Origin: Mesonia profundi
GTDB lineage: Bacteria; Bacteroidota; Bacteroidia; Flavobacteriales; Flavobacteriaceae
Reading direction: 5' to 3'
NCBI RefSeq assembly: GCF_031085155.1
Contig: NZ_JAVHUL010000013.1
Coordinates: 1 to 64,000 of the forward strand
Length of the DNA stretch: 64,000 bases
In this document: positions 1 through 64,000 of the stretch, piece by piece
How positions within the stretch are numbered: position 1 is the stretch's first letter
Layout of the letters: every line of letters begins with the position of its first letter
Notes under the pieces: model-generated
What the model was told of the DNA's origin: nothing
The model's database searches: none
The model's input: the letters and a program-made list of their open reading frames with translations, nothing else
Made by a program: the position numbers and the translations under genes

Positions 1-21
1 CAATATATCAATAGATTTATA

Positions 22-131
22 TTTAATAGAAACATCAATAACATAAAAATCAGTATTATTTAAAATGCACAACGGGTTTAATAGAAACATCAATAACATA
101 AAAATCAGTATTATTTAAAATGCACAACGGG
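22..131. repeat. tandem duplication of a 55-bp unit
   Basis: Two back-to-back copies of a 55-bp AT-rich unit, 22-76 and 77-131. They look identical by eye: each starts TTTAATAGAAACATC and ends ATGCACAACGGG. The following bases (TTAATAT) resemble the start of a third unit. No gene covers them. A recent slippage or duplication event is the simplest reading. Confidence 0.9.
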
Positions 132-180
132 TTAATATAATTCTCAACAAAAAGCTCTCTTCCTTAAAAAAGGAGGGGAT

Positions 181-198
181 GTTCCCACTAGTGGGAAC
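181..198. repeat. 18-bp perfect palindrome
   Basis: GTTCCCACTAGTGGGAAC is a perfect palindrome centred on CTAG. It is flanked by purine-rich AAAAAAGGAGGGGAT on the left and AGGAGTGG on the right. It could be a hairpin, a protein-binding site or part of a dispersed intergenic repeat. No downstream gene lies close enough to call it an operator. Confidence 0.6.
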
Positions 199-246
199 AG
201 GAGTGGTTGTGAAAAGGAATTTCAACAGGAATAATAGATATAAAAA

Positions 247-322
247 GTGGGGCTTCGATACATCCCGAAACTTCAGGGCTCTCGAAAATCACTCAGCCAC
301 CTTTTTAGTAGTGAGAAAATAG
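247..322. repeat. dispersed intergenic repeat, copy A
   Basis: This stretch shares blocks with 5123-5200 and 5602-5690: GCTTCGATA, then AAAATCACTCAGCCACC, then TTTAGTAGTGAGA. The shared order and spacing show a dispersed repeat family in non-coding DNA. The rest of 1-662 holds the 55-bp tandem repeat, the palindrome and low-complexity AT sequence. I see no coding sequence in it. Confidence 0.65.
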
Positions 323-662
323 GTAGTAGAGCATAGACCTAAAAAAAACAGCAAAATTAAAAAGTAAAGAAAACTAGATCCACGACTTTTAGACTTAAGA
401 GAATTTTTGATTTCGATTTCATTTTCAATTTCTCTTCTTTCCTGCCATCCTAAAAAAAAAATCAGACTGCAAGACCTGCCCGACCGGTAGGGGGCGGGAG
501 GCTTTTATTCAGGATTTTATGAATGAGAAAAACAAAACGTCAAATTAAGCTCGCCCAACCTAACTAAAAAAAACATCCTTTTTTTGTTGATAACTAAACT
601 TTCTAAAACTGAAATGAATTCCTAATTTTATACGTTCAATACTTGCAAAAAAATAGGCATAC

Positions 663-3600
663 ATGTTTTTAATCTTCGATACCGAAACTACCGGATTACC
701 AAAGCGTTGGGGTGCTCCCATCACCGATTCAGATAACTGGCCAAGAGCGATACAAATCGCTTGGCAGCTGCATGATGAAATGGGAAATCTGGTAGAGAGC
801 GAAGATTTTCTAATTCGTCCAGACGGATTTAATATTCCGTATGATGCCGAGAAAATTCACGGAATTTCTACCGAATTGGCGCAAGAAGAAGGGATTTCCT
901 TAAAAGAAGGTCTGGCGAGATTTAATTCAGCTTTAGCGAAAACCAAATTTGTTGTCGGGCAAAATGTAGGCTTCGACCTTAATATTATGGGCGCCGAATT
1001 TTACCGGGAAGGTGTGGAAAGCAGTTTAACAGAACTCCCCGTTTTAGATACCTGTACCGAAATTACAGCGAAGCTTTGTCAGATTCCTGGAGGACGAGGC
1101 GGGAAATTTAAACTGCCTACCTTAACGGAATTACATGAACACTTATTTAATCAGCCTTTTGCAGAAGCACACAACGCTACTGCCGATGTGGAAGCAACGA
1201 CGCGTTGTTTTCTAGAATTGATTCGACTTCGGGTATTTACTTCGGAAGAATTAGATGCAGGTCCGGGGTATTTTGAAAATTTCTCTGAAGAGAATCCGCA
1301 GCCTATTCCATTAATAGGTTTAAAACACATCAATCTTAAGAAAGCTTCGGAAGTCATTCGTAAAAAAATGGCCGAGAAAGAACCCCAACAAGACCTTTCC
1401 GAAGAAGAGATTCAGGAAAATATTGAGGTGCTTCAAGACGAAGACTTTGTGCACTTGCATAATCACAGTCAGTTTTCCATTTTACAATCTACCATTAGCG
1501 TGCAGGATTTGGTAAAAGCTGCAGCCAAAAAGAATATGCCTGCGGTGGCTTTAACCGACCATGCGAATATGATGGGCGCTTTTCATTTTGTTTCCGCAGT
1601 AGCGAAACACAATGCAGAAGTAAATGAAAAAAGAGAAGCGGCTTTAGAGAGCGGAGAAGAGTTTAAGGAGCGAGAAATAAAAGCGATTCTAGGCTGTGAG
1701 TTTTTCGTTTGTGAAAATCACTTAGATAAATCTAGAAAGGATAACGGCTACCAAGTAGTATTGCTCGCCAAGAATAAAAAGGGCTATCACAATTTAGCCA
1801 AAATGTCTTCTATTGCGTACACTGAGGGCTTTTATTATGTGCCGCGAATCGATAAAGAAGTCATTAAGAAATACAAGGAAGATATTATCGTCCTTACCGG
1901 AAATCTTTACGGAGAAGTGCCTAGTAAAGTGCTAAATATAGGAGAAAACCAAGCCGAAGAAGCCCTACTGTGGTGGAAAGAGGAGTTTGGAGACGATTTA
2001 TATATTGAATTGATGCGTCACGGACAAGAAGATGAAGACCGCGTGAATCCTGTTTTGGTAAAGTTTGCCGAGCAGCATCAAGTCAAAATGATTGCCAGTA
2101 ATAACACTTATTATTGCGATAAAGAAAATGCCAATGCCCACGATATTTTACTCTGTGTAAAAGATGGTGAAAAACAAGCGACCCCTATAGGTAGAGGTAG
2201 AGGGTATCGCTACGGCTTACCAAATCAAGAATATTACTTTAAGTCGGCGGGAGAGATGAAAGAGCTCTTTAAAGACTTGCCGCAGACCATTACCAACATT
2301 CAGGAGGTGGTAGATAAGGTAGAGCCTTTTGTTTTAGCTAGGGATGTTTTATTGCCTGCTTTTACCATTCCAGAGAAGTTTTTGGATGTGAAAGATGAAG
2401 AAGATAAAGGAAAACGCGGAGAAAATGCTTATTTAAAACACCTTACTTTTAAAGGAGCCGAAGAGCGTTATGGGGAACTTACGGAAGAGATTAGAGAGCG
2501 TTTAAACTTTGAACTTTCGGTAATTGAAAATACGGGTTACCCAGGTTATTTCTTAATTGTAGAAGATTTTATTCGAGAGGCGAGAAAGATGGATGTTTCA
2601 GTGGGACCCGGAAGAGGTTCTGCAGCAGGAAGTGCGGTAGCCTTCTGTTTAAAGATTACGAATATTGATCCTATTAAGTACGACTTACTTTTTGAGCGTT
2701 TCTTAAATCCGGATCGTGTAAGTATGCCCGATATTGATATTGATTTTGATGATGAAGGTAGAAGTAGGGTGATGGATTATGTGATCCAGAAATATGGTGC
2801 CAATCAAGTAGCGCAAATCATTACCTACGGAACGATGGCCGCAAAATCTTCGATTCGGGATACAGCGAGGGTGTTAGATTTGCCTCTAGGGGACGCCGAC
2901 CGCATTGCGAAATTGATTCCTGAAATGTCTAAGCTGCACAAGATTTTTGCGCTAGATGAAAAGGGGATTAAAGCTAAGTTTAGAAGTGAAGAAGTAGATA
3001 AGGTAAATGAGCTGCTCAATATTTCAGAGGGGAGTGATTTGGAAGCGCAGACGGTAAACCAAGCCAGGATCTTAGAAGGCTCGGTAAGAAATACAGGAAT
3101 TCATGCGTGTGGGGTGATTATTACTCCGGGTGATATTACCGATTATGTGCCGGTATCTGTAGCTAAAGATTCAGATTTATATGTGACTCAGTTTGACAAC
3201 TCAGTCGTAGAAGATGCGGGATTGTTAAAGATGGACTTCTTGGGATTAAAAACCCTAACGCTCATCAAGGATACCGTAAAAATTGTAAAAGGAAAACACG
3301 GAATTGATTTGGATCCCGAAAATTTTCCGCTAGACGATGAAGAGACTTATGCTTTGTTCCAACGCGGAGAAACGGTAGGGATATTTCAATATGAATCTCC
3401 TGGAATGCAAAAACACATGCAAGCGTTAAAACCTACGGTTTTTGAAGACCTTATTGCGATGAATGCTTTGTACCGCCCGGGGCCTATGGAGTATATTCCT
3501 AGTTTTATTGCTCGAAAACACGGGGATGAAGAAATTACGTATGACTTGGAGGATATGGAAGAGTACCTGCAGGAAACTTACGGGATTACGGTGTACCAGG

Positions 3601-5051
3601 AGCAAGTGATGTTACTTTCTCAGAAGCTAGCTAACTTTACCAAAGGTGAAGCCGATGTATTGCGTAAGGCGATGGGGAAAAAGCAAAAAGCGGTACTCGA
3701 TAAGATGAAGCCTCAGTTTATTAATCAGGCGGCAGAGAAAGGACACGATCCCGTAAAGTTGGAGAAAATATGGAAAGACTGGGAGGCGTTTGCGAGTTAT
3801 GCCTTTAATAAATCTCACTCTACCTGTTATGCATGGATTGCCTACCAGACAGCCTACTTAAAAGCACATTACCCCGCAGAATATATGGCGGCAGTACTTT
3901 CTAATAATATGAACAATATCAAAAACGTGACTTTCTTTATGGAAGAATGTAAGCGGATGAAATTGGAAGTATTAGGTCCCGATGTGAATGAATCCTATTT
4001 TAAGTTTTCAGTAAACAAAAACAACGCGGTTCGTTTTGGAATGGGAGCGATTAAAGGGGTAGGAAGCGGCGCTGTGCAAACCATTGTTGAAAATAGAAAA
4101 GAAGACGGAAACTACCGCTCTATTTTTGATATGGCCAAACGCATCGACTTGCGAGCAGCCAACAAAAAAGCTTTTGAAAGCCTAGCTTTGGCAGGAGGAT
4201 TTGATGGATTTAAACCCACCCACAGAGCGCAATACTTTCATGAAGAAGGCGATGGCATTACATTTTTAGAAAAGGTGGTGAAGTTTGCAGCCAAGTTTCA
4301 AGAAAATCAAAACTCTTCTCAGGTAAGTTTATTTGGGGAAGCGAGTGATGTTCAAATTCCAGAACCGCTAGTTCCGCCTTGCGAAGAGTGGGGAACTATG
4401 GAGAAACTCCGTAAAGAAAGAGAAGTGGTGGGAATTTATATTTCGGGACATCCGCTGGATGATTTTAGGTTGGAGATGAAATATTTTTGCAATTCCTCTT
4501 TAGGGTATTTAAGTGACTTAAATATGCAAATTAATAAAGAGCTTACGTTGGGCGTGGCGGTGAGTGATGTGCAGCATAGAGTGAGTAAAAACGGAAAAGG
4601 ATGGGCTATGTTTACGGTAGAAGATTATAATGAATCTTATGAGTTTAGGATTTTTGGAGAGGAGTATTTAAAATACCGTCATTTTTTGATGATCAACAAC
4701 TTTGTACGTATACGGCTTTTTGTCAAAGAAGGTTGGGTAAATAAAGATACGGGCAAAAAAGGAGATGCTAGAATACAGTTTAGGGATTTCAATCTTTTGC
4801 ATGATGTCATTGAAGAGAATGCGAAAAAGCTGACCATTCAATTGGATGTAGATGACTTGAGTGAGCAAAAAATCATTTCCCTTAAAGAGTTATTCCATAT
4901 GCACAAGGGAGATCACTTGCTTAACTTTGTCGTCTATGAGCTTCAAGAAAAAATTAAACTGCATATGCCCAGCAAACGACAAAAAGTAAAAATTTGTGAG
5001 GAGTTGATTACAGAGCTGGAATCGCAAAACATTAAGTATAAATTGAATTAA
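663..5051 (+). CDS. dnaE: DNA polymerase III alpha subunit with fused N-terminal DnaQ-type exonuclease
   Basis: Replicative polymerase. A DEDD-type 3'-5' exonuclease opens the protein (DTETTG, D6 and E8), in a region of about 190 residues. A PHP domain follows from about residue 262 (VHLHNHSQFS, ALTDHANM). The polymerase core contains GPGRGSAAGS near residue 649 and the catalytic aspartates in PDIDIDFDD near 689. An OB-fold region lies near the C-terminus. At 1462 residues it is longer than E. coli DnaE because of the fused exonuclease, a layout known in Bacteroidetes. The ATG at 663 places the exonuclease motif at the very N-terminus, so the start is well supported. It stands alone, with a long repeat-rich gap before trxA. 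Confidence 0.97.
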   Translation: MFLIFDTETTGLPKRWGAPITDSDNWPRAIQIAWQLHDEMGNLVESEDFLIRPDGFNIPYDAEKIHGISTELAQEEGISLKEGLARFNSALAKTKFVVGQNVGFDLNIMGAEFYREGVESSLTELPVLDTCTEITAKLCQIPGGRGGKFKLPTLTELHEHLFNQPFAEAHNATADVEATTRCFLELIRLRVFTSEELDAGPGYFENFSEENPQPIPLIGLKHINLKKASEVIRKKMAEKEPQQDLSEEEIQENIEVLQDEDFVHLHNHSQFSILQSTISVQDLVKAAAKKNMPAVALTDHANMMGAFHFVSAVAKHNAEVNEKREAALESGEEFKEREIKAILGCEFFVCENHLDKSRKDNGYQVVLLAKNKKGYHNLAKMSSIAYTEGFYYVPRIDKEVIKKYKEDIIVLTGNLYGEVPSKVLNIGENQAEEALLWWKEEFGDDLYIELMRHGQEDEDRVNPVLVKFAEQHQVKMIASNNTYYCDKENANAHDILLCVKDGEKQATPIGRGRGYRYGLPNQEYYFKSAGEMKELFKDLPQTITNIQEVVDKVEPFVLARDVLLPAFTIPEKFLDVKDEEDKGKRGENAYLKHLTFKGAEERYGELTEEIRERLNFELSVIENTGYPGYFLIVEDFIREARKMDVSVGPGRGSAAGSAVAFCLKITNIDPIKYDLLFERFLNPDRVSMPDIDIDFDDEGRSRVMDYVIQKYGANQVAQIITYGTMAAKSSIRDTARVLDLPLGDADRIAKLIPEMSKLHKIFALDEKGIKAKFRSEEVDKVNELLNISEGSDLEAQTVNQARILEGSVRNTGIHACGVIITPGDITDYVPVSVAKDSDLYVTQFDNSVVEDAGLLKMDFLGLKTLTLIKDTVKIVKGKHGIDLDPENFPLDDEETYALFQRGETVGIFQYESPGMQKHMQALKPTVFEDLIAMNALYRPGPMEYIPSFIARKHGDEEITYDLEDMEEYLQETYGITVYQEQVMLLSQKLANFTKGEADVLRKAMGKKQKAVLDKMKPQFINQAAEKGHDPVKLEKIWKDWEAFASYAFNKSHSTCYAWIAYQTAYLKAHYPAEYMAAVLSNNMNNIKNVTFFMEECKRMKLEVLGPDVNESYFKFSVNKNNAVRFGMGAIKGVGSGAVQTIVENRKEDGNYRSIFDMAKRIDLRAANKKAFESLALAGGFDGFKPTHRAQYFHEEGDGITFLEKVVKFAAKFQENQNSSQVSLFGEASDVQIPEPLVPPCEEWGTMEKLRKEREVVGIYISGHPLDDFRLEMKYFCNSSLGYLSDLNMQINKELTLGVAVSDVQHRVSKNGKGWAMFTVEDYNESYEFRIFGEEYLKYRHFLMINNFVRIRLFVKEGWVNKDTGKKGDARIQFRDFNLLHDVIEENAKKLTIQLDVDDLSEQKIISLKELFHMHKGDHLLNFVVYELQEKIKLHMPSKRQKVKICEELITELESQNIKYKLN

Positions 5052-5122
5052 GGGTTTGTTGTAAAGTGAAAAAATAGACACAAGACCTATAAAAAGTGAA
5101 AAATTAAAAGTTTAAAGTGAAA

Positions 5123-5200
5123 AGTGTGCTTCGATACAATTTTCTCTTGAAAATCACTCAGCCACCGTCTTTAGTAGTGAGATGGGGGAAATAGAACATA
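5123..5200. repeat. dispersed intergenic repeat, copy B
   Basis: Second copy of the family seen at 247-322: GTGCTTCGATACA, then TTGAAAATCACTCAGCCACC, then TTTAGTAGTGAGATGGGG. It lies in the 860-bp gene-free stretch 5052-5912. Simple-sequence runs of the type AAAAGTGAAAA surround it (about 5065-5290). Confidence 0.65.
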
Positions 5201-5414
5201 GATACTAGAGTCTAGAACCTAGACCAAAGACTTTTAGACTAAAAAAAGTGAAAAACGAAAAGTGAAAAGTTTAAAGTGAAAAGAGAAAGTCGGAAATTGG
5301 AAGTTAGAGATTACAAAACGAGAAAAATTTTAAAAATAAAAAACGAAAACATGAAAAGAAAGTAAACCGGCCTATCGAAAGTTGCGCGTAAAATTGGCAG
5401 TGCAGTAAGCGTAA

Positions 5415-5465
5415 AAATTTTAGGCTGTCTGAGACCGATGATAATCGGGTGAGTTCCTAAAATTT
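5415..5465. repeat. nested hairpin element in the dnaE-trxA gap
   Basis: Outer arms AAATTTTAGG (5415-5424) and CCTAAAATTT (5456-5465) are perfectly complementary over 10 bp. An inner hairpin CCGAT-gata-ATCGG (5435-5448) sits in the loop. There is no T-run or adjacent gene end, so it is not an obvious terminator. It may be a mobile intergenic repeat or a structured RNA. The rest of 5052-5912 shows no gene. Confidence 0.55.
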
Positions 5466-5601
5466 AGCTTGCAAACTTACAATTTAGCGCTAGTTTCGTA
5501 AGCCTAGACTTTTGCTTCTTTTCGGTAATGGAAAAGAAGAAGAACTTACATCTAAAACGCTAATGATTGTCGACTAATAATTCATATACATTAAAAGTTA
5601 G

Positions 5602-5690
5602 AAGTGAGACTTCGATATGCCCGAAGTTTCGGGGCTTGCAGGAATTTACTCAGTGATCGTTTTGAGACGTGATATGGGGGGAGTAGAAAG
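5602..5690. repeat. dispersed intergenic repeat, copy C (diverged)
   Basis: Third, more diverged copy: GACTTCGATATGCCCGAAG, then GGAATTTACTCAGTGATCG, then TTTGAGACGTGATATGGGG. The internal CCCGAAGTTTCGGG is a near-perfect inverted repeat that is only partly kept in copies A and B. Confidence 0.5.
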
Positions 5691-5912
5691 GAGTGAATAG
5701 ACTTAAAAAAGTGAAAAACTATAAGTGATAAGGGTAAAGTGGGGAATAATTATTAAGTCCAAAAGTCCAAAAAACAATAATATATAAAAGCAGTCACCGG
5801 TTTAAACCAACGTATAACTTAAATTGATAGGCAAATAATAGAAACCCATTCTTAAGTGTAAGGTAGATGTAAAATATTTGACTATTTTTGTAATATAAAA
5901 AAATTTTAAATT

Positions 5913-6230
5913 ATGGCATTAGAGATAACAGACGCTAATTTTGAAGAAAAAGTATTAAACAGTGATCAACCTGTATTGGTAGACTTCTGGGCTGCTTGGT
6001 GTGGACCTTGTAGAATGGTTGGACCTATCATTGACGAAATTAGTAAAGACTACGAAGGTAAAGCGGTAGTAGGAAAAGTTGATGTAGATGCAAACCAAGA
6101 ATTTGCAGCCAAATACGGCGTAAGAAATATTCCTACGGTATTGGTTTTTAACAAAGGGGAATTAGTAGGTCGCCAAGTAGGAGTTTCTCCTAAAGACACA
6201 TATGCAAAAGCAATTGACGAATTATTATAG
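5913..6230 (+). CDS. trxA: thioredoxin
   Basis: Cytosolic dithiol-disulfide oxidoreductase that passes electrons to reductases and reduces protein disulfides. The active site is W29-C30-G31-P32-C33. The cis-proline lies in the later NIPTVLVF segment. At 105 residues it has the usual length, with no signal peptide. The ATG follows an AT-rich leader; TATTTTTG at 5883-5890 fits the Bacteroidetes -7 box TAnnTTTG, although I see no good TTG at the right spacing. A strong terminator follows, so it is probably monocistronic. The dnaE-trxA-DUF58 neighbourhood is typical for flavobacteria. Confidence 0.97.
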   Translation: MALEITDANFEEKVLNSDQPVLVDFWAAWCGPCRMVGPIIDEISKDYEGKAVVGKVDVDANQEFAAKYGVRNIPTVLVFNKGELVGRQVGVSPKDTYAKAIDELL

Positions 6231-6278
6231 TCAATCTTTCCATTATACCTAATTTGAATAAACAATTGGTATTATATA

Positions 6279-6312
6279 AAAAAGGTTTAGCTTAACTGCT
6301 AAACCTTTTTTA
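6279..6312 (+). terminator. intrinsic terminator after trxA
   Basis: A perfect 13-bp stem, AAAAAGGTTTAGC and GCTAAACCTTTTT, encloses a 6-nt loop (TTAACT) and runs into T-rich sequence. The A-tract on the left would also let it work on the other strand. Confidence 0.9.
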
Positions 6313-6324
6313 TTTTTAGACCCA

Positions 6325-7278
6325 ATGCAACCAAAAAGAAAGTCGATCATGAAGCTGCAAGATGAAATCAATAAAAGTGAAGGTTTTGGAAATTTAGACC
6401 ATTTGGCGAATCAAATTGTGGAAGGCTTTATCTCGGGGATGCATAAAAGTCCGTTTCACGGCTTTTCAGCCGAGTTTGCAGAGCATAAGATTTACAACAA
6501 TGGGGAAAGTACCAAGCATATTGATTGGAAGCTCTACGCGAAGACTGATAAGTTATATACCAAGCGCTATGAAGAGGAAACCAACCTGCGCTGTCATGTG
6601 ATTATAGATAACTCCTCTTCGATGCATTACCCTAAATTAAAGGAACAGAGTCTAAGTGAGTATAATAAAATAGGCTTTGCTGCTCTAGCGACCTCAAGTT
6701 TAATGAAGTTGCTCAAAAAGCAGCGAGATGCTATGGGCTTGAGTATCTATAGCGAGAAGTACGAATATTACTTGCCCGAAAAGGGAAGTGAACGTCACTT
6801 TCAATTGTTGTTGCACCAGTTGGAAGAAACGCTAAAAAAAAATCCGCAGCAGCGAAAAACCGAAACCTATACCTATTTACATCAGATTGCAGAAAAGGTA
6901 AAGCGGCGTTCTTTGATTTTTCTCTTTACGGATATGTTTCAGTCCAATGAGGACGAGCAACGGTTGTTTGAAGCCTTGAGACACTTAAAATACAATAAGC
7001 ACGAGTTGGTGTTGTTTCACACGTTTGATGAGGAGAAAGAGGTCAACTTTGACTTTGATGAGGCTCCAAAACGCTTTACGGATGTAGAAACGGGGGAGGT
7101 GATTCCGCTTTACGCGGAAAATGTAAAAGAAGAATATCAAAAAGAGGTAAAAAGATACATGAAACACTTGGCTCAGATGTGTCTTCAGTACCGAATAAAG
7201 TATGTGCCTGTAAATATTCATGATAATTTTAATAAAATTTTGACGACCTATCTTATTGAAAGACAAAAATTTAAATAA
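6325..7278 (+). CDS. DUF58 family protein (vWA-like)
   Basis: DUF58 proteins contain a von Willebrand factor A-like fold and often neighbour MoxR-type AAA ATPases; their molecular role is not settled. The family block is visible as SPFHGFSAEFAEH and IDWKLYAKTDKLYTKRYEEE. A MIDAS-like DNSSSM follows, with a later threonine/aspartate segment FLFTDMF. At 317 residues it has normal length. The ATG at 6325 lies close behind the trxA terminator. A second in-frame ATG at 6349 (MKLQDEINKSEG) matches the usual family N-terminus and may be the true start. No MoxR gene is visible nearby. Confidence 0.88.
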   Translation: MQPKRKSIMKLQDEINKSEGFGNLDHLANQIVEGFISGMHKSPFHGFSAEFAEHKIYNNGESTKHIDWKLYAKTDKLYTKRYEEETNLRCHVIIDNSSSMHYPKLKEQSLSEYNKIGFAALATSSLMKLLKKQRDAMGLSIYSEKYEYYLPEKGSERHFQLLLHQLEETLKKNPQQRKTETYTYLHQIAEKVKRRSLIFLFTDMFQSNEDEQRLFEALRHLKYNKHELVLFHTFDEEKEVNFDFDEAPKRFTDVETGEVIPLYAENVKEEYQKEVKRYMKHLAQMCLQYRIKYVPVNIHDNFNKILTTYLIERQKFK

Positions 7279-7316
7279 TGAAGTGAAAACTAATTAAAAA
7301 AAAGCTCAAAATAATT

Positions 7317-7346
7317 TTGGTGAAGTAATAAAGAAGTATATATTTG
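7317..7346 (+). promoter_or_regulatory. Bacteroidetes-type promoter of tRNA-Asp
   Basis: TTG at 7317-7319, a spacer of exactly 19 nt, then TATATTTG at 7339-7346. This matches the Bacteroidetes housekeeping consensus TTG-N19-TAnnTTTG. Expected initiation is a few bases beyond the -7 box, just before the mature tRNA 5' end at 7365. Confidence 0.85.
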
Positions 7347-7364
7347 CACTCGCAATTAAGCAAC

Positions 7365-7438
7365 GGTCTGGTAGTTCAGTTGGTTAGAATACCTGCCTGT
7401 CACGCAGGGGGTCGCGAGTTCGAGTCTCGTCCAGACCG
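7365..7438 (+). tRNA. tRNA-Asp (anticodon GTC)
   Basis: Full cloverleaf by eye. The acceptor stem GGTCTGG pairs with CCAGACC. The anticodon arm is CCTGC-CTGTCAC-GCAGG with anticodon GTC. The T arm is visible as GCGAG-TTCGAGT-CTCGT, and G is the discriminator base, as expected for Asp. CCA is not encoded. The 3' end serves as attachment site for element 1, and the gene stays intact on the left side. Confidence 0.96.
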
Positions 7439-7439
7439 C
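7417..7439 (+). other. attL of element 1 (tRNA 3' end)
   Basis: The 23 bases from the T arm through the discriminator plus one base are repeated exactly at 19736-19758. Integration into a tRNA 3' end by a tyrosine recombinase duplicates such a segment, and the integrase gene lies directly inside this end. This marks the left border of element 1. Confidence 0.92.
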
Positions 7440-7459
7440 AATCCCGAATCATCGGGTGT

Positions 7460-7491
7460 AAAAAGCTTTCATTTATATGGAGGCTTTTTTT
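7460..7491 (+). terminator. terminator behind tRNA-Asp, inside element 1
   Basis: AAAAAGCTTTC and GGAGGCTTTTTTT form a stem with G-U pairs around the loop and end in a T-run. A small hairpin CCCGA-atca-TCGGG precedes it. Because it lies beyond attL, the element supplies it; the native tRNA terminator should lie beyond attR. Confidence 0.7.
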
Positions 7492-7552
7492 ACGAAGTTG
7501 TGTTGTGTATGTCAAGTTAATCTTGGCATCTAGGTTTAAGTAGTGTTAAACC

Positions 7553-7592
7553 AATGAAGAGCTTTTCCTGTTATAGGGAGAGGCTTTTTTTG
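7553..7592 (+). terminator. second terminator-like hairpin
   Basis: AGCTTTTCCT pairs loosely, with G-U pairs, with AGGGAGAGGCT and is followed by TTTTTTT. Its 3' arm and T-run repeat the GAGGCTTTTTTT motif of the hairpin 90 bp upstream. Two such units may insulate the integrase from tRNA read-through. Confidence 0.55.
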
Positions 7593-7615
7593 TTTGGGAG
7601 AGGTTTTGCTCTTTT

Positions 7616-7660
7616 AAGGTATGCTTTTAGGTATACCCTAAATAAAATTAGGTATACCCT
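7616..7660. repeat. direct repeats near attL, possible integrase arm sites
   Basis: TTAGGTATACCCT occurs twice (7627-7639 and 7648-7660), 21 bp apart, which is two helical turns. AAGGTATGC precedes them at 7616-7624 and recurs near the other end at 19665-19673. Spacing and location fit arm-type sites for the integrase or operator sites for its gene at 7711. The role is inferred. Confidence 0.5.
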
Positions 7661-7710
7661 TTTACTAATCCTTATCCATCTATTTCTGTAGGTCTTACAA
7701 AATTATAATT

Positions 7711-8919
7711 ATGTACGACTACAAGATTTCAATTTTATTTTATTTACAAAAATCAAAAAAGAACAAGAGAAATAAATGTTCAGTAATTTGTAGGTTAACC
7801 TATAATAAAAAGCGCAAACAGTTTTCTACAGGTATATCTTTAGAAGAAATTGACTGGGATGCTAAGAAGCAAGTTTCTAAGAATAACCAAATTAATGATC
7901 AGTTAGAGATTATTAGTTCAGAGATAAAATCAGTTTTTCTAAAGCTTAAGATTTCTCAAACTCCATTTACAGTGAATGACATTTATAAGGAGTTTAAAGG
8001 AGAAACTAAATCTAAAGAATATGGTGTTATAGAATACTATAATCTAGAGTTAGCTAAAAAGAAAAAACTAATAGATATAGAGCTTAATCAGGCTACTTGG
8101 AACAAATTCTTATATATTTCTAATCATTTAAAGGAGTTTGTGAAATGGAAATATGACAAAAGTGATGTGCTTTTAAATAACCTTACAATGAACTTCTTAA
8201 GTGAATTTGAGTACTTCTTAAAGACAGAAAAGAAGCATCAGCAGATTACTGTTAATAAGGCTACTCAAAGGTTTAAGAGTGTGATTAGGGCAGCTGTAGG
8301 AGAACAAATAATAAACAGAAATCCATTTTATGCACATAAACCTAAAAAAGTTAAGACTAAAATTGTTTACTTAAATCAAAGAGAACTAAAATCTTTAGAG
8401 GAGTATACTTTTTCTCAATCAAGATTATCTCAAATAAGGGATATGTTCATTTTTTGTTGCTATACTGGTTTAGCCTATGCGGAAATGTCTAATTTATCTA
8501 AAGAACATATTACTTTAGGTTTTGATGGCTTTAAGTGGATTGAAATGTATAGGAAGAAAACTAGCAGTTATATTTCAATTCCTCTACTTCCTAAAAGTGC
8601 CAACATTATAGTGAAATATATTAATGTGAAGTCTAATTATATATTGCCTAGAATATCTAATCAGAGATTTAATTCTTATTTAAAAGAAATTGCTTTAATT
8701 GTTGGTATTGAGAAGAGATTGACTCATCATATAGCAAGAAAAACTTTTGCTACAACTGTTTTACTTTACAATGATGTACCAATGGAAATAGTTTCTGAAT
8801 TGTTGGGACACTCAAAAATAACTATTACCCAAGAACATTATGGAAAAATAGTCAAAAAGAAGGTCAGTGAGCAAATGATTAAACTTAATTTTAAATTAAA
8901 AAATGATGGAGGCCATTAA
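7711..8919 (+). CDS. int: tyrosine recombinase (integrase) of element 1
   Basis: Site-specific recombinase expected to join the element to the tRNA-Asp 3' end. The N-terminal Arm-DNA-binding part (about 1-90), the SAM-like core-binding part (about 100-210) and the catalytic domain (about 215-390) are in the usual order. Catalytic residues seen: HHIAR near 339 (H-x-x-R), LGHSKIT, and nucleophile Y377 in EHYGK. The first arginine position reads TGLAYAEM instead of TGLRxxE, a substitution known in the IntDOT group of Bacteroidetes. The gene lies just inside attL and reads inward. Its stop overlaps the stop of the convergent gene. Confidence 0.93.
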   Translation: MYDYKISILFYLQKSKKNKRNKCSVICRLTYNKKRKQFSTGISLEEIDWDAKKQVSKNNQINDQLEIISSEIKSVFLKLKISQTPFTVNDIYKEFKGETKSKEYGVIEYYNLELAKKKKLIDIELNQATWNKFLYISNHLKEFVKWKYDKSDVLLNNLTMNFLSEFEYFLKTEKKHQQITVNKATQRFKSVIRAAVGEQIINRNPFYAHKPKKVKTKIVYLNQRELKSLEEYTFSQSRLSQIRDMFIFCCYTGLAYAEMSNLSKEHITLGFDGFKWIEMYRKKTSSYISIPLLPKSANIIVKYINVKSNYILPRISNQRFNSYLKEIALIVGIEKRLTHHIARKTFATTVLLYNDVPMEIVSELLGHSKITITQEHYGKIVKKKVSEQMIKLNFKLKNDGGH

Positions 8920-8935
8920 GCAGCCTCCATTTTTT
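8906..8935. terminator. bidirectional terminator spanning two convergent stop codons
   Basis: ATGGAGGC (8906-8913) and GCCTCCAT (8923-8930) form an 8-bp perfect stem. A-run 8898-8903 lies on the left and T-run 8931-8935 on the right, so it can terminate both strands. The loop holds TTAA (8916-8919), which supplies the TAA stop of the integrase on + and of the polymerase-like gene on -. Confidence 0.85.
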
Positions 8936-10379
8936 CATTCCAGTGTTCTATTTTTATTGCAGGAGCAACTCCAATTGCTTCAAATAACACTTTTGATAAT
9001 ACTTCTTTTACATAATGAACATTTTCTTCAGTTGTTATTATAGAGTCGTGTAATGTAAATAATGGTGCTTCTGGTCTAATATCTGTAATAATTTTACAGG
9101 CTTTATGAAGCACTATTTCTGCTTCTAAGTTTTGTAGTATACAAGCAAGAGCATTGTGTTTATTTTTTTTAATAATTTTAAAGATATGGTGTACAGAAGG
9201 AAACTGTTCTTTAAATAAAATCATTCCTTCATTTGGAAAATACCTTACTTTTTTAGTTTCTGGATCAATCACTTTACATTTTTCATTATTATGCCCAAAC
9301 ATACTGCTGAACATTATTTGTTTAGCTTTCTTTCTTCTTTTTGAAGGACAAGGTTCATCTATTAGTTGTTTTTTCTGTAATTGATCTCCAAATGCTTCAT
9401 AGAATCTCCCATTAGCAACTAGTTCAGTGAAAACCTTTATATCATCCGTATCATAGTTTGGGTAATTACAAAGTGCCAACATTATAGTGGATGATGCTTC
9501 ATTATTATATTTATATATTTTATCTCTAATTCCATTATCTTTATATTTTGTAGGATTTAAAATACTTAATGATAAGTAAGGTTGTGAGTTCTTAATATCT
9601 ATTGCCATTAATGGCTCTCCTTTGTACTTAATAAATTGTCTAAGTTCTCCTTTTAGTTGAGTTAATATAGTATGGACTCTTCCAGATGTACTGTCTTGAT
9701 GTAAGATATAATCTCGATCTTTAAATTTCTCTATGATTATTTTTCTGCTATAATACTTCCTTTCACAATGTGGAATTTCATTTTCTCTTTCTTCCAAATA
9801 TAAGTTGAATAACCATTTTTTTGCTCCGAGATAATCAAATTCTAGATCATCGTTCCACCACTTTTCTAAGTAATCCATAGTATTAGCAGTAATAGGAACA
9901 AATACTTCTTTTGAAGTTCTTTTTCTTTTGCAAATAGCCTTAATGAGCCTTTTCCAAGTTATAATGTACTTTCTAATATCTTTATTATATCTCAAAGTAA
10001 ATCTATAACCAGATGAAGTCAAGCCTGCTTGATATTTAAATAAACTTCTTTTTTCTAAAACCCCCACTCTTACTAAATAAATAAGATATTCTTTGTACTC
10101 CCTTACTCTTGTTTTAAGTATTACGCTATTTATAGGTGTATATCCATCCTGTAATTGAAAATCATAATCTTTCAACCTCATAGGGATGCTATAAATCAAG
10201 CTTACAACATAAGCTAACTTATCTTTATTAAATCTATTTATGTTAGGTGGGTATCTCTCAACCAATTCATCAATATCCAAATTTTTAGGTATGTATACAA
10301 AATACATTCTTGGATATTCATCTTTACTTGTATTAATAATTTGTACTGAGTTTTCCTCGTCATAATTTTCTTTATTCAT
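8916..10379 (-). CDS. stand-alone protein with family A polymerase-fold motifs (putative element replication polymerase)
   Basis: I do not recognise a named family. The 487-residue protein carries, in order, a complete motif set of the family A DNA polymerase / single-subunit RNA polymerase fold. These are a TGR-like T231-S-G-R234 followed by H236 and LR; motif A MAIDIKNSQPYL with D261; motif B R349-x3-K353-x7-F361-G362; and motif C LHDSI with D445. The metal-binding aspartates, the finger-helix Arg/Lys and the aromatic-Gly pair are all present. Motif C reads HDS, as in T7-type RNA polymerases, whereas family A DNA polymerases usually read HDE. No 3'-5' exonuclease motifs are seen. The N-terminal 200 residues are unassigned. 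The gene diverges from the Sak4-like ATPase across a 240-bp gap with an inverted repeat. A role in replicating the element is inferred. Confidence 0.72.
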   Translation of the reverse strand: MNKENYDEENSVQIINTSKDEYPRMYFVYIPKNLDIDELVERYPPNINRFNKDKLAYVVSLIYSIPMRLKDYDFQLQDGYTPINSVILKTRVREYKEYLIYLVRVGVLEKRSLFKYQAGLTSSGYRFTLRYNKDIRKYIITWKRLIKAICKRKRTSKEVFVPITANTMDYLEKWWNDDLEFDYLGAKKWLFNLYLEERENEIPHCERKYYSRKIIIEKFKDRDYILHQDSTSGRVHTILTQLKGELRQFIKYKGEPLMAIDIKNSQPYLSLSILNPTKYKDNGIRDKIYKYNNEASSTIMLALCNYPNYDTDDIKVFTELVANGRFYEAFGDQLQKKQLIDEPCPSKRRKKAKQIMFSSMFGHNNEKCKVIDPETKKVRYFPNEGMILFKEQFPSVHHIFKIIKKNKHNALACILQNLEAEIVLHKACKIITDIRPEAPLFTLHDSIITTEENVHYVKEVLSKVLFEAIGVAPAIKIEHWNEKMEAA

Positions 10380-10534
10380 TATATAAAATTGAATGAAGAA
10401 TTATGATTACGAATGAGGAAAACTACATTGGTAATCAGATAATTCTATTAAACAATTTTAGATAAGAAACAATTTAATTATATCAGTATTCTCAATCTAA
10501 ATCTCTGTAATATTTTTTCGAAGTAGCCCATTTC

Positions 10535-10576
10535 TGGGAGTCATTTTGGAATTACAAAGATACAAAATAACTCCCA
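10535..10576. repeat. inverted repeat in the divergent gap, candidate operator or origin
   Basis: TGGGAGTCATTTTG (10535-10548) and CAAAATAACTCCCA (10563-10576) are complementary except for one position. The spacer contains, on the minus strand, TATCTTTG (10562-10555), which fits the -7 box TAnnTTTG of a promoter toward the polymerase-like gene. No good TTG is seen at the expected -33 position. The rest of 10380-10620 is AT-rich without a gene. Confidence 0.55.
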
Positions 10577-10620
10577 TAAAACCTTAATATTTACTGTAAA
10601 TTTTTAAAAACCAATACATT

Positions 10621-11493
10621 ATGAAACTAAGACAATCAGAAAGAAAAAAAGCTAAGATAAAACTAGCTTTACAAGGAGCTGCTGGATCAGGGAAAACCTA
10701 CAGCAGCTTATTATTAGCAAAAGGATTAAGCAATGAGGCTTTATCTAAAGTAGCCATTATAGATACAGAAAATGGTTCAGCAGATTTATATGCTCATTTA
10801 GGAAACTACAATGTACTTACATTAGAGTCTCCTTTTACTCCAGAAAAATACATCAAAGCTATAGATGTTTGCCTACAAGCAGAAATGGATGTTATAATTA
10901 TAGACAGTATTTCACATTGTTGGGATTACCTTATAGACTACCACTCAAGCTTAGCAGGAAATAGCTTTGCTAATTGGGCTAAAGTAATGCCATTACATAA
11001 AGCTTTTATAAATAAAATACTTCAAGCAGATGCTCACATTGTAGCTACTATGCGTACTAAACAAGAATATGTCTTAAATAAAAAAGATGGTAAATATATT
11101 CCTGAAAAGGTAGGACTTAAAGCAGTACAAAAAGATGGAGTAGACTATGAGTTTACTATTCTATTTAATATTGATAATAAGCACTTTGCTATATCAAGTA
11201 AGGATAGAACAGGTTTGTATATAAATAAACCGGAGTTTACTATTAATCCTGCTACAGGAAAGAAGATACTTGAATGGTGCAATAGTGGTACTAATCTAGA
11301 AGAAGCTAGAGCTAAAATAAAAGACTGTAAAGATATAGAGTTGCTAAGGCAATTATACATTCATTATAAGCCTTGGAGAGAGCTCCTTGAATATGACTTT
11401 AAAAATCAAAAAGATAATTTACAAACTAATGAAATATTGTTAAACCCTAAAAACTTTAATCAAAATGGAACTACTACCAGTAATCAAAAATAG
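10621..11493 (+). CDS. P-loop ATPase, Sak4/AAA_24-like (phage-type recombination ATPase)
   Basis: RecA-fold ATPase of the kind found in phages and islands, where Sak4-type proteins assist single-strand annealing or recombination. The Walker A motif is G19-AAGSGK-T26 (LQGAAGSGKTYSSLLLAKGL). The Walker B-like strand is DVIIIDSISHCWD near residue 95. MRTKQEYVL near residue 140 fits the sensor region. Length is 290 residues. It overlaps the next gene by 29 bp, so the two are probably co-translated. Pairing with the divergent polymerase-like gene suggests a replication/recombination module. The family call rests on motifs only. Confidence 0.72.
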   Translation: MKLRQSERKKAKIKLALQGAAGSGKTYSSLLLAKGLSNEALSKVAIIDTENGSADLYAHLGNYNVLTLESPFTPEKYIKAIDVCLQAEMDVIIIDSISHCWDYLIDYHSSLAGNSFANWAKVMPLHKAFINKILQADAHIVATMRTKQEYVLNKKDGKYIPEKVGLKAVQKDGVDYEFTILFNIDNKHFAISSKDRTGLYINKPEFTINPATGKKILEWCNSGTNLEEARAKIKDCKDIELLRQLYIHYKPWRELLEYDFKNQKDNLQTNEILLNPKNFNQNGTTTSNQK

Positions 11494-12466
11494 ACCTATT
11501 ATAGAATCTAGTGTACCTAGACTTAATCATCCAACTATACCATCCTTTGAGAATAAACCTTTTATAGAAGCTAATACTATAGAGGTTAATATGAACCATT
11601 TAAAAAATGATTGTATTATACCTGTATTTAGTAAAGACAATGAAAAAACCATTGCACATCAAGAGTTTGTTGAGGTTGTTCAGGAGTGTATAGGTAAAAC
11701 CTTTAAAAGAGAGACTATTGAGAACCCTGAAATAAGGGTTTCTCATCAAATTAAAGGTAGAGTGCCTTCTGCCATTTATAAGCCAGCAAAAGAGCTGCTT
11801 GATGAGGAAAGGACTGTGTATTATGAAAGAATGGCTTTTATTATACGCATACCTTCAGTAACATCTGTAATAGATGGAAATAGAATTGCTTTAACTCTAG
11901 GAGGGGTTAGAGCCTACAACCAAGAGAATTTATACAATAAGAAAACCTATGAGAAATTTAAATTCTTTATAGGATTTCAAAATTTGGTTTGCTGCAATTT
12001 ATGTGTGTCTAGTGATGGATATGTAGAAGAGCTTAAAGCTGATAGTTTAGACAGTATGAAATCTAAAATCACTAAAGTTATTAGTGACTACAAGGCTATA
12101 GATCATATGCGTACTTTAAAAGATTTAGCAAATTACAATCTTACTGAACATCAATTCGCCCAGCTCATAGGAAGAGCTAGATTGTATAACTATTTACCTA
12201 AACAAGAGAGAATACTAATTCCTGATTTATTAATGAATGATGGACAAATCTCTACTGTAGCTAAAGATTATTATACAGATGAATCTTTTTGTAGAAATGC
12301 AAAGGGAGATATTAATCTTTGGAAGGTATATAACCTCTTCACACAGGCTAATAAGAGTAGCTATATTGACACTTTTTTAAATAGGAATATCAGTGCTTTT
12401 GATTTTTCTAATGGACTCATTAAGGCTATCAATGGTGATGAAAATTATCATTGGTTTTTGAGTTGA
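11465..12466 (+). CDS. DUF3871-like protein
   Basis: A 333-residue protein that resembles the DUF3871 family of Bacteroidetes mobile elements, whose function is unknown. It is soluble and has no signal peptide. Recognisable stretches are NPEIRVSHQIKGRVPSAIYKPAKEL and ERMAFIIRIPSVTSVIDGN (an acidic and then a hydrophobic block), followed by a Cys-containing LVCCNLCVSSDGY. The C-terminal third is helical and polar. The start inside the ATPase gene (ATG at 11465) is supported by tight coupling. Association with a recombination ATPase hints at DNA metabolism, but that is inference. Confidence 0.6.
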   Translation: MELLPVIKNRPIIESSVPRLNHPTIPSFENKPFIEANTIEVNMNHLKNDCIIPVFSKDNEKTIAHQEFVEVVQECIGKTFKRETIENPEIRVSHQIKGRVPSAIYKPAKELLDEERTVYYERMAFIIRIPSVTSVIDGNRIALTLGGVRAYNQENLYNKKTYEKFKFFIGFQNLVCCNLCVSSDGYVEELKADSLDSMKSKITKVISDYKAIDHMRTLKDLANYNLTEHQFAQLIGRARLYNYLPKQERILIPDLLMNDGQISTVAKDYYTDESFCRNAKGDINLWKVYNLFTQANKSSYIDTFLNRNISAFDFSNGLIKAINGDENYHWFLS

Positions 12467-12471
12467 GTGAT

Positions 12472-12509
12472 GCCCAACTTCTTTAATTAGAGGTTGGGCT
12501 ATTTTTTTT
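12472..12509 (+). terminator. intrinsic terminator after the DUF3871-like gene
   Basis: GCCCAACTTC and GAGGTTGGGC form a stem with one G-U or mismatch position near the loop. The stem is followed by TATTTTTTTT. It begins 6 bp after the stop codon. Confidence 0.85.
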
Positions 12510-12539
12510 ATCTAAGTACTCCTCTTCACTAATACAAAT

Positions 12540-15500
12540 CTAGCTATTCTCAACTATTGCTATTTCCTCTTCATTTAAATCATAAAGCTCATATACCATT
12601 TGGTCTATTGCTTTATCTGTATGGTTTATTTTATTTAGTAATGCTTGGGCTTTTTGTTGTTCTGCTAAGAAGTAATCTTCCCAATCTGCTTCTTCCCCCA
12701 AAGAGAGTTTTATTTTTTTCTTTTTTAGCTCTTTTATGAATTCTGTAAAATCTAGTTCATACCAGTTATCTAGTTTTTTAGATGTTTTTTCTAATTGTTC
12801 TGGAAACTTCCTTTGTAGAGTCCTTATAAATTTAGTAGACACATTTTGCAAGTCTTTATTAAAACTCAACATTTGGTTAGTGCTATCAATAATTAAATTT
12901 GGGTTATTTGGAATTTCTGGTAAAGGAAAGGGTTTTAAATAATTAGTTTTAAACCTAAAATAACCTCCACTAAGTTCTGTTCCTGTGTTTTTTAAAAAGA
13001 ACCACATAACTTTAGAGTTTAGAATACCCAAATAAAATTTTTCATCAACTACGAAGTCATCATTTTTTACAAAAGAGTAAATCGTAGTAGGATGATAAAA
13101 CTCTCCTTTTTCATCATAACTCATATTACACCCTAAAGAAATTTCTTGAGTCATAATTTTTGGAATCTCTACTCCAGAAATACCCTGTTTTCTACTAAAC
13201 AAAAACCATTCATCTTCATTATCAAATCTTCTTTTTTCTCTCCCTCTTAAGAATTTTTCATTCTTTCTAAAATATTTAGCAGCTAATGGGAACTCTGACT
13301 CTATATCATTGAATTTTAAAGGTATAGTTTTATTTTTATTAATTTTATAAGGAAAAATAGTGAATAATGTGTTTGCAATATTTTGATATTTTGATATTTG
13401 ATTTCCTTTTATAAATGGTTTTAATATATCAAATTCTATTTCTATTTCTTCATCTAATATATCCGAGAAAAATAAACCTGTATTGCCATTATTCTCAATC
13501 AATTCTATTGTAAATAACTTATCACCCCCACTTGCTATACCTTGGAAAATTCTAACAAAAACATTATCAACTGTATATGGTTGCTGCTTTAACTTATTAA
13601 TAGTATCAAATATTTCTTGACTTTGTAAATCCCAATTATCTTCACATAAATTTTCATATAATACATAATCCCACTTAAAAGGATCATTGATTTCAATAGG
13701 TTTTATTTTTTTAAATAGCACCTTATTTTTTTGAGTTTTATCTAAGTTTATAATACAAGTATATGTAGAAGCATCAGAAAAAACCATATCTGAGCCAAAA
13801 TGTAAAATACTTTCAACTGCACATTTCTCTACAAAAAACTGTCGGATACCAACACCAAAATCTGTAACTAAAAATTTATGAGGTAATATATATGAAACAA
13901 TTCCTTTTTCATTAATTAAATCAAAGCTTCTCTCCATAAATAGAGCATAGATATCATAGTTAGCTGTTGCAGATTGGTACTTATTTTCATAAAATTCACA
14001 CATCTCAGGGTAATGCTCCATTAAACCCTGTTTTCTAACATATGGAGGGTTTCCTATGATAACGTCAAAACCTCCTTTTTCAAAAATATGAGGAAATTCC
14101 TCTTGCCAATTAAAAGCCTTAACCCCCCCAACTTCTGGATCATCTATTAAAGAGTTACCACATTTAATATTGTTGCTGAGGTCATTTAGTTTTCTGTTAG
14201 GTTGTGCAGTTCTAAGCCAAAGAGATAACTTAGCAATCTCCACACTTTCTTGATTTAGATCTACCCCAAAGAGGTTATTCTCAAGAATACTATTCTCTAC
14301 ATCACTAAGCATTAAAGCATCCCTATTGTACTTGGCAGAAAGTTCATCAATATATCTATGTTCTGCAATTAAATGATTTAATGCTTCATTTAAAAAAGCA
14401 CCAGAACCACAAGCAGGATCACAAATGGTAAGTTGTAAGAGCCAATCTCTATAGTTTTGAAGATTCTCTAATCTTTTTCTACTTCTTTTAATAGCAGGTT
14501 GGTATGCTTCATCTGTAATATCTAATTCTAATCTTTTTACTTCACAGAGTTTTCCTACAGTATTATCAACTATATATTTGGTGATGTATTTAGGAGTGTA
14601 AAAAACTCCATCTTTTTTTCTTTTACTTTTAGATTTATCAATTTCTTGTCCTTCAAGTTCAGCTTGTATTTCTTCAAGTTCATTTAAAGAGTTTTCAAAA
14701 ATGTGCCCTAGTATATTTACATCTACTTCACTTTGAAAATCATATTCAGAAAGCTGTTTAGTGTGTCTATATAATAAATCATCATCTATTTCTATAGTAT
14801 CTAGTACTTCATCTGGTTTGAATAACCCTCCATTATATGCAAATACATCATAACGCTTCCCTTTATAACCTGTATTAAGATAACCAAAATACTTTTTAAA
14901 TCTAGTGTATAGGGGTATGTCAACATCTCTATCTATTAAATCTTTCCAGTCACTTAATACAAGCCTAACAGAGTTAGGAGGTAAAAGCATTCTATCTTCT
15001 GCAAAGAATAAAAACAAAAACCTATCTAATAGCTTTTGTGATTTTTTAAATAATACTAGAGCATCATAATTGGGATTTAGAGCTACTAGACTATGATGTA
15101 GTTCTTTTTTAAATAAAGAATAATCCTTATAAAGTTCTTTAGTAATTTTATCTTCTTGACTAATAGATTCATCCTTTATTTTTTTGGGTATGTCTTTACT
15201 TATATTTTCATAAGCTAGAACTAAATAAAGAACCTTAAACTGTTCTTTTGTAAGTGTGAAAAGGTTAAATTCTATATGTTCAATAGCATTGTCAATGTAG
15301 AACCTTATTTTTTCAAAGTTTGAGGTTATTACATAGACACACTCTGGTTGGTTATTTTTATAACCAAATGCCTGAACTTCTACTTTGGATAAGTCTGTAG
15401 TTTCTGTACCCTTAAGTTCAATAACTCCTTTAACTTGGTTATTTACTAAAATAGCTCCATCAGCTTTTTTAGAATCCTTTACATTTTTATACTCTGTGTT

Positions 15501-15722
15501 GAGGTTAAAATCTGGATTGGGATTTAGAGTATAGCCTAAAACCTTAACAAAGAGCTCTCTTAAAAACCCTTCCTGAAATTGCTCTTCTTTGCTATTTCTT
15601 ATATTGGTTTGTATCTCTGGATTTTTAAAATAGGCATTAAACTGTTCCCATTTTGCTTCTATAGTTGCTTGGTCTAGGGCTTGTAAATATTTTTTTACAA
15701 CAGTATCTTGAAATAATGACAT
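12540..15722 (-). CDS. type IIG restriction-modification enzyme (nuclease + N6-adenine methyltransferase + specificity region)
   Basis: A single chain that cuts and methylates DNA. The N-terminal PD-(D/E)xK nuclease shows D88 in ADGAI and E102-L-K104. The methyltransferase core has motif I DPACGSGAF near residue 436 and motif IV GNPPYVRKQ near 555, typical of gamma-class N6-adenine enzymes such as Eco57I. A TaqI-like target-recognition region follows, and the C-terminal 150 residues are rich in charged helices. At 1060 residues it has the normal length for the class. It faces its own terminator region and has no separate methylase or specificity gene, so it is likely self-contained. As cargo it would protect the host and stabilise element 1. 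Confidence 0.92.
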   Translation of the reverse strand: MSLFQDTVVKKYLQALDQATIEAKWEQFNAYFKNPEIQTNIRNSKEEQFQEGFLRELFVKVLGYTLNPNPDFNLNTEYKNVKDSKKADGAILVNNQVKGVIELKGTETTDLSKVEVQAFGYKNNQPECVYVITSNFEKIRFYIDNAIEHIEFNLFTLTKEQFKVLYLVLAYENISKDIPKKIKDESISQEDKITKELYKDYSLFKKELHHSLVALNPNYDALVLFKKSQKLLDRFLFLFFAEDRMLLPPNSVRLVLSDWKDLIDRDVDIPLYTRFKKYFGYLNTGYKGKRYDVFAYNGGLFKPDEVLDTIEIDDDLLYRHTKQLSEYDFQSEVDVNILGHIFENSLNELEEIQAELEGQEIDKSKSKRKKDGVFYTPKYITKYIVDNTVGKLCEVKRLELDITDEAYQPAIKRSRKRLENLQNYRDWLLQLTICDPACGSGAFLNEALNHLIAEHRYIDELSAKYNRDALMLSDVENSILENNLFGVDLNQESVEIAKLSLWLRTAQPNRKLNDLSNNIKCGNSLIDDPEVGGVKAFNWQEEFPHIFEKGGFDVIIGNPPYVRKQGLMEHYPEMCEFYENKYQSATANYDIYALFMERSFDLINEKGIVSYILPHKFLVTDFGVGIRQFFVEKCAVESILHFGSDMVFSDASTYTCIINLDKTQKNKVLFKKIKPIEINDPFKWDYVLYENLCEDNWDLQSQEIFDTINKLKQQPYTVDNVFVRIFQGIASGGDKLFTIELIENNGNTGLFFSDILDEEIEIEFDILKPFIKGNQISKYQNIANTLFTIFPYKINKNKTIPLKFNDIESEFPLAAKYFRKNEKFLRGREKRRFDNEDEWFLFSRKQGISGVEIPKIMTQEISLGCNMSYDEKGEFYHPTTIYSFVKNDDFVVDEKFYLGILNSKVMWFFLKNTGTELSGGYFRFKTNYLKPFPLPEIPNNPNLIIDSTNQMLSFNKDLQNVSTKFIRTLQRKFPEQLEKTSKKLDNWYELDFTEFIKELKKKKIKLSLGEEADWEDYFLAEQQKAQALLNKINHTDKAIDQMVYELYDLNEEEIAIVENS

Positions 15723-15983
15723 TCTGAGTAGTTAGTTAGAATTTTAAATATACAAAGCTTAAGACTTTAAAAATTAATTTATAAAAAAAATTTTCAGAAA
15801 GCTTTTAAGAGTACACCAATACCTCATAAACAACCCCCACTTATTTTTGCAGGGAAACTCCCCCGCGTCCTTTTTATATAGAATTTTATTGTTGAGGTGT
15901 ATTTAAAACTTAGGTGATAGCAAGTTTTGACTTCAAAGTGTTTCTAGGAAAGGAATTTTATTCAACTCAAAAATTATAAACCA

Positions 15984-16376
15984 ATGGTACGTATCACTAA
16001 CTACAAAGAATTAAAGAGAGATGATGACACATCTTTTTATTTATTAGAGCTTCAAGGAAGTATAGAAATGATTAAGAGCAAATCTACTAATCAGTTTTAT
16101 GCTACAGTAAAAAAAGCTTGGGTGTCTTCTACCTTTGAAGAAGAAACCTGTAAGTCTCTAATTGGAACAGAAATGCCTGGAGAAATAGAGAAGCAAGAGG
16201 TAGAACCTTATGCTTATTTAATTAAGGAAACAGGAGAGGAAATCTTATTACATCATAGATGGGTATATGTTCCTTCTAAAGAAACCTCTCAACTAGAAGA
16301 AGAGCTTTCAATCAATCAAAACTTAGAAGTAGATGAGAATGTTTTTTCCAGTAATGGAGAGTATGCAGATGTGTAA
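15984..16376 (+). CDS. conserved-looking small protein upstream of RadC-like gene
   Basis: I do not recognise a characterised family. The 130-residue, acidic, cytosolic protein opens MVRITNYKELKRDDDTSF. It has a beta-rich central part (FYATVKKAWVSSTFEEETCKSLIG) and an acidic, low-complexity tail rich in Glu, Ser and Asn. It sits directly upstream of the RadC-like gene in the same direction, an arrangement that suggests a shared unit. The upstream 261 bp (15723-15983) contain no gene; a C/G-rich patch AACTCCCCCGCGTCC near 15857-15871 stands out there against the AT background. Confidence 0.65.
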   Translation: MVRITNYKELKRDDDTSFYLLELQGSIEMIKSKSTNQFYATVKKAWVSSTFEEETCKSLIGTEMPGEIEKQEVEPYAYLIKETGEEILLHHRWVYVPSKETSQLEEELSINQNLEVDENVFSSNGEYADV

Positions 16377-16437
16377 ACTTTAAATATTTTTCTTCTAACT
16401 AGACTAGTCTTTTTAAAGCTAGTATTATTATTAATCT

Positions 16438-16494
16438 AAGTGTCCAATTCTCGCAACTGTATTATATATGCATTCGGGTTTTGGACACTTTTTA
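16438..16494 (+). terminator. long-loop inverted repeat before the RadC-like gene
   Basis: AAGTGTCCAA (16438-16447) and TTGGACACTT (16481-16490) are perfectly complementary over 10 bp around a 33-nt loop, and TTTAATTT follows. It may terminate the upstream gene. However, it ends only 18 bp before the next start codon, so it could instead control translation of that gene. Confidence 0.5.
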
Positions 16495-16508
16495 ATTTAT
16501 GATGAATT

Positions 16509-16946
16509 ATGAAAATATCAGAGATTAAAGTTTCTTATATAAATGAGCATAGTGCTCACTTAAAAGCTTCTAGTAGTGCAGATGCCTACACAATAGCTTT
16601 AAATAATTGGGATAAGGATATAATTGAGCTTCAAGAAGAAGTAAAAGTAATCTTATTGAATAGAGCAAATGGTGTAGTAGGCATTTATAGTCTATCTAAA
16701 GGAGGTGTTTCTTCTTCTATAGTAGATATTAAATTAATACTTAGTGTAGCTCTTAAAGCTATAGCAACCAGTATTATTTTAGTGCATAATCACCCAAGTG
16801 GCAATTTAAAACCAAGTCAAGCAGATTTAAAACTTACCTCTAGACTTATTAAAGCTACTGATACAGTAGATATAAAATTACTAGATCATTTAATCATTAC
16901 AAAAGAGTCTTATTATAGTCTAGCTGATGAGGGAAGGTTACAATAA
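16509..16946 (+). CDS. radC: RadC-like JAB/MPN domain protein
   Basis: A zinc-binding JAMM domain protein. The metal motif H-x-H-x7-S-x2-D is complete in HNHPSGNLKPSQAD. The preceding ILVHNHP strand and the following LTSRLIKATDTVDIKLLDHLII match the domain to its end. At 145 residues it lacks the N-terminal helix-hairpin-helix region of chromosomal RadC, as is usual for copies on Bacteroidetes mobile elements. The biological role of RadC is unsettled; a link to recombination or anti-restriction on mobile DNA is suspected from context. Confidence 0.9.
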   Translation: MKISEIKVSYINEHSAHLKASSSADAYTIALNNWDKDIIELQEEVKVILLNRANGVVGIYSLSKGGVSSSIVDIKLILSVALKAIATSIILVHNHPSGNLKPSQADLKLTSRLIKATDTVDIKLLDHLIITKESYYSLADEGRLQ

Positions 16947-17169
16947 TTGCAAAATTTCCATTCCAGCAATTTGTGTATGTGTATGTTTGTGTAGATTAGC
17001 CTCATTAGAAGCTTTTGTGTTGAGGTTATAAATATCATAGATATTATACTATAGCTAAAACTTTAAAAAATTGAGTATATTGATGAGGTTTTAAATGATT
17101 TAGTAACCTAAAAGGTAAATAGAAGTAAGAAATGGAGCTTTAAAGCATAGAACTATCTAATAGCTATTT

Positions 17170-17403
17170 TTAATCTTTAACCTCATCAATTACTAAATCA
17201 GCTAAGGAAACTTCTAAAGCTTCAGCTATTCTGAAAAGAGTATATATGGTAGGGTTAGTTCTTCCAGATTCAATTCTAGAAACATTAGTAGTATCAAAAT
17301 CACCTTGTATTCTAGCTGCTAGATCTAATTGCGTAAACCCTTTTTGCTCTCTTATTTTTAGAATCTTTTTACCAGTTAGTCTTAGTACTTCTGACTTTTC
17401 CAT
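17170..17403 (-). CDS. XRE-family helix-turn-helix repressor
   Basis: A small DNA-binding protein made of essentially one Cro/CI-type HTH domain (KILKIREQKGFTQLDLAARI, then TNVSRIESGRTNPTIYTLFRIAEAL). I place the start at the ATG at 17403, giving 77 residues. A TTG six codons upstream is possible but would lie inside the inverted repeat 17405-17422. It diverges from the membrane-protein gene at 17497, whose promoter overlaps that repeat. Autoregulation and control of the divergent genes are inferred. The stretch 16947-17169 before its stop holds no gene. Confidence 0.85.
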   Translation of the reverse strand: MEKSEVLRLTGKKILKIREQKGFTQLDLAARIQGDFDTTNVSRIESGRTNPTIYTLFRIAEALEVSLADLVIDEVKD

Positions 17404-17404
17404 A

Positions 17405-17443
17405 CTTGTCTTATTTGACAAGTCAAGGAAAAGTTTATATTTG
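17405..17443 (+). promoter_or_regulatory. divergent promoter/operator of the XRE regulator
   Basis: CTTGTC (17405-17410) and GACAAG (17417-17422) form a perfect 6-bp inverted repeat with a 6-nt spacer. TTTG at 17414-17417, 18 nt, then TATATTTG at 17436-17443 form a near-consensus Bacteroidetes promoter toward 17497. The -33 box lies inside the repeat. A further TTGTC half-site is at 17441. The repeat also covers the region just upstream of the regulator start. Confidence 0.7.
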
Positions 17444-17496
17444 TCAACCTTAATGCCGTATATGGCAACATTTAATCTTAATTAATAACAAACAAT

Positions 17497-18195
17497 ATGG
17501 AAGAAATTACCCAATATTCAGTTACATTACTTTTGCCTTATATCATTGCAATAATTATTTTCACCTTAATTTTTTTAGCTATTTCAGGAGCTGAGAAAAT
17601 AGATAAAATTACCAAAGTTATTGAGCCAATAAATAAGGATTTAATTAAAATAGCTCTAATTAGTATTCCCATTATAGTCATAGCTTGGTATTCTTTAATT
17701 ATTTTTTCTATTCCTAGGTGGGCTTTTTTTGCAACCATTATTTTCATAAAAGGATTATTAGCCTACTATGCTTCAATTGAGGCTGTAAAAATGAACAGAA
17801 ATGGCTTTTTATGGTTTGTTTTAGGTTTTATTGAATTCCATTCAGCACTTATTGTATTAGGACTTGGTAAAACATTATATAAGGTGCCAAGAGTTAAAAG
17901 AGCAGAAATTAAATTACTAAATGATACAACAAGAGAAAAATTATCTTCCTTAAAAGAAATAACTACTGGAATAACTAATGAAAGTGTAAAGAGTACTGAA
18001 TACTATCTTCCTTTAAGAAAAATACAAACTGAATATTCTAAAGAGTTTAATGAGCTTGTAGATAATGTTAAGAAAGCGCACCATAAAGACAGTATGTCTG
18101 CTAAATATGAAAGAGCTTATAAAGCTGGTGTTCTAAGTAAGAAAGAGTACGAGATAAAACTTAAAAATCTAAGTAAATCAAAAAGAAACCTGTAA
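17497..18195 (+). CDS. unknown membrane protein with charged C-terminal tail
   Basis: I do not recognise the family. Of 232 residues, the first half is membrane-embedded: a segment near 10-29 (LLPYIIAIIIFTLIFLAISG), a second near 49-70, a third near 72-90 and a fourth near 102-122. After KTLYKVPRVKRAE the remainder is cytosolic, helical and lysine-rich. It ends in a short SHOCT-like motif (YERAYKAGVLSKKEYEIKLKNL). It is the first gene under the XRE-controlled promoter, so it may be produced only when the repressor is relieved. Confidence 0.7.
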   Translation: MEEITQYSVTLLLPYIIAIIIFTLIFLAISGAEKIDKITKVIEPINKDLIKIALISIPIIVIAWYSLIIFSIPRWAFFATIIFIKGLLAYYASIEAVKMNRNGFLWFVLGFIEFHSALIVLGLGKTLYKVPRVKRAEIKLLNDTTREKLSSLKEITTGITNESVKSTEYYLPLRKIQTEYSKEFNELVDNVKKAHHKDSMSAKYERAYKAGVLSKKEYEIKLKNLSKSKRNL

Positions 18196-18235
18196 CAAGA
18201 ATAACCTTTATGTTTAAAATAAAGTTCTAGTATTT

Positions 18236-18661
18236 ATGAATTTTTTAGACTCCCTTCCTTATAAAATAGGCACTCCTTTTGATCAAATAAATATTGATTT
18301 AGAGTTAAAGAAGAAGTATACTGACAATTTGTTTTTTTACAGAAGTTATAGATATTCTGAAATCTTTTTGTTTGAAAGAATTTTAGAGTCTACCTGTTAC
18401 TTATGGTTTAATAAAAATGCTTTGGAAACAGTGAGTTACAGATTTCATAGCAGTTTGTTTAATCATTTTGAAGAGTCTATTAATGCAGAATTACCAGAAG
18501 ATGAAAATTTATTTCAAGACCCAAATATAAAAGAGGCACGGCCATATATTTATATTAATAAGATGGCAATTAGTTTAGTCAAATTAAATAATGACTATTT
18601 CTCACTAGTACTATCCCGTTACCCCAGTTTACCTATTATAAAAACCAAAAAGAATCACTAA
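18236..18661 (+). CDS. unknown 141-residue soluble protein
   Basis: No family recognised. The protein has many aromatic residues (LFFYRSYRYSEIFLFERIL) and no signal peptide or membrane helix. It follows the membrane protein gene by 40 bp on the same strand and is probably part of the same unit. Codon use matches the neighbours. Confidence 0.6.
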   Translation: MNFLDSLPYKIGTPFDQINIDLELKKKYTDNLFFYRSYRYSEIFLFERILESTCYLWFNKNALETVSYRFHSSLFNHFEESINAELPEDENLFQDPNIKEARPYIYINKMAISLVKLNNDYFSLVLSRYPSLPIIKTKKNH

Positions 18662-18719
18662 TTCACTTATTCAGATGAATATTAAAAATAATAAATACTA
18701 ACCTATAAAAATTTAAACA

Positions 18720-19520
18720 ATGAAAAAACTAAACTATTTAATTTTACTGCTAAGCATAGGACTTACTCTAAGCTGTTCTAGTGAAGATGATGAAGTAATT
18801 AATGTAGATGGAAATAATACGAACTCTGCAATAATTGGAACTTGGAATATATCTCCAAACTTACAAGACAACACATACACTTATAAATCCGACGGAACTG
18901 CTGTATATGTAAATACTAGAGATGATGAAAATGGAAGTCAGACTTGGACTTATGAAGGAGCTTGGAAAGTAATAGATGATAATGTTCTAATTCAATATTA
19001 CCCTGACTCAGATGAAGAGTGGGATAATAATTGGGAGAATAATCCAACTTTAAAGCATTATTTTAAACTACTTAATGATTGTACTCTTGAATTAACAAGA
19101 TTTTATTCCAATAATTCAAACAACAATGTAATAAGACATTATAAACACAATGAAGAGAATTGTTATGATGATATGCAGGAAACCAAACAATTTGAAATAT
19201 TGGTAAATGGAGATAGTTCTTCAGAAGAAGTGTTCCCATTAACTATCACTTATTATTCTAGCGATTTGAATGGTGATGTTTCTACCACAGTTGTTAATAC
19301 TCAAACTAATACTGATGTAGTAGAACTACAAGTGTTGGAGTGCTATGATAAGATAGGTTTTAAGTATGAGGTAATAGACAATGGAGAAACATACATTTAT
19401 GGTGTTAGGATCAAAGATGTTAGTTTGGATATTGAATTATTTGAAAGTTATGATATAGAAATTTTGAATAATCAAGTATTTATGTACAGTATTCATCAAG
19501 ATACTTATACTATAGAATAA
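18720..19520 (+). CDS. putative lipocalin-like lipoprotein
   Basis: A type II signal peptide is clear: MKKLNYLILLLSIGLTLS, then the lipobox cysteine in LSCSS followed by acidic SEDDEV, which would favour surface export in Bacteroidetes. The early mature part (IIGTWNISPNLQDNTYTYKSD, and GAWKVIDDNVLIQYY) resembles lipocalin-like domains of this phylum. The last 100 residues look like a second beta-rich domain. At 266 residues it closes the gene set of element 1. A decayed copy of its 5' end follows at 19555. Confidence 0.75.
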   Translation: MKKLNYLILLLSIGLTLSCSSEDDEVINVDGNNTNSAIIGTWNISPNLQDNTYTYKSDGTAVYVNTRDDENGSQTWTYEGAWKVIDDNVLIQYYPDSDEEWDNNWENNPTLKHYFKLLNDCTLELTRFYSNNSNNNVIRHYKHNEENCYDDMQETKQFEILVNGDSSSEEVFPLTITYYSSDLNGDVSTTVVNTQTNTDVVELQVLECYDKIGFKYEVIDNGETYIYGVRIKDVSLDIELFESYDIEILNNQVFMYSIHQDTYTIE

Positions 19521-19554
19521 GAGTTATTATAAATTGATCACTAAAAAGAGAAAA

Positions 19555-19590
19555 ATGAAAAAACTAAATTATTTAATTTTAATGTATTAG
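19555..19590 (+). pseudogene. remnant of a duplicated lipoprotein gene start
   Basis: The ATG and the next ten codons read MKKLNYLILMY and then stop. The DNA matches the start of the lipoprotein gene at 18720 over about 34 bases with two or three differences. No further coding similarity follows. This is the 5' stub of a former tandem paralogue, probably deleted near the element end. Confidence 0.65.
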
Positions 19591-19735
19591 TTCTAAGAAG
19601 ATTTTCTTGAGCTAGTTATTAATAATGTTTAACTAAAGATTTATAGAATTAGTTGAGGTACTAAAAGGTATGCAAAAAGGTAGAAACAATTTTATTAAAT
19701 TGTAACTTACTGTAGATTAGTAATGAGAGAGGTTA

Positions 19736-19758
19736 AGTTCGAGTCTCGTCCAGACCGC
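19736..19758 (+). other. attR of element 1 (copy of tRNA-Asp 3' end)
   Basis: Exact 23-bp copy of 7417-7439, from AGTTCGAGTCTCG to CCAGACCGC. The rest of the tRNA is absent here, so this is a target-site copy and not a second tRNA gene. The AAGGTATGC repeat at 19665-19673 lies just inside. Confidence 0.92.
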
Positions 19759-19781
19759 TAAATGGGAAATCAAATTCCCTC

Positions 19782-19815
19782 AAAACCTTGTAAATCTTAT
19801 GATTTGCAAGGTTTT
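19782..19815 (+). terminator. terminator just beyond attR (probable native tRNA-Asp terminator)
   Basis: AAAACCTTGTAAATC and GATTTGCAAGGTTTT pair over 15 bp with a single G-U, around a TTAT loop. A small hairpin GGGAA/TTCCC lies at 19764-19779. Its place directly beyond attR suggests that it terminated the tRNA transcript before element 1 arrived. Confidence 0.75.
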
Positions 19816-19872
19816 ATGTTTTTAGGGCAATCATATAATTTCATATCATTTGCATCTAAAAGGTCACAAATC

Positions 19873-19906
19873 GTCAACATATTTTTTTATCTGCGATTAT
19901 GTTGAC
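19873..19906. repeat. inverted repeat upstream of the element 2 integrase
   Basis: GTCAACATA (19873-19881) and TATGTTGAC (19898-19906) are perfect 9-bp inverted arms around a 16-nt spacer, and a further TTGAC lies at 19910-19914. It lies between the terminator beyond attR and the integrase gene, where the left attachment site and integrase-binding sites of element 2 are expected. Confidence 0.5.
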
Positions 19907-19938
19907 AGATTGACGTAACTTACTGGTGTTAGTATAGT

Positions 19939-19953
19939 TGATTTGACTTTCGT
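19939..19953 (+). promoter_or_regulatory. 15-bp motif shared in inverted orientation with 39959-39973
   Basis: TGATTTGACTTTCGT lies 35 bp before the integrase start. Its exact reverse complement ACGAAAGTCAAATCA lies 66 bp before the Xis-like HTH gene at 40039. Both positions are upstream of recombination genes, which suggests a common regulator or recombination-protein site. Confidence 0.55.
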
Positions 19954-19987
19954 CTCACTAAATGTTTAATCATTAAAGACGACAATT

Positions 19988-21208
19988 ATGCGAACTTCAT
20001 CAACATTTTCAATATTGTTTTGGGTGTACGGAAAACGTGCTGTAAACAACAAAGCAAATATCTACATTCGGGTTACCTTAAACGGTAAACGTGTCAACAT
20101 TAGTCTCAAGAAGAAAATCAATATTTCTACTTGGGATGAAAAACTACAAAGAGCAAGTGGGACCGATAAGGATTCCCGTATTCTCAATCTTTACTTGAAC
20201 GAAGTACAATCAAAAGTATATAGGATTTACGAAGATTTCAAGAGGGATGAAGTGCCTTTCACTTCCCAAATGGTCAAAGCCAAATTTTTAGGCGAAGATA
20301 AAACACGTTTTTCCTTTCAAAACCTTGTTGATTACTACAATGAAAAGATGCAACATAAGTTGCATAGGAATACGATGGGTCAATATAAGACCAGTCAACG
20401 TTATATGATGGAATATATTCTAAAGGAATACAAACTGACAGACATCCCACTTTTCAATCTTGAATATGGTTTTATCGTGGGCTTTGAAGATTTTCTTCGG
20501 TCGTATGTACCTAAAAGCGGACAATCTAAAATTGGCAATAATACCGCAATGAAGCATATTAAGCGTTTACGCAGAATGGTTACTCTTGCCTATCGGATGA
20601 AATGGATTGAAAGAGACCCGTTTGTCAATTTTAAAATGAAAATTGAAAAGAAAGAACGTGGTTTCCTTACAGATTTTGAATTATTAAGTATTGAAGATTT
20701 GTCTTCTTCCATAGAGCGTCTTATGGTTGTGAAAGATTTATTTGTTTTTAGTTGTTACACCGGTATTTCTTATGTTGACATTGTACAATTAAATGAAGAT
20801 AATATTGTAATGGGTATAGATGGTAGTCCTTGGATAATGGCCGAAAGAGTAAAAACAGGTGCACCATTCAAAATTCCACTATTACCCAAAGCTGCAATCT
20901 TAATAGATAAATACAAAGACCATTATAGAACCAATGACACATCCAATCTTTTGCCCAAGTTATCTAATCAGAAATTGAACAGTTATTTAAAGGAAATCGC
21001 TGACCTATGTGGTATCAAAAAAAACCTGACTTTTCATATGGCGCGCCATACTTTTGCTACCACAGTAACTTTAAGCAATGGTGTTCCAATAGAGACAGTA
21101 TCTAAATTATTAGGGCATACCAAACTATCCACAACACAAATCTATGCAAGGGTCGTTGAGAGGAAAGTGAGTGATGATATGGCGCTTCTCAAATCAAAAA
21201 TTGGTTGA
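19988..21208 (+). CDS. int: tyrosine recombinase (integrase) of element 2, IntDOT-like
   Basis: Catalyses insertion and excision of element 2. The N-terminal Arm-DNA-binding region (SILFWVYGKRAVNNKANIY), the SAM-like domain and the catalytic domain follow in order. HMARHTFATT near residue 350 gives H-x-x-R; LGHTKLSTTQ precedes nucleophile Y386. The usual first arginine is replaced in TGISYVDI, as in IntDOT. The protein is 406 residues and is clearly homologous to, but different from, the integrase of element 1. DNA around it is less AT-rich than element 1. The ATG at 19988 follows an AATT-rich leader. Confidence 0.94.
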   Translation: MRTSSTFSILFWVYGKRAVNNKANIYIRVTLNGKRVNISLKKKINISTWDEKLQRASGTDKDSRILNLYLNEVQSKVYRIYEDFKRDEVPFTSQMVKAKFLGEDKTRFSFQNLVDYYNEKMQHKLHRNTMGQYKTSQRYMMEYILKEYKLTDIPLFNLEYGFIVGFEDFLRSYVPKSGQSKIGNNTAMKHIKRLRRMVTLAYRMKWIERDPFVNFKMKIEKKERGFLTDFELLSIEDLSSSIERLMVVKDLFVFSCYTGISYVDIVQLNEDNIVMGIDGSPWIMAERVKTGAPFKIPLLPKAAILIDKYKDHYRTNDTSNLLPKLSNQKLNSYLKEIADLCGIKKNLTFHMARHTFATTVTLSNGVPIETVSKLLGHTKLSTTQIYARVVERKVSDDMALLKSKIG

Positions 21209-21307
21209 TGAAATTTTATAAGCATTTACTAACTGTTGAAATCTTCAATTGAGATTTTAACAGTTTGCATTTTCATTCCACTACCTTTACAGACTAAAAT
21301 AGTGTGT

Positions 21308-22213
21308 ATGATTATAAAGGTAAAATGGGAAGATTTTAAAGAAGAAATCGATGGGTTTGTATCTACTGGAAATGCAATTGTCGATAAATATAGGTCTTCA
21401 AAAACAGAAGATGAATTTAATAATTTTAAGGAAGAAAAACAATCTTGGGAAAATACTGTTGTTAGCTATGTTCGAGCATCTTTTGAACCAGAAAACAGAA
21501 ATTTTGCAAATGAGTTTAAAGCTCAAAGAGGATATAATACTGGCTTTAAATTAGGGACTGACCAAAAAATTAAAAATGAAATTCAAGCCCTAAAAGATGA
21601 AATCAACGGGCTTGACTACTACTTGAAAATGTTATTCATTTCAGATGCAATTGTAAGGCCAGATGAAATTGATTTGAATGAACGTCAAAATCTTGACACC
21701 GAAGGCATACTCGAACTAATACTTTCAAAACTATATGACCTTTATAAAGATGGTAAATACCATTCTATTAACTGGATTCTTGAAGGCAATGGAATTAAAT
21801 TAAACGGTCGTGGCGAAGATTGGGACTATGGAAGAATGCTTGAAAACCGAGGATTTATTGAATGTATGAATGGCAGGAATGTAAATGCCAAACTGAAATT
21901 GGAAGGTAAATATGCCATTGAGCAATCAAGAAAAGCCCAGACAACGGACTATTCCAAAATTAGTAATTCCGATGAGGAACTGAAAGAACTTATAAAACAG
22001 GTTCTCTCGAAAATTGAAGGTTTAGGTTTTGGACAGCAAATTATTTTCGACGAGTTCGATGAGCTTCGCGATGACATTCCGCATTTGAGCAAAAAGTCAT
22101 TTGGTCAATTATTAAAATCGAAACTTGGCGATTTAGTAACAGCCAAGGCATTTGATAAGGCATTAGCGAGCGAAATATTCAAAGAATTTACAAGTCAAGT
22201 ATTGCCATTTTAA
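21308..22213 (+). CDS. unknown 301-residue protein next to the integrase
   Basis: No family recognised. I start at the ATG at 21308 (MIIKVKWEDFKEEIDGF); an upstream in-frame TTG would add 24 residues but has little support. The N-terminal half is helical and charged. The middle (KYHSINWILEGNGIKLNGRGEDWDYGRMLENRGFIE, shown in part) looks like a winged-helix-type region. The C-terminal part is helical and ends in SQVLPF. There are no membrane segments or obvious catalytic motifs. Its place between the integrase and the metal block is typical for cargo such as defence or regulatory genes, but I infer no function. Confidence 0.65.
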   Translation: MIIKVKWEDFKEEIDGFVSTGNAIVDKYRSSKTEDEFNNFKEEKQSWENTVVSYVRASFEPENRNFANEFKAQRGYNTGFKLGTDQKIKNEIQALKDEINGLDYYLKMLFISDAIVRPDEIDLNERQNLDTEGILELILSKLYDLYKDGKYHSINWILEGNGIKLNGRGEDWDYGRMLENRGFIECMNGRNVNAKLKLEGKYAIEQSRKAQTTDYSKISNSDEELKELIKQVLSKIEGLGFGQQIIFDEFDELRDDIPHLSKKSFGQLLKSKLGDLVTAKAFDKALASEIFKEFTSQVLPF

Positions 22214-22233
22214 TTTATGAGGTTACGCAATAC

Positions 22234-22548
22234 GTGTTTTCAGATAAACAACGTATCTATGGTAAATCTACAGTTTCCTTCTTCGTAAATAATCTTGAGC
22301 CAGATGATAGTGTAACACGAACTTTTGAGAGTGAAGATGAGACCGTGAATTGGCTTATGGACAATGACGATTACCCAAGAATGTTATTTGAAAACCTATT
22401 TCACACATCCAATTCTGTAATATTTCATTGCGGTGTTAAAGAGCCTATTACAAATTCCTATTCAAATGCTGTAAAAATTATATTGACATTTTTCTTTCAC
22501 AACAACCATACGCTATCAAACAAACTTCATCCACAAAGAGGCAGATGA
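22234..22548 (+). CDS. doubtful short coding region or gene remnant
   Basis: An open frame of 104 codons with a GTG as the first usable start and no ATG. The product (FSDKQRIYGKSTVSFFVNN, later ENLFHTSNSVIFHCGVKEP) has protein-like composition, and the frame stays open upstream of the GTG. A 3' fragment of a decayed gene is as likely as a real small gene. Confidence 0.3.
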   Translation: MFSDKQRIYGKSTVSFFVNNLEPDDSVTRTFESEDETVNWLMDNDDYPRMLFENLFHTSNSVIFHCGVKEPITNSYSNAVKIILTFFFHNNHTLSNKLHPQRGR

Positions 22549-22599
22549 TACATTAAATAGTGTGATTAATTTCTGATTTCATACTGCTGATTAATCTTT

Positions 22600-22633
22600 G
22601 CACAGCCTGTGCATCGATTAATTTGTATCTTTG
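22600..22633 (+). promoter_or_regulatory. promoter and palindromic operator of the metal block
   Basis: GCACA-gcc-TGTGC (22600-22612) is a palindrome just upstream of TATCTTTG (22626-22633), which fits the -7 box TAnnTTTG. A TTTG at 22597-22600 is nearest to a -33 box but is spaced 25 nt away. The first gene of the metal block starts at 22643. A metal-responsive repressor or activator binding the palindrome is inferred. Confidence 0.5.
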
Positions 22634-22642
22634 TCAAACTTT

Positions 22643-23038
22643 ATGAAAATATTCTTTTCCATATCAATGTCAATTTTATTCTTTTTTCAGGGAATTAGCA
22701 TTGATATGGACTTTTGTGGACCAATTAAAGAAATTTCAAGCATTATTACCCATTATCAAGACCATAAAGTTTATGGAGACTCTTTCCTTGAATATGTAGT
22801 TGAAGATTACATTGACAATGATGCAAAAAATGAAGGGCATCATAATAACCCAGATAAGGAGAATACACCAGTCCATTCCCATCATCAATGTTGTCACCCT
22901 TTAGTATTAATTATTGCGAACAACAATTCGGTTTTAACCAATCGACTAAAGTTTGAAGAGAAAAAACAGTTTAACTTACATAAAGTAAACTTCACTTCCA
23001 GATATCTGGAATCGCTTTTCCAACCCCCTAAAGTATAA
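22643..23038 (+). CDS. small exported His/Cys-rich protein before the RND pump
   Basis: The 131-residue product starts at the ATG at 22643. It has a signal peptide-like start (MKIFFSISMSILFFFQGISI). A metal-binding-looking cluster follows: GHHNNPDKENTPVHSHHQCCHPL, with six His and two Cys within about 20 residues. Such small periplasmic proteins commonly precede Bacteroidetes heavy-metal RND operons and may bind or sense the ion. It is first in the unit with the pump, 118 bp upstream. No named family is recognised. Confidence 0.7.
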   Translation: MKIFFSISMSILFFFQGISIDMDFCGPIKEISSIITHYQDHKVYGDSFLEYVVEDYIDNDAKNEGHHNNPDKENTPVHSHHQCCHPLVLIIANNNSVLTNRLKFEEKKQFNLHKVNFTSRYLESLFQPPKV

Positions 23039-23156
23039 TTCAGTTTTTTTTAGGATAGCTATATCCTACCGTGATGCTTTTCAAAGTAAGTATCGCATCA
23101 TAAACGCATTGCATTTCTTTGCATTGCGATGTTTAAACTGAATTAATACTTTTTCT

Positions 23157-26100
23157 ATGATTAACAAAATCATTTCATTTTCCATTAATAACAAGTTTAT
23201 TATTGGGCTCTTTATAGTGGCACTTGTAGGTACGGGCATTTGGTCTATGGCCACTATAAATCTGGGTTCTGTACCCGATATTACCAACAACCAAGTACAG
23301 GTTATTACAGTTGCCCCAAATTTAGGTACTGAAGACATTGAACAATTTGTTACTTATCCGGTAGAATTGGCAATGGCAAATCTACCAGACGTTATCGAGC
23401 TGCGTTCGGTGTCTCGTTTTGGATTGTCAGTTGTTACTATCGTATTTGAGGACGAGGCAGGCACATATCTTCCCCGGCAATTAGTGCAAGAGAAATTAAC
23501 CGAAGTTGCCGGAGAAATCCCCGAAGGCTTCGGCACGCCATTTATGGCCCCAATTACCACAGGTTTGGGCGAAATCTACCAATACAGCCTAAAAGTAAAG
23601 GAAGGCTACGAAGATAAATACGATGCAATGGAGCTTCGTACCATCCAAGATTGGATTGTAAAACGCCAAATGGCATTAGTTCCAGGAGTCGTCGAGGTAA
23701 ATGCTTTTGGAGGATTTGTGAAGCAATATGAAGTAGCCATAAACCCCAATAAGCTAAAAAGTTTCGGTATTACAATGAACCAGGTCTTTGAAGCCCTTAA
23801 AGTGAACAATGCCAATACTGGAGGTGCCTATATAGAAAAAAATAACCAAGCCAATTTTATCCGTGGCGAAGGCTTGGCCCGAAGTATCGCCGATTTGGAA
23901 AACACAGTTGTAACTACTCAAAACGGTAGTCCCGTTTTAATACGGGATGTCGCTGAAAAGGTTGGATATGGCAGCCAAGTACGCTATGGCGCTTTTACCC
24001 AAGATGGACACGAATCTGTGGGCGGACAAATTTTAATGCTGAAAGGCGAAAGCCCAGGCGACGTGATCGAAAATGTGGAAAAGCGTATTGTAGAAATTCA
24101 AAAATCCCTGCCGGAAGGCGTTTATATTGATGCTTTTTTAAGTCGAAGTGAACTTATTGAGGCAACCACAAGTACCGTTAAAACAAATCTAATAGAAGGT
24201 GCCCTTATTGTCATATTTGTTTTGGTCTTGCTTTTAGGAAGCTTCCGTGGTGGCTTGATAGCAGCGTCGATAATCCCTTTATGCCTATTATTTGCATTTA
24301 TTTTGATGAAACAATTTGGCATTTGGGCAAATTTAATGTCCTTGGGTGCGATCGATTTTGGGATTATTGTAGATGGTGCGGTGATTATCGTGGAAGGAGC
24401 GGTTTTCCACATTCATCAACGGATGAAAAAATCCACAACCGCCATTAACCAAGCTGAAATGGATGAAATCGCCTATGACTCTTCAAGTAAAATGATGAAT
24501 TCTGCCTTCTTCGGTCAACTAATTGTTCTTATAGTTTTTACACCTATTCTGTTTTTGACCGGTGTGGAAGGGAAAATGTTTCGACCAATGGCATTTACAT
24601 TTGGTTTTGCCGTTTTAGGGGCAATTATTCTTTGCCTTACCTACGTACCAATGATGTCATCATTATTTTTAAAACCTGCTAAAAATCAAAATAGTTGGTT
24701 TGCCAAATTTGAAAACAAGATTGATAGGTTCAGTGATAAAATTATGGGGGTTCTGAATCGTATCTATCTGCCTATATTAAATTTTGCACTTCGCTTTCGG
24801 GCAGGTGTGGTTATAGGCGCGGTTGCCTTGCTTTTGATTGCAGGATTTATTTTTAGCAATATGGGAGCAGAATTTGTCCCTAAATTTGATGAAGGCGATA
24901 TTGCATTTCAAGCATTGATAAAACCAGGGAGCAGTCTTTCAGAATCTATTGAGGCCTCAGAGAAACTTCAGAATTTAATCAATGAGTTTCCGGAAGTAAA
25001 AACAGTAGTTTCAAGGATTGGTGTGGCTGAAATACCAACAGACCCAATGCCTATGGATATTGCCGATAGTTATATTATTCTTGAAAAGGACAAGAGTAAA
25101 TGGACATCCGCAGATAGTAAAGAAGAACTCATAGAAAAGATTCAAGAAAAAATTTCAGTAGTTCCCGGCGTAAATTTTGTGTTTACACAACCTGTAGATC
25201 TTCGTTTTAATGAATTGCTGACTGGTGTCCGTGAAGACGTGGCCATCAAATTGTACGGAGAAGATTTGGACGTTTTGGCAGACAAGATACAGGAAATCGC
25301 GGCAGTAATTAGGACCGTTCCCGGAGCGGCTGACATTAATGTGGAGGCTACAAGTGGTTTGCCACAAATGACGGTGGTATATAACCGTGCGAAAATGGCA
25401 CAATACGGTGTAACCGTTGATAAGCTGAATGATTATGTAAGTGCTTCATTTTCAGGAGAACAGGCAGGAGTCATTTTTGAAGGGGAAAAACGGTTCGATG
25501 TGGTCATTCGTTTGGCAGAGGAATATCGACAAGACATCAATAGCTTAAAAAACCTTTATATAGACCTGCCAAACGGTGCACAAGTACCATTAAAGGAGGT
25601 GGCAGATATCAGCTATAAACCCGGACCAATGCAGATTTCAAGAGACAATACCTCTCGTCGTACTTCCGTGGGCGTGAATGTTCGTGGGCGCGATGTAAAA
25701 TCGATGGTCGAGGAAATTCAACAAAAATTGGAAACGGATGTTAAACTGCCACCAGGTTATTTTGTAACCTACGGCGGATCATTTGAAAACCTACAACGAG
25801 CATCAGACCGATTGATGATTGTAGTCCCAATCGTTCTATTAACAATATTTGTTCTGCTTTACTTTGCTTTGAATTCAGTTACACAAGCCTTGATGATCTA
25901 TATGGCAGTGCCTTTGGCGGCCATTGGTGGCGTTTTCGTTTTGTTGATTCGTGGAATGCCTTTCAGTATTTCTGCCGGAGTCGGGTTTATCGTGCTCTTC
26001 GGAGTTGCCGTATTAAACGGACTCATACTCATAAATAAGTTCAATGAATTAAAAGACAGTGGAATGACAGATTTAAAAAAACGTATATATGAAGCTACGC

Positions 26101-27572
26101 ACGAACGTTTACGTCCAATTTTATTAACAGCCATTACAACAATTATGGGCTTTATCCCAATGGCGATTTCTACCTCTGGTGGTGCCGAAGTACAGCGGCC
26201 CTTGGCGACAGTAGTCATTGGAGGAATGCTTACGGCAACATTTCTGACCTTGGTGGTTATTCCTATTCTTTATTATTGGCTTGAATCGAGAAAGGAACGA
26301 AACAATAACGATGGAGGTGTAAGCTATGTCAACAAATCAACGAACATTGTAACCGTATTATTGATGGTTGGCGGTTTGATGGCTTCTGGAACTGCTTTTG
26401 CCCAAGACACCAATCAAAATGGAACAATGCCAAAAACCTTGACTGTAGATGAGGCCATTGCTATGGCAAAACAGAATTATCCATCGCTTAAGGAAAGTCA
26501 GGCATTTATTGAACGGGAAAAGGCACTAAAGGGAACGAGTTTTGACCTTGGTAGCACACAAGTTTTCACGGGCAAAGAAGAATATGGCAATAATCTTCCT
26601 GGAGTGCAAACAACCGTTGGCGTGCAACAGGGCAATATCGATTTGCTTTCAGGATTTTCAAAATCGAAGTTTTATAAAGAGCGCATTGCCTTGGGAGAAA
26701 AGTTTTATGTGGCCAGTGAACAACAGTTGGTGCGCAATGTGATGCAAGCCTATGACCAAATTAATTATTACAAGGCACAGTTGCGTTTTGCAGACCAATT
26801 GGACAGTATTTATGCCAATTTTAAGTCCGCTGCCCAACTTCGGAATGACACTGGAGAAACAGGCAAGTTGGAATTTATTTCAGCCTCTTCCGAATTTCAA
26901 CAGATTCAAGTGTTGAGGCAACAAGCTTTTGATGATATTGAAATTGCCAAACGTGCCTTAAAACAATATTTGGGAACGGATGAAACCATCGAGACGGTAG
27001 ATGGTTTTTACGAGCCATTGGATTTTATGGCGACATTGGATTCAACTTCGGTTGCCAATAACCCAATGTTGCAATATGCCTTGCAAAATGCCGAAGTAAG
27101 TAAAGCAAATGTGGGCGTTGAAAAATCGCAATTCCTACCGAAATTCAGTTTATCATATGGCAGGCAGGTTGTGGATGATGTTTCAGGGTTTAATACCTAT
27201 CAGGCAGGTATTAGTATTCCGTTATGGTTTTTTCCGCAGAAGTCAAGGGTTAAGGCAGCCAAGGCAGACGCAATGGTAGCAGAGAATCAATATTTGGAGC
27301 AAAAAGCGGTTACAGAAAGTCGTGTTTCACAATTGACCAAATCACTCGAAAAAACAAAGAAGATTTTGCAATATTACGAAGAAGGCGCACTATTGTTGGC
27401 AGAAGAACAAATTACCACAGCGCAGTTGGCTTCTAAAGAAGGCGAAATAGATTACGTCAATTATATCACCATTCTTAATAGTGCCATCCGTATTAAACAA
27501 AACCATTTACAATACATCAATCAGTATAACCAGCAGACCATTGATATGCAATATCAATTGGGCAATTTATAA
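23157..27572 (+). CDS. czcA: heavy-metal RND efflux pump fused to a TolC-like outer membrane channel
   Basis: A proton-driven exporter of divalent metal ions across both membranes. Residues 1 to about 1045 form the inner-membrane RND pump. The TM4 motif AIDFGIIVDGAV (acidic residues near 400 and 406) is of the CzcA/HME1 kind and points to Zn/Co/Cd-type ions rather than Cu/Ag. Near 1062-1083 a second signal-peptide-like segment appears (VTVLLMVGGLMASGTAFAQ). The last 385 residues are an outer membrane efflux (CzcC/TolC) domain with long coiled-coil helices. At 1471 residues this is an RND-OMF fusion, a layout known from Bacteroidetes. The adaptor gene follows 16 bp later. Confidence 0.93.
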   Translation: MINKIISFSINNKFIIGLFIVALVGTGIWSMATINLGSVPDITNNQVQVITVAPNLGTEDIEQFVTYPVELAMANLPDVIELRSVSRFGLSVVTIVFEDEAGTYLPRQLVQEKLTEVAGEIPEGFGTPFMAPITTGLGEIYQYSLKVKEGYEDKYDAMELRTIQDWIVKRQMALVPGVVEVNAFGGFVKQYEVAINPNKLKSFGITMNQVFEALKVNNANTGGAYIEKNNQANFIRGEGLARSIADLENTVVTTQNGSPVLIRDVAEKVGYGSQVRYGAFTQDGHESVGGQILMLKGESPGDVIENVEKRIVEIQKSLPEGVYIDAFLSRSELIEATTSTVKTNLIEGALIVIFVLVLLLGSFRGGLIAASIIPLCLLFAFILMKQFGIWANLMSLGAIDFGIIVDGAVIIVEGAVFHIHQRMKKSTTAINQAEMDEIAYDSSSKMMNSAFFGQLIVLIVFTPILFLTGVEGKMFRPMAFTFGFAVLGAIILCLTYVPMMSSLFLKPAKNQNSWFAKFENKIDRFSDKIMGVLNRIYLPILNFALRFRAGVVIGAVALLLIAGFIFSNMGAEFVPKFDEGDIAFQALIKPGSSLSESIEASEKLQNLINEFPEVKTVVSRIGVAEIPTDPMPMDIADSYIILEKDKSKWTSADSKEELIEKIQEKISVVPGVNFVFTQPVDLRFNELLTGVREDVAIKLYGEDLDVLADKIQEIAAVIRTVPGAADINVEATSGLPQMTVVYNRAKMAQYGVTVDKLNDYVSASFSGEQAGVIFEGEKRFDVVIRLAEEYRQDINSLKNLYIDLPNGAQVPLKEVADISYKPGPMQISRDNTSRRTSVGVNVRGRDVKSMVEEIQQKLETDVKLPPGYFVTYGGSFENLQRASDRLMIVVPIVLLTIFVLLYFALNSVTQALMIYMAVPLAAIGGVFVLLIRGMPFSISAGVGFIVLFGVAVLNGLILINKFNELKDSGMTDLKKRIYEATHERLRPILLTAITTIMGFIPMAISTSGGAEVQRPLATVVIGGMLTATFLTLVVIPILYYWLESRKERNNNDGGVSYVNKSTNIVTVLLMVGGLMASGTAFAQDTNQNGTMPKTLTVDEAIAMAKQNYPSLKESQAFIEREKALKGTSFDLGSTQVFTGKEEYGNNLPGVQTTVGVQQGNIDLLSGFSKSKFYKERIALGEKFYVASEQQLVRNVMQAYDQINYYKAQLRFADQLDSIYANFKSAAQLRNDTGETGKLEFISASSEFQQIQVLRQQAFDDIEIAKRALKQYLGTDETIETVDGFYEPLDFMATLDSTSVANNPMLQYALQNAEVSKANVGVEKSQFLPKFSLSYGRQVVDDVSGFNTYQAGISIPLWFFPQKSRVKAAKADAMVAENQYLEQKAVTESRVSQLTKSLEKTKKILQYYEEGALLLAEEQITTAQLASKEGEIDYVNYITILNSAIRIKQNHLQYINQYNQQTIDMQYQLGNL

Positions 27573-27588
27573 CCTTAAAAAAAGAGAA

Positions 27589-28848
27589 ATGAAGAATATA
27601 CTATTAGTTAGTACCGTATTATTTACACTTATGTTTATGAGTTGTAATGATGCCCAAAAATCTGAACTTGGACATAATGAAGCCGAAGGTGTATCAAAGA
27701 CCAATGAAGTTGGAGAAGATGCACACGGCGAAGAAGGCCACGTTGAAGGAGAGGAAGAAGGTGGTCACAGCGAGGAAGAAGGCGTTGTAGAACTTACAAA
27801 GCAACAAGCTGAAACCATCGGTTTGGAAATGAAATCTTTGGAGGAACGGAATTTAGGGAACAACATTAAGGTAACAGGTACGCTGGAACTTTTCCCACAG
27901 GATAAGGCGAATATCAGTCCGTTTGTTGGTGGAAATGTGAGTTCCATAAAAGTAATACCTGGAGATAATGTAAGTAAAGGACAGGTATTGGCATATATAG
28001 AACACCCAGATATCATTGCAATGCAACAGGAATATCAGGAAAAAAATGACGAACTGGTCTTTTTGAAACAGGATTTTGAGCGCAAGCAGACTCTTTATGA
28101 CAAAGGTGTTTCTTCTGGAAAGGAATTTCAGATGGCGCAGTCAAAATTTCGTTCCACAACATCCAGCGTCAATGGTTTGCGGTCCCAATTGAGACTGTTG
28201 GGCATTAATCCGGACAAAGTGGCTGAAGGCCAAATATATTCCGCTGTTCCCATTACCACACCCATAAGTGGCTATGTGGATGAAGTAATGATTAGCCTTG
28301 GCGATTACGTGGCGCAACAATCCAAAATGTTCTCAATAAGCGATAATTCAAAGATTTATGTCAACTTCAAAATATATGAGAAGGACATAAAGCAAATCAA
28401 GAAAGGACAACAGATATATTTTTCTACGGCCTCTCGTCCAGATGAACTGCTTAAAGCAACCGTTCGGTCTGTGGGTAAAACATTTAACACCGACCCAAAA
28501 GCTTTGGAAGTTCTGGCAGATATTGAAAACGAGGATAAAAACCTATTGCCGGGTATGTACGTGGAAGGGCGAATAGTGCAAGGTGAGAAAAAAGGTTTCG
28601 CCGTACCGGAAGCCGCCGTTATAAAAGAAGGCGAGCAATCCTTTATTTTTATTCTGGATGAAGATGGAGAAATGGAAGCGAACAAAATGAAATTTAAAAT
28701 GATACCCGTAACGGTTGGTATTACTGATTTAGGCTTTGTTGAAGTCAATCTGCCTGCCGAAGTTTCAAAGGACGCCAAAGTTGTCATAAACGGAGCTTAT
28801 AATCTCTCTTCGGAAATGGTTAAAGGCGAACTGGAACACGGACATTAA
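27589..28848 (+). CDS. czcB: membrane fusion (adaptor) lipoprotein of the RND pump
   Basis: A periplasmic adaptor that links the inner-membrane pump to the outer channel. I use the ATG at 27589, which gives a clear lipoprotein signal (MKNILLVSTVLFTLMFMSC, with C as the lipid anchor). A His/Glu-rich linker follows (DAHGEEGHVEGEEEGGH), typical of metal-capturing CzcB-like proteins. Then come the barrel-sandwich/lipoyl half-motifs (GGNVSSIKVIPGDNVSKGQ and TPISGYVDEVMISLGDYV) around a helical hairpin, and a beta-barrel domain. Length is 419 residues. It is spaced 16 bp from the pump gene and is surely co-transcribed. Confidence 0.92.
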   Translation: MKNILLVSTVLFTLMFMSCNDAQKSELGHNEAEGVSKTNEVGEDAHGEEGHVEGEEEGGHSEEEGVVELTKQQAETIGLEMKSLEERNLGNNIKVTGTLELFPQDKANISPFVGGNVSSIKVIPGDNVSKGQVLAYIEHPDIIAMQQEYQEKNDELVFLKQDFERKQTLYDKGVSSGKEFQMAQSKFRSTTSSVNGLRSQLRLLGINPDKVAEGQIYSAVPITTPISGYVDEVMISLGDYVAQQSKMFSISDNSKIYVNFKIYEKDIKQIKKGQQIYFSTASRPDELLKATVRSVGKTFNTDPKALEVLADIENEDKNLLPGMYVEGRIVQGEKKGFAVPEAAVIKEGEQSFIFILDEDGEMEANKMKFKMIPVTVGITDLGFVEVNLPAEVSKDAKVVINGAYNLSSEMVKGELEHGH

Positions 28849-28956
28849 TTCAATAATAATCAAAGATTTTGATTCCGGGTTTGTTTATCGTCTTAATTAG
28901 TTAGTTAAAAATTAGAAAACAGGCTCGGTTCAAAATTGATTTAAAATATTCATAAT

Positions 28957-29295
28957 ATGAAGGAAATAAAAGCATTTATAAAACCGAACCGAATCCAAAG
29001 AGTCATTGAAGCACTATCAGATAATGGATTTAAAAGTATGACCCTTTCACAAGCAGAAGGAACTGGCGCCTTTAAGTCAAAAGGTGCAAGACCGTCGTTG
29101 GATTTTCACGTGACAGATAGTCCAGTGGTTAAGTTGGAACTGGTCTGCCAAAATGAGGAAGCCCAAGTGGCCATTGAAACAATTATAGCCAACGCCAAAA
29201 CCGACGGACCTGGAGATGGTATTATTTATATAGCAAATATTGAAGATGCCTTTCAGATTAAATCTGGAGATTCCTTAAAACGGTACGACCTATAA
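28957..29295 (+). CDS. PII-like protein of a heavy-metal efflux operon (PII-NG type)
   Basis: A trimeric ferredoxin-like signalling protein. MKEIKAFIKPNRIQRVIEALSDNG matches the N-terminus of the PII superfamily, and GPGDGIIYIANIEDAFQIKSGD matches the PII C-terminal nucleotide-binding strand. The T-loop region (SQAEGTGAFKSKGARPSLDFHV) lacks the uridylylated tyrosine context of nitrogen-control PII. A PII branch (PII-NG) is known to sit beside heavy-metal RND operons, which fits this location. There is no glutamine synthetase or ammonium transporter nearby. A role in sensing metal or nucleotide state for the efflux system is inferred. Confidence 0.85.
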   Translation: MKEIKAFIKPNRIQRVIEALSDNGFKSMTLSQAEGTGAFKSKGARPSLDFHVTDSPVVKLELVCQNEEAQVAIETIIANAKTDGPGDGIIYIANIEDAFQIKSGDSLKRYDL

Positions 29296-29310
29296 AACAC
29301 TTTGTTGCAA

Positions 29311-29733
29311 ATGGAAAAAATAGTCCAACTACTTGAAAGCAAAGGGATACGACCTACGGCTATGCGCCTAATGACTTATAAACGTTTGGTGGAATTAAAG
29401 GTAGCCATCAGTCTTGGCGATTTGGAAAAGGATTTTAAGGTCAGTGAAAGAAGCACCCTATTTAGGACTATGAAAGCGTTTGAAGAAAAAGGTATTGTGC
29501 ATCAAATTGAGGATGGGACAGGTGTTATAAAATACGCCCTTTGCGAAGAAAATTGTGAGTGCGAGGTCGGCAACGACCTTCATTTACACTTTCATTGCAA
29601 CAATTGTAATGAAACTGTCTGTTTAACAGAGCATAAAATCCCTCATATCAACTTACCTGATGGCTATATTACCGAGGATATCAACTTGGTGGTAAAGGGC
29701 ATTTGCGAAAAATGCAGCGACAATCTGGATTAA
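29311..29733 (+). CDS. Fur-family transcriptional regulator (first copy)
   Basis: A winged-helix metalloregulator. I start at the ATG at 29311; an in-frame TTG three codons earlier is less likely. The N-terminal winged helix is RPTAMRLMTYKRLVELK to RSTLFRTMKAFEEKGIVHQI. The metal-binding half has HLHFHCNNC and CEKC, a Cys4 zinc site and the HFH segment. A Cys-rich insertion, CEENCECEVGNDLH, lies between the halves. It starts 15 bp after the PII-like stop, so it probably shares a transcript. A second Fur paralogue is encoded at 32703. Confidence 0.9.
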   Translation: MEKIVQLLESKGIRPTAMRLMTYKRLVELKVAISLGDLEKDFKVSERSTLFRTMKAFEEKGIVHQIEDGTGVIKYALCEENCECEVGNDLHLHFHCNNCNETVCLTEHKIPHINLPDGYITEDINLVVKGICEKCSDNLD

Positions 29734-29777
29734 ACGTTTGGTTTTTAAATTCAATTATCATTTATAAATAGTGAGCA

Positions 29778-30140
29778 ATGATAACAATCTATAAAAAAGA
29801 GGCTACTGTATATATGGTGGCAGAGAATAAGCTGGATGCCAAGGATTATGAAAACTTGATACCGGTCTTAACAGAACATATAACTGCATATCAGGAAGTT
29901 TCCTGGTACATTGAAATGCAAAATTTTGAAGGCTGGACGGTAAGTGCCTATTGGAAGGGCATTGAATTAAATCTTCCGAATGAAACGCATTTAAAGCGTG
30001 TTGCTTTAGTGGGTAGCGTTAAATGGCAGGAGCAATTTACCGAGGCATTGCTTCCTTTTTCAGAAGCTCATATAAAATTTTATAAGCCAGAAGAAAAAGA
30101 CGATGCCAAAGAATGGATAAAAAAAAATAGTAAAAAATGA
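29778..30140 (+). CDS. SpoIIAA-like (STAS-fold) protein, copy 1
   Basis: A 120-residue cytosolic protein of the SpoIIAA-like family, related to STAS domains; function in this family is poorly known. Recognisable are YENLIPVLTEHI, the central YIEMQNFEGWTVSAYWKGIE, RVALVGSVKWQEQF and the C-terminal EEKDDAKEWI. Its stop overlaps the start of the P-type ATPase by 4 bp (ATGA), so translation is coupled. A paralogue lies at 34749 in the same block. The coupling suggests a regulatory or stability role for the pump. Confidence 0.85.
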   Translation: MITIYKKEATVYMVAENKLDAKDYENLIPVLTEHITAYQEVSWYIEMQNFEGWTVSAYWKGIELNLPNETHLKRVALVGSVKWQEQFTEALLPFSEAHIKFYKPEEKDDAKEWIKKNSKK

Positions 30141-32665
30141 AAAAAATACAACTAAAAATTCCAGTTATCCTTCCGCAAGTTCCAAACGAAAAAGATACTT
30201 GTGTTGAGCGGCTTATAAAAGAATTACAGGCTAAAGAGGGCATCGAAAAAGTACACGTTGCCGATACAAAGGAAGATGACACACCACAGCTCTGTTTTCA
30301 TTATGACCCCGATATCATTTCTATAGACCGCATTCAATCCCTCGCCGAACGGACTGGTGCTGAAATTACCGAAAAATACGGGCATTTGCTCATTGAGGTT
30401 AAAGGAATCAGACATACAAGACAGGCACGTTCCATAGAGAAAAGTCTTTTGGCAATCAATGGGGTTTTGGAGGCTTCCGTTTCGGCCTCTGGAATGGTGC
30501 GCCTTGAGTTTGATAAAAAGCAAACAAATTTTGATGAAATAAGTAAACAGATTGAAAAGGAAGACCTTCAGGTTAAGCGGAGTTCTTCAAACGAAAATAA
30601 TTACACCGAAGCATCCAAAAAAAAACAGGAACGTTCAAAGAAGGAAGATACTAAAGAGCAAACTTCCACAGAGGGCCACGAGCACAAGGAGGGCGAGACC
30701 CACGAGGAAGGAGAAGAGCACGCCCACGGTGGGGTTTTCGGTAAAAATACGGAGCTTATTTTTTCCATTATCTGTGGGGCACTTCTCGGGATAGGTTTCG
30801 GGCTTTCTTATGTGGAATCCATCCCGGATTGGGTCAGTCTTACTTTGTACATTGGCGCGTACTTTTTCGGTGGTTTCTTTACGGCCAAGGAAGCGGTTCA
30901 AACTGTGGCCAAGGGTGGTTTTGAAATTGATTTTTTAATGCTGGTCGCTGCCATTGGTGCCGCCATTCTGGGAGAATGGGCAGAAGGTGCACTGTTGTTG
31001 TTTTTATTTAGCCTTGGGCACGCCTTGGAACATTACGCAATGAACAAAGCAAGAAAAAGCATTGCCGCGCTTGCAGACCTTGCACCAAAAACAGCCTTGC
31101 TTAAAAAAGATGGTAAGACTGTAGAAGTTGGGATTGAGAAATTGAGTATTGGCGATATTATAGTGGTCAAGCCCAATAGTAAAATATCCGCAGATGGCGT
31201 CGTGGTCAACGGAAAAAGTAGTGTAAACCAAGCACCAATTACTGGGGAAAGTGTACCTGTGGACAAAATCCCTGTGGAAGATAAGGACAGAAACTATTCG
31301 GCAGACGATGATATCAAGGATGAAAACCGTGTGTTTGCTGGAACTATCAACGGTAATAGTATGTTGGAAATTAAGGTAATCAAAGAAGCCAAAGACTCTA
31401 CCCTGTCCCGATTGGTTAAACTGGTCAACGAGGCGCAGACCCAAAAGTCCCCCACACAGCTGTTGACCGATAAGTTTGAAAAATACTTTGTGCCATCCGT
31501 ACTGATATTGGTTGGTGTCTTGCTCTTTGCCTTTCTGGTCATTGATGAACCGTTTAGTGCCAGCTTTTACCGTGCAATGGCGGTATTGGTAGCTGCAAGT
31601 CCCTGTGCTCTGGCCATTTCAACACCAAGTGCCGTATTGAGCGGTGTGGCGCGAGCAGCGCGTGGTGGTGTACTCATTAAAGGTGGGAGACCGCTGGAAG
31701 ATTTGGGCGAATTGACCGCTTTGGCTTTTGATAAAACAGGCACGCTTACCGAAGGCAAGCCCAAACTTACCGAAGTAGTACCATTGGGGGATATTGAAGA
31801 AAATGAACTGTTAAAGATAGCCGTTGCCGTTGAAAACTTGAGCGACCACCCTTTGGCCAAAGCCGTCGTAAGGGATGGGAAAGAGCGTCTGAAAGGTACT
31901 GATATTATCGATGCGTCAGATTTGGAAGCAGTTCTCGGAAAAGGTATCAAAGCTTCTTTGGGCAAGGATAAAATCTATATTGGAAACCTTGACTTGTACG
32001 AAGACCTCGATGAAGCAAAACCATCCGAAGATATATCGAATAAAGTAAAAGAACTTGAAGGTGGTGGAAATACTACGATGCTCATAAGAAGGAACAAAGA
32101 ATATATAGGTATCATCGCCCTGATGGACACCCCACGGGAAGCGGCCAAGGAAACACTGAAAAAATTAAAGGAAATCGGTATCAAGCGGATGATAATGCTA
32201 ACCGGGGATAATCAAAAGGTTGCCGATGCCGTTGCTAAAGAAATTGGGTTGACCGATGCCTGGGGAAGCCTGTTGCCAGAGGAAAAAGTAGATGCCATTA
32301 AAAAATTAAAAGAACAGGAATCCAAAGTCGCAATGGTAGGCGACGGTGTGAACGATGCCCCTGCAATGGCAAACAGCACCGTAGGTATCGCAATGGGTGC
32401 AGCGGGCAGTGATGTGGCCTTGGAAACTGCGGACATTGCCCTAATGGCTGATAAACTGGAAACACTGCCCTTTGCCATAGGTTTGAGCAGGAAGGCAAAG
32501 GCCATTATCAAGCAAAACCTTTGGGTCAGCCTCGGTATTGTGGCATTGCTTATCCCATCGACCATTATGGGTTGGGCCAATATCGGTATTGCAGTGGTCA
32601 TCCACGAAGGCTCAACATTACTTGTGGTTTTTAATGCGTTAAGGCTTTTGGCTTATAAGAAATAA
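30137..32665 (+). CDS. P1B-4-type heavy-metal ATPase (SPC motif)
   Basis: An ATP-driven metal exporter of the inner membrane. The TM6 motif is SPC (AASPCALAIS near residue 488), and TM8 carries HEGST, the signature of the P1B-4 subgroup associated with Co and related ions, not of Zn/Cd CPC pumps. The phosphorylation site is DKTGTLTEG near 532; TGDNQK and GDGVNDAP complete the ATPase core. The N-terminus has two degenerate HMA-like folds without a CxxC, then a linker rich in His and Glu (EGHEHKEGETHEEGEEHAH). Length is 842 residues. It is translationally coupled to the SpoIIAA-like gene. Substrate is inferred from motif class. Confidence 0.92.
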   Translation: MKKIQLKIPVILPQVPNEKDTCVERLIKELQAKEGIEKVHVADTKEDDTPQLCFHYDPDIISIDRIQSLAERTGAEITEKYGHLLIEVKGIRHTRQARSIEKSLLAINGVLEASVSASGMVRLEFDKKQTNFDEISKQIEKEDLQVKRSSSNENNYTEASKKKQERSKKEDTKEQTSTEGHEHKEGETHEEGEEHAHGGVFGKNTELIFSIICGALLGIGFGLSYVESIPDWVSLTLYIGAYFFGGFFTAKEAVQTVAKGGFEIDFLMLVAAIGAAILGEWAEGALLLFLFSLGHALEHYAMNKARKSIAALADLAPKTALLKKDGKTVEVGIEKLSIGDIIVVKPNSKISADGVVVNGKSSVNQAPITGESVPVDKIPVEDKDRNYSADDDIKDENRVFAGTINGNSMLEIKVIKEAKDSTLSRLVKLVNEAQTQKSPTQLLTDKFEKYFVPSVLILVGVLLFAFLVIDEPFSASFYRAMAVLVAASPCALAISTPSAVLSGVARAARGGVLIKGGRPLEDLGELTALAFDKTGTLTEGKPKLTEVVPLGDIEENELLKIAVAVENLSDHPLAKAVVRDGKERLKGTDIIDASDLEAVLGKGIKASLGKDKIYIGNLDLYEDLDEAKPSEDISNKVKELEGGGNTTMLIRRNKEYIGIIALMDTPREAAKETLKKLKEIGIKRMIMLTGDNQKVADAVAKEIGLTDAWGSLLPEEKVDAIKKLKEQESKVAMVGDGVNDAPAMANSTVGIAMGAAGSDVALETADIALMADKLETLPFAIGLSRKAKAIIKQNLWVSLGIVALLIPSTIMGWANIGIAVVIHEGSTLLVVFNALRLLAYKK

Positions 32666-32702
32666 ATTTAATAAAAAGGGTTGCTTTTGAATCAAGGTTA
32701 AA

Positions 32703-33137
32703 ATGACCAAAACGGAAAAAATATTATCATATCACGGTATTCGCCCTACTAAAATGAGGTCGAAGATATACAAGTTCCTGAAAAGGAAACAAAGTGCCGT
32801 GTCCTTTTCCGATTTGAAAAAGGCTTTTGTTCAAAAGAGCGAAACCAATAAAACAGCAAACAGAACTACCTTTTATCGCAACCTCAAAATTTTTGAGGAT
32901 AAAAGGCTAATTCATCAGATTAATGATGGGGTCGGAGTGGCAAAATATGCGATTTCTGATGAAAACGCCAAAGTTAAATATGGTATAGATTTACATATGC
33001 ACTTTCATTGCACCGATTGTAGGAGAACAATCTGTTTACCGAATAAGATATCGGAAGAAAGCTTGCCAGACGATTATGAAGTGAGCGATGTGAATCTGGT
33101 ATTAAAGGGAATATGTGAAAAATGCAGGCAAAAATAA
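32703..33137 (+). CDS. Fur-family transcriptional regulator (second copy)
   Basis: A 144-residue metalloregulator with the same layout as the copy at 29311: winged helix RPTKMRSKIYKFLKRKQ to RTTFYRNLKIFEDKRLIHQI, then HMHFHCTDC and CEKC. It lacks the extra Cys-rich insertion of the first copy, where the equivalent stretch reads ISDENAKVKYGIDLH. Two diverged Fur proteins flanking the P1B-4 ATPase suggest different metals or different promoters. It is 37 bp after the ATPase stop. Confidence 0.9.
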   Translation: MTKTEKILSYHGIRPTKMRSKIYKFLKRKQSAVSFSDLKKAFVQKSETNKTANRTTFYRNLKIFEDKRLIHQINDGVGVAKYAISDENAKVKYGIDLHMHFHCTDCRRTICLPNKISEESLPDDYEVSDVNLVLKGICEKCRQK

Positions 33138-33139
33138 CA

Positions 33140-33200
33140 GGTGGGAGTTCCAGAACTCTGAACCCTTGCGCCCAATGGTCAGGTTCAGGTTTCTTCCACC
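33140..33200 (+). promoter_or_regulatory. possible structured RNA leader before the permease
   Basis: GGTGGGA (33140-33146) pairs with TTCCACC (33194-33200), using one G-U. Inside it CTGAACC (33158-33164) pairs with GGTTCAG (33182-33188). AGTTC/GAACT (33146-33157) is a further short inverted repeat. No T-run follows, so a terminator is unlikely. The element ends 21 bp before the permease start and could control it. I cannot match it to a known riboswitch class. Confidence 0.5.
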
Positions 33201-33221
33201 TTCTCTAACTTAAAAAATATT

Positions 33222-34538
33222 ATGGTAGAACTAAAAAAATCCTTGGGTACGCTTCGACTTACGTTTTATGGTGTTGGCACAATTGTGGGCGCAGGAATCT
33301 ATACCGTGATTGGCGCGGCAGCTGGACAGGCAGGAACCGATATTTGGTTGAGCTTTATTTTTGCGGCAGTTGCAGCCAGTATTTCTGCAATGTCTTATGC
33401 AGAATTATCATCTACCTACCCCAATGCAGGCGCAGAATTTATATTTGTAAGGAAAGCATTTCCAAAAATCGACATTCCTTCCTTTCTTACGGGTTGGACC
33501 GTTGCCTTCCATAGTTCGGCAACAATTGCAGCCGTACTATTGGCATTTTCGGGATATTTCAATACCTTTTTTGAAGTACCGGGATTATTGATAAGCTATG
33601 GTGTACTGCTGCTGCTTGCCCTGATAAGTGTTACAGGAATCAAGAAATCATCTACTGCTAATATTATAATGGTCAGTATTCAATTGTTAGGTTTGCTCAT
33701 TCTTATCTTTATAGGCCTTAAAGAAACAGGCCTGCCAAAAGCTGAAATTTTTCAAATCAACTCATTCTCTGGAACACTTGCGGCTACGGCAACTTTGTTT
33801 TTTGTCTATACTGGCTTTGAACATATGGCATCTTTGGGTTCAGAAGTTAAAAATCCAGGAAAAACAATTCCTCGTGCCTTTTTGCTGACAATGGTAATTA
33901 CCACTATCTTTTATTTACTCATTTCTTTTACGGTACTTAACATAGCTGACCCTTTAGCTATTTCAAAGGTAGATTCGCCATTGTCCTTGGCAGCATCGAA
34001 TCTTAACTCTTGGCTACCAGTAGTTTTAGCAGTTGCAGCATTATTTGCTACAGCCAATGCTGCGTTTAGCGGTATCATTTCCATAAGTAGGTTATTATTC
34101 GGAATGGCAAGCGTGGGCGAACTTCCAAAATTTATGACTAAAGTAAATGCACAAAAAGTACCTTGGGTAACCACATTTGTGGTTATGGCTGCGGTCGCTT
34201 GTTTTTTACTGTTGGGCGATATTAAAATTGTAGCGGGTATGTCCTCTTTAGGCGCACTGCTTGTGTTTGTCGCCGTAAATATTGCACTCATTGTTTTACG
34301 TTTTAAAGAACCAACGCAGAACAGACCTTTCAGAGTGCCATTGTCCATTGGCAAAGTTCCAGTACTGCCCATTTTGGCCATATTAGTTAGCCTAACTCTA
34401 ATTATTCAGTATGATGGATTGGTTTACGCTGCCTTTGTAGGAGCGATAATAGTGGGAATAATACTCGATTATTTTTTGGATAAAAGAGAAAAAAAAGATA
34501 TAGACCCCAAAGAAGAAAACGAATTGTTTAACCATTAA
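33222..34538 (+). CDS. APC-superfamily amino acid permease-like transporter
   Basis: A 438-residue integral membrane protein with about 12 hydrophobic segments. The first helix carries YGVGTIVGAGIYTVIGAAAG, the glycine-rich unwound segment of APC transporters. Later FVYTGFEHMASLGSEVKNPGKTIPRA matches the conserved TM6 region of the family. The N-terminus is short and the C-terminal tail is highly charged. The substrate cannot be read from the sequence. An amino acid permease inside a metal-resistance block is unusual; export or import of a chelating amino acid or another small solute is one possible rationale. A candidate RNA leader precedes it. Confidence 0.88.
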   Translation: MVELKKSLGTLRLTFYGVGTIVGAGIYTVIGAAAGQAGTDIWLSFIFAAVAASISAMSYAELSSTYPNAGAEFIFVRKAFPKIDIPSFLTGWTVAFHSSATIAAVLLAFSGYFNTFFEVPGLLISYGVLLLLALISVTGIKKSSTANIIMVSIQLLGLLILIFIGLKETGLPKAEIFQINSFSGTLAATATLFFVYTGFEHMASLGSEVKNPGKTIPRAFLLTMVITTIFYLLISFTVLNIADPLAISKVDSPLSLAASNLNSWLPVVLAVAALFATANAAFSGIISISRLLFGMASVGELPKFMTKVNAQKVPWVTTFVVMAAVACFLLLGDIKIVAGMSSLGALLVFVAVNIALIVLRFKEPTQNRPFRVPLSIGKVPVLPILAILVSLTLIIQYDGLVYAAFVGAIIVGIILDYFLDKREKKDIDPKEENELFNH

Positions 34539-34548
34539 TACATTTTTT

Positions 34549-34725
34549 ATGGACTGGACATTTGAAGAATTTAGAGCAGAGCTTGACACCCTTAACCCAT
34601 CGGTAAGGAAAAAGGCCATCGAAATTGCGAAAGAATTAATCGAAAAGGAAGGCTTTTCAAGAGAAAAGGCCATCAAAAAAGCAGTTGTAAGGGCTGAAGA
34701 ATGGTTTTACGATTTAGAAGGATAA
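34549..34725 (+). CDS. 58-residue charged helical protein
   Basis: ATG at 34549, 58 sense codons, stop at 34723-34725. The product MDWTFEEFRAELDTLNPS starts a strongly charged helical protein rich in Lys and Glu and ends EEWFYDLEG. No signal peptide or membrane helix is present. It starts 10 bp after the permease stop and ends 23 bp before the second SpoIIAA-like gene, so it fits the operon spacing. No family is recognised. It may be a partner of the SpoIIAA-like protein. Confidence 0.7.
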   Translation: MDWTFEEFRAELDTLNPSVRKKAIEIAKELIEKEGFSREKAIKKAVVRAEEWFYDLEG

Positions 34726-34748
34726 TAATTAATTAAAAACTTTATAAA

Positions 34749-35108
34749 ATGTTACAAATAATCGAGTTAAAAGAAAAAAATATTGTTGTAACAAAAGCTT
34801 CGGGTAAATTGAGAAAAGAAGATATAGAAAAAATCCACCCACTTATCCACGCCATACTGGACAAGGGGATGAAGGTTCGTTGGTATTTTGAGATGGACAA
34901 TTTTACGGGTTGGGACTTGCCTGGTTTATGGGAAGACCTGAAAATGGACACGGCCCACGCCAAGGACTATGAAAAAATAGCAATGGTAGGAGATAAAAAA
35001 TGGCAGGAATGGATAACCCAATTTATGAAGCCTTTTACGAACGCCAAAATTAAGTATTTCAATATAGACCAAAAGGAAGATGCCAAAAGTTGGATTGAGA
35101 GCCAGTAA
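34749..35108 (+). CDS. SpoIIAA-like (STAS-fold) protein, copy 2
   Basis: The 119-residue paralogue of the protein at 29778. Shared blocks are EMDNFTGWDLPGLWEDLK, KIAMVGDKKWQEW and QKEDAKSWI. It is cytosolic with no membrane segments. Both copies lie in units with metal transporters, one directly coupled to the P1B-4 ATPase and this one upstream of a CDF exporter. Function remains open; binding of small hydrophobic ligands or a membrane-associated partner has been considered for the family. Confidence 0.85.
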   Translation: MLQIIELKEKNIVVTKASGKLRKEDIEKIHPLIHAILDKGMKVRWYFEMDNFTGWDLPGLWEDLKMDTAHAKDYEKIAMVGDKKWQEWITQFMKPFTNAKIKYFNIDQKEDAKSWIESQ

Positions 35109-35132
35109 GCTTACTTCCATAAAAGACAGACG

Positions 35133-35384
35133 ATGAATAAAAAAAATATTCTTATTACCATACTAATTGGTTTTGCCATAGGTGTTTTTATCCTTCAACC
35201 TTTTGGGATAACAATTTTCACGTTTAGCAGCCAGAATTATGAAATTAATTGGTGGGATTATTTAATAAATAATTTCATTGAAATTTTGAATATCAATGGG
35301 AATCAAATTTTCGAGAATATTCTGTTTGGACTATTAGGTGCCAGTTTGGCGCTGATGTATTTTGTAGGGATGAAAAGTAAATAG
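35133..35384 (+). CDS. small two-helix membrane protein
   Basis: An 83-residue protein with a first hydrophobic segment near 5-25 (ILITILIGFAIGVFILQPFG), a polar extracytoplasmic stretch and a second segment near 62-79 (LFGLLGASLALMYFVGM). It lies 24 bp after the SpoIIAA-like gene and 8 bp before the CDF gene, so it belongs to this transcript. No family is recognised; an accessory of the neighbouring exporter is plausible. Confidence 0.7.
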   Translation: MNKKNILITILIGFAIGVFILQPFGITIFTFSSQNYEINWWDYLINNFIEILNINGNQIFENILFGLLGASLALMYFVGMKSK

Positions 35385-35392
35385 CTAAAGAA

Positions 35393-36289
35393 ATGTTTAT
35401 GCAAAGAAACCCAAATGCTATATCGAAAAAAGGATTGAAAACTACGCTTGTAGGTATAATAATCAGCGCATTTTTGGCTATAATAAAAGGTCTTGGAGGT
35501 GTTTTTGGCCATTCTTATGCATTGATTGCCGATGCCATTGAATCTGCTTCAGATGTATTAACTTCTGCAATGCTTTGGGCAGGTTTAAAATGGTCGTCTA
35601 AACCACCAGACGAAAACCATCCTTACGGTCACGGAAAGATTGAGGCACTGGTAGCGATAGGTATTGCGATAGCTTTGACGATTGCAGGAGGGATTATAGT
35701 GAGAGATAGCGTCATACACATTCTTGAGCCACATAAAAGTCCTGCACCCTATACATTGATTATTTTGGTTGTAGTGGTTGCTACGAAGGAACTCTTATAC
35801 CGATACGTTCTCAAAACAGGAGATGAAATAAATAGTTCCGCAGTAAAGGCAGATGCCTTTCATCACAGGAGCGATGCCATAACTTCAATCGCTGCTTTTA
35901 TTGGTATATCCATTGCTCTAATTGGTGGAAAAGGTTTTGAGATTGCGGATGATTTTGCAGCCCTTATTGCTGCTGTATTTATTTTTTATAATGCGTATAA
36001 AATTGGAAGGTCTTCCATAGGCGAATTATTGGACGAAGCCATAGAGCCAGAACTTTGCGAAAAAGTTACTGCGGTGGCTGAAGCATTTCCAGATGTTGTA
36101 AGAATAGAACGTTGCTATTCTCGAAAAATGGGGACAGCATTTCATATTGATATGCATATGTGGGTAGATGGCAATAAGACAGTAACGGAAGGTCACGCCA
36201 TTGCTCACGAGGTTAAAAATAACTTATTTAAAAACTTTTCACAATTGATTGATGTCCATATCCACATAGAACCTGCCGAAGATAAATAA
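35393..36289 (+). CDS. cation diffusion facilitator (CDF) exporter
   Basis: A proton-coupled exporter of divalent cations such as Zn, Fe or Cd. The TM2 site is seen in HSYALIADAIESASDVL and the TM5 site in HHRSDAITS; together they form the D/H metal site. DENHPYGHGKIEAL is the conserved loop of the FieF-like branch. The C-terminal cytosolic domain ends with DMHMWVDGNKTVTEGHAIAHE and DVHIHIEP, matching the dimeric regulatory domain. At 298 residues and with about six membrane helices it has standard length. It follows the small membrane protein by 8 bp. Confidence 0.94.
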   Translation: MFMQRNPNAISKKGLKTTLVGIIISAFLAIIKGLGGVFGHSYALIADAIESASDVLTSAMLWAGLKWSSKPPDENHPYGHGKIEALVAIGIAIALTIAGGIIVRDSVIHILEPHKSPAPYTLIILVVVVATKELLYRYVLKTGDEINSSAVKADAFHHRSDAITSIAAFIGISIALIGGKGFEIADDFAALIAAVFIFYNAYKIGRSSIGELLDEAIEPELCEKVTAVAEAFPDVVRIERCYSRKMGTAFHIDMHMWVDGNKTVTEGHAIAHEVKNNLFKNFSQLIDVHIHIEPAEDK

Positions 36290-36340
36290 TAGCACTTCCA
36301 TTGTATTTTACGCCATATTTGAATTAAAGATTAGTAAAGA

Positions 36341-38299
36341 ATGAAAAAAAAGAAACTGAATTTAAGAGATTTGAATAAAACTTCATCAGATACTCACAAG
36401 CGCAATGATGGCCACAACCATAGCAGTCCAGAAAGCATAGGGAAATTTAAAATTTATGTACCAGCAATTTTCAGCTTTGTAATGCTGATTATTGGTATTG
36501 CGATGGATTATTTTGACGTAGCATTTTTTAAAGATTGGATACGTATCGTCTGGTATGCAGTCGCATACCTTCCAGTAGGTTTTCCTGTAATAAAGGAAGG
36601 TTGGAAAAGCATCAAAAATGGCGATTTTTTTACCGAGTTTTTATTGATGTCCATCGCAACCATAGGTGCATTCGCCATTGGCGAATATCCCGAAGGTGTG
36701 GCAGTAATGTTATTTTATGCGGTAGGCGAATTGTTCCAAAGTGCCGCCGTTAAAAAAGCCAAGGGAAGCATCAAGGCATTATTGGATGTACGACCTAATG
36801 AAGCCTTGGTCTATAGGAACAACAATTATGTGTCTGTAAATCCCGAAATTGTTCAAATTGGCGAAAAAGTACAAGTTCGTGTAGGCGAAAAAATCCCTTT
36901 GGATGGTGTTTTATTGTCCGAAAAAGGCTCATTCAATACAGCAGCCTTAACAGGCGAAAGCAAACCTGATACCATTGCAAAAGGAGAAAAAGTTTTTGCA
37001 GGAAGCATCAATTTGGATGGCGTTATTGAAATCGAGACTACCAAAGAATTTAAGGATAGTTCCATTGCAAGAATTCTTGATATGGTGCAAAACGCCACAG
37101 CACGGAAATCAAAAACCGAATTGTTCATTAGAAAGTTCGCAAGAATCTATACACCAATCGTTGTCTTTCTCGCGATTGGATTAACGTTTATACCCTACTT
37201 TTTTGTGGACGATTATGTCTTTAGCGATTGGTTGTACAGAGCATTGATTTTCTTGGTTATTTCCTGTCCGTGTGCTTTGGTTATCTCTATTCCGTTGGGC
37301 TATTTTGGTGGATTGGGAGCAGCTTCAAAAAACGGGATTTTGTTCAAAGGCGCATCTTATTTGGATGAAATGACAAAGGTTAATACCGTTGTTATGGACA
37401 AAACAGGAACCGTGACCAAAGGTGTTTTTAAAATCAAAGAAATAAAAGCCATTGGTTGGAAAGAACCTGAATTTATGAAATACCTAATGGCGATGGAAGA
37501 ACAATCCACTCATCCCATTGCCAAGGCAATTATGGAATATAAAGCCGATGGCGAAGATTTTCAAGCTACCAAAGTAACTGAAATAGCAGGAAAAGGCTTA
37601 AAAGGAACAGTAAACGGCAAAACCGTATTGGTTGGGAATAAAGCATTGATGATTTCAAACAATATCGAAGTTCTATCTGAAACCGACAGCATTGTAGAAT
37701 CTATCGTGATGGTTTCCATTGAAGGCAAATTTGCAGGCTATGTAATCATTGCAGATGAGTTAAAGGATGATGCACACGAAGCCATTAAACAAATTCGGGA
37801 ATCTGGTATTTCAAAAATCATAATGCTTTCGGGCGATAAGGATTCCATTACGCAACAAGTCGCAAAAGAAATGGGCATTGATACCGCAAAAGGCGGATTG
37901 TTGCCAGAAGATAAATTGAACGAAGTCGAAAAGCTGATGTCCGAAAATGACGGAAGAGTAGCCTTTATTGGAGACGGTATAAACGATGCACCAGTATTGG
38001 CAGCAAGTGATGTAGGTATTGCAATGGGTGGTTTAGGTAGCGATGTCGCCATTGAGACCGCAGATGTTATAATACAAACAGACCAACCGAGCAAAATTGC
38101 AAAAGCTATTAAAATAGGTCGTTCAACCAGACGTATTGTATATCAAAATATTGCGCTTGCTTTTGGAGTAAAAGCTGTGGTACTTGTTTTGGGTGCTGGC
38201 GGTCTGGCGACAATGTGGGAAGCTGTATTTGCGGATGTGGGAGTGGCTTTGTTGGCTATTTTAAACGCTGTGCGATTGCAGAAGATGAAATGGAAATAA
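36341..38299 (+). CDS. P1B-2-type Zn/Cd/Pb-translocating ATPase (CPC motif)
   Basis: An ATP-driven exporter of soft divalent metals. The TM6 motif SCPCALVIS is near residue 309, with the Asp of the TM8 segment FADVGVALLAILNAVRL, as in ZntA/CadA-type pumps. The phosphorylation site is MDKTGTVTKG near 352; SGDKDS and GDGINDAP complete the core. The N-terminus is short, with HKRNDGHNHSSPES and no CxxC-type HMA domain, which makes it smaller (652 residues) than many relatives. It is the last transporter of the metal block and starts 51 bp after the CDF gene. Confidence 0.94.
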   Translation: MKKKKLNLRDLNKTSSDTHKRNDGHNHSSPESIGKFKIYVPAIFSFVMLIIGIAMDYFDVAFFKDWIRIVWYAVAYLPVGFPVIKEGWKSIKNGDFFTEFLLMSIATIGAFAIGEYPEGVAVMLFYAVGELFQSAAVKKAKGSIKALLDVRPNEALVYRNNNYVSVNPEIVQIGEKVQVRVGEKIPLDGVLLSEKGSFNTAALTGESKPDTIAKGEKVFAGSINLDGVIEIETTKEFKDSSIARILDMVQNATARKSKTELFIRKFARIYTPIVVFLAIGLTFIPYFFVDDYVFSDWLYRALIFLVISCPCALVISIPLGYFGGLGAASKNGILFKGASYLDEMTKVNTVVMDKTGTVTKGVFKIKEIKAIGWKEPEFMKYLMAMEEQSTHPIAKAIMEYKADGEDFQATKVTEIAGKGLKGTVNGKTVLVGNKALMISNNIEVLSETDSIVESIVMVSIEGKFAGYVIIADELKDDAHEAIKQIRESGISKIIMLSGDKDSITQQVAKEMGIDTAKGGLLPEDKLNEVEKLMSENDGRVAFIGDGINDAPVLAASDVGIAMGGLGSDVAIETADVIIQTDQPSKIAKAIKIGRSTRRIVYQNIALAFGVKAVVLVLGAGGLATMWEAVFADVGVALLAILNAVRLQKMKWK

Positions 38300-38308
38300 T
38301 CAAAAACG

Positions 38309-38476
38309 ATGTATCAAAAACAGAGAAATAAAAGAAATAAGAAAGTTAAAAAATCATCGAATAACAAAATCACAAAAAAAGATAAGTTCAATGGGATTCT
38401 TGCAATAATCTTTGTGGTAATAGCTGCATTACTATTATACTATTTTGTACTAAAAGGGAATATTCATAAGCATTGA
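38309..38476 (+). CDS. 55-residue single-pass membrane protein A
   Basis: ATG at 38309, 55 codons, TGA at 38474-38476. The N-terminal half is very basic (MYQKQRNKRNKKVKKSSNNK), then ITKKDK, then one hydrophobic helix (ILAIIFVVIAALLLYYFVL) and a short tail. By the positive-inside rule the basic half is cytosolic. It is a paralogue of the next small gene and starts 10 bp after the ATPase stop. No family is recognised. Confidence 0.65.
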   Translation: MYQKQRNKRNKKVKKSSNNKITKKDKFNGILAIIFVVIAALLLYYFVLKGNIHKH

Positions 38477-38573
38477 TTAAGTGCGAGAATTTAATGTTCC
38501 AAGTGGTTTGTGGGATTACAGCATATAAAGTGGAAGTGATTGGTTGGTTGGTTCATAGCAAAAATGATATTCT

Positions 38574-38747
38574 ATGTTAGAAAATAGACGAGATAGACGA
38601 AAAAAAAAAGACAATAAAGTACCAGCTGTAAAAAATAGCATTACCAAAAAAGATAAAATAATTTGGATTGGTATTCTAATCGTTGTTATCCTGTTAATCT
38701 GCTTTGTACTGTTCTTGCAGTTCCTAAAGTATTTTATATCTGTTTAA
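38574..38747 (+). CDS. 57-residue single-pass membrane protein B
   Basis: ATG at 38574, 57 codons, TAA at 38745-38747. It has the same plan as protein A: basic start (MLENRRDRRKKKDNK), the shared ITKKDK just before the membrane, then one long hydrophobic helix (IGILIVVILLICFVLFLQFL). The shared motif and position argue for duplication and for real expression. It could be a subunit or regulator of the neighbouring ATPase. Confidence 0.65.
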   Translation: MLENRRDRRKKKDNKVPAVKNSITKKDKIIWIGILIVVILLICFVLFLQFLKYFISV

Positions 38748-38911
38748 GTGATTAATAAAAATTAAAGAAAATATTTAGCATAGCTATAAAATATGCAAGA
38801 GTTGTGAAGGATAAATTGACTGGTTTTAACTTTCCCAATTTAACGTTACTTATAATTTTGAATGCAACGTTTTTGCAAAATATGAAACGGTAATAATGAT
38901 ACCGAAAATAA

Positions 38912-39763
38912 ATGACAACAAATTACGACGACATATTAAAAAAATTAGACTCTGAATTAAATGTTCTTGAAATAGAAGAAGAAGATATTTTAGTGAGAGC
39001 TGAAAAAGGGATTAAACTTGCAAAGCAAACCCTTAAGAAAGTTAGAAGTATCATAGTTGACTATGAATTTAAAACCAAATCAGAGGAAATACATTTCTTT
39101 AAATGTACTAAACCGAAAATTTATAGCAAACTCATCTATTATGTAAAACTATTTAATATTGAAGGTAAAAGACCGAGGGGAAGTAATAAATCTCAAGTAA
39201 AATATTTGAACAATTATATTGAAAAACTTCAAACTTATTTTAACGACAATCTCGATTTTTACCATTATTACCGTAGGGAAGCAACTGTATTTGATGAACA
39301 ATATTTTTTGAGAGGCAAGGCAGATATTCGGTTATTCCCGGATTCATTTCACTTTTTTGTAGATGAACAATTTGCAACAAGCCACGATAGTACCGTAGCC
39401 ACAATTTTAGCCTACGACCTTTTGATTGTACACTTAAAACGGGAAATTGATAAATTGGAAAATAATGGAAATTATGCAAGTTTAAGATTGTTACAAAGTA
39501 AAACCAAAATTACCTGGACAGCCCACAAAATATATTTAATTGAACTGATATACGCTTTGCACAGCACAGATGTCATAAATAATGGTACTGTTGACATTAA
39601 AGATATTGCCTATTTTGTTGAAAAAACGTTTAAAGTGGACTTGGGCGATTATTACAGAGCTTTTCTGGAAATACGAATGCGTAAAAATGGTAGAACCAAA
39701 TTTTTGGATATACTGAAAAAGCAGTTGACCAAAAGGATGGATGATACTGATAACATAAAATAA
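38912..39763 (+). CDS. rteC: RteC-like regulator of element excision
   Basis: A 283-residue protein matching the RteC domain family. In CTnDOT, RteC activates the excision operon in response to the RteA/RteB cascade. Recognisable stretches are IHFFKCTKPKIYSKLIYYVKL and YHYYRREATVFDEQYFLRG, followed by a C-terminal helix-rich, probably DNA-binding half (LIYALHSTDVINNG). It lies directly upstream of the Xis-like HTH gene, as expected. No RteA/RteB two-component pair is visible in the window, so its own control must differ or lie elsewhere. A terminator follows at once. Confidence 0.88.
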   Translation: MTTNYDDILKKLDSELNVLEIEEEDILVRAEKGIKLAKQTLKKVRSIIVDYEFKTKSEEIHFFKCTKPKIYSKLIYYVKLFNIEGKRPRGSNKSQVKYLNNYIEKLQTYFNDNLDFYHYYRREATVFDEQYFLRGKADIRLFPDSFHFFVDEQFATSHDSTVATILAYDLLIVHLKREIDKLENNGNYASLRLLQSKTKITWTAHKIYLIELIYALHSTDVINNGTVDIKDIAYFVEKTFKVDLGDYYRAFLEIRMRKNGRTKFLDILKKQLTKRMDDTDNIK

Positions 39764-39793
39764 AACACCCAAGATGCTTCAACTTGGGTGTTT
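39763..39793 (+). terminator. intrinsic terminator after rteC
   Basis: AAACACCCAAG and CTTGGGTGTTT form a perfect 11-bp stem with a 9-nt loop, beginning at the last base of the rteC stop codon. The region 39794-40038 to the next gene holds no gene but includes the inverted copy of the 15-bp motif. Confidence 0.88.
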
Positions 39794-39958
39794 CTCGTTT
39801 TGAGGGAAAAATCATTTTTTTTGGTGGTTTTTAGATGTGGTATTTTTTGGGAAAGTACCAAAACCCTCTATTGTATTACATTGAAAATGAGAGAGAAAAA
39901 ATACCCAAGTAGCCGCATCTTGTGAATAAAATCCATCAAACTATCTCAATTTTGTAGA

Positions 39959-39973
39959 ACGAAAGTCAAATCA
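39959..39973 (-). promoter_or_regulatory. inverted copy of the 15-bp integrase-leader motif
   Basis: ACGAAAGTCAAATCA is the exact reverse complement of 19939-19953. It lies 66 bp before the HTH gene at 40039. Candidate site for RteC or for the recombination proteins; the role is inferred. Confidence 0.55.
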
Positions 39974-40038
39974 GGTCAGAGGCTATCAAATTACTTGACA
40001 GCGATGCGATAGTCTCTTACTATTAAAACCGTTCTATT

Positions 40039-40323
40039 ATGCCGACATCAATAATTACTACAGACGACCTTCGGGAATTCAAAATGGAATTGCTCGATGA
40101 CATCAAAAACCTTCTTTCCAAGCAAGCTACTGGAAAACTGAAGAAATATCTTAAATCTTCCGAGGTTATGGATTTACTACAAGTAAGTCCAGGAACACTT
40201 CAAAATCTGCGTATCAATGGTACGTTGCCCTACACAAAAGTTGGCGGAATCATTTACTATGATGCAGAGGAAATCCAAAATGTGATGAACGCCAACCGCG
40301 TTCAACACAGCATAAATTCTTAA
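40039..40323 (+). CDS. helix-turn-helix protein, Xis2c-like
   Basis: A 94-residue DNA-binding protein with a MerR/excisionase-type HTH_17 domain: KYLKSSEVMDLLQVSPGTLQNLRINGTLPYTKVGGIIYY in the middle, of which SSEVMDLLQVSPGTLQNLR is the helix-turn-helix. A short helical N-terminus (DDLREFKMELLDDIKNLL) precedes it. Such proteins follow rteC in CTnDOT-like elements, where they act as recombination directionality or excision-operon factors. The next gene starts 3 bp later. Confidence 0.85.
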   Translation: MPTSIITTDDLREFKMELLDDIKNLLSKQATGKLKKYLKSSEVMDLLQVSPGTLQNLRINGTLPYTKVGGIIYYDAEEIQNVMNANRVQHSINS

Positions 40324-40326
40324 GCG

Positions 40327-41079
40327 ATGAACTATATAAAGCTACTCAATGCGGCTTTTTCAACGTTCTATTTTGATGACCGCCTCAATCCCACGCACAT
40401 AACCCTGTATATGGCATTATTTCAAGAATGGAATAGTAGCCGATTTGCGGACGAATTTTATGTGAACCGCAGAGATTTAATGAGGGCTGCCAAAATTGGT
40501 TCTAAATCAACCTATCACAGATGCGTTACGGATTTGGACTCTTGGAATTATCTATCATACTTCCCTTCCAACAATCCTTACAAAGGCAGTAAAATCAAGA
40601 TGGCCATAATTGGGACAAGTGATGAGCCTGATGTGGGACGGTACAGTCCCATATTAGAACAACTTGCGGGACACTACCATCCCAGAAATGAACCAGTAGT
40701 GTACCAACACCATACCACAAATGGACAAGTAATGGACTCGCACCGTCCCGTGAGTGGACAAGCATTGGTATCTACTATAAACAATACCAAACAAGTAAAC
40801 AATATAAAACAACCAAAGGGCAGGCAGGCCGTTTTTATTTTTTTTGAAGAAAAAGGTTTTGATGCTGATGAAGGAAAAAAATTCTTCGACCACTACGAAT
40901 CGAACGATTGGAAAACAAGCGACGGAAAACCGATACGAGATTGGCAAGCTTTGGCTAAAAACTGGATGGACAGAACTGAATTATTCAATGAGGAAAACAA
41001 ACCAAACACAAAGCAACCGTCCCATATTAAGGACAACTTGCGTACCACTAAAAACAAAGATTATGGACAACCCCTCTAA
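40327..41079 (+). CDS. replication initiator-like protein (winged-helix N-terminus, DnaD-like C-terminus)
   Basis: A 250-residue protein. The N-terminal part (LNPTHITLYMALFQEWN to KSTYHRCVTDLDSWNYL) looks like the winged-helix region of plasmid and phage initiators. A polar, low-complexity linker follows. The C-terminal FFEEKGFDADEGKKFFDHY to IRDWQALAKNWMDR resembles the tail of DnaD-type replisome organisers. The next gene is a DnaC-like ATPase overlapping by 17 bp, which makes an initiator/helicase-loader pair likely. This would allow replication of the excised element. Family assignment is by pattern only. Confidence 0.65.
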   Translation: MNYIKLLNAAFSTFYFDDRLNPTHITLYMALFQEWNSSRFADEFYVNRRDLMRAAKIGSKSTYHRCVTDLDSWNYLSYFPSNNPYKGSKIKMAIIGTSDEPDVGRYSPILEQLAGHYHPRNEPVVYQHHTTNGQVMDSHRPVSGQALVSTINNTKQVNNIKQPKGRQAVFIFFEEKGFDADEGKKFFDHYESNDWKTSDGKPIRDWQALAKNWMDRTELFNEENKPNTKQPSHIKDNLRTTKNKDYGQPL

Positions 41080-41725
41080 AATTACCGAAGGTGGCGTGGA
41101 ATATTCGCTTGGAAAGTTTGATGGTAAAAGCGTGTTATACGATTTTGATAAAATCCTGATTTATTTGGATGCAAAGGGAAAGTTGCTCTTTGGCAAACAA
41201 TTTAGAATCTATGATGAGGACACGGTTATCATCCGCAAACTATGTCACTATTTCATCAAGGACAAAGAAAATTGCCTGAAAGATGATATCGACACTAACA
41301 AGGGTATTCTTTTATCCGGGCTTGTGGGATGTGGAAAGACCACTTTGATGAAACTATTGCGATATATCGTGCCAATGCAACGACCTTATGAAATGATTCC
41401 GTGCAGGAATGTTGCTTTTAGCTTTAACCATCTAGGCTTTAAAACCATTGAGGATTATGGCAGCACCAAATTCTACTGCTTTGATGATTTAGGCATTGAA
41501 CCTGCAGGACGATTCTATGGTAAAGATTTGAATGTGATGGGCGAAGTATTACTTTCCCGATACGAACTTTACCTTGAGACCAAACACAAAGTCAAAACCC
41601 ACGCTACTACAAACCTAAATGCTGAAGAACTGGAAGAACGGTATGGAAACCGTGTTCGTAGTAGAATGCGCGAACTGTTTAATTTGATTGCTTTTGATAC
41701 AAAAGCTGGGGATAAGCGGAAGTAA
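41063..41725 (+). CDS. DnaC-like AAA+ ATPase (helicase loader type)
   Basis: I start at the ATG at 41063 (MDNPSKITEGGVEYSLGKFD), because the open frame upstream overlaps the preceding gene deeply and has unusual composition. This gives 220 residues. Walker A is GLVGCGKTTLMK, and Walker B is FYCFDDLGIEP. THATTNLNAEELEERYGNRVRSRMRELF includes the sensor and the arginine-finger segment typical of DnaC/IstB-type ATPases. No transposase partner is present, so helicase loading beside the initiator-like protein is the preferred role. Confidence 0.85.
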   Translation: MDNPSKITEGGVEYSLGKFDGKSVLYDFDKILIYLDAKGKLLFGKQFRIYDEDTVIIRKLCHYFIKDKENCLKDDIDTNKGILLSGLVGCGKTTLMKLLRYIVPMQRPYEMIPCRNVAFSFNHLGFKTIEDYGSTKFYCFDDLGIEPAGRFYGKDLNVMGEVLLSRYELYLETKHKVKTHATTNLNAEELEERYGNRVRSRMRELFNLIAFDTKAGDKRK

Positions 41726-41789
41726 ATTTTAGAATACTATTTTTCAAATTGGCGCTTGTTTAATGGATGGTCATTTAAAACCTATTTAC

Positions 41790-41996
41790 TTAACAACAAC
41801 TGTTGTTTTCTTGAATTGGTGGACAAGAAACTGTCCCATAACTGCAATAAACACAGCAATCCCCTTCATTTGGTTTTAGAACCGTTTTACAATTCTCACA
41901 TTCGTAGAAAAACTGACAAGCTTTTGTTGGCATATCCTCTACTTTTTTATGTCCGCAGTTTGGGCAGGTAATTTCTGATTTTAATTGGACTTCCAT
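41790..41996 (-). CDS. GDCCVxC domain protein of a mercury operon
   Basis: A 68-residue, Cys-rich protein. N-terminal Zn-ribbon-like CPNCGHKK (C11, C14) and CENC (C33, C36) precede the G45-DCCVYC-51 signature, then CPPIQENNSCC. The GDCCVxC family contains seleno- and Cys-versions and is often next to merT-type genes. Its start codon overlaps the MerTP stop (TAATG), so it is co-translated. It probably binds or relays thiophilic metal ions. The stretch 41726-41789 holds only convergent gene ends. Confidence 0.85.
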   Translation of the reverse strand: MEVQLKSEITCPNCGHKKVEDMPTKACQFFYECENCKTVLKPNEGDCCVYCSYGTVSCPPIQENNSCC

Positions 41997-42601
41997 TAGT
42001 TTTCTTCTTTGTAGGTTACTTTATAGCCTGTAGAATTAATTGCTTTTTCTATATCCTCTTTAGTAGTTTTCGAATTATCGAATTCTACTTTTGCGTTAGC
42101 TTTTTCATAGGAAGCATTTACATTTACAATACCCTCTAATTCATTAACAGCGTGCGTAATGTGTTGTTCGCAAGAAGCACAAGTCATCCCTTTTACATCA
42201 AAATTTACCGTTTGAATATTGGATTGATTCACTATAACCACTTCTTTTTTATTAACTGGATAAAAAATATGAGAGTAGTATGGAAAGCTTATTGAGATAG
42301 CCGCAAATAATGTAATTCCTATTAAAAACCCTTTAGTTTGAAACCACTTTGGCTTTGCATCTATTTCACAGCAATCATCTGCTTTTTTAGGTTTTAGATA
42401 ATCATACCACGCATAACCAATTGCTATGATAGCGACACCAATTAAATAGGGTCTAAAAGGTTCCATCCAAGATAAAGCGGATGCACTCCCTCCAATTCCA
42501 GCAATTAATGCGATAACTGGTGGAATACAACAGGATGATGCGGCTACAGCAGCAAACAAACCTGTGTAGGCTACATTTTTTGAGGTTCTTTCTGTGTTCA
42601 T
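41996..42601 (-). CDS. merTP: MerT-MerP fusion mercuric ion transporter
   Basis: An inner-membrane mercury uptake protein. SSCCIPP (C24, C25) in the first helix is the MerT cysteine pair, followed by further helices near 50-68 and 91-110, with DDCC (C78, C79) in the cytosolic loop. From about residue 131 a MerP/HMA domain follows with GMTCASC (C142, C145). The 201-residue fusion is known in Bacteroidetes mer operons. It lies 11 bp after the ArsR gene. I see no merA reductase or merB, so import would need another detoxification route outside the window. Confidence 0.93.
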   Translation of the reverse strand: MNTERTSKNVAYTGLFAAVAASSCCIPPVIALIAGIGGSASALSWMEPFRPYLIGVAIIAIGYAWYDYLKPKKADDCCEIDAKPKWFQTKGFLIGITLFAAISISFPYYSHIFYPVNKKEVVIVNQSNIQTVNFDVKGMTCASCEQHITHAVNELEGIVNVNASYEKANAKVEFDNSKTTKEDIEKAINSTGYKVTYKEEN

Positions 42602-42612
42602 TGTTATAAAAT

Positions 42613-42984
42613 TTATGCTATTTTTCTTTCTAATTTGATTGACTTAAAAATACTATTCAGAATATCCGTCTCATCCTCGTTCAATGAATAGTATAAGGTT
42701 TGCCCTTCTCTCCTTGAGCTTATAATACCTGCATCTTTCATTTTTCGTATATGCTGTGAAACTGCTGGCACACTCATACCTAAAATATCAGATAAATCGC
42801 AAGGACATAGTTCATTTTCCATATTTAATAAGAATAGGATTTTTAAGCGCACCTCATTACCTGAAATGGATAGTAGTTTCGATATTTTATCGAAACCATT
42901 AGCCATACCGTCAATGGTAGTTCTACAGTTTAGTAACTGCTTATGGTCAGCCTCAGCTCTTGTACAGGATATTTCTAGTTTCAT
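42613..42984 (-). CDS. ArsR/SmtB-family metalloregulator of the mer genes
   Basis: A 123-residue winged-helix repressor. The helix-turn-helix segment is CDLSDILGMSVPAVSQHIRKMKDAG, and the wing is RREGQTLYYSL. Cysteines C60 and C62 in ELCPCDL lie on the DNA-recognition helix start, as in As/Hg/Cd-sensing members. Extra C7 and C20 in the N-terminus may complete a thiolate site. It is the first gene of the minus-strand operon. An inverted repeat at 43024-43043 lies upstream and should be its operator. The usual mer regulator, MerR, is not seen here. Confidence 0.9.
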   Translation of the reverse strand: MKLEISCTRAEADHKQLLNCRTTIDGMANGFDKISKLLSISGNEVRLKILFLLNMENELCPCDLSDILGMSVPAVSQHIRKMKDAGIISSRREGQTLYYSLNEDETDILNSIFKSIKLERKIA

Positions 42985-43002
42985 ATTAATGCTTTAGACG
43001 AG

Positions 43003-43043
43003 CAAAGATTCAGTTAATTACTTATTTAAGCAAATACTTAAAT
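43003..43043 (-). promoter_or_regulatory. ArsR operator and promoter
   Basis: ATTTAAG (43024-43030) and CTTAAAT (43037-43043) form a perfect 7-bp inverted repeat with a 6-nt spacer. On the minus strand TTG (43033-43031), 20 nt, then AATCTTTG (43010-43003) approximate the TTG-N19-TAnnTTTG promoter, with the -33 box inside the repeat spacer. Bound ArsR would block it. The remaining 43044-43221 shows no gene. Confidence 0.65.
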
Positions 43044-43221
43044 ATTAAATTCTATTCTGCTCTAACTTTTAGTTGGTTGTCTTAAATAAGATAGCGGGTG
43101 TTATGCGGAAATAATCTAATTTCTGAAAGACTTATATAAGAAAATCACTTCAGAAATAAATTGGATTACAATCGCTTTTAAACTCTTTGTTAATTCTAAA
43201 AATAGGTCTTTCATAATAGTA

Positions 43222-43851
43222 TTAGTTTTGTATAGATAACAAAATGGCTGTGGCAATCAATTGGATATTGTTAGAATTTGAAATATACTTGCCTTCATCT
43301 TTATTACTCAAAAACCCTAATTCTATAAGCACAGAAGTGCAAACATCAACCGTTTCTCGAAGTACCTGAAAATTCGCGAACTTGACACCTCTACTTTCAT
43401 ATCCCAATTCTTTATTGAGTACGGCTTGCACTTGAAAAGCAAACCAAGTAGAATCATCTGAATATTTGGATTCTGCATTTGTCACGTAAACTTCAACACC
43501 CCTAGCATTCGGATTATCCGAATGATTACAATGCAAAGACACAAACAAATCAGCTTTTAGAAGCTGAGCAAGTTTGGTTCTATCCGATAATGAAATAAGT
43601 GTGTCTTTATACCTGGTCAAATAAATATCCAGAGGCTTATCCAATTCGTTATTTAGCTTTAAAATCTCATTTACAATATCAAGTACAACATCTTTTTCTT
43701 GGATACCATTTACACCTATCGCACCAGAATCTTTTCCACCGTGTCCAACATCAATAATTATTCTTTTTTGAATGGCTGTTTCCTGTCCAAAAATGATACA
43801 GATTTTTAAGAGCAAAATCACAAAACTGACGTTTTTGAGCACTTTTTTCAT
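43222..43851 (-). CDS. exported N-acetylmuramoyl-L-alanine amidase (Amidase_3)
   Basis: A peptidoglycan amidase that cleaves the bond between MurNAc and the stem peptide. I use the ATG at 43851, which gives a signal peptide (MKKVLKNVSFVILLLKICIIFG). The zinc site is visible as IDVGHGGKDSGA, then a glutamate segment, SLHCNHSDN, and the catalytic IELGFLSNKDEG. At 209 residues it has only the catalytic domain. It is encoded divergently from the tra genes and may open the wall for the conjugation apparatus. An upstream ATG at 43881 would add 10 basic residues. Confidence 0.9.
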   Translation of the reverse strand: MKKVLKNVSFVILLLKICIIFGQETAIQKRIIIDVGHGGKDSGAIGVNGIQEKDVVLDIVNEILKLNNELDKPLDIYLTRYKDTLISLSDRTKLAQLLKADLFVSLHCNHSDNPNARGVEVYVTNAESKYSDDSTWFAFQVQAVLNKELGYESRGVKFANFQVLRETVDVCTSVLIELGFLSNKDEGKYISNSNNIQLIATAILLSIQN

Positions 43852-44040
43852 TTTCAATTTTCGGGTTATCAACAACTTCACTTCAAAATTCCATAGGATT
43901 TGATGTCAAATAATAGCAACGGAATTCAATCAACATCAAATAATATTTTATTCACAAATATTTGATTTTCAGTTATTTATGTTCAAATATATGTAAATTT
44001 CCAATAACGAAAATGAACTAAAAATTTAAACTTTTCCGAT

Positions 44041-44328
44041 ATGAAAAAATCACTCTATTTAGCATCCATTCTTTCGCTCTTATCCACTTCGCTTTTTGCT
44101 CAAATTGGTGGCATTGAAGATTCCGTTAATGATGTTGGCGACACTATCCGAACTATTTTTCCAATACTACTCGGTGTAATCTTCCTTGTAGGTTTCCTGT
44201 TCAACGCAGGACATTTTTTTGGGGAAAATGCAGATTTAAAAAAGGGGATTACCCGAGTTTTAGTATTTGTATTGATTGCAGGTGCAGTAGTCGGAATCTT
44301 TACTTACCTAATAGGAATCGTTGTATAA
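44041..44328 (+). CDS. traE: conjugation protein TraE (DUF4134, VirB2-like)
   Basis: A small membrane protein of the CTnDOT-type mating apparatus. A signal peptide (MKKSLYLASILSLLSTSLFA) precedes two hydrophobic segments (FPILLGVIFLVGFLFNAGHFF and VLVFVLIAGAVVGIFTYLIGIV), the hairpin layout of VirB2-like pilins. Length is 95 residues. It opens the tra operon and touches traF directly. Confidence 0.88.
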   Translation: MKKSLYLASILSLLSTSLFAQIGGIEDSVNDVGDTIRTIFPILLGVIFLVGFLFNAGHFFGENADLKKGITRVLVFVLIAGAVVGIFTYLIGIVV

Positions 44329-44613
44329 ATGAAACGGTTCGAGGTCTATAAAAACATCAGGAAAAGGGCGGTCATTTTTGGACTGCCTATTTCCCTGTTT
44401 GCCTTGATGATGGTATCCATTTTGGCTTCTTTGCTTATCATCATTTTCTCTTTCAGCTTTGGGATAATAATAGGTGTGTTGGTTTTCAATGCTTCCCTCT
44501 ATGTGGCGCTGACACGGATAGCCCACAATCCACAGCTTTTCCAAATGGCAAAGGCATTTCCGCAAATCATTAGTAACAAAAGAAACTCTGGCTTCGATTA
44601 TGAACAAGATTAA
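44329..44613 (+). CDS. traF: conjugation protein TraF (DUF4133, VirB3-like)
   Basis: A 94-residue inner-membrane protein with basic N-terminus (MKRFEVYKNIRKRAVIFG) and a long hydrophobic hairpin (LPISLFALMMVSILASLLII and FSFGIIIGVLVFNASLYVAL). In CTnDOT-like systems it sits between the pilin-like protein and the TraG ATPase, as here. It overlaps traG by 14 bp. Confidence 0.88.
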   Translation: MKRFEVYKNIRKRAVIFGLPISLFALMMVSILASLLIIIFSFSFGIIIGVLVFNASLYVALTRIAHNPQLFQMAKAFPQIISNKRNSGFDYEQD

Positions 44614-47002
44614 CCTTTCGTCATATCAACCCATTGTAGATATTCAGAACAATATCGTATTTGCCAATAATGGCAACGTAGTCTTGTGCTATAAAGGAAA
44701 TTTACCGGAAATCTATTCGCTTTCAGAAAAGGATTTTGAAGATATGCACGGTGCTTGGTTTCAGGCTTTGAAGTCGCTGCCTGTGGGAACCGTGGTTCAC
44801 AAACAGGATATATACCTGAAGAAATCTTATACTTCGGAACAACTTCCGAATACAACTTTTCTCGAAAAAGCTACTCACAAGCATTTTAAAGGGCGTGGAC
44901 ATATTGAGCACAAATGTTATTTATTCTTCATCTTGACCAAAAACAAGGCGCTTAACAACTCGAAATACGTCAATCCCTTCAGAAAAGTTTCAAAGGGAAT
45001 CGTACAGGAACTGGATGACAATATTAAGAGTTTCGCCAACTCGGTAAGCGATTCGGTTTCCTTCATCAACAATAGCCGAAAGATGGATTTTGTTTCGCTT
45101 AAAGCCAAAGAAATACAGCACCTCACAAACAGTTACTTCAACGGTTTTAATGAAGGCTATGATACCGATATTTTACTGGACAAAAAAAGCGTCAATATTG
45201 GCGAAAACCATTTTGATGCCCTTGCCATCAATAGCGAACTGTGCTTTGGCGAAAGTGTACAGAGTAGCAAAACCAATGAGAAATTCACTTCTGACGATTT
45301 TGTGTTTCATCAAGGGTTTGTTGATGGCTTAGGGCTTACGCTTAATGAAAATCATATTGTTAATCAGATTATTTATTTGGACGACAAACAAAAGTGGCGC
45401 AAACTACTGGATAAGAAGATTGAAGAACTCAACAAGAGTTCCAATTTCGGTTCACAGAACAAAGTGGTTCTGGGGAAAATCCAACACATCCTTGACCAAA
45501 TCAATGCCGATGATAATGCCAGAATCATTCGTGGTCATTTTAACATAGTGTATTGGGCAAAGGAAGCCAAAGAGCTTGACAAGATAACTTCAAAAATCAA
45601 GACTGAATTTAAAGAATTGGATATCATCCCTTATTATCCAAGAGGCGAAGAACGTAAAAATTATATACTGAACAGTTACTGTTGCTTCTCGTCCAATTTC
45701 TCAAACAACGATTTATACGTAACCGATTTAAAACACGCACTTTGCCTGTTTATCAATAATACCAATTATAAAAGCGATAACACCGGAATCATCTTTAATG
45801 ACCGTGAGCATAACATTCCTGTACTGAAGGATGTCTGGGATGAAAAGAAGAAACGCATCAAGGCACGAAACTTTGCCATTTTTGCACCAACTGGCGAGGG
45901 CAAATCCTTTTTGGCCAATAACATTCTACGTCAATATTTTGAAAGTGGCGTTCGTTTGGTTATTATCGACTTGGGTGGTTCATACACCAAATTCGCCAAA
46001 CTTTATCCTGAAAAATATACGGTGCTGCGCTACGAAAGCGGAAAGAACTTAGGCATCAATCCATTTTACATAAGTGATACAAATGACCTCACACCGGAAC
46101 GTTTGGAAGACTTATCGGTGTTCCTGTTTGAACTCTTTGCTTCAGATTTAAAAGTTACAAAAGCCCAATCGGTATCAGTTAAAAAGATACTTCGCCACTA
46201 TTACGATAGTACTTCTGAAAATCACTCGTTAGATGGTTTTTACAGCTTTATAGAAAGGAATCAGAAAGACCTTCTGGACACCTTAAAAATCCATCCCGAC
46301 TACTTCAATGTCACGAGCTTTTTGCACGTAATGTCTGAATACGTCGGTGATGGTCTATATAGTTTTCTGTTTGAAGTAAGCGAAGACCAGACCTACAAGA
46401 TTGAGGACAAACGATTGATTGTTTTTGAACTGGATGAAGTAAAAGACAATAAGGAAATTTTGTCCGTAATGTTGAAGCTGATTAAGTCAGCCATCCAAAG
46501 AACCATTTGGAAAAATAGGGCTGAAAAAGGTATCATCCTTTTCGACGAGTTTGCCAAGCAACTGAAGTTTGAAAATGTTCTGGAAAGCGTAGAATTTTAC
46601 TATCAAGCCATACGTAAACAAAACGGTGCGATTGGGATTATTCTACAATCCATTAATCAATTGCCTAACAATTCAACTTCAGCCAGCATATTGGAAAATA
46701 CGCAGGTCATTTACAGCCTTAACAATGAAAAAGGTTATGACGAACTGGTTAAAAGACTCAACCTTTCAAGCCACGATTTAAACCAATTAAAGTCCATCAA
46801 AAACAACCTTTCCGGACCACGGAAGTACACCGAAATGTTTATTAAAATCGGTAGGGAAAGTAACATATTCCGTCTTGAAGTTCCGAAGGAAGTATATGCA
46901 GCTTACCTGACCGATGGACAGGAAAACGAAGAGATAATGAAGCTCTACAACGAGCATAACGATATGCAAAAAGCAATAATTCAATTCACATCTAAAACAT
47001 AA
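44600..47002 (+). CDS. traG: conjugation ATPase TraG (VirB4-like)
   Basis: The 800-residue ATPase that powers assembly of the mating channel. Walker A is APTGEGKSFLANNIL in the middle of the chain, and Walker B is GIILFDEFAKQL. The later IRKQNGAIGIILQSINQL matches the conserved VirB4 motif following Walker B. The N-terminal third is the membrane-proximal part without strong helices. The length matches CTnDOT TraG. It lies in the conserved order E-F-G-I-J. Confidence 0.93.
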   Translation: MNKINLSSYQPIVDIQNNIVFANNGNVVLCYKGNLPEIYSLSEKDFEDMHGAWFQALKSLPVGTVVHKQDIYLKKSYTSEQLPNTTFLEKATHKHFKGRGHIEHKCYLFFILTKNKALNNSKYVNPFRKVSKGIVQELDDNIKSFANSVSDSVSFINNSRKMDFVSLKAKEIQHLTNSYFNGFNEGYDTDILLDKKSVNIGENHFDALAINSELCFGESVQSSKTNEKFTSDDFVFHQGFVDGLGLTLNENHIVNQIIYLDDKQKWRKLLDKKIEELNKSSNFGSQNKVVLGKIQHILDQINADDNARIIRGHFNIVYWAKEAKELDKITSKIKTEFKELDIIPYYPRGEERKNYILNSYCCFSSNFSNNDLYVTDLKHALCLFINNTNYKSDNTGIIFNDREHNIPVLKDVWDEKKKRIKARNFAIFAPTGEGKSFLANNILRQYFESGVRLVIIDLGGSYTKFAKLYPEKYTVLRYESGKNLGINPFYISDTNDLTPERLEDLSVFLFELFASDLKVTKAQSVSVKKILRHYYDSTSENHSLDGFYSFIERNQKDLLDTLKIHPDYFNVTSFLHVMSEYVGDGLYSFLFEVSEDQTYKIEDKRLIVFELDEVKDNKEILSVMLKLIKSAIQRTIWKNRAEKGIILFDEFAKQLKFENVLESVEFYYQAIRKQNGAIGIILQSINQLPNNSTSASILENTQVIYSLNNEKGYDELVKRLNLSSHDLNQLKSIKNNLSGPRKYTEMFIKIGRESNIFRLEVPKEVYAAYLTDGQENEEIMKLYNEHNDMQKAIIQFTSKT

Positions 47003-47006
47003 TATT

Positions 47007-47588
47007 ATGAAGACAAAAATCAAAATTTTAGTAATGACAGTAGCCTTGACCTTATTTATGTCGGGAAATGCTACCGCACAAGGAATGCCCACTTATGACA
47101 ATACCAATTTTATCAGTTTGGTAAAACAACTATTGGAATCAGGTAAACAGACCGCTCAAATGATTAAGTCTGTAAAATTCCTAAAGGATGCTAAAGAAGC
47201 CATCGAGCAAGTATCAAGCGTAGTTCAACAACTCAACGCTGTCCAAGAAATTGCAGACAACAATCAGCGCCTTATCAATGTAATGCAAAATGATTTACAG
47301 GACATTTTAAACTCGCCCTACATCAAACCCAATGAAGTTTCAAGAGTTATGGAATCGTTCGATGCAATAGTCCAAAACTCATTAGAAACGGTAGATTTTA
47401 TTGATGAAGTTTTATCCAGCGATTATCTAAAAATGAGCGACGCCGAACGTGCCGAAATACTCAAAGTTAAAGAGCAAGAATCGAAACAAATGGTTTCTAC
47501 CATTACCACTAAAACAAAACGGTATCGAGATATTATTTCTTTCAGAAAAATGCAGGATAAAGTAAATAACCGAGAAACAGATTACTAA
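47007..47588 (+). CDS. traI: conjugation protein TraI (DUF4141-like)
   Basis: A periplasmic protein of the mating apparatus. A clear signal peptide (KIKILVMTVALTLFMSGNATAQ) precedes a helical coiled-coil-prone body (EAIEQVSSVVQQLNAVQEIADNN, shown in part), consistent with VirB5-like roles. At 193 residues it is close to relatives. It starts 4 bp after traG and ends 2 bp before traJ. Confidence 0.83.
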   Translation: MKTKIKILVMTVALTLFMSGNATAQGMPTYDNTNFISLVKQLLESGKQTAQMIKSVKFLKDAKEAIEQVSSVVQQLNAVQEIADNNQRLINVMQNDLQDILNSPYIKPNEVSRVMESFDAIVQNSLETVDFIDEVLSSDYLKMSDAERAEILKVKEQESKQMVSTITTKTKRYRDIISFRKMQDKVNNRETDY

Positions 47589-47590
47589 AA

Positions 47591-48433
47591 ATGACCGCAA
47601 CTATACTTTTAGGGATTGGGTTGGAATACATCGATGCGGTATTCCAGACCATACAGAGCAGCAACTTCTCGCAATACACTATTGCCGGAATGAAAACGCT
47701 CGCTGTCCTATTTTTTTTGGTTAACATCCTGAAAAAGTACAATGAAGGTGTTGCGGATAAAGACGGTTATACTTGGGGATTGAGCCCAGGGGACTTGATG
47801 AAGAATTTTGCCATTGTCATATTAGTAATTTTCTCAACGCAGGTGTTAGGGTTCTTTGATGGGATATTGGTAGCCATCGAAGGGCAGTATAGGGGCACAG
47901 CACCTGCGTTATTACCATTACAAATGCAGGACATTCCTTTAGAGGAAGACGTAAGTCTTTTTGATGCTGCAAGCTCAGCAATGACCCTTTTATACGAAGC
48001 TTTAGTAACACCATTGTATGGGTTTAAGATATTGGCATTTATTCTAAGCACTATACTTTGGATTCTTGACCTATTCATTTATCCGTTGTTTTTGGCAGAG
48101 CGTTTTTTCCTTTTAGGGATAATGCAAGCGTTCTTCCCTTTGGTCATTAGCCTTGCTGTTTTTGAAAAGTTCCGTTCGCTTGCTTATACATTCTTCAAGT
48201 TGTATGCTGCTGTATATATGTTAGTGCCGGCATTCTTTTTAGTCAATGTATTTGTTAACGCTATTTATACGGAAATCAACACCAATTTCTGGGTCAACTT
48301 ATTTGGTACCGATACAGGTCAAGGCTTTTTTGCGCCTGTTGTTCAATTAGGTTCTGTTGCATTTATTGTTTTCCTGAAATTCAAATTGTACAAACGAGCA
48401 ACGTCCTTTACGCTCAGATTGTTTACTGCCTAA
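47591..48433 (+). CDS. traJ: conjugation protein TraJ (VirB6-like)
   Basis: A polytopic inner-membrane protein of 280 residues. Hydrophobic segments: near 30-45, 75-95 (FAIVILVIFSTQVLGFFDGI), 140-175 (ILAFILSTILWILDLFIYPLF), 180-195, 205-225 and 245-260. The N-terminal LGIGLEYIDAVFQTIQSSNFSQY is the familiar start of CTn TraJ. The position after traI is conserved. It is somewhat short for the family but has no sign of truncation. Confidence 0.88.
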   Translation: MTATILLGIGLEYIDAVFQTIQSSNFSQYTIAGMKTLAVLFFLVNILKKYNEGVADKDGYTWGLSPGDLMKNFAIVILVIFSTQVLGFFDGILVAIEGQYRGTAPALLPLQMQDIPLEEDVSLFDAASSAMTLLYEALVTPLYGFKILAFILSTILWILDLFIYPLFLAERFFLLGIMQAFFPLVISLAVFEKFRSLAYTFFKLYAAVYMLVPAFFLVNVFVNAIYTEINTNFWVNLFGTDTGQGFFAPVVQLGSVAFIVFLKFKLYKRATSFTLRLFTA

Positions 48434-48453
48434 GGCAGATTAAAAATAAGAAT

Positions 48454-49068
48454 ATGAAAACACCATACAAGAATATTTATAACGTCCTAAAATTGAATCG
48501 GTTTATCGTTTTGGCAGTTGTTGTCTGTGCCTTACTGTCCAGTACCTTTTCAGTTTGGATGGTATTCAATACAAATCAAAAAGCGCTCAATAGTGCTTTT
48601 GCAATCAATACAGATGGCAGTATAATTCCCCTGAAGCTCGTAACTCAAAAAGAGAATTTTAGAGTCGAAGCTCTGGCACATTTAGAACTGTTCCACAACT
48701 ACTTCTATAACATCGATGCCAGTAACTATGAAAGGAATTTGGAAAAAGCACTTTGGTTAGGCAATAGTTCTGTGGACAATCTTTACCGCCAGAAAAAAGC
48801 CGATGGTGTTTACAACAGGTTGCTTCAGTATTCATTGGTTCAAAAAGTATTGAGTATTGACTCAAGGATAAACGAAAATAATGGCTCGTATAGTTTTACA
48901 ACCACCACCATTTTTGAAATTAACAGAGGTTCAATAATTGACACCTACGAACTGTTTTCAACTGGAAACCTGATTATGGTTGACCGAAACTTTCCCAACA
49001 ATCCGCACGGACTTCTAATTACAAATTACTTCGAGAACACTTTAAAAAAACTAAACGATGAAAGTTGA
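48454..49068 (+). CDS. traK: conjugation protein TraK (VirB8-like)
   Basis: A 204-residue bitopic protein: a short cytosolic start (YKNIYNVLKLNRFIVLAVVV), one transmembrane helix and a periplasmic domain, as in VirB8-like proteins. FRVEALAHLELFHNYFYNID is a recognisable block of TraK. It overlaps traM by 11 bp. The small TraL gene usually found between traK and traM is missing here. Confidence 0.88.
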   Translation: MKTPYKNIYNVLKLNRFIVLAVVVCALLSSTFSVWMVFNTNQKALNSAFAINTDGSIIPLKLVTQKENFRVEALAHLELFHNYFYNIDASNYERNLEKALWLGNSSVDNLYRQKKADGVYNRLLQYSLVQKVLSIDSRINENNGSYSFTTTTIFEINRGSIIDTYELFSTGNLIMVDRNFPNNPHGLLITNYFENTLKKLNDES

Positions 49069-49987
49069 AAAGAATAAAATAGTATTCGCTGCCGTATTGG
49101 CTGTGATTTTCATATTCCTGATTTCCTATTCTGTAATGGTATTGGGCGATGATGATACTGAAACTGAAAACCTAAAACAGACCTTAGTGCCTGATTTAGA
49201 GGAAAACCAAAAAGAATACGACTCTAAACTGGATGCTATAAATGACTTAAAGAAAGTTCGTGAAAATAACGCGCCCAGCATTTACGATGAAAAGCTCATT
49301 GATTCCTTGGGATTCTACGACCCAGATTTACCAGAACGCGAAAAAGAGCGTATTGTAGATAGCATCTATGAAGCTGGCAAAATTCAATATACATCGAAAC
49401 GATACCAAAACTTAGGACAGAAAAGAACTGTTCGCAAAGCGGTATCAAAAATTGATTCTACTGAGGTAAAAAGAGAACAAAATATTGAAGCTAAAGAATT
49501 GGGCTTAGAACATCAATTGTTCTTTGCTGCTTCGCCAAAACCCAACGAGTTTTCAATCATCGGTAATACTGATGATATAATTTACGTAGTAGTAGATGGC
49601 GACCAAATAGTCAAAGCGAATACCAGATTGCGAATGCGCCTTACCAAAACAGCTACGATTAATGGTAAAGAAATGCCTAAGAACACACCCATTTTCGGTT
49701 TTATAAGCTTTCAGCCGAATCGTGCACTCATTGAAATTGAAAACATTAAGCATCATCCTACAAAACTCAAAGCTTTTGATTTGTCAGATGGTAGTGAAGG
49801 TATTTATGTACAGAACAATTTTCGAGCAGAAGCCACCACCGAAGTCTTGGACGATATTATTGGCGATATCAACATTCCTACCGTACCACAAGTTGGTGGT
49901 ATATCCAAAGTACTCAGACGTAACAACCGAAACGTAAAAGTTACGGTATTGAATAATTATAAATTAATTCTAAAACCTAAATTATGA
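49058..49987 (+). CDS. traM: conjugation protein TraM (VirB10-like)
   Basis: A 309-residue protein anchored by one helix (IVFAAVLAVIFIFLISYSVMVL). An acidic, helical linker follows, then a C-terminal beta-rich domain (IYVVVDGDQIVKANTRLRM and GFISFQPNRALIEIENI) similar to the VirB10 barrel of this system. The stop overlaps the traN start as ATGA. It is likely the link between the inner and outer membrane parts. Confidence 0.9.
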   Translation: MKVEKNKIVFAAVLAVIFIFLISYSVMVLGDDDTETENLKQTLVPDLEENQKEYDSKLDAINDLKKVRENNAPSIYDEKLIDSLGFYDPDLPEREKERIVDSIYEAGKIQYTSKRYQNLGQKRTVRKAVSKIDSTEVKREQNIEAKELGLEHQLFFAASPKPNEFSIIGNTDDIIYVVVDGDQIVKANTRLRMRLTKTATINGKEMPKNTPIFGFISFQPNRALIEIENIKHHPTKLKAFDLSDGSEGIYVQNNFRAEATTEVLDDIIGDINIPTVPQVGGISKVLRRNNRNVKVTVLNNYKLILKPKL

Positions 49988-50814
49988 GAGCAACAATTTT
50001 AATATTTGCGATACTGATTTCCGCTTTCGCGAAAGCGCAAACAACTACAGTTCTCGATACCATATATGCCAACGACACCAAAAACGTTGCATTATTCTTC
50101 CCTGAACCTATTCGGCAAGGTATAACCGGTTCAGATAATTTTGTTTTTACCTACAACCGTGAAAAAGAACAGTATTTTGGACTTCTTCAAGCAAAGCCTG
50201 GCAAAGAAAGTAATCTACTGGTAGTCAATAGAAATGGTTCAATTTTTTCGTATATTGTAAGATATAAAAAACAGCTATCTAAGCTCAATTATTTCATTCC
50301 GTTATCTAATAGTATCGGAAATGAGAAACCAATTAAGGTCGATTCGATACTTGCTGAATCTTCTGAAGAACGTGTAGATAATAGAACGTATTACTATCAA
50401 AAATTCTGCTCGTATCTTCTTAACAGAAACCAGCGTATCGGTCGGATTAAGAAGCGAACGCAAGGCATTGTCTTGACTGTTGAAAATGTTGTTTTTGATA
50501 AGGAAGAACTCTACTTCGTTATCCAGATTGAGAATAATTCTACTTTGGATTACGATTTGAATTTCTTAAACCTTTCGATTGAAACAAGACAAAAAGGGAA
50601 AAGAAAATCGTTGCAACGCCTGTATCAAGAACCAACGTACAAACACAATCTGCCTTCAAAAATTGCAGAAAGTGAAACTGTGCGCTTCGTTTATGTATTG
50701 CCCAAATTTTCATTATCTAATGACCGTAGGGCGATTTTAGAATTGAATGAAAAGGATGGCGAACGAAATATTGAAATGAAACTATCACATAGATATATTA
50801 ACAACCCAAATTAA
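49984..50814 (+). CDS. traN: conjugation protein TraN (DUF4138, VirB9-like)
   Basis: A 276-residue exported protein with signal peptide MRATILIFAILISAFAKAQ. The mature part (DTIYANDTKNVALFFPEPI, ITGSDNFVFTYNREK) matches TraN of CTnDOT-like elements, a VirB9-type outer-complex subunit. It is co-translated with traM. The coding sequence for the signal peptide end contains a 16-bp palindrome (50022-50037). Confidence 0.9.
   Translation: MRATILIFAILISAFAKAQTTTVLDTIYANDTKNVALFFPEPIRQGITGSDNFVFTYNREKEQYFGLLQAKPGKESNLLVVNRNGSIFSYIVRYKKQLSKLNYFIPLSNSIGNEKPIKVDSILAESSEERVDNRTYYYQKFCSYLLNRNQRIGRIKKRTQGIVLTVENVVFDKEELYFVIQIENNSTLDYDLNFLNLSIETRQKGKRKSLQRLYQEPTYKHNLPSKIAESETVRFVYVLPKFSLSNDRRAILELNEKDGERNIEMKLSHRYINNPN
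50022..50037. repeat. 16-bp palindrome inside traN
   Basis: CGCTTTCGCGAAAGCG is perfectly self-complementary and codes for part of SAFAKA at the signal peptidase site. A GC-rich palindrome stands out in this AT-rich region. It may be a member of an iterated genomic palindrome family. Confidence 0.6.
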
Positions 50815-50821
50815 TACTGTT

Positions 50822-51193
50822 ATGAAAAAAATTGTCGTTTTCTCGCTCGTACTGCTGTTCCTTTCTTGTGCCGATTCTGATACTAAAGTTTCGGGACCAA
50901 GTGCCACAGCCCAAATCGTCATCGAAAGCTTTTATGAAAAAGATGAGGAAGCTTTAAAAGCCAACTCAACACCACAGGCATATTCTAATTATATGAATAC
51001 TATAAATATGTTCAATGCGACGGTAAAGGATGATTCAAACTTTACAGTTTTGCAGGATACGATTATGGGTGACGTGGCTTGGGTAAAATATACTACAGCC
51101 TATGATAAGACACCGGGCCTTTTTAAACTGGTTAAGCAAAATGGCAGATGGTTGGCGGATGCGAGAGGCTCAAAGGATAAATCGCCTTTTTAG
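50822..51193 (+). CDS. small lipoprotein (DUF4878-like)
   Basis: A 123-residue lipoprotein: MKKIVVFSLVLLFLS then the lipid-anchored C, then ADSDTK. The mature part (AQIVIESFYEKDEEALKANS to VWVKYTTAYDKTPGLFKLVKQNGRWL, in part) fits the NTF2-like fold of DUF4878 proteins. It is 7 bp after traN and forms the end of the visible tra operon. A function in surface/entry exclusion or channel assembly is possible but not shown. Confidence 0.75.
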   Translation: MKKIVVFSLVLLFLSCADSDTKVSGPSATAQIVIESFYEKDEEALKANSTPQAYSNYMNTINMFNATVKDDSNFTVLQDTIMGDVAWVKYTTAYDKTPGLFKLVKQNGRWLADARGSKDKSPF

Positions 51194-51199
51194 CTTATA

Positions 51200-51219
51200 A
51201 CTATCTTATACTAGATAGT
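51200..51219. terminator. hairpin between convergent tra and qat operons
   Basis: ACTATCT-tatact-AGATAGT is a perfect 7-bp stem that overlaps the qatD stop codon (51201-51203). It lies 7 bp after the lipoprotein stop. A weak T-run follows on neither side, so it is a moderate candidate. Confidence 0.5.
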
Positions 51220-51929
51220 AAAACGTTAAAATTATTATTTATGATTTCATCTGTTTTGGAATAGGAACAATTCCAGATTTGAGATAGGTAAATAATTATT
51301 TCCTTGACATCACTAGATTTAACAGGCTTGCCTTTGATTTCTATAAAAGGCCCATCAGTCTCGGTCAAAATTTTATTTTGAGGAATTTTAGAAATTCTAG
51401 CTTGACCAGCTTTACTTTTAATCATTGCATTATTTATAGAGAAGAAAAAACCAGCATTGGCGATTTCTACTATAAGTTTAATTGGACCTGAATACCAATG
51501 GAATATTGCTCCTTTTGCGTGAAAATCGATTAAACAATTAAGTACTTCTCGTTCAGCCTTTCTTGAATGAATACTAAGTATTTTCTTCTTGCCTTGAAGC
51601 GCTTTTAAAATTCTGCGAAAACTGATAACCTGAATATCTTTAGTCGAAAGCCCTTCTTTGGAAAAGTCCAAACCAACTTCGCCAATGTAACTTGTTACAT
51701 CAATCAATCTTAAAAATGCAGAAAATTCTTCGGAATGGTTTTCTGCATATAGTGGATGCATTCCTAATGCCAACCTTATCTTCTTTAAAGATTTGAAATG
51801 TGGTAATCCCATCTCGAAATGACTTGGAAGATTAGTTACTGAGATTACGGTAATTCCCTGTTTATCCAGTTCTCTGAGAAGTTTTTCAGGATTTGGGTAT
51901 AAATCAATATGACAATGAGCATCAATCAT
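51201..51929 (-). CDS. qatD: QatD, TatD-like metal-dependent hydrolase
   Basis: Fourth gene of a Qat antiphage operon. A 242-residue TIM-barrel hydrolase of the TatD family: DAHCHIDLY near the start, YIGEVGLDFS in the middle, SIHSRKAE, FHWYSG, and LTETDGPF near the end. These give the expected metal-binding H, E, H, H and D residues. Its start overlaps the qatC stop by 4 bp. The family acts as a nuclease in other contexts; the role in Qat is not resolved. Confidence 0.92.
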   Translation of the reverse strand: MIDAHCHIDLYPNPEKLLRELDKQGITVISVTNLPSHFEMGLPHFKSLKKIRLALGMHPLYAENHSEEFSAFLRLIDVTSYIGEVGLDFSKEGLSTKDIQVISFRRILKALQGKKKILSIHSRKAEREVLNCLIDFHAKGAIFHWYSGPIKLIVEIANAGFFFSINNAMIKSKAGQARISKIPQNKILTETDGPFIEIKGKPVKSSDVKEIIIYLSQIWNCSYSKTDEIINNNFNVLLSSIR

Positions 51930-53305
51930 TGGATTTTAAGTATTTTTTTCAATTGGTCATTACCTTTATCACGAATCCAATTTAAAATTTCGACCCTTGA
52001 ATTATGTACTAAATTTGCATATGCATCCAGATTCGAAATCTCAATGCTACCATTTACAAGCAGATTCCGTTTAATTTCTTTTAGACTGATAGATGTTCCA
52101 AGGTAATCAAATAAAGCTTTTACATCAGGCTTAGCCTTGTTCATATCTGTTAACGTTAATAGGTCATTTCCGTAAGTGTCCGTATCCCAATTGTTTTTGT
52201 GTAATGCTGCCCTTCTATAAATACAAGGCATACAAATTCCACATTGTTTGGCATTACGATTTTCCCAATGGACTTTGTGCCCTCTTTTACCGCAAGAAAC
52301 TGATAGTGGATATGTTTTCTGAAGTATAGTTGTATTATCACAATCAACAACCATCTTCCCTTTAGTGTCCAATTTGAAGGGGTTAATTAAAGAAATATTC
52401 AAATTAACAATTTCTAATGATTCTTGCAGTTTTCTAAAAAAGTAAGGGTGTGTCGTTCTAGTACTCAATGAACTTGTCCTTGATTTGGTCAAAGGATGAT
52501 TTAAAGAAATAGTACCATTCTCTGGAATTAAAATTGTGTTAGAGGTTGGTACTTTGTTCAAGAGATATGCCGCTATTCCAATGAATAGTATTGACCTACT
52601 TCTCTGATTGGCATCTTTTGTTATTTTATCTCCGTTAATATATCTCTGGGAAAGACCAACGGTTGCTCTAATATGTTTGTATTTATTGTCAAAGCTTTTT
52701 TCAAATTCTTCCAAAATAAGAGTTTGGTCTTTTTTGGGACCAGTATAAGTAGGGTCAAAATGAGATACCAGCAATCCTATTTTACCATTATCTAGACTAT
52801 TCAATTTGTTGATAACCCCTATCAATGAGTCAAGACCGCCTGAAAATAGACTGACGAACTCAATATTGGGATAATTATATTTTGGTATGTTACTCTTCCT
52901 GCGGTTTTTCCTAGGTAAATAAAGCACTTCTACCTCCATTTGTCTAAATGTAATAGACCATACATCTCCTGTTAAAAAGCCGAGGGTTTCTTCGAGCTCA
53001 GTTATAGCAAGTTTCCAATAATCTATATTCTTTACTGGAAATTCAATTTCAATCTCTCTAGTCCAACCATTATACGAGTACAGTTCTCGTGAAAGTAAAT
53101 CGTCTGTGCCATATACGATTGCAGCAATAAGAAAAAAATCAAACCCTACTGATGATGTCTCCTTTGTAAAATCATATAAATTATGAAAATGAGCAATATT
53201 CAATTGTGCTTTTTTCTGCACTCCGTCTATTTCCTGGCATAAGAATGTCTCCGAAAATTGCCCATCCTTTGCGGGATTAACTTCTATTTTAATTCTCATC
53301 TTCAA
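51926..53305 (-). CDS. qatC: QatC, QueC-like PP-loop protein
   Basis: Third Qat gene. The 459-residue protein has an N-terminal domain of unknown role (1-140) and a QueC-like ATP pyrophosphatase domain with PP-loop SGGLDS at 155-160. SVSCGKRGH and CGICMPC near residues 340-370 form the Cys4 zinc site of QueC enzymes. QueC makes 7-cyano-7-deazaguanine; in Qat a related chemistry on a protein or nucleic acid is suspected. It overlaps qatB by 17 bp. Confidence 0.93.
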   Translation of the reverse strand: MKMRIKIEVNPAKDGQFSETFLCQEIDGVQKKAQLNIAHFHNLYDFTKETSSVGFDFFLIAAIVYGTDDLLSRELYSYNGWTREIEIEFPVKNIDYWKLAITELEETLGFLTGDVWSITFRQMEVEVLYLPRKNRRKSNIPKYNYPNIEFVSLFSGGLDSLIGVINKLNSLDNGKIGLLVSHFDPTYTGPKKDQTLILEEFEKSFDNKYKHIRATVGLSQRYINGDKITKDANQRSRSILFIGIAAYLLNKVPTSNTILIPENGTISLNHPLTKSRTSSLSTRTTHPYFFRKLQESLEIVNLNISLINPFKLDTKGKMVVDCDNTTILQKTYPLSVSCGKRGHKVHWENRNAKQCGICMPCIYRRAALHKNNWDTDTYGNDLLTLTDMNKAKPDVKALFDYLGTSISLKEIKRNLLVNGSIEISNLDAYANLVHNSRVEILNWIRDKGNDQLKKILKIQ

Positions 53306-54035
53306 ATACTTTTAAAACATCCTCTTGTATGTTTTTTATTACCCTATCTCCATCATCGCCACCCCAATCTATTTTGTCTAAGGAATTCGTTTTATTCATT
53401 TCAGCTAAGCTAGAATTTATAAAGTCTTTAATCTGCTTAAAAAGACTTGAACATTCCGTTTTACCTTTACTTTCTACAAGCTTTTCATAAAACATTATTG
53501 ACAGATGTTCTAAAACATAATAGCTAAAATATTTAATTATTACTTCTTCCAGAGACTCACTATCAAGGGTTGATTTTAACGATGTTTCTAAATCCTCTGC
53601 GGTTTCAGTCCCTGCGGCTAATTCTTCCAATAATCTTCGCGTGGCTTCTTTGGCAGCACTATCGTCAATAGTAGATACGGGACCACTACAGTATTCTATG
53701 AGATGGTTAATAATATCTTCAGCTGACTTACTTTTTAAATCCGTAAGACCTATCGATTTTAGGGCTTCTGAAAGATTACCACCATTAGATGAAAAACTAC
53801 CTAAAAATCTTCCGATATTTTTGGCATTTCTAATACCGCTTCGACCTGCAATTCGAGAATTACCTCTTCCTGCTCGTTTTGAACCGCCAACCACTCGGAC
53901 AAATTTCCCTGTTATATTTCTAAGGTTGTCCGTTGGTATCTTCGCTGTTGTGCAATTTCGTGTAACCTCACTACTAAGTTCGCCCCATTGGGGTTGACCT
54001 TTGACCGAAGCTGAATATGATTTGGATGTGCCCAT
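53289..54035 (-). CDS. qatB: QatB
   Basis: Second Qat gene, 248 residues. The N-terminal third is Gly/Arg/Ser-rich and basic (KFVRVVGGSKRAGRGNSRIA), ending in GIRNAKNIGRFLGSF, and the remainder is helical and acidic (WGGDDGDRVIKNIQED). The assignment comes from the strict A-B-C-D order as well as the characteristic basic/Gly-rich N-terminus. It starts 2 bp after qatA. The function is unknown; it may be the target or partner of QatC. Confidence 0.87.
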   Translation of the reverse strand: MGTSKSYSASVKGQPQWGELSSEVTRNCTTAKIPTDNLRNITGKFVRVVGGSKRAGRGNSRIAGRSGIRNAKNIGRFLGSFSSNGGNLSEALKSIGLTDLKSKSAEDIINHLIEYCSGPVSTIDDSAAKEATRRLLEELAAGTETAEDLETSLKSTLDSESLEEVIIKYFSYYVLEHLSIMFYEKLVESKGKTECSSLFKQIKDFINSSLAEMNKTNSLDKIDWGGDDGDRVIKNIQEDVLKVFEDEN

Positions 54036-54037
54036 AC

Positions 54038-55903
54038 TTATTTATTAAATGCCTTTGCTACCTTAGATTTAGATGTTGATAATAATTCTGAAAGAAAGTC
54101 TCCCAAAACTGGATTCTCTTTAAAACTTCTCAAATCAACGCCAATGGCAGGTGGTATTTTTGCTAAATCTACTAAGTTAAGTAAATATTTATATGACTCA
54201 TCAGAACCTCTAACACCTTCTTCTATCATAAATTGAAAAAGCTTATACGAAAGGGGACTTTCTTGATTTCTTTGCGCCATTGCTACAGAGAACTCAAGGA
54301 ACTGATTTAATTCCGATTCGTTTAGCAACATAACATCTTTCTTGATTATTGCCTTTGTTGCTTTAACTGGCAGCCCTTCTTGATTCAGTTTATTATATGT
54401 GGATTTGATGATAGGCGGAATTAGGCTTGCGCCAGCAATAGTAGACGAGATATTATCTCTGGAAATCCAAAAATAATCACGTAAGTCTATTTCTGATAAA
54501 GCAGGTTCTACTTTTAACCATTTAACTACTTTATCTTTATTCCAATTGCTATAATCACTTTTGCCCAAATACTCTTTGAAATCCGCTTCAGACGATTTGG
54601 AACACTCGGTTTCCAACTCTAAAATTTGATTCGGTCTACCGTCTTTGGTAGATTGCCATTCATATAACTTGACGAACAAAGGAAGTTCCGTATATTCGAG
54701 AATCATTAATTTCGCCAAAATAGATTCATCAAATCCAGATATGTTTGCGACTTTGGCCAGTCTATTCCTTAAAATAAAAGTGTTTAAAAATCTCTTAATT
54801 TGCCTTGGATTGCCATATAAACTTTGTGTTATGATTGATGATAGGGCGGGAAGTGAGCCCAGACTCTTCGATAGTTTTTCAAATTCAACTGTTCCGATTA
54901 CGCCCTTAATATTTGCCAGTCCAAAAACACTATATCTATCATTTTCTCGATAAGCGTAGAATGTTTCCAGTACGGTATGAAATGTTTCGGTAGTTAGTTC
55001 TCGTTTGCAAATAAGTAAAGAAATATAAGTTTCTACCTCAGAGTCTGACAACTTGGGTAAATTATAAGGTACTTGAATTAGCTTTTCTAAATAATCACTA
55101 ACAATTCTATTTCCTGTCCCTGGCTCAACATCCCTAACTTTAAACCTATGGGAAATCGCATCTCTTACTATTCTTGGGTCTGCACCTATTATGAAAGCAG
55201 TATTCTCCACATTGAGAAAAAGCTTAATTGCTTCAAGATTTTCAATAATCCTATCTGGTTGGCATCGGTCTAAGTCATCTATGATTATGACAAGCTTACT
55301 TATTTTAGATTCCTTTATTAATTCCTTAAAGTTTTCTCTAAATTCTCGAACTAACATAGACGGGTCTTCCTCTGGCAAATCTTTTACCAAAGATTTCAAA
55401 AATCCTTCCGCTTCGTCTCCTTTAAGTTTATCGATTATATCAGAACTATCAATTTTGGAAAGCTTTCCCGCTAAAAAAGGCAATATTGATACTCCTTCAG
55501 TTAAATAGGCACTTGCAACTGGTAATGCAATATTTTTAAAACCCAGACCTAAAATACGCATCCAATTAACAGACTTAATTAGCTTCTTGGCCTTTTGTTT
55601 TACTTCTGGGGTAAATCTCTTATTTTCTTCGAACTCTTTAATAATTGATTCTAAAAGTGCAGCTTTAGCATCATCATAACCCTCAAAAAGCCAACCATTA
55701 AAATAGAGTACAAATGTTCCATCTTCCTCTTCTTTTAATTGTTCGCTTAAGATTTTTAGTATACTGGATTTACCGCTACCCCAATCGCCGAAAACACCCA
55801 TTGTTATCGGTAATAAGTCAGAATCATTTATTACCTCGGCAATCAAATCTGCGTGTACTTTAAACCCTAAAAGGTCTTCAGTTGTTTCATTATCAGACCA
55901 CAT
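54038..55903 (-). CDS. qatA: QatA, KAP-family P-loop NTPase
   Basis: First Qat gene. The 621-residue KAP NTPase has Walker A GDWGSGKS at 39-46, a hydrophobic insertion typical of KAP proteins near 115-145 (ILGLGFKNIALPVASAYL), and Walker B LVIIIDDLDRCQPD near 205-218. The helical C-terminal half is the likely sensor or partner-binding part. It heads a four-gene operon with 2-bp, 17-bp and 4-bp junctions. The upstream gap 55904-56023 contains no gene. Confidence 0.93.
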   Translation of the reverse strand: MWSDNETTEDLLGFKVHADLIAEVINDSDLLPITMGVFGDWGSGKSSILKILSEQLKEEEDGTFVLYFNGWLFEGYDDAKAALLESIIKEFEENKRFTPEVKQKAKKLIKSVNWMRILGLGFKNIALPVASAYLTEGVSILPFLAGKLSKIDSSDIIDKLKGDEAEGFLKSLVKDLPEEDPSMLVREFRENFKELIKESKISKLVIIIDDLDRCQPDRIIENLEAIKLFLNVENTAFIIGADPRIVRDAISHRFKVRDVEPGTGNRIVSDYLEKLIQVPYNLPKLSDSEVETYISLLICKRELTTETFHTVLETFYAYRENDRYSVFGLANIKGVIGTVEFEKLSKSLGSLPALSSIITQSLYGNPRQIKRFLNTFILRNRLAKVANISGFDESILAKLMILEYTELPLFVKLYEWQSTKDGRPNQILELETECSKSSEADFKEYLGKSDYSNWNKDKVVKWLKVEPALSEIDLRDYFWISRDNISSTIAGASLIPPIIKSTYNKLNQEGLPVKATKAIIKKDVMLLNESELNQFLEFSVAMAQRNQESPLSYKLFQFMIEEGVRGSDESYKYLLNLVDLAKIPPAIGVDLRSFKENPVLGDFLSELLSTSKSKVAKAFNK

Positions 55904-56023
55904 ATATTGTTATTATTTATTTGAACGACAATATAGTAAGATTGTTAAAGTTTTTAACAAAAAATCAATTTATTGTTTTAGAGTTCAATATATCTGAATT
56001 TCTGAAGAAAACAATTCGTAAGG

Positions 56024-56257
56024 TTAATTATTAGACTTTACCTCACAATAACCCTGTGTGCCACCGTGGCGTTTTAAAAACCCTTTGGTTTTGAGCGCAT
56101 TTATATGTTTGCCAATAGGGGATTCATTGATGCCTAAAGCTTCAGCTATTTCAGTATAAGTAATAGTAGTATTGGTTGCAATGAGTTTAAGTACTTCTTT
56201 TTGTCTTTTAGTAAGTGCATCTATAGCATCTATTGCACCACCTGTTACACCACCCAT
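56024..56257 (-). pseudogene. C-terminal winged-helix stub of a Schlafen/AlbA_2-type regulator
   Basis: A 77-residue reading frame with Gly-rich start (MGGVTGGAIDAIDAL) then a winged helix (TYTEIAEALGINESPIGKHI). The frame remains open for 11 further codons upstream (GGRVDGQKGGA), which repeat the Gly-Gly pattern, before a TAA. Gly-rich linkers with a terminal winged helix close AlbA_2/Schlafen-type ATP-binding regulators. I see no N-terminal domain in the upstream 75 bp, so this looks like a 3' remnant. It could also survive as a small DNA-binding protein. Confidence 0.6.
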
Positions 56258-56332
56258 TGCACCACCTTTTTGACCATCTACTCGACCACCTTAATTTTAT
56301 CTGAAAATCGACTTTGATGTAGCGTTGGCTCT

Positions 56333-58420
56333 TTATTCTTCCTCATCTGACGTTTCGACGTTTTCTGTTAATGAAAAACTTTTTTGTCTGAACCAATTTT
56401 CGCTTATTCTATTATTATCACTTTTCGGTAATGGTTTTGCTTCGTGAACCTTAAAAGTTGTTGGCAGATTGACTGAATGACCAAAAATCAAAGCGTGTTG
56501 AGTCGGAATAGATGGCATTCTCCTCAAAATTGTTTCTGAAATGTGAGGCGTTATTTGTCGAATATGCGAAAGGTCTTCTGGATTTTGTATTCTGTGGACT
56601 ATAAAATTACTACATTGAGATAGAACCGTTTTTGATAATTCACTCGGTCTTTGTGATGAAACTAAAAGTAACAGTCCAAATTTTCTTCCTTCTTTAGCAA
56701 TTGAATCAAAAATCTTATTTGCCTTAAGAAATGTTCCCATTGGATTGTGTGAAATATATCTATGGGCTTCTTCTAAAATGAGATTTACTGGATATGAATT
56801 TCGAGGCCTTATTTCCTTAACGCTTTCGTAAATTATACGAGATATAACACAAGATATTACTTCCACTATTTCATCTTCTACTGCACTTATGTCAATAATA
56901 GTGATTTGACTAGATTTTAGTTTTTGGCTTTTTACTTCATTTAATCCAATTAAACTGTTTTTATAATCACTTATATTACCATCATTTTTTTTCAGAAAAT
57001 TGAAATCCGGTCTATCCTTAATACTTTTTACTCTTGTAACTAGCGAAGAACAATAATCTCTAATATGTCTATTTCCGTGAGCTTCTTCGTATAAGAGTGC
57101 TAAATCTAAAGCATCTTCAATAATTTTAAAATCGAACTTTTGATATTTCTCATAAGATGGCATTTGGAAATTATCAATTATAAAAACAGAAGAGCCATCT
57201 TTATTCTTTTGTTCTAAATATGAAATGAGTTGAAGTATTCCTTTTATCTCGCCAAAATGAACTGTTAAACAATTTCTAACATTTATATCTAAAACATATC
57301 CTCTATCAATCTGAATTCGAGTATGAGTTTTGCCTTCATCATCGACAAAAGAAAATTCCTTTGATAAGTTTATTTCTTCGGTATTGAATTTTTGTAGAAT
57401 TGAAGTAATTCTATCTTTTTTTGAAGGACTACTAGTTTCATCTCTCAAAATCTCACTAATGCAGGTTGCTAAAATGTGATTTTTCAGGTCTCTAACATCA
57501 TCTTCAGCATTGAAAATAGCTGCCAAACCAAGTGCATTTCTTAAGATTGGTAATTGAGTTTTTTCTGTTGCCTGAAGTAGTAAAGCCCATTCATCAATAG
57601 TTAAAAACCAATGAGGTAGTGTAAATTCTTTTACATCCTCGTCTGAACTCCCTATACAGAAATTTTGCACTTCAATATCTGTGTTTTCAGATATCTCACT
57701 AAAAGCCTGTTTGTATTCGCCATTTACATCAAACACAATGAATGTACTTCCTACAGCACTATGATTTGATAGCTTATAAATAGACTGAAGAATTGAAGAA
57801 ATTGTACAAGATTTACCACTTCCTGTATTTCCTAAAACAGCAGAATGACCAGCAAAGAATTTATCTATGTCAATTTTAACTTCATAATCTGGGAATATAG
57901 TGGAAGTACCAATTGAAAGCGTTTTATATCTTCTCTTTTCACAATCACATTTTTCTTTGTGTTCGCTAGGTTTTTCACAAACTATCTCAATTTGTTCCTT
58001 AACATTAAAAATGGCATCAAGCTCTTTTTCTTTTATGTAAAGAACGTCTGTATATAATGCAGGATAAACGCTAACTCCAAATTCAAATTTATAATAATCT
58101 GGATTTTCATCAACTGGTTTTAGTGTGCCAATAGGAAGTATTTCTAGATATTTACCAGTAGTGCTTTTACTTAAAATTTGTTCTTTAGGATTACTAAAAG
58201 GTACATTTAGCTCTTTTTCTCGAACTCCAGATACTTCCGATACTATAAAGTAATTTTGATAGGGTAGAACAACGTAGCTGTTAAGTTGAGCAAAATAATG
58301 AATATCATCAAATCCACTAATGTTAAAATTATCAATTCCACTTAATAGTTCAACAGTAAATCTGTCTGAATTTATTGCTACTACTTTACCAATAACTCTT
58401 TGTTTATCTTCTCTATTCAT
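56333..58420 (-). CDS. herA: HerA-like ATPase of a SIR2-HerA defence pair
   Basis: A hexameric HerA/FtsK-type translocase. The N-terminal HAS-barrel (1-60: GKVVAINSDRFTVELLSG) precedes Walker A GNTGSGKS at 197-204. A long insertion follows, then Walker B LILEEAHRYIS and the terminal VSSQRPSELSKTVLSQCSN and RRMPSIPTQHALIFG typical of HerA. Length is 695 residues. It starts within the SIR2 stop (TAATG). SIR2-HerA pairs (Nezha) are an established antiphage system in which SIR2 depletes NAD and HerA is needed for assembly or DNA sensing. Confidence 0.92.
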   Translation of the reverse strand: MNREDKQRVIGKVVAINSDRFTVELLSGIDNFNISGFDDIHYFAQLNSYVVLPYQNYFIVSEVSGVREKELNVPFSNPKEQILSKSTTGKYLEILPIGTLKPVDENPDYYKFEFGVSVYPALYTDVLYIKEKELDAIFNVKEQIEIVCEKPSEHKEKCDCEKRRYKTLSIGTSTIFPDYEVKIDIDKFFAGHSAVLGNTGSGKSCTISSILQSIYKLSNHSAVGSTFIVFDVNGEYKQAFSEISENTDIEVQNFCIGSSDEDVKEFTLPHWFLTIDEWALLLQATEKTQLPILRNALGLAAIFNAEDDVRDLKNHILATCISEILRDETSSPSKKDRITSILQKFNTEEINLSKEFSFVDDEGKTHTRIQIDRGYVLDINVRNCLTVHFGEIKGILQLISYLEQKNKDGSSVFIIDNFQMPSYEKYQKFDFKIIEDALDLALLYEEAHGNRHIRDYCSSLVTRVKSIKDRPDFNFLKKNDGNISDYKNSLIGLNEVKSQKLKSSQITIIDISAVEDEIVEVISCVISRIIYESVKEIRPRNSYPVNLILEEAHRYISHNPMGTFLKANKIFDSIAKEGRKFGLLLLVSSQRPSELSKTVLSQCSNFIVHRIQNPEDLSHIRQITPHISETILRRMPSIPTQHALIFGHSVNLPTTFKVHEAKPLPKSDNNRISENWFRQKSFSLTENVETSDEEE

Positions 58421-59691
58421 TATCTTGGAAATAGAGTTTTTATAGCATTATCGATTTTGTCATCAATTTCGTCATTACTTAAGTCCGGTAATATTTGCTC
58501 AATAAAACCTTTGAAATAATGTAGACTTTCTCCGTTTTCTAACTTACCACCTACAATCCAGATTCTTGGGTCATTTAGTGATTTTAGTTTTTTGATTTCT
58601 TCACTTTTAGCAAAATCTCCAAACACGATTAATCGGAAAGACGGTATTGTAAATGCTTGATAAATAAGATTGTTTATATGCTCATCACTAAAGCTATATC
58701 CAAGAGAAATAAGTATGTTGTTATTTCTCATTAGTCTTTTCTGAAACTCTCTAAACAAATCTGAATATGGACTTCCCATACTTGCATTTTGTTTTAGAGG
58801 TGTAGGATGTATCATTATAACATCCTTTTTTTTGAGGTTTTCTAAACTTGTTTCTTGAATTTCTCTTACTCTAAAAAGTTTTGTTTGTTCCTCGTCCTGA
58901 ACCCAGTTTATAGAACCGTGTATTTTGTATAGGTAAATGAAATTATCAATAACACTCCATTTACCTTGTGATAAATCCATTTTTTCAGCTAGTGCATAAT
59001 TAAAAATGGTCGGATTAAAATATTTTTTTATGCCACCTGAAAATCCATTTACGTAATGTATTCCCAAACTGTCAAGTGCGATTTCAGAGTATAAATCATA
59101 ATTTGTTGTAAATATGCTTGGTTTTGGAAGATTTGCATTTCTGTACAACAGTTTGCGATAAAACATTTTATAAAGATTTACTAAATCTATGTCGTCTTCA
59201 TTACTACGTTTAGTCTCATTCAGACATTGTTCTAAAAGGAAATTTCTTGCTTTATCTATAATCCCTTTGACCTTATTAAATTCGTCCGTTCCATTTTGAT
59301 TGGTGGTTTCATAAAAATATATAAGACTGTGAAGCGTACCTAAAAAAGTTTCTAAATTGTTTTGAAATGTGGTTGACGTAATATCAAGTTTTACATCGTT
59401 TTTCAACCAATTTCGTTCATCTTCTATCAGAATGTTAGCATAAAAATTTGTAGCAAGAGGTGCCATTGTTGGTATACCTATTTCTTCCCATTCTTCATCT
59501 TTATTCTGAATTTGATAAGAGGAACAGCCAGAACCCAGAAGAAAGGACAGGTTTTTTCCATCAAGAACTTTATTGAAAGAATCTTGTATTTTATTTAGAA
59601 GAGCCGATTCGCTTTTTTCGTCTGATTTGTCTTTTATTTTCTTTAGAACTTCTTCGTTTCCTTTGTAAAAATATAATTCAGATTCTGCCAT
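58420..59691 (-). CDS. SIR2-domain NADase of a SIR2-HerA defence pair
   Basis: A 423-residue protein with a SIR2 Rossmann fold. G53-SGCS is the NAD-binding glycine motif, TTNYD at 195-199 carries the conserved Asn, and H258 in KIHGSINW is the candidate catalytic histidine. SLGYSFSDEHINN closes the fold. Antiphage SIR2 proteins hydrolyse NAD and stop infected cells. The stop shares bases with the HerA start, so the two are co-translated. It is 56 bp after the methyltransferase gene, in the same direction, which may put it in one operon with the restriction-modification genes. Confidence 0.92.
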   Translation of the reverse strand: MAESELYFYKGNEEVLKKIKDKSDEKSESALLNKIQDSFNKVLDGKNLSFLLGSGCSSYQIQNKDEEWEEIGIPTMAPLATNFYANILIEDERNWLKNDVKLDITSTTFQNNLETFLGTLHSLIYFYETTNQNGTDEFNKVKGIIDKARNFLLEQCLNETKRSNEDDIDLVNLYKMFYRKLLYRNANLPKPSIFTTNYDLYSEIALDSLGIHYVNGFSGGIKKYFNPTIFNYALAEKMDLSQGKWSVIDNFIYLYKIHGSINWVQDEEQTKLFRVREIQETSLENLKKKDVIMIHPTPLKQNASMGSPYSDLFREFQKRLMRNNNILISLGYSFSDEHINNLIYQAFTIPSFRLIVFGDFAKSEEIKKLKSLNDPRIWIVGGKLENGESLHYFKGFIEQILPDLSNDEIDDKIDNAIKTLFPR

Positions 59692-59747
59692 TAATAATTT
59701 TGTTTTAGTTTTTCAATTCAGTTAAAAAATTTTCAATTTGGCATTGG

Positions 59748-61358
59748 CTATTTTTTCCCTCTGTTCAATCTTCGGTTAGATAGCTTTTTCCATATACCAT
59801 CCGCCAATTCAATTTCTTCATTTGTCAAGCCGTAATTTTCCTTTAATATTTTTTCATTCGTAATTTTCAATAATTCCGAAATATCTTTCTTTTCACGAAT
59901 CATTTTGTCAATAATTGGCAACAATTCCGCATTCTTTTCATTGTAAGGCAAGAGTATTCTTCCCACTTCGTTCGGCATTAACTCCAATACTCCGCCACCG
60001 TGACTTCTCCCACAAATCTCAGCAAACGCAAAAGAGAGTGAATTATAATAACTAGCTGTCAAAGCTTTTATGTTCGTTTTCTCTTTTACAGTTACTCTGT
60101 GCATTGTATCTGTTGTAAAAGCCTCTGCTTCGTTGATTATGAGTTTTGGATACTTATTATTCCTCCTAATAAACAATGCATCAGATATTCTTTGTGATGG
60201 CACAATTTGCCATTCATCACGAATCCTGCATTTATAACCTTTGTGAATTTTCTTTTCTACTCCCCAAGCAATATATTCTCTAGCTCCAACAGAACCATTT
60301 AGTTCGTCCATTTTTGGAAATGATAAAAAGTGCGTCCTTGCTTCTGAATTTCTGTTTTTAATCCAGTCTTTTTCTGTGAAAATTGCACTTGGAACCTGAA
60401 CGCTTCTGCCGACTAATGGTTTTGCATACTTTTCAAGATTGTAAAATTGCACAATAGAAAGCGGAACTGTGAAAAATGGATTTGAACCTGTTGTGATTCC
60501 AACTTCTACTTTTGCATATTCTTTAAGTCTTGGAATTATTTTGTCGTTTTGAAGTTTTTCTAAAAAGTCGATTTCGTTTTGTTCCAAGAAGTAAAAAGTC
60601 CATTTGTTTGATTTGAAATCAATTTTCTTTTTTGGACTTTTTAGTTTTGATACATCTAGTTTTTCTAGTTCTTCTGCATCTTTCAATTCTAAATGTTCAA
60701 TCAAATGTGTTTTAGAATTGTTTTTCTCACACAACAATAGGACTACTTCTTGTTGTATGTCTGGAAATACTAACTTTTCAAAAGAAACAATATTTATTTT
60801 GTTGTAAAAATGAGCCAAGAACTCTCGTAAGGGTTGAGCATACGAAACTTGAAGTATTTCGGCAGGTAACACGAATCCAATTTTGCCTTCTTCTTTTAAA
60901 AGTAGGGAAGAGCCAACAACAAACGAAACCCAAGCATTGGTTAGTTTAGAATACTTTAGTTTGGCTTTGTTAAAAATTTGTGAAGCAAACTCTTGTTGCT
61001 CTCTGTCAAAATATTGGTAACGAATGTAAGGCGGATTTCCGACTACCAAATCAAACTTTTGTTTGGTATTAATACAGAAGTCGTGAAAATCCGAATTAAT
61101 AACGTTGGTCTTGCCCAAGCCAATTTCTTTAGACTTTTCAGCTTCAACTTCATCAAATTCTATTGCAGTTACAGAATTGTATTCGTAACCTCCTTTTTGT
61201 ATTTCTTCAAGGAATACACCATCTCCACAACTTGGTTCTAAAATATCAAATTGTTTATTACCGTTTAATGCCCATTTTAAAACAAATGATGCAATTGGTT
61301 CAGGTGTATAGAATCCACCCCTTAATTTTTCTTTTGATGCTTCTTTAATGAGTTGCAT
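59748..61358 (-). CDS. N6-adenine DNA methyltransferase with TaqI-like recognition domain
   Basis: A 536-residue class I SAM methyltransferase. RGGFYTPEPIA opens the domain, motif I is EPSCGDGVF (41-49), motif IV is NPPY (109-112 region), and the FVLPAEIL block completes the fold. The C-terminal part (IVPSQRISDALFIRR to CGRSHGGGVLEL) is TaqI-like target recognition. It overlaps the upstream restriction-modification gene by 14 bp. The methylase of the partial protein next to it may be redundant or may modify the other strand of an asymmetric site. Confidence 0.9.
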   Translation of the reverse strand: MQLIKEASKEKLRGGFYTPEPIASFVLKWALNGNKQFDILEPSCGDGVFLEEIQKGGYEYNSVTAIEFDEVEAEKSKEIGLGKTNVINSDFHDFCINTKQKFDLVVGNPPYIRYQYFDREQQEFASQIFNKAKLKYSKLTNAWVSFVVGSSLLLKEEGKIGFVLPAEILQVSYAQPLREFLAHFYNKINIVSFEKLVFPDIQQEVVLLLCEKNNSKTHLIEHLELKDAEELEKLDVSKLKSPKKKIDFKSNKWTFYFLEQNEIDFLEKLQNDKIIPRLKEYAKVEVGITTGSNPFFTVPLSIVQFYNLEKYAKPLVGRSVQVPSAIFTEKDWIKNRNSEARTHFLSFPKMDELNGSVGAREYIAWGVEKKIHKGYKCRIRDEWQIVPSQRISDALFIRRNNKYPKLIINEAEAFTTDTMHRVTVKEKTNIKALTASYYNSLSFAFAEICGRSHGGGVLELMPNEVGRILLPYNEKNAELLPIIDKMIREKKDISELLKITNEKILKENYGLTNEEIELADGIWKKLSNRRLNRGKK

Positions 61359-64000
61359 AAATTTCAGAAATTAAAGGGATATTGCTATCAGCTTCTCCCA
61401 AGTTATACAAATTTTTTAGTGTCTCGTCTAATTCAGTTTTTAGATTGTCGAATTGTCGTTGTAAAGGAATTAGTAACCTTTTATTTCCGTTGCTTTTATC
61501 TATTTTTCCTTGAATATCAATTAATCTTTTTTGAATTTTTGCTATTTTATCGTGAATATCTTTCTCTGATTTATTCTTAAAATCAATAAGCTTGATAGGT
61601 AGTTTTTTGAGCACTTTTGTTCCTCGTGCTATATAACCACCTCTGAAGACTTCTCCAATTAGTGCAGAAAACCACTCCAAATATTTAGAGTTCAATAAAG
61701 CTTGAATATAGTAGATTGAATAAGGAAAGTTATCAGGTAAAGTAATCATACAATAACCTGCTGTACCACCAGAAGATATTAAAGTTCCAAAGTAGTCAAT
61801 TGCGTATTTGTTGCCCTGTGCTAAAACTCCAACAATAATTTTCGCAGGTACATCACATTTATCTAGACTTTGATGTCTGCCATATCTGTACCATTCGTTT
61901 TTTGTTTCAGGTTCAGGTTTAATGTCTCGTTTATCATTATCAAGTTTGTCCTTGTAATGATTTAAAAAATTATATGTTTCAGGATAGTTTGCCTTTAAGT
62001 CATCAATTTCTACAAACTCAATTCCCTTTTTGGTTTTTAGATAAGGATAAATAACAAATGAATTTGGCAAAAATGGGCGATAGGTGTACAGATTATCGTC
62101 TCCACTTGAAGTCTTAAAATATGGTCTTGTTAAAGTTTCTTCAACTTTCCATTGAATACCGTCTTTTGTGAAATAAAGAAAGTCTTTATCTTTTTTTTCT
62201 ATCGAATGAATATAAACGTTATTGGCACTTGTTTGAATACCATTGTATATATTTTCAGAACCAATAAGCTCCTCTAATGTATTCGATTGTGAAACAATAG
62301 ATGTATAAATTGGTTTTAAAATACTTGGATAAAGGACCCAACCATCTACTTCTAAAGAATCTATATTAAATTCGTCAAAATTTTCTGAACCAATATTTCT
62401 TGTTTTCCAATTTTTGAGTGAATTTACTTCAAGATATTTGACTTGTTCTAGTTTTTCTTTTTTGAGAATTAAGAGACAAGTATAAGTAGTTTTGTTTTGA
62501 AAAACTTGATTTGCCCCAAAGGATATTATTTGCTGTATTGCTTTGTTGTCAACAAGTAATTCTCTCAACTTCTTACCAGCTCCAACCTTCGCAAACTTAC
62601 TTGGAACTATATAACCAAAATATCCACCTTCCTTTAAGAGTTCTAGACCTCTTTCAATAAAAAGAAAGTATTTGTCAAACTGTTTGTATGATGAATTGAA
62701 TTTTGATTTGTAAATGGGTAATTCAAGAGGTGTAAACTCTTTCATATGCTCTGTAGCCAAATATGGCGGATTGCCAACAACAACATCGAAACGAGTTTTA
62801 CCAAAATCAAAAGGGTTTATTTCATTTTGATTTTTTTTATTTGTTTCTGATGTCTCAATTAGGCTGTTTCCAAACTGAATATTTTGGTCAAGAGTTGGTA
62901 ATGCAGGTGTTGTTATTGTTGCATTGTCTTCATTTTCTAGAAGTTTTAATAGCAAACCAAATTTACAGGCTTGAACAGCATTGTAATCTTTGTCAATACC
63001 AAAAATGCAACTTTCTAACACTTTCCTTTTGATGGCAAAAGGCAATTTAAATGTATTTATTGCTGTCTGAATTAATCTTTTGTGGTCGTTTAACAAATAG
63101 AAATCGACAAGTGTATCTTGCAATAATTGATAAGTTTCCAGCAAAAATGCACCTGAACCACAAGCAATATCTGCAAATGATGAGCTTAAGATTTCTTTGT
63201 CAGTTTTGTTTTTACAATGCTCTACAACTGTTTGCCTTAGAATATCTTGAATGATAAAAGTTGGTGTAGTTACAATATCTCTGTCAACATTTTCAGGTTT
63301 CTTTTTTAAGAGAATTTGCCCGTTTTCTATAGCTAGTTGTTCTCCAAGAAATATTTCATAGATGTTTCCTAGAATGTCCGAAGCAAAAACTGAAAAGGAA
63401 TAAGTACTTTCAGGGAAATATAAATCTTTGATGATTTCCCAAAATGCAGAAGAGCTATCAGAAACTACTTTTTCCGTTAACGGTTGATTAAATAAACCTG
63501 CGTTATATTTTTTGTCTGCTTCTTTGAATTTTTTGATGAGCGAAGCGAAATCATTATTTTCTGCAAAGTTTAAAAGCGTTTTATAGGTTTCTAAATTTCG
63601 GTCCTCACAAACTCTTAAAAATATGATACTATTGATATAAGATTGAACAATATCGTTTAATTCTTCAATGCTTAGTTCAGGTTTATGCGAGTAAATTTCT
63701 TTACCTAAAACGATTCGCCATTCGTTAATATGGGAAAGGAATAAATCATCTACACTTGAAAGTTTTAACTGTTCTTCAATTTCTTTCCAAGTTTCATCAA
63801 ATTCTCCAGAATAAACAGCTTGGTTGCTTAGTTGTTTTTTGATTTCCTCAAAAGCTGATTCATATTCTGTATAGTGATAAAGATTGATTCTAGATTTCGT
63901 TACTGCATCATCTTTTCCAACTTTTTGTGAGCAATCATAGATTGCCAAATATTCAAAATTTGATAGAACTGAAATTTTAAGTTTTGCGGTAAAACCATAT
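61345..64000 (-). CDS. type IIG-like restriction-modification protein (5' end beyond the window)
   Basis: The reading frame is open to the right edge, so the protein is longer than the 867 residues starting from the TTG at 63948. The extra edge residues read GFTAKLKISVLSNFEYLAIYD, a stretch that in type IIG enzymes directly follows the PD-(D/E)xK nuclease, which therefore should lie just outside. The methyltransferase core has motif I DIACGSGAF and motif IV GNPPYLATEH. A TaqI-like recognition domain with RGGYIARGTKVLKKLPI follows, and the C-terminal 70 residues are coiled-coil-like. A second methyltransferase overlaps its 3' end by 14 bp. Confidence 0.87.
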   Translation of the reverse strand, partial: YGFTAKLKISVLSNFEYLAIYDCSQKVGKDDAVTKSRINLYHYTEYESAFEEIKKQLSNQAVYSGEFDETWKEIEEQLKLSSVDDLFLSHINEWRIVLGKEIYSHKPELSIEELNDIVQSYINSIIFLRVCEDRNLETYKTLLNFAENNDFASLIKKFKEADKKYNAGLFNQPLTEKVVSDSSSAFWEIIKDLYFPESTYSFSVFASDILGNIYEIFLGEQLAIENGQILLKKKPENVDRDIVTTPTFIIQDILRQTVVEHCKNKTDKEILSSSFADIACGSGAFLLETYQLLQDTLVDFYLLNDHKRLIQTAINTFKLPFAIKRKVLESCIFGIDKDYNAVQACKFGLLLKLLENEDNATITTPALPTLDQNIQFGNSLIETSETNKKNQNEINPFDFGKTRFDVVVGNPPYLATEHMKEFTPLELPIYKSKFNSSYKQFDKYFLFIERGLELLKEGGYFGYIVPSKFAKVGAGKKLRELLVDNKAIQQIISFGANQVFQNKTTYTCLLILKKEKLEQVKYLEVNSLKNWKTRNIGSENFDEFNIDSLEVDGWVLYPSILKPIYTSIVSQSNTLEELIGSENIYNGIQTSANNVYIHSIEKKDKDFLYFTKDGIQWKVEETLTRPYFKTSSGDDNLYTYRPFLPNSFVIYPYLKTKKGIEFVEIDDLKANYPETYNFLNHYKDKLDNDKRDIKPEPETKNEWYRYGRHQSLDKCDVPAKIIVGVLAQGNKYAIDYFGTLISSGGTAGYCMITLPDNFPYSIYYIQALLNSKYLEWFSALIGEVFRGGYIARGTKVLKKLPIKLIDFKNKSEKDIHDKIAKIQKRLIDIQGKIDKSNGNKRLLIPLQRQFDNLKTELDETLKNLYNLGEADSNIPLISEIYATH

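Follow-up and report, generated by a model that had tools for sequence, protein, structure and literature searches.

Family-A polymerases have been described from several kinds of mobile element. The TV-Pol proteins, predicted to be primase-polymerases (Iyer, Abhiman, Aravind 2008; PMC2579912), have a nuclease-free family-A core of 400-600 aa with a hairpin Arg, two Asp and RxxxK, and are carried by mobile elements that encode an integrase or resolvase and have restriction-modification genes nearby; the Figure 2 legend of that paper names Cytophaga hutchinsonii, Polaribacter dokdonensis, Psychroflexus torquis and a Flavobacteriales bacterium. The PolA-SSB primases and CcPol-MP of Bacillota (Rice 2023, PMC10061031; Bebel 2020, PMC7581432) are, according to the sections of these papers covered, family-A polymerases of mobile islands with a nearby site-specific recombinase and restriction-modification cargo, encoded in one operon with a small OB-fold partner and a helicase, and possess a whole or partial N-terminal 3'-5' exonuclease. 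The divPolA2 proteins (Yutin 2024, PMC11348598) are phage family-A proteins of about 430 aa with an N-terminal domain of their own. For family-A polymerases of Bacteroidetes integrative elements, none of the titles listed from open-licence PMC text (in one case 20 of 777) concerns the family described here.

The window (the whole stretch of 64,000 nt of Mesonia profundi DNA that was analysed, positions 1 to 64,000 of contig NZ_JAVHUL010000013.1) contains an ORF of 487 aa (P0001; 8916..10379) which, judged from its predicted structure, is a family-A-fold polymerase and which is probably one component of the replication module carried by a 12.3-kb integrative element in tRNA-Asp. The sequence-only reading of this DNA had called the ORF but given no strand; it is genuine and full length, and it lies on the minus strand. 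P0001 gave no usable match in Pfam, NCBIfam, PHROGs or PDB sequences, nor did the 21 homologues gathered by whole-protein similarity without a motif filter (set A1) in Pfam and PHROGs or the A1 profile in PDB sequences, and a single-sequence scan of viral_contigs with P0001 returned no relatives. There are two weak leads in A1 (one member resembling phrog_2051 "RNA polymerase", E 0.016, and two matching phrog_4756 of unknown function, best 1e-6). A chromosomal Pol I of the ordinary type is also encoded in the same genome, so the island polymerase is not the housekeeping enzyme. The 57 sequences of a second set (A3) are 423-626 aa long, mostly 440-520 aa, and close relatives of the polymerase are under purifying selection: among 18 sequences compared, dN/dS is 0.07-0.18 in all but one of the 25 closest pairs, and in the remaining pair dS is 0.

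A right-hand polymerase fold of the family-A type was found in the AlphaFold2 model (pLDDT 87.3, pTM 0.86) by structure comparison with the PDB, in which Foldseek gave 90 matches at E <= 1e-3 (best 8.3e-6), the best 50 of the 90 being all family-A DNA polymerases. Low TM-scores against the PDB polymerases (0.21-0.39 by query, with rmsd of 6-17 A) mean that the match is local or that the domains are differently arranged. The palm and fingers core is placed at about residues 226-480 (8940..9704, minus strand) by the model, the PDB structure matches and motif conservation, and two long helices occupy the thumb position in the secondary structure of the model (residues 183-199 and 205-220; 9720..9833, minus strand). 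The N-terminal 200 residues, previously left unassigned, are now predicted to form a winged-helix-like domain (about residues 26-150; 9930..10304, minus strand) followed by the thumb. A separate model of residues 22-160 (pLDDT 89.7) consists of helices plus strands, and its best 50 PDB matches are mostly winged-helix DNA-binding proteins (E 0.02-0.37, none <= 0.001) and include no exonuclease; none was found in the 487-aa polymerase either, as the earlier reading had held.

The family-A signature is complete in A3: an Arg before motif A, the motif A Asp, RxxxK in motif B and HD in motif C. R234 (template-strand arginine of family A; codon 9678..9680), D261 (motif A, first metal-binding Asp; 9597..9599), K353 (motif B; 9321..9323) and D445 (motif C; 9045..9047), all four codons on the minus strand, as well as E419 and H444, are each present in 57/57 sequences, and R349 in 53/57. 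R234, D261, S265, Y327, K353, E419, H444 and D445 are invariant in the 21 A1 sequences and, because these were collected by whole-protein similarity, the motifs are not a product of chance. SQP is found in 57/57 of A3 because the search pattern demanded it; of its residues S265 alone is invariant in A1. Motif A (D261 in AIDIKNSQP) and motif C (H444-D445-S446) lie where the sequence-only reading had placed them, with both aspartates invariant in either set. Of the two outcomes which that reading had named as refuting it, a model lacking the right-hand fold and homologues with variable aspartates, neither was obtained. The TGR-like motif (T231-S-G-R234) and motif B (R349-x3-K353-x7-F361-G362) are also correctly positioned, but T231 and G233 are not conserved. 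In A3, S or T usually takes the place of G362 (G in 2/57), and the residue before it is divided between F (29 sequences) and Y (27 of the 57).

Some of these features recall a single-subunit RNA polymerase, which might transcribe the element's genes or make RNA primers. Motif C reads HDS in 47/57 of A3, as does T7 RNA polymerase at the aligned motif, the D-x-x-x-S spacing of motif A resembles that of T7 RNA polymerase, and the phrog_2051 lead would agree; against this, 487 aa leave no space for the promoter-recognition domain of T7 RNA polymerase, the best 50 of the 90 PDB matches are DNA polymerases, and the profile match to T7 RNA polymerase was not significant (prob 0.6, in a weak test with a single T7 sequence). 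T7-like enzymes have a promoter-binding N-terminal domain, whereas a different N-terminus is predicted here. Although divPolA2, a relative at the profile level, has itself been proposed as a possible RNA polymerase in the part of the paper covered (PMC11348598), we regard an RNA polymerase as improbable. Canonical Pol I was not significant by profile (prob 0.5; a narrow profile of 12 Flavobacteriaceae palm regions and a weak test); DNA polymerase I (PF00476) is similar in predicted fold and catalytic residues, but P0001 has neither its exonuclease domains nor a Pfam match.

Comparison with the mobile-element and phage enzymes gave likenesses and differences. The nuclease-free core with its hairpin Arg, two Asp and RxxxK, and the integrase and restriction-modification neighbourhood, are shared with TV-Pol (PMC2579912); TV-Pol also has an antiparallel two-helix thumb, to which the helices at residues 183-199 and 205-220 of the model may correspond. 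The conserved fingers Asp of TV-Pol is absent (the richest column within residues 268-348 has Asp in 19/57 of A3, and G324 and Y327 alone reach 90% there), and the polymerase is therefore not filed under TV-Pol. A subset of TV-Pols has a D5-like helicase fused or adjacent, whereas no helicase, D5-like ones included, was detected by Pfam among 11 scanned ORFs of the window element; a subset has an all-helical N-terminal domain, whereas a mixed alpha/beta, winged-helix-like one is predicted here. The Bacteroidetes TV-Pols of 2008, from which the family is set apart here by description, may belong to it. The A3 profile had no match in phage Ma-LMM01, listed as a TV-Pol bearer, and the TV-Pol of this phage did not turn up when 150 of its 162 kb were scanned for the motifs. 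Compared with PolA-SSB primases and CcPol-MP as covered in PMC10061031 and PMC7581432, the polymerase belongs to Bacteroidota rather than Bacillota and is predicted to have the winged-helix-like domain instead of an exonuclease. The profile match to divPolA2 (prob 96.2, E 2.6e-9) extends over palm and fingers with the motifs in register, and the one divPolA2 member scanned also lacks a Pfam match; however, the alignment covers only residues 223-474 of 487, leaving the N-terminus unmatched, motif A differs, and the A3 profile found no match in the divPolA2 phage MG592441. As a further difference, divPolA2 comes from tailed phages whose hosts are Vibrio, Rheinheimera, Aeromonas and the like. The earlier suggestion of an undescribed type is only partly right, since the literature already contains family-A polymerases from mobile elements (TV-Pol, PolA-SSB primases, divPolA2).

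The polymerase gene lies in a small tRNA island, as had been recognised, which measures 12.3 kb between exact 23-nt repeats on the plus strand: the left att copy (7417..7439) is the 3' end of tRNA-Asp (GTC; 7365..7439, plus strand; Rfam RF00005), the integration target, and the right copy is at 19736..19758 (two matches to the last 22 nt of the repeat were reached in 0/100 shuffles). A tyrosine integrase (7711..8919, plus strand; PF00589, PF13102, PF17293) is convergent with the polymerase gene, and the element is an integrative one of the tyrosine-integrase type with flanking direct repeats at the tRNA end. An inverted repeat, GGGAGT...ACTCCC (10531..10580; 18-nt arms, 89%), surrounds TTTTGTATCTTTGTAAT, a core which we take to be promoter-like and which reads towards the polymerase gene; the repeat is likely the promoter/operator of this gene. 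A replication origin is disfavoured, because the repeat brackets the promoter-like core and a similar core in a homologue locus (L036) has another palindrome, which makes an operator more likely. Divergent from the polymerase is the Sak4-like AAA_24 ATPase (10621..11493, plus strand) already noted from the sequence (phrog_124 E 1.3e-10, phrog_1366 E 2.1e-72, Pfam AAA_24 E 2.4e-18), followed by a DUF3871 protein (11465..12466, plus strand; PF12987, E 5.6e-135), a Type IIG restriction-modification enzyme as cargo (12540..15722, minus strand; PDLC03609, 1003.6 bits; PF07669), a RadC/JAB-domain protein, cargo or accessory (16509..16946, plus strand; PF04002), and a small HTH_3 regulator (17170..17421, minus strand; PF01381). 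None of the 11 scanned ORFs matches a relaxase family in Pfam, in agreement with the earlier reading.

Homologues were found in 26/299 Flavobacteriaceae genomes, 18/395 Bacteroidota genomes, one plasmid and six huge-phage records. An integrase of the family lies within 6 kb of the homologue in 60/76 loci, and in 40/76 a small HTH protein is also present, always in the order integrase, HTH, polymerase (three HTH proteins tested by Pfam are all HTH_17); the window element departs from this commonest plan, with its integrase convergent and no HTH in between. A tRNA gene adjoins the integrase in 23 of the 60 tRNA-scanned loci (tRNA-Ser(TGA) in 20 of the 23). In L062 and L066 the homologue is enclosed by two exact 99-nt repeats that span the 5' half of a tRNA gene (spacing 11.5 and 8.8 kb), 24 of the 28 loci tested had no second att copy in the sequence examined, and repeats of 15-16 nt in L051 and L075 were not convincing as att copies. 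A Hymenobacter plasmid with a homologue carries ParA and an annotated replication initiation protein of its own; the polymerase therefore shares this plasmid with at least one other replication gene.

The genes that follow the polymerase in the integrase-HTH-polymerase loci are rich in restriction-modification genes (Type I, II, III and IIG methylase models were matched, and metal-related genes were seen by eye). At 1e-15, 320 PADLOC families were found among 81 proteins downstream of the polymerase in 32 loci, vs 17 among 91 proteins across the integrase. This richness would fit an anti-phage defence component of the island standing outside the replication module, but the polymerase keeps its place beside the integrase and the HTH gene as the cargo after it varies, and no PADLOC model matches P0001; we consider such a role very unlikely. 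A repair or translesion polymerase gained as cargo might be expected from the missing proofreading domain, the adjoining Sak4-like annealing ATPase and the RadC gene in the same element, yet near homologues the AAA_24 ATPase occurs in only 4/76 loci and RadC in only 4/76 (DUF3871 in 5/76), vs 60/76 for the integrase family, and a fixed position beside the integrase is not expected of cargo, so that we give this origin little credence. Phage satellites (PICIs, P4) follow the plan of integrase, small HTH regulator, replication gene and defence-type cargo in a tRNA; the homologue loci show the same order, with the difference that a family-A polymerase replaces the primase-helicase.

Replication-type genes in the polymerase slot were seen in part of a comparison set of 20 islands in which the integrase is 56-64% identical and the polymerase is absent from the stretch read. 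A similar HTH protein is kept in 7 of the 20 (in one weakly, E 6e-5), and the genes after it are replication-like. In 6 of the 7 islands (two of them near copies) there is a conserved initiator-like protein and, after it, another conserved ORF, which codes for a P-loop ATPase in all four scanned (only one passed the Pfam cut-off: AAA_5, 24.5 bits, cut-off 22), and in the seventh (L209) a DUF5906 (D5-type) helicase (E 4.9e-21) takes the slot. An HTH could not be recognised in the slot of the other 13, which leaves 7 islands (6 independent) as the basis of the displacement. The comparison gave no support to the N-terminus of the polymerase as the domain of a displaced initiator. The claim of a self-replicating element's own polymerase is supported, short of proof, by this context: the integrase-HTH-polymerase module and the displacement.

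We infer that the polymerase replicates the element, binds its origin and primes synthesis, and that the product is DNA, not RNA. The integrase would excise the element from tRNA-Asp, the winged-helix domain would tether the enzyme to element DNA, and the palm and fingers core would copy the element once it is excised, or initiate strands on it; the element would then re-integrate or move, with the Type IIG restriction enzyme travelling as cargo. The polymerase is probably the element's replication enzyme, acting like the TV-Pol and PolA-SSB enzymes, and is possibly a primase-polymerase. A narrower role, to which we give a real but less than even chance, is that of a CcPol-MP-like primase for the element, or for the second strand of incoming ssDNA, with bulk copying by the host DNA polymerase III. 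For CcPol, a member of the same superfamily, template-dependent DNA synthesis without a primer has been proven together with its ssDNA-binding partner (PMC10061031, PMC7581432), and the staphylococcal cassettes offer the same kind of context, with site-specific recombinase and restriction-modification cargo; the Sak4-like ATPase is a possible candidate for the ssDNA partner, but none of the neighbouring genes was recognised from sequence as coding for an OB-fold partner, and a D5-type helicase is absent next to the polymerase.

For a replication enzyme of the element, which remains the best explanation, excision and replication are directly testable because the element ends are exact. A bolder version, which we think unlikely, would see a one-protein replication starter, in which the winged helix binds the origin while the family-A core fused to it starts DNA strands there and elongates them, with no need for a separate initiator, a primase or a dedicated helicase. 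Such an enzyme would define a class of integrase-HTH-polymerase islands found throughout the Bacteroidota and spreading defence systems, and would also have been taken up by huge phages. CcPol-MP is the sole mobile-element family-A polymerase with biochemical tests in the literature covered, and the compact family described here, without a usable Pfam, PHROG or NCBIfam model, is scattered over Bacteroidota and tied to restriction-modification islands. If self-priming through the fused DNA-binding domain were true, this would be a family-A polymerase that starts DNA without a partner, and it would explain how defence islands copy themselves.

The polymerase ORF (8916-10379, minus strand) encodes a 487-aa protein (P0001), in which the motifs claimed by the sequence-only reading are all present at the residues named. 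Both catalytic aspartates, D261 and D445, are kept throughout two sets of homologues: A1, 21 sequences from a whole-protein search without a motif filter, and A3, 57 sequences comprising P0001 and 56 of the 76 confirmed loci (loci with a split or partial ORF were left out, as were most near-identical copies). Invariant positions in A1 were R234, D261, S265, Y327, K353, E419, H444 and D445; in A3, R234, D261, K353, E419, H444 and D445 were found in 57/57 and R349 in 53/57 sequences (SQP is also 57/57, but by construction, because the loci were found by a motif-based scan). The motif details thus held for R234, D261, R349, K353, H444 and D445 but not for T231, G233 and G362, which showed no conservation among the homologues. 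Among 18 close homologues, dN/dS was 0.07-0.18 in 24 of the 25 closest pairs (dS was 0 in the remaining pair). The ORF is broken into two or more pieces at five loci (L069, L077, L092, L108 and L110), which reflects either decay of these copies or misassembly. The integrase gene (8594-8613) and the polymerase gene (9470-9489) each contain one copy of an exact 20-nt direct repeat, AAAGTGCCAACATTATAGTG. Ahead of the polymerase gene, palindromes of differing sequence adjoin TTTTGTAT.TTTGTAAT in the window (10531-10580) and in a Winogradskyella homologue locus (L036, 9764-9946), likely representing operator and promoter.

An AlphaFold2 model built from A3 (mean pLDDT 87.3, pTM 0.86) bears out the proposed right-hand polymerase fold: Foldseek returned 90 PDB matches at E <= 0.001, and the best 50 of these 90 were all family-A DNA polymerases (best E 8.3e-6), with Taq, Klenow, Bst, apicoplast Pol, Pol theta and mycobacterial Pol1 among the matches listed. 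TM-scores by query were low (0.21-0.39) and rmsd values high (6-17 A) in the best 50 of 90, so the agreement is confined to the core and does not extend to the whole shape. Among viral models the top match was A0A516L5C2 (409 aa, E 9.4e-22, TM 0.64/0.74), followed by a 'Putative DNA polymerase I' of an uncultured marine phage (E 5.9e-17) and, lower, by proteins of Aeromonas phages 4L372D and 2L372X, Rheinheimera phage Barba31A and Zamilon virophage; by phage name, 4L372D and Barba31A recur among the relatives of divPolA2, a published phage polymerase. Residues 22-160, modelled separately from 45 rows (pLDDT 89.7), gave no PDB match at E <= 0.001; the matches listed (E 0.02-0.37) are mostly winged-helix DNA-binding proteins (among them AbfR2, TFE-alpha, BigR, Fur and DnaD N-domain), which suggests a winged helix as the N-terminal domain. 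Model and PDB matches together predict that the suggested winged helix is followed by two helices of a thumb and then by the palm and fingers, with no exonuclease domain, as had been read from the sequence.

In profile-profile comparisons, three huge-phage homologues matched over almost the full length (prob 100, E 1.6e-52), and divPolA2 (7 phage sequences) across palm and fingers (prob 96.2, E 2.6e-9), where the R, D, RxxxK, Q and HDS motifs aligned with their counterparts. Neither a Pol I palm profile from 12 Flavobacteriaceae (prob 0.5) nor T7 RNA polymerase (prob 0.6) matched significantly, the pieces aligned being the O-helix and the HDS motif. An ordinary Pol I is also encoded in the own genome, on a different contig. 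The tree (60 rows) placed P0001 with L035 and L036 (Winogradskyella) and L037 (Kordia; support 99/99), and the three huge-phage rows within the Bacteroidota, close to L066 of Pedobacter at an open fork (88/89). In the huge phage LR756511 (L032, 7992-10435), the homologue overlaps by 1 base a second polymerase gene matching PF00476 (71 bits), so that genes for two dissimilar family-A polymerases lie next to each other.

Homologues were found by whole-protein search without a motif filter in 26 of 299 Flavobacteriaceae genomes, and the A3 profile matched 18 of 395 genomes spread over Bacteroidota (own genome counted in both). The motif-based scan of genome contigs yielded 81 stretches, 76 of which were confirmed as loci. 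Homologues occurred in 1 of 72,556 plasmid records and in 6 of 50,697 phage records, two of the latter, equal in length and position, perhaps being duplicates. A 4.9-kb contig assigned by its label to a Methanosarcinaceae archaeon (L038) also carries a homologue, which groups with Bacteroidota rows in the tree; the archaeal label is probably a binning error.

The polymerase of the window lies, as proposed, in a small tRNA island: two identical 23-nt copies of the 3' end of tRNA-Asp (7417-7439 and 19736-19758) mark the ends of an element of 12.3 kb. It contains a tyrosine integrase, the polymerase, the Sak4-like ATPase already noticed (AAA_24), DUF3871, a Type IIG restriction-modification enzyme, RadC, a small HTH protein and short unassigned ORFs. 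The att end occurs a third time from contig position 75971, within a 219-bp repeat of 94% identity (the stretch was examined to contig 76262). A second island therefore seems to stand in tandem behind the first, between the att copies at 19736 and 75971 (about 56 kb); it would have a separate tyrosine integrase (19988-21208) and a large gene that looks RND-efflux-like (23157-27572). The ~140-160 bp after tRNA-Asp (window 7440-7600; no Rfam match) are conserved in the genus and are repeated, fully or partly, some hundreds of bases farther along in three relatives (L163, L165 and L168; ~485 bp apart in L163).

Of the 76 loci, 60 encode the integrase family no more than 6 kb from the polymerase and 40 a small HTH protein near it (HTH_17 matched three of these proteins); the order integrase-HTH-polymerase occurred in 40 with variants (35 exactly). 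The 16 loci without a recognised integrase include several contigs that end early. The window departs from this plan, its integrase being convergent with the polymerase gene, an arrangement shared by 8 of the 76 loci. Four of the 76 encode AAA_24, and five encode DUF3871. The integrase adjoins a tRNA gene in 23 of 60 loci scanned, 20 of them tRNA-Ser(TGA). Element ends can also be seen at L062 and L066, where exact 99-nt repeats enclose the polymerase at distances of 11.5 and 8.8 kb from each other and consist of 51 or 56 nt upstream of a tRNA gene and its first 48 or 43 nt; at 24 of 28 loci tested, no second att copy was found within the sequence examined. Cargo was sampled by proximity in 32 of the 51 loci where the integrase lies upstream. 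The 81 proteins taken downstream of the polymerase, up to three per locus, matched 320 PADLOC families at 1e-15, with methylases of Type III, II, I and IIG heading the best 25 of 320; on the other side of the integrase in the same 32 loci, 91 proteins (of 115) matched 17 families, each in one protein. Further cargo appears, by eye, heavy-metal related. The polymerase family is a real, conserved and unannotated family of Bacteroidota islands.

Integrases like that of locus L042 are far commoner than the polymerase (134 of 299 genomes at 1e-40). Downstream of 20 of them (56-64% identity; ~5 kb each, 3.4 kb in one), no ORF matched the A3 profile, and an HTH protein resembling that of the polymerase islands was present at seven, once weakly. 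At L201, L202, L207, L211, L213 and L214 (L211 and L213 being near copies, 251/267 residues identical), the slot after the HTH gene holds a conserved 222-269-aa protein (no Pfam family in the four of six scanned), then a second conserved ORF with P-loop ATPase matches in four scanned (one passing the cut-off, three falling below it). The GW...NW C-terminal motif of the former presumably recalls replisome organisers, and the two may form an initiator-like pair of Flavobacteriaceae islands. At L209 the gene after HTH is a DUF5906 D5-type helicase (E 4.9e-21); the remaining 13 of the 20 polymerase-free islands are without such a slot. This apparent swap of unlike replication-type genes at one position suggests that the element uses the polymerase for its replication and is the best evidence for that role, although a Hymenobacter plasmid with a homologue has its own replication initiation protein, which counts against it.

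Iyer et al. 2008 (PMC2579912), where Bacteroidetes species are named in the Figure 2 legend, regard TV-Pols of mobile elements as likely primase-polymerases. PolA-SSB primases and CcPol-MP are treated by Rice 2023 (PMC10061031) and Bebel 2020 (PMC7581432), and divPolA1 and divPolA2 by Yutin 2024 (PMC11348598); Timinskas 2026 reports PolA1-3 and PolA1-like groups in >3000 species, the word TV-Pol being absent from its main text. Because the window polymerase family does not conserve the Asp that TV-Pols have in the fingers and the N-terminus, unlike that of a subset of TV-Pols, is not all-helical, we do not claim TV-Pol membership. By analogy, the window protein may work like the mobile polymerases TV-Pol, PolA-SSB and divPolA; the predicted polymerase is of a kind of enzyme already known, and what is new is its modelled architecture and its context.
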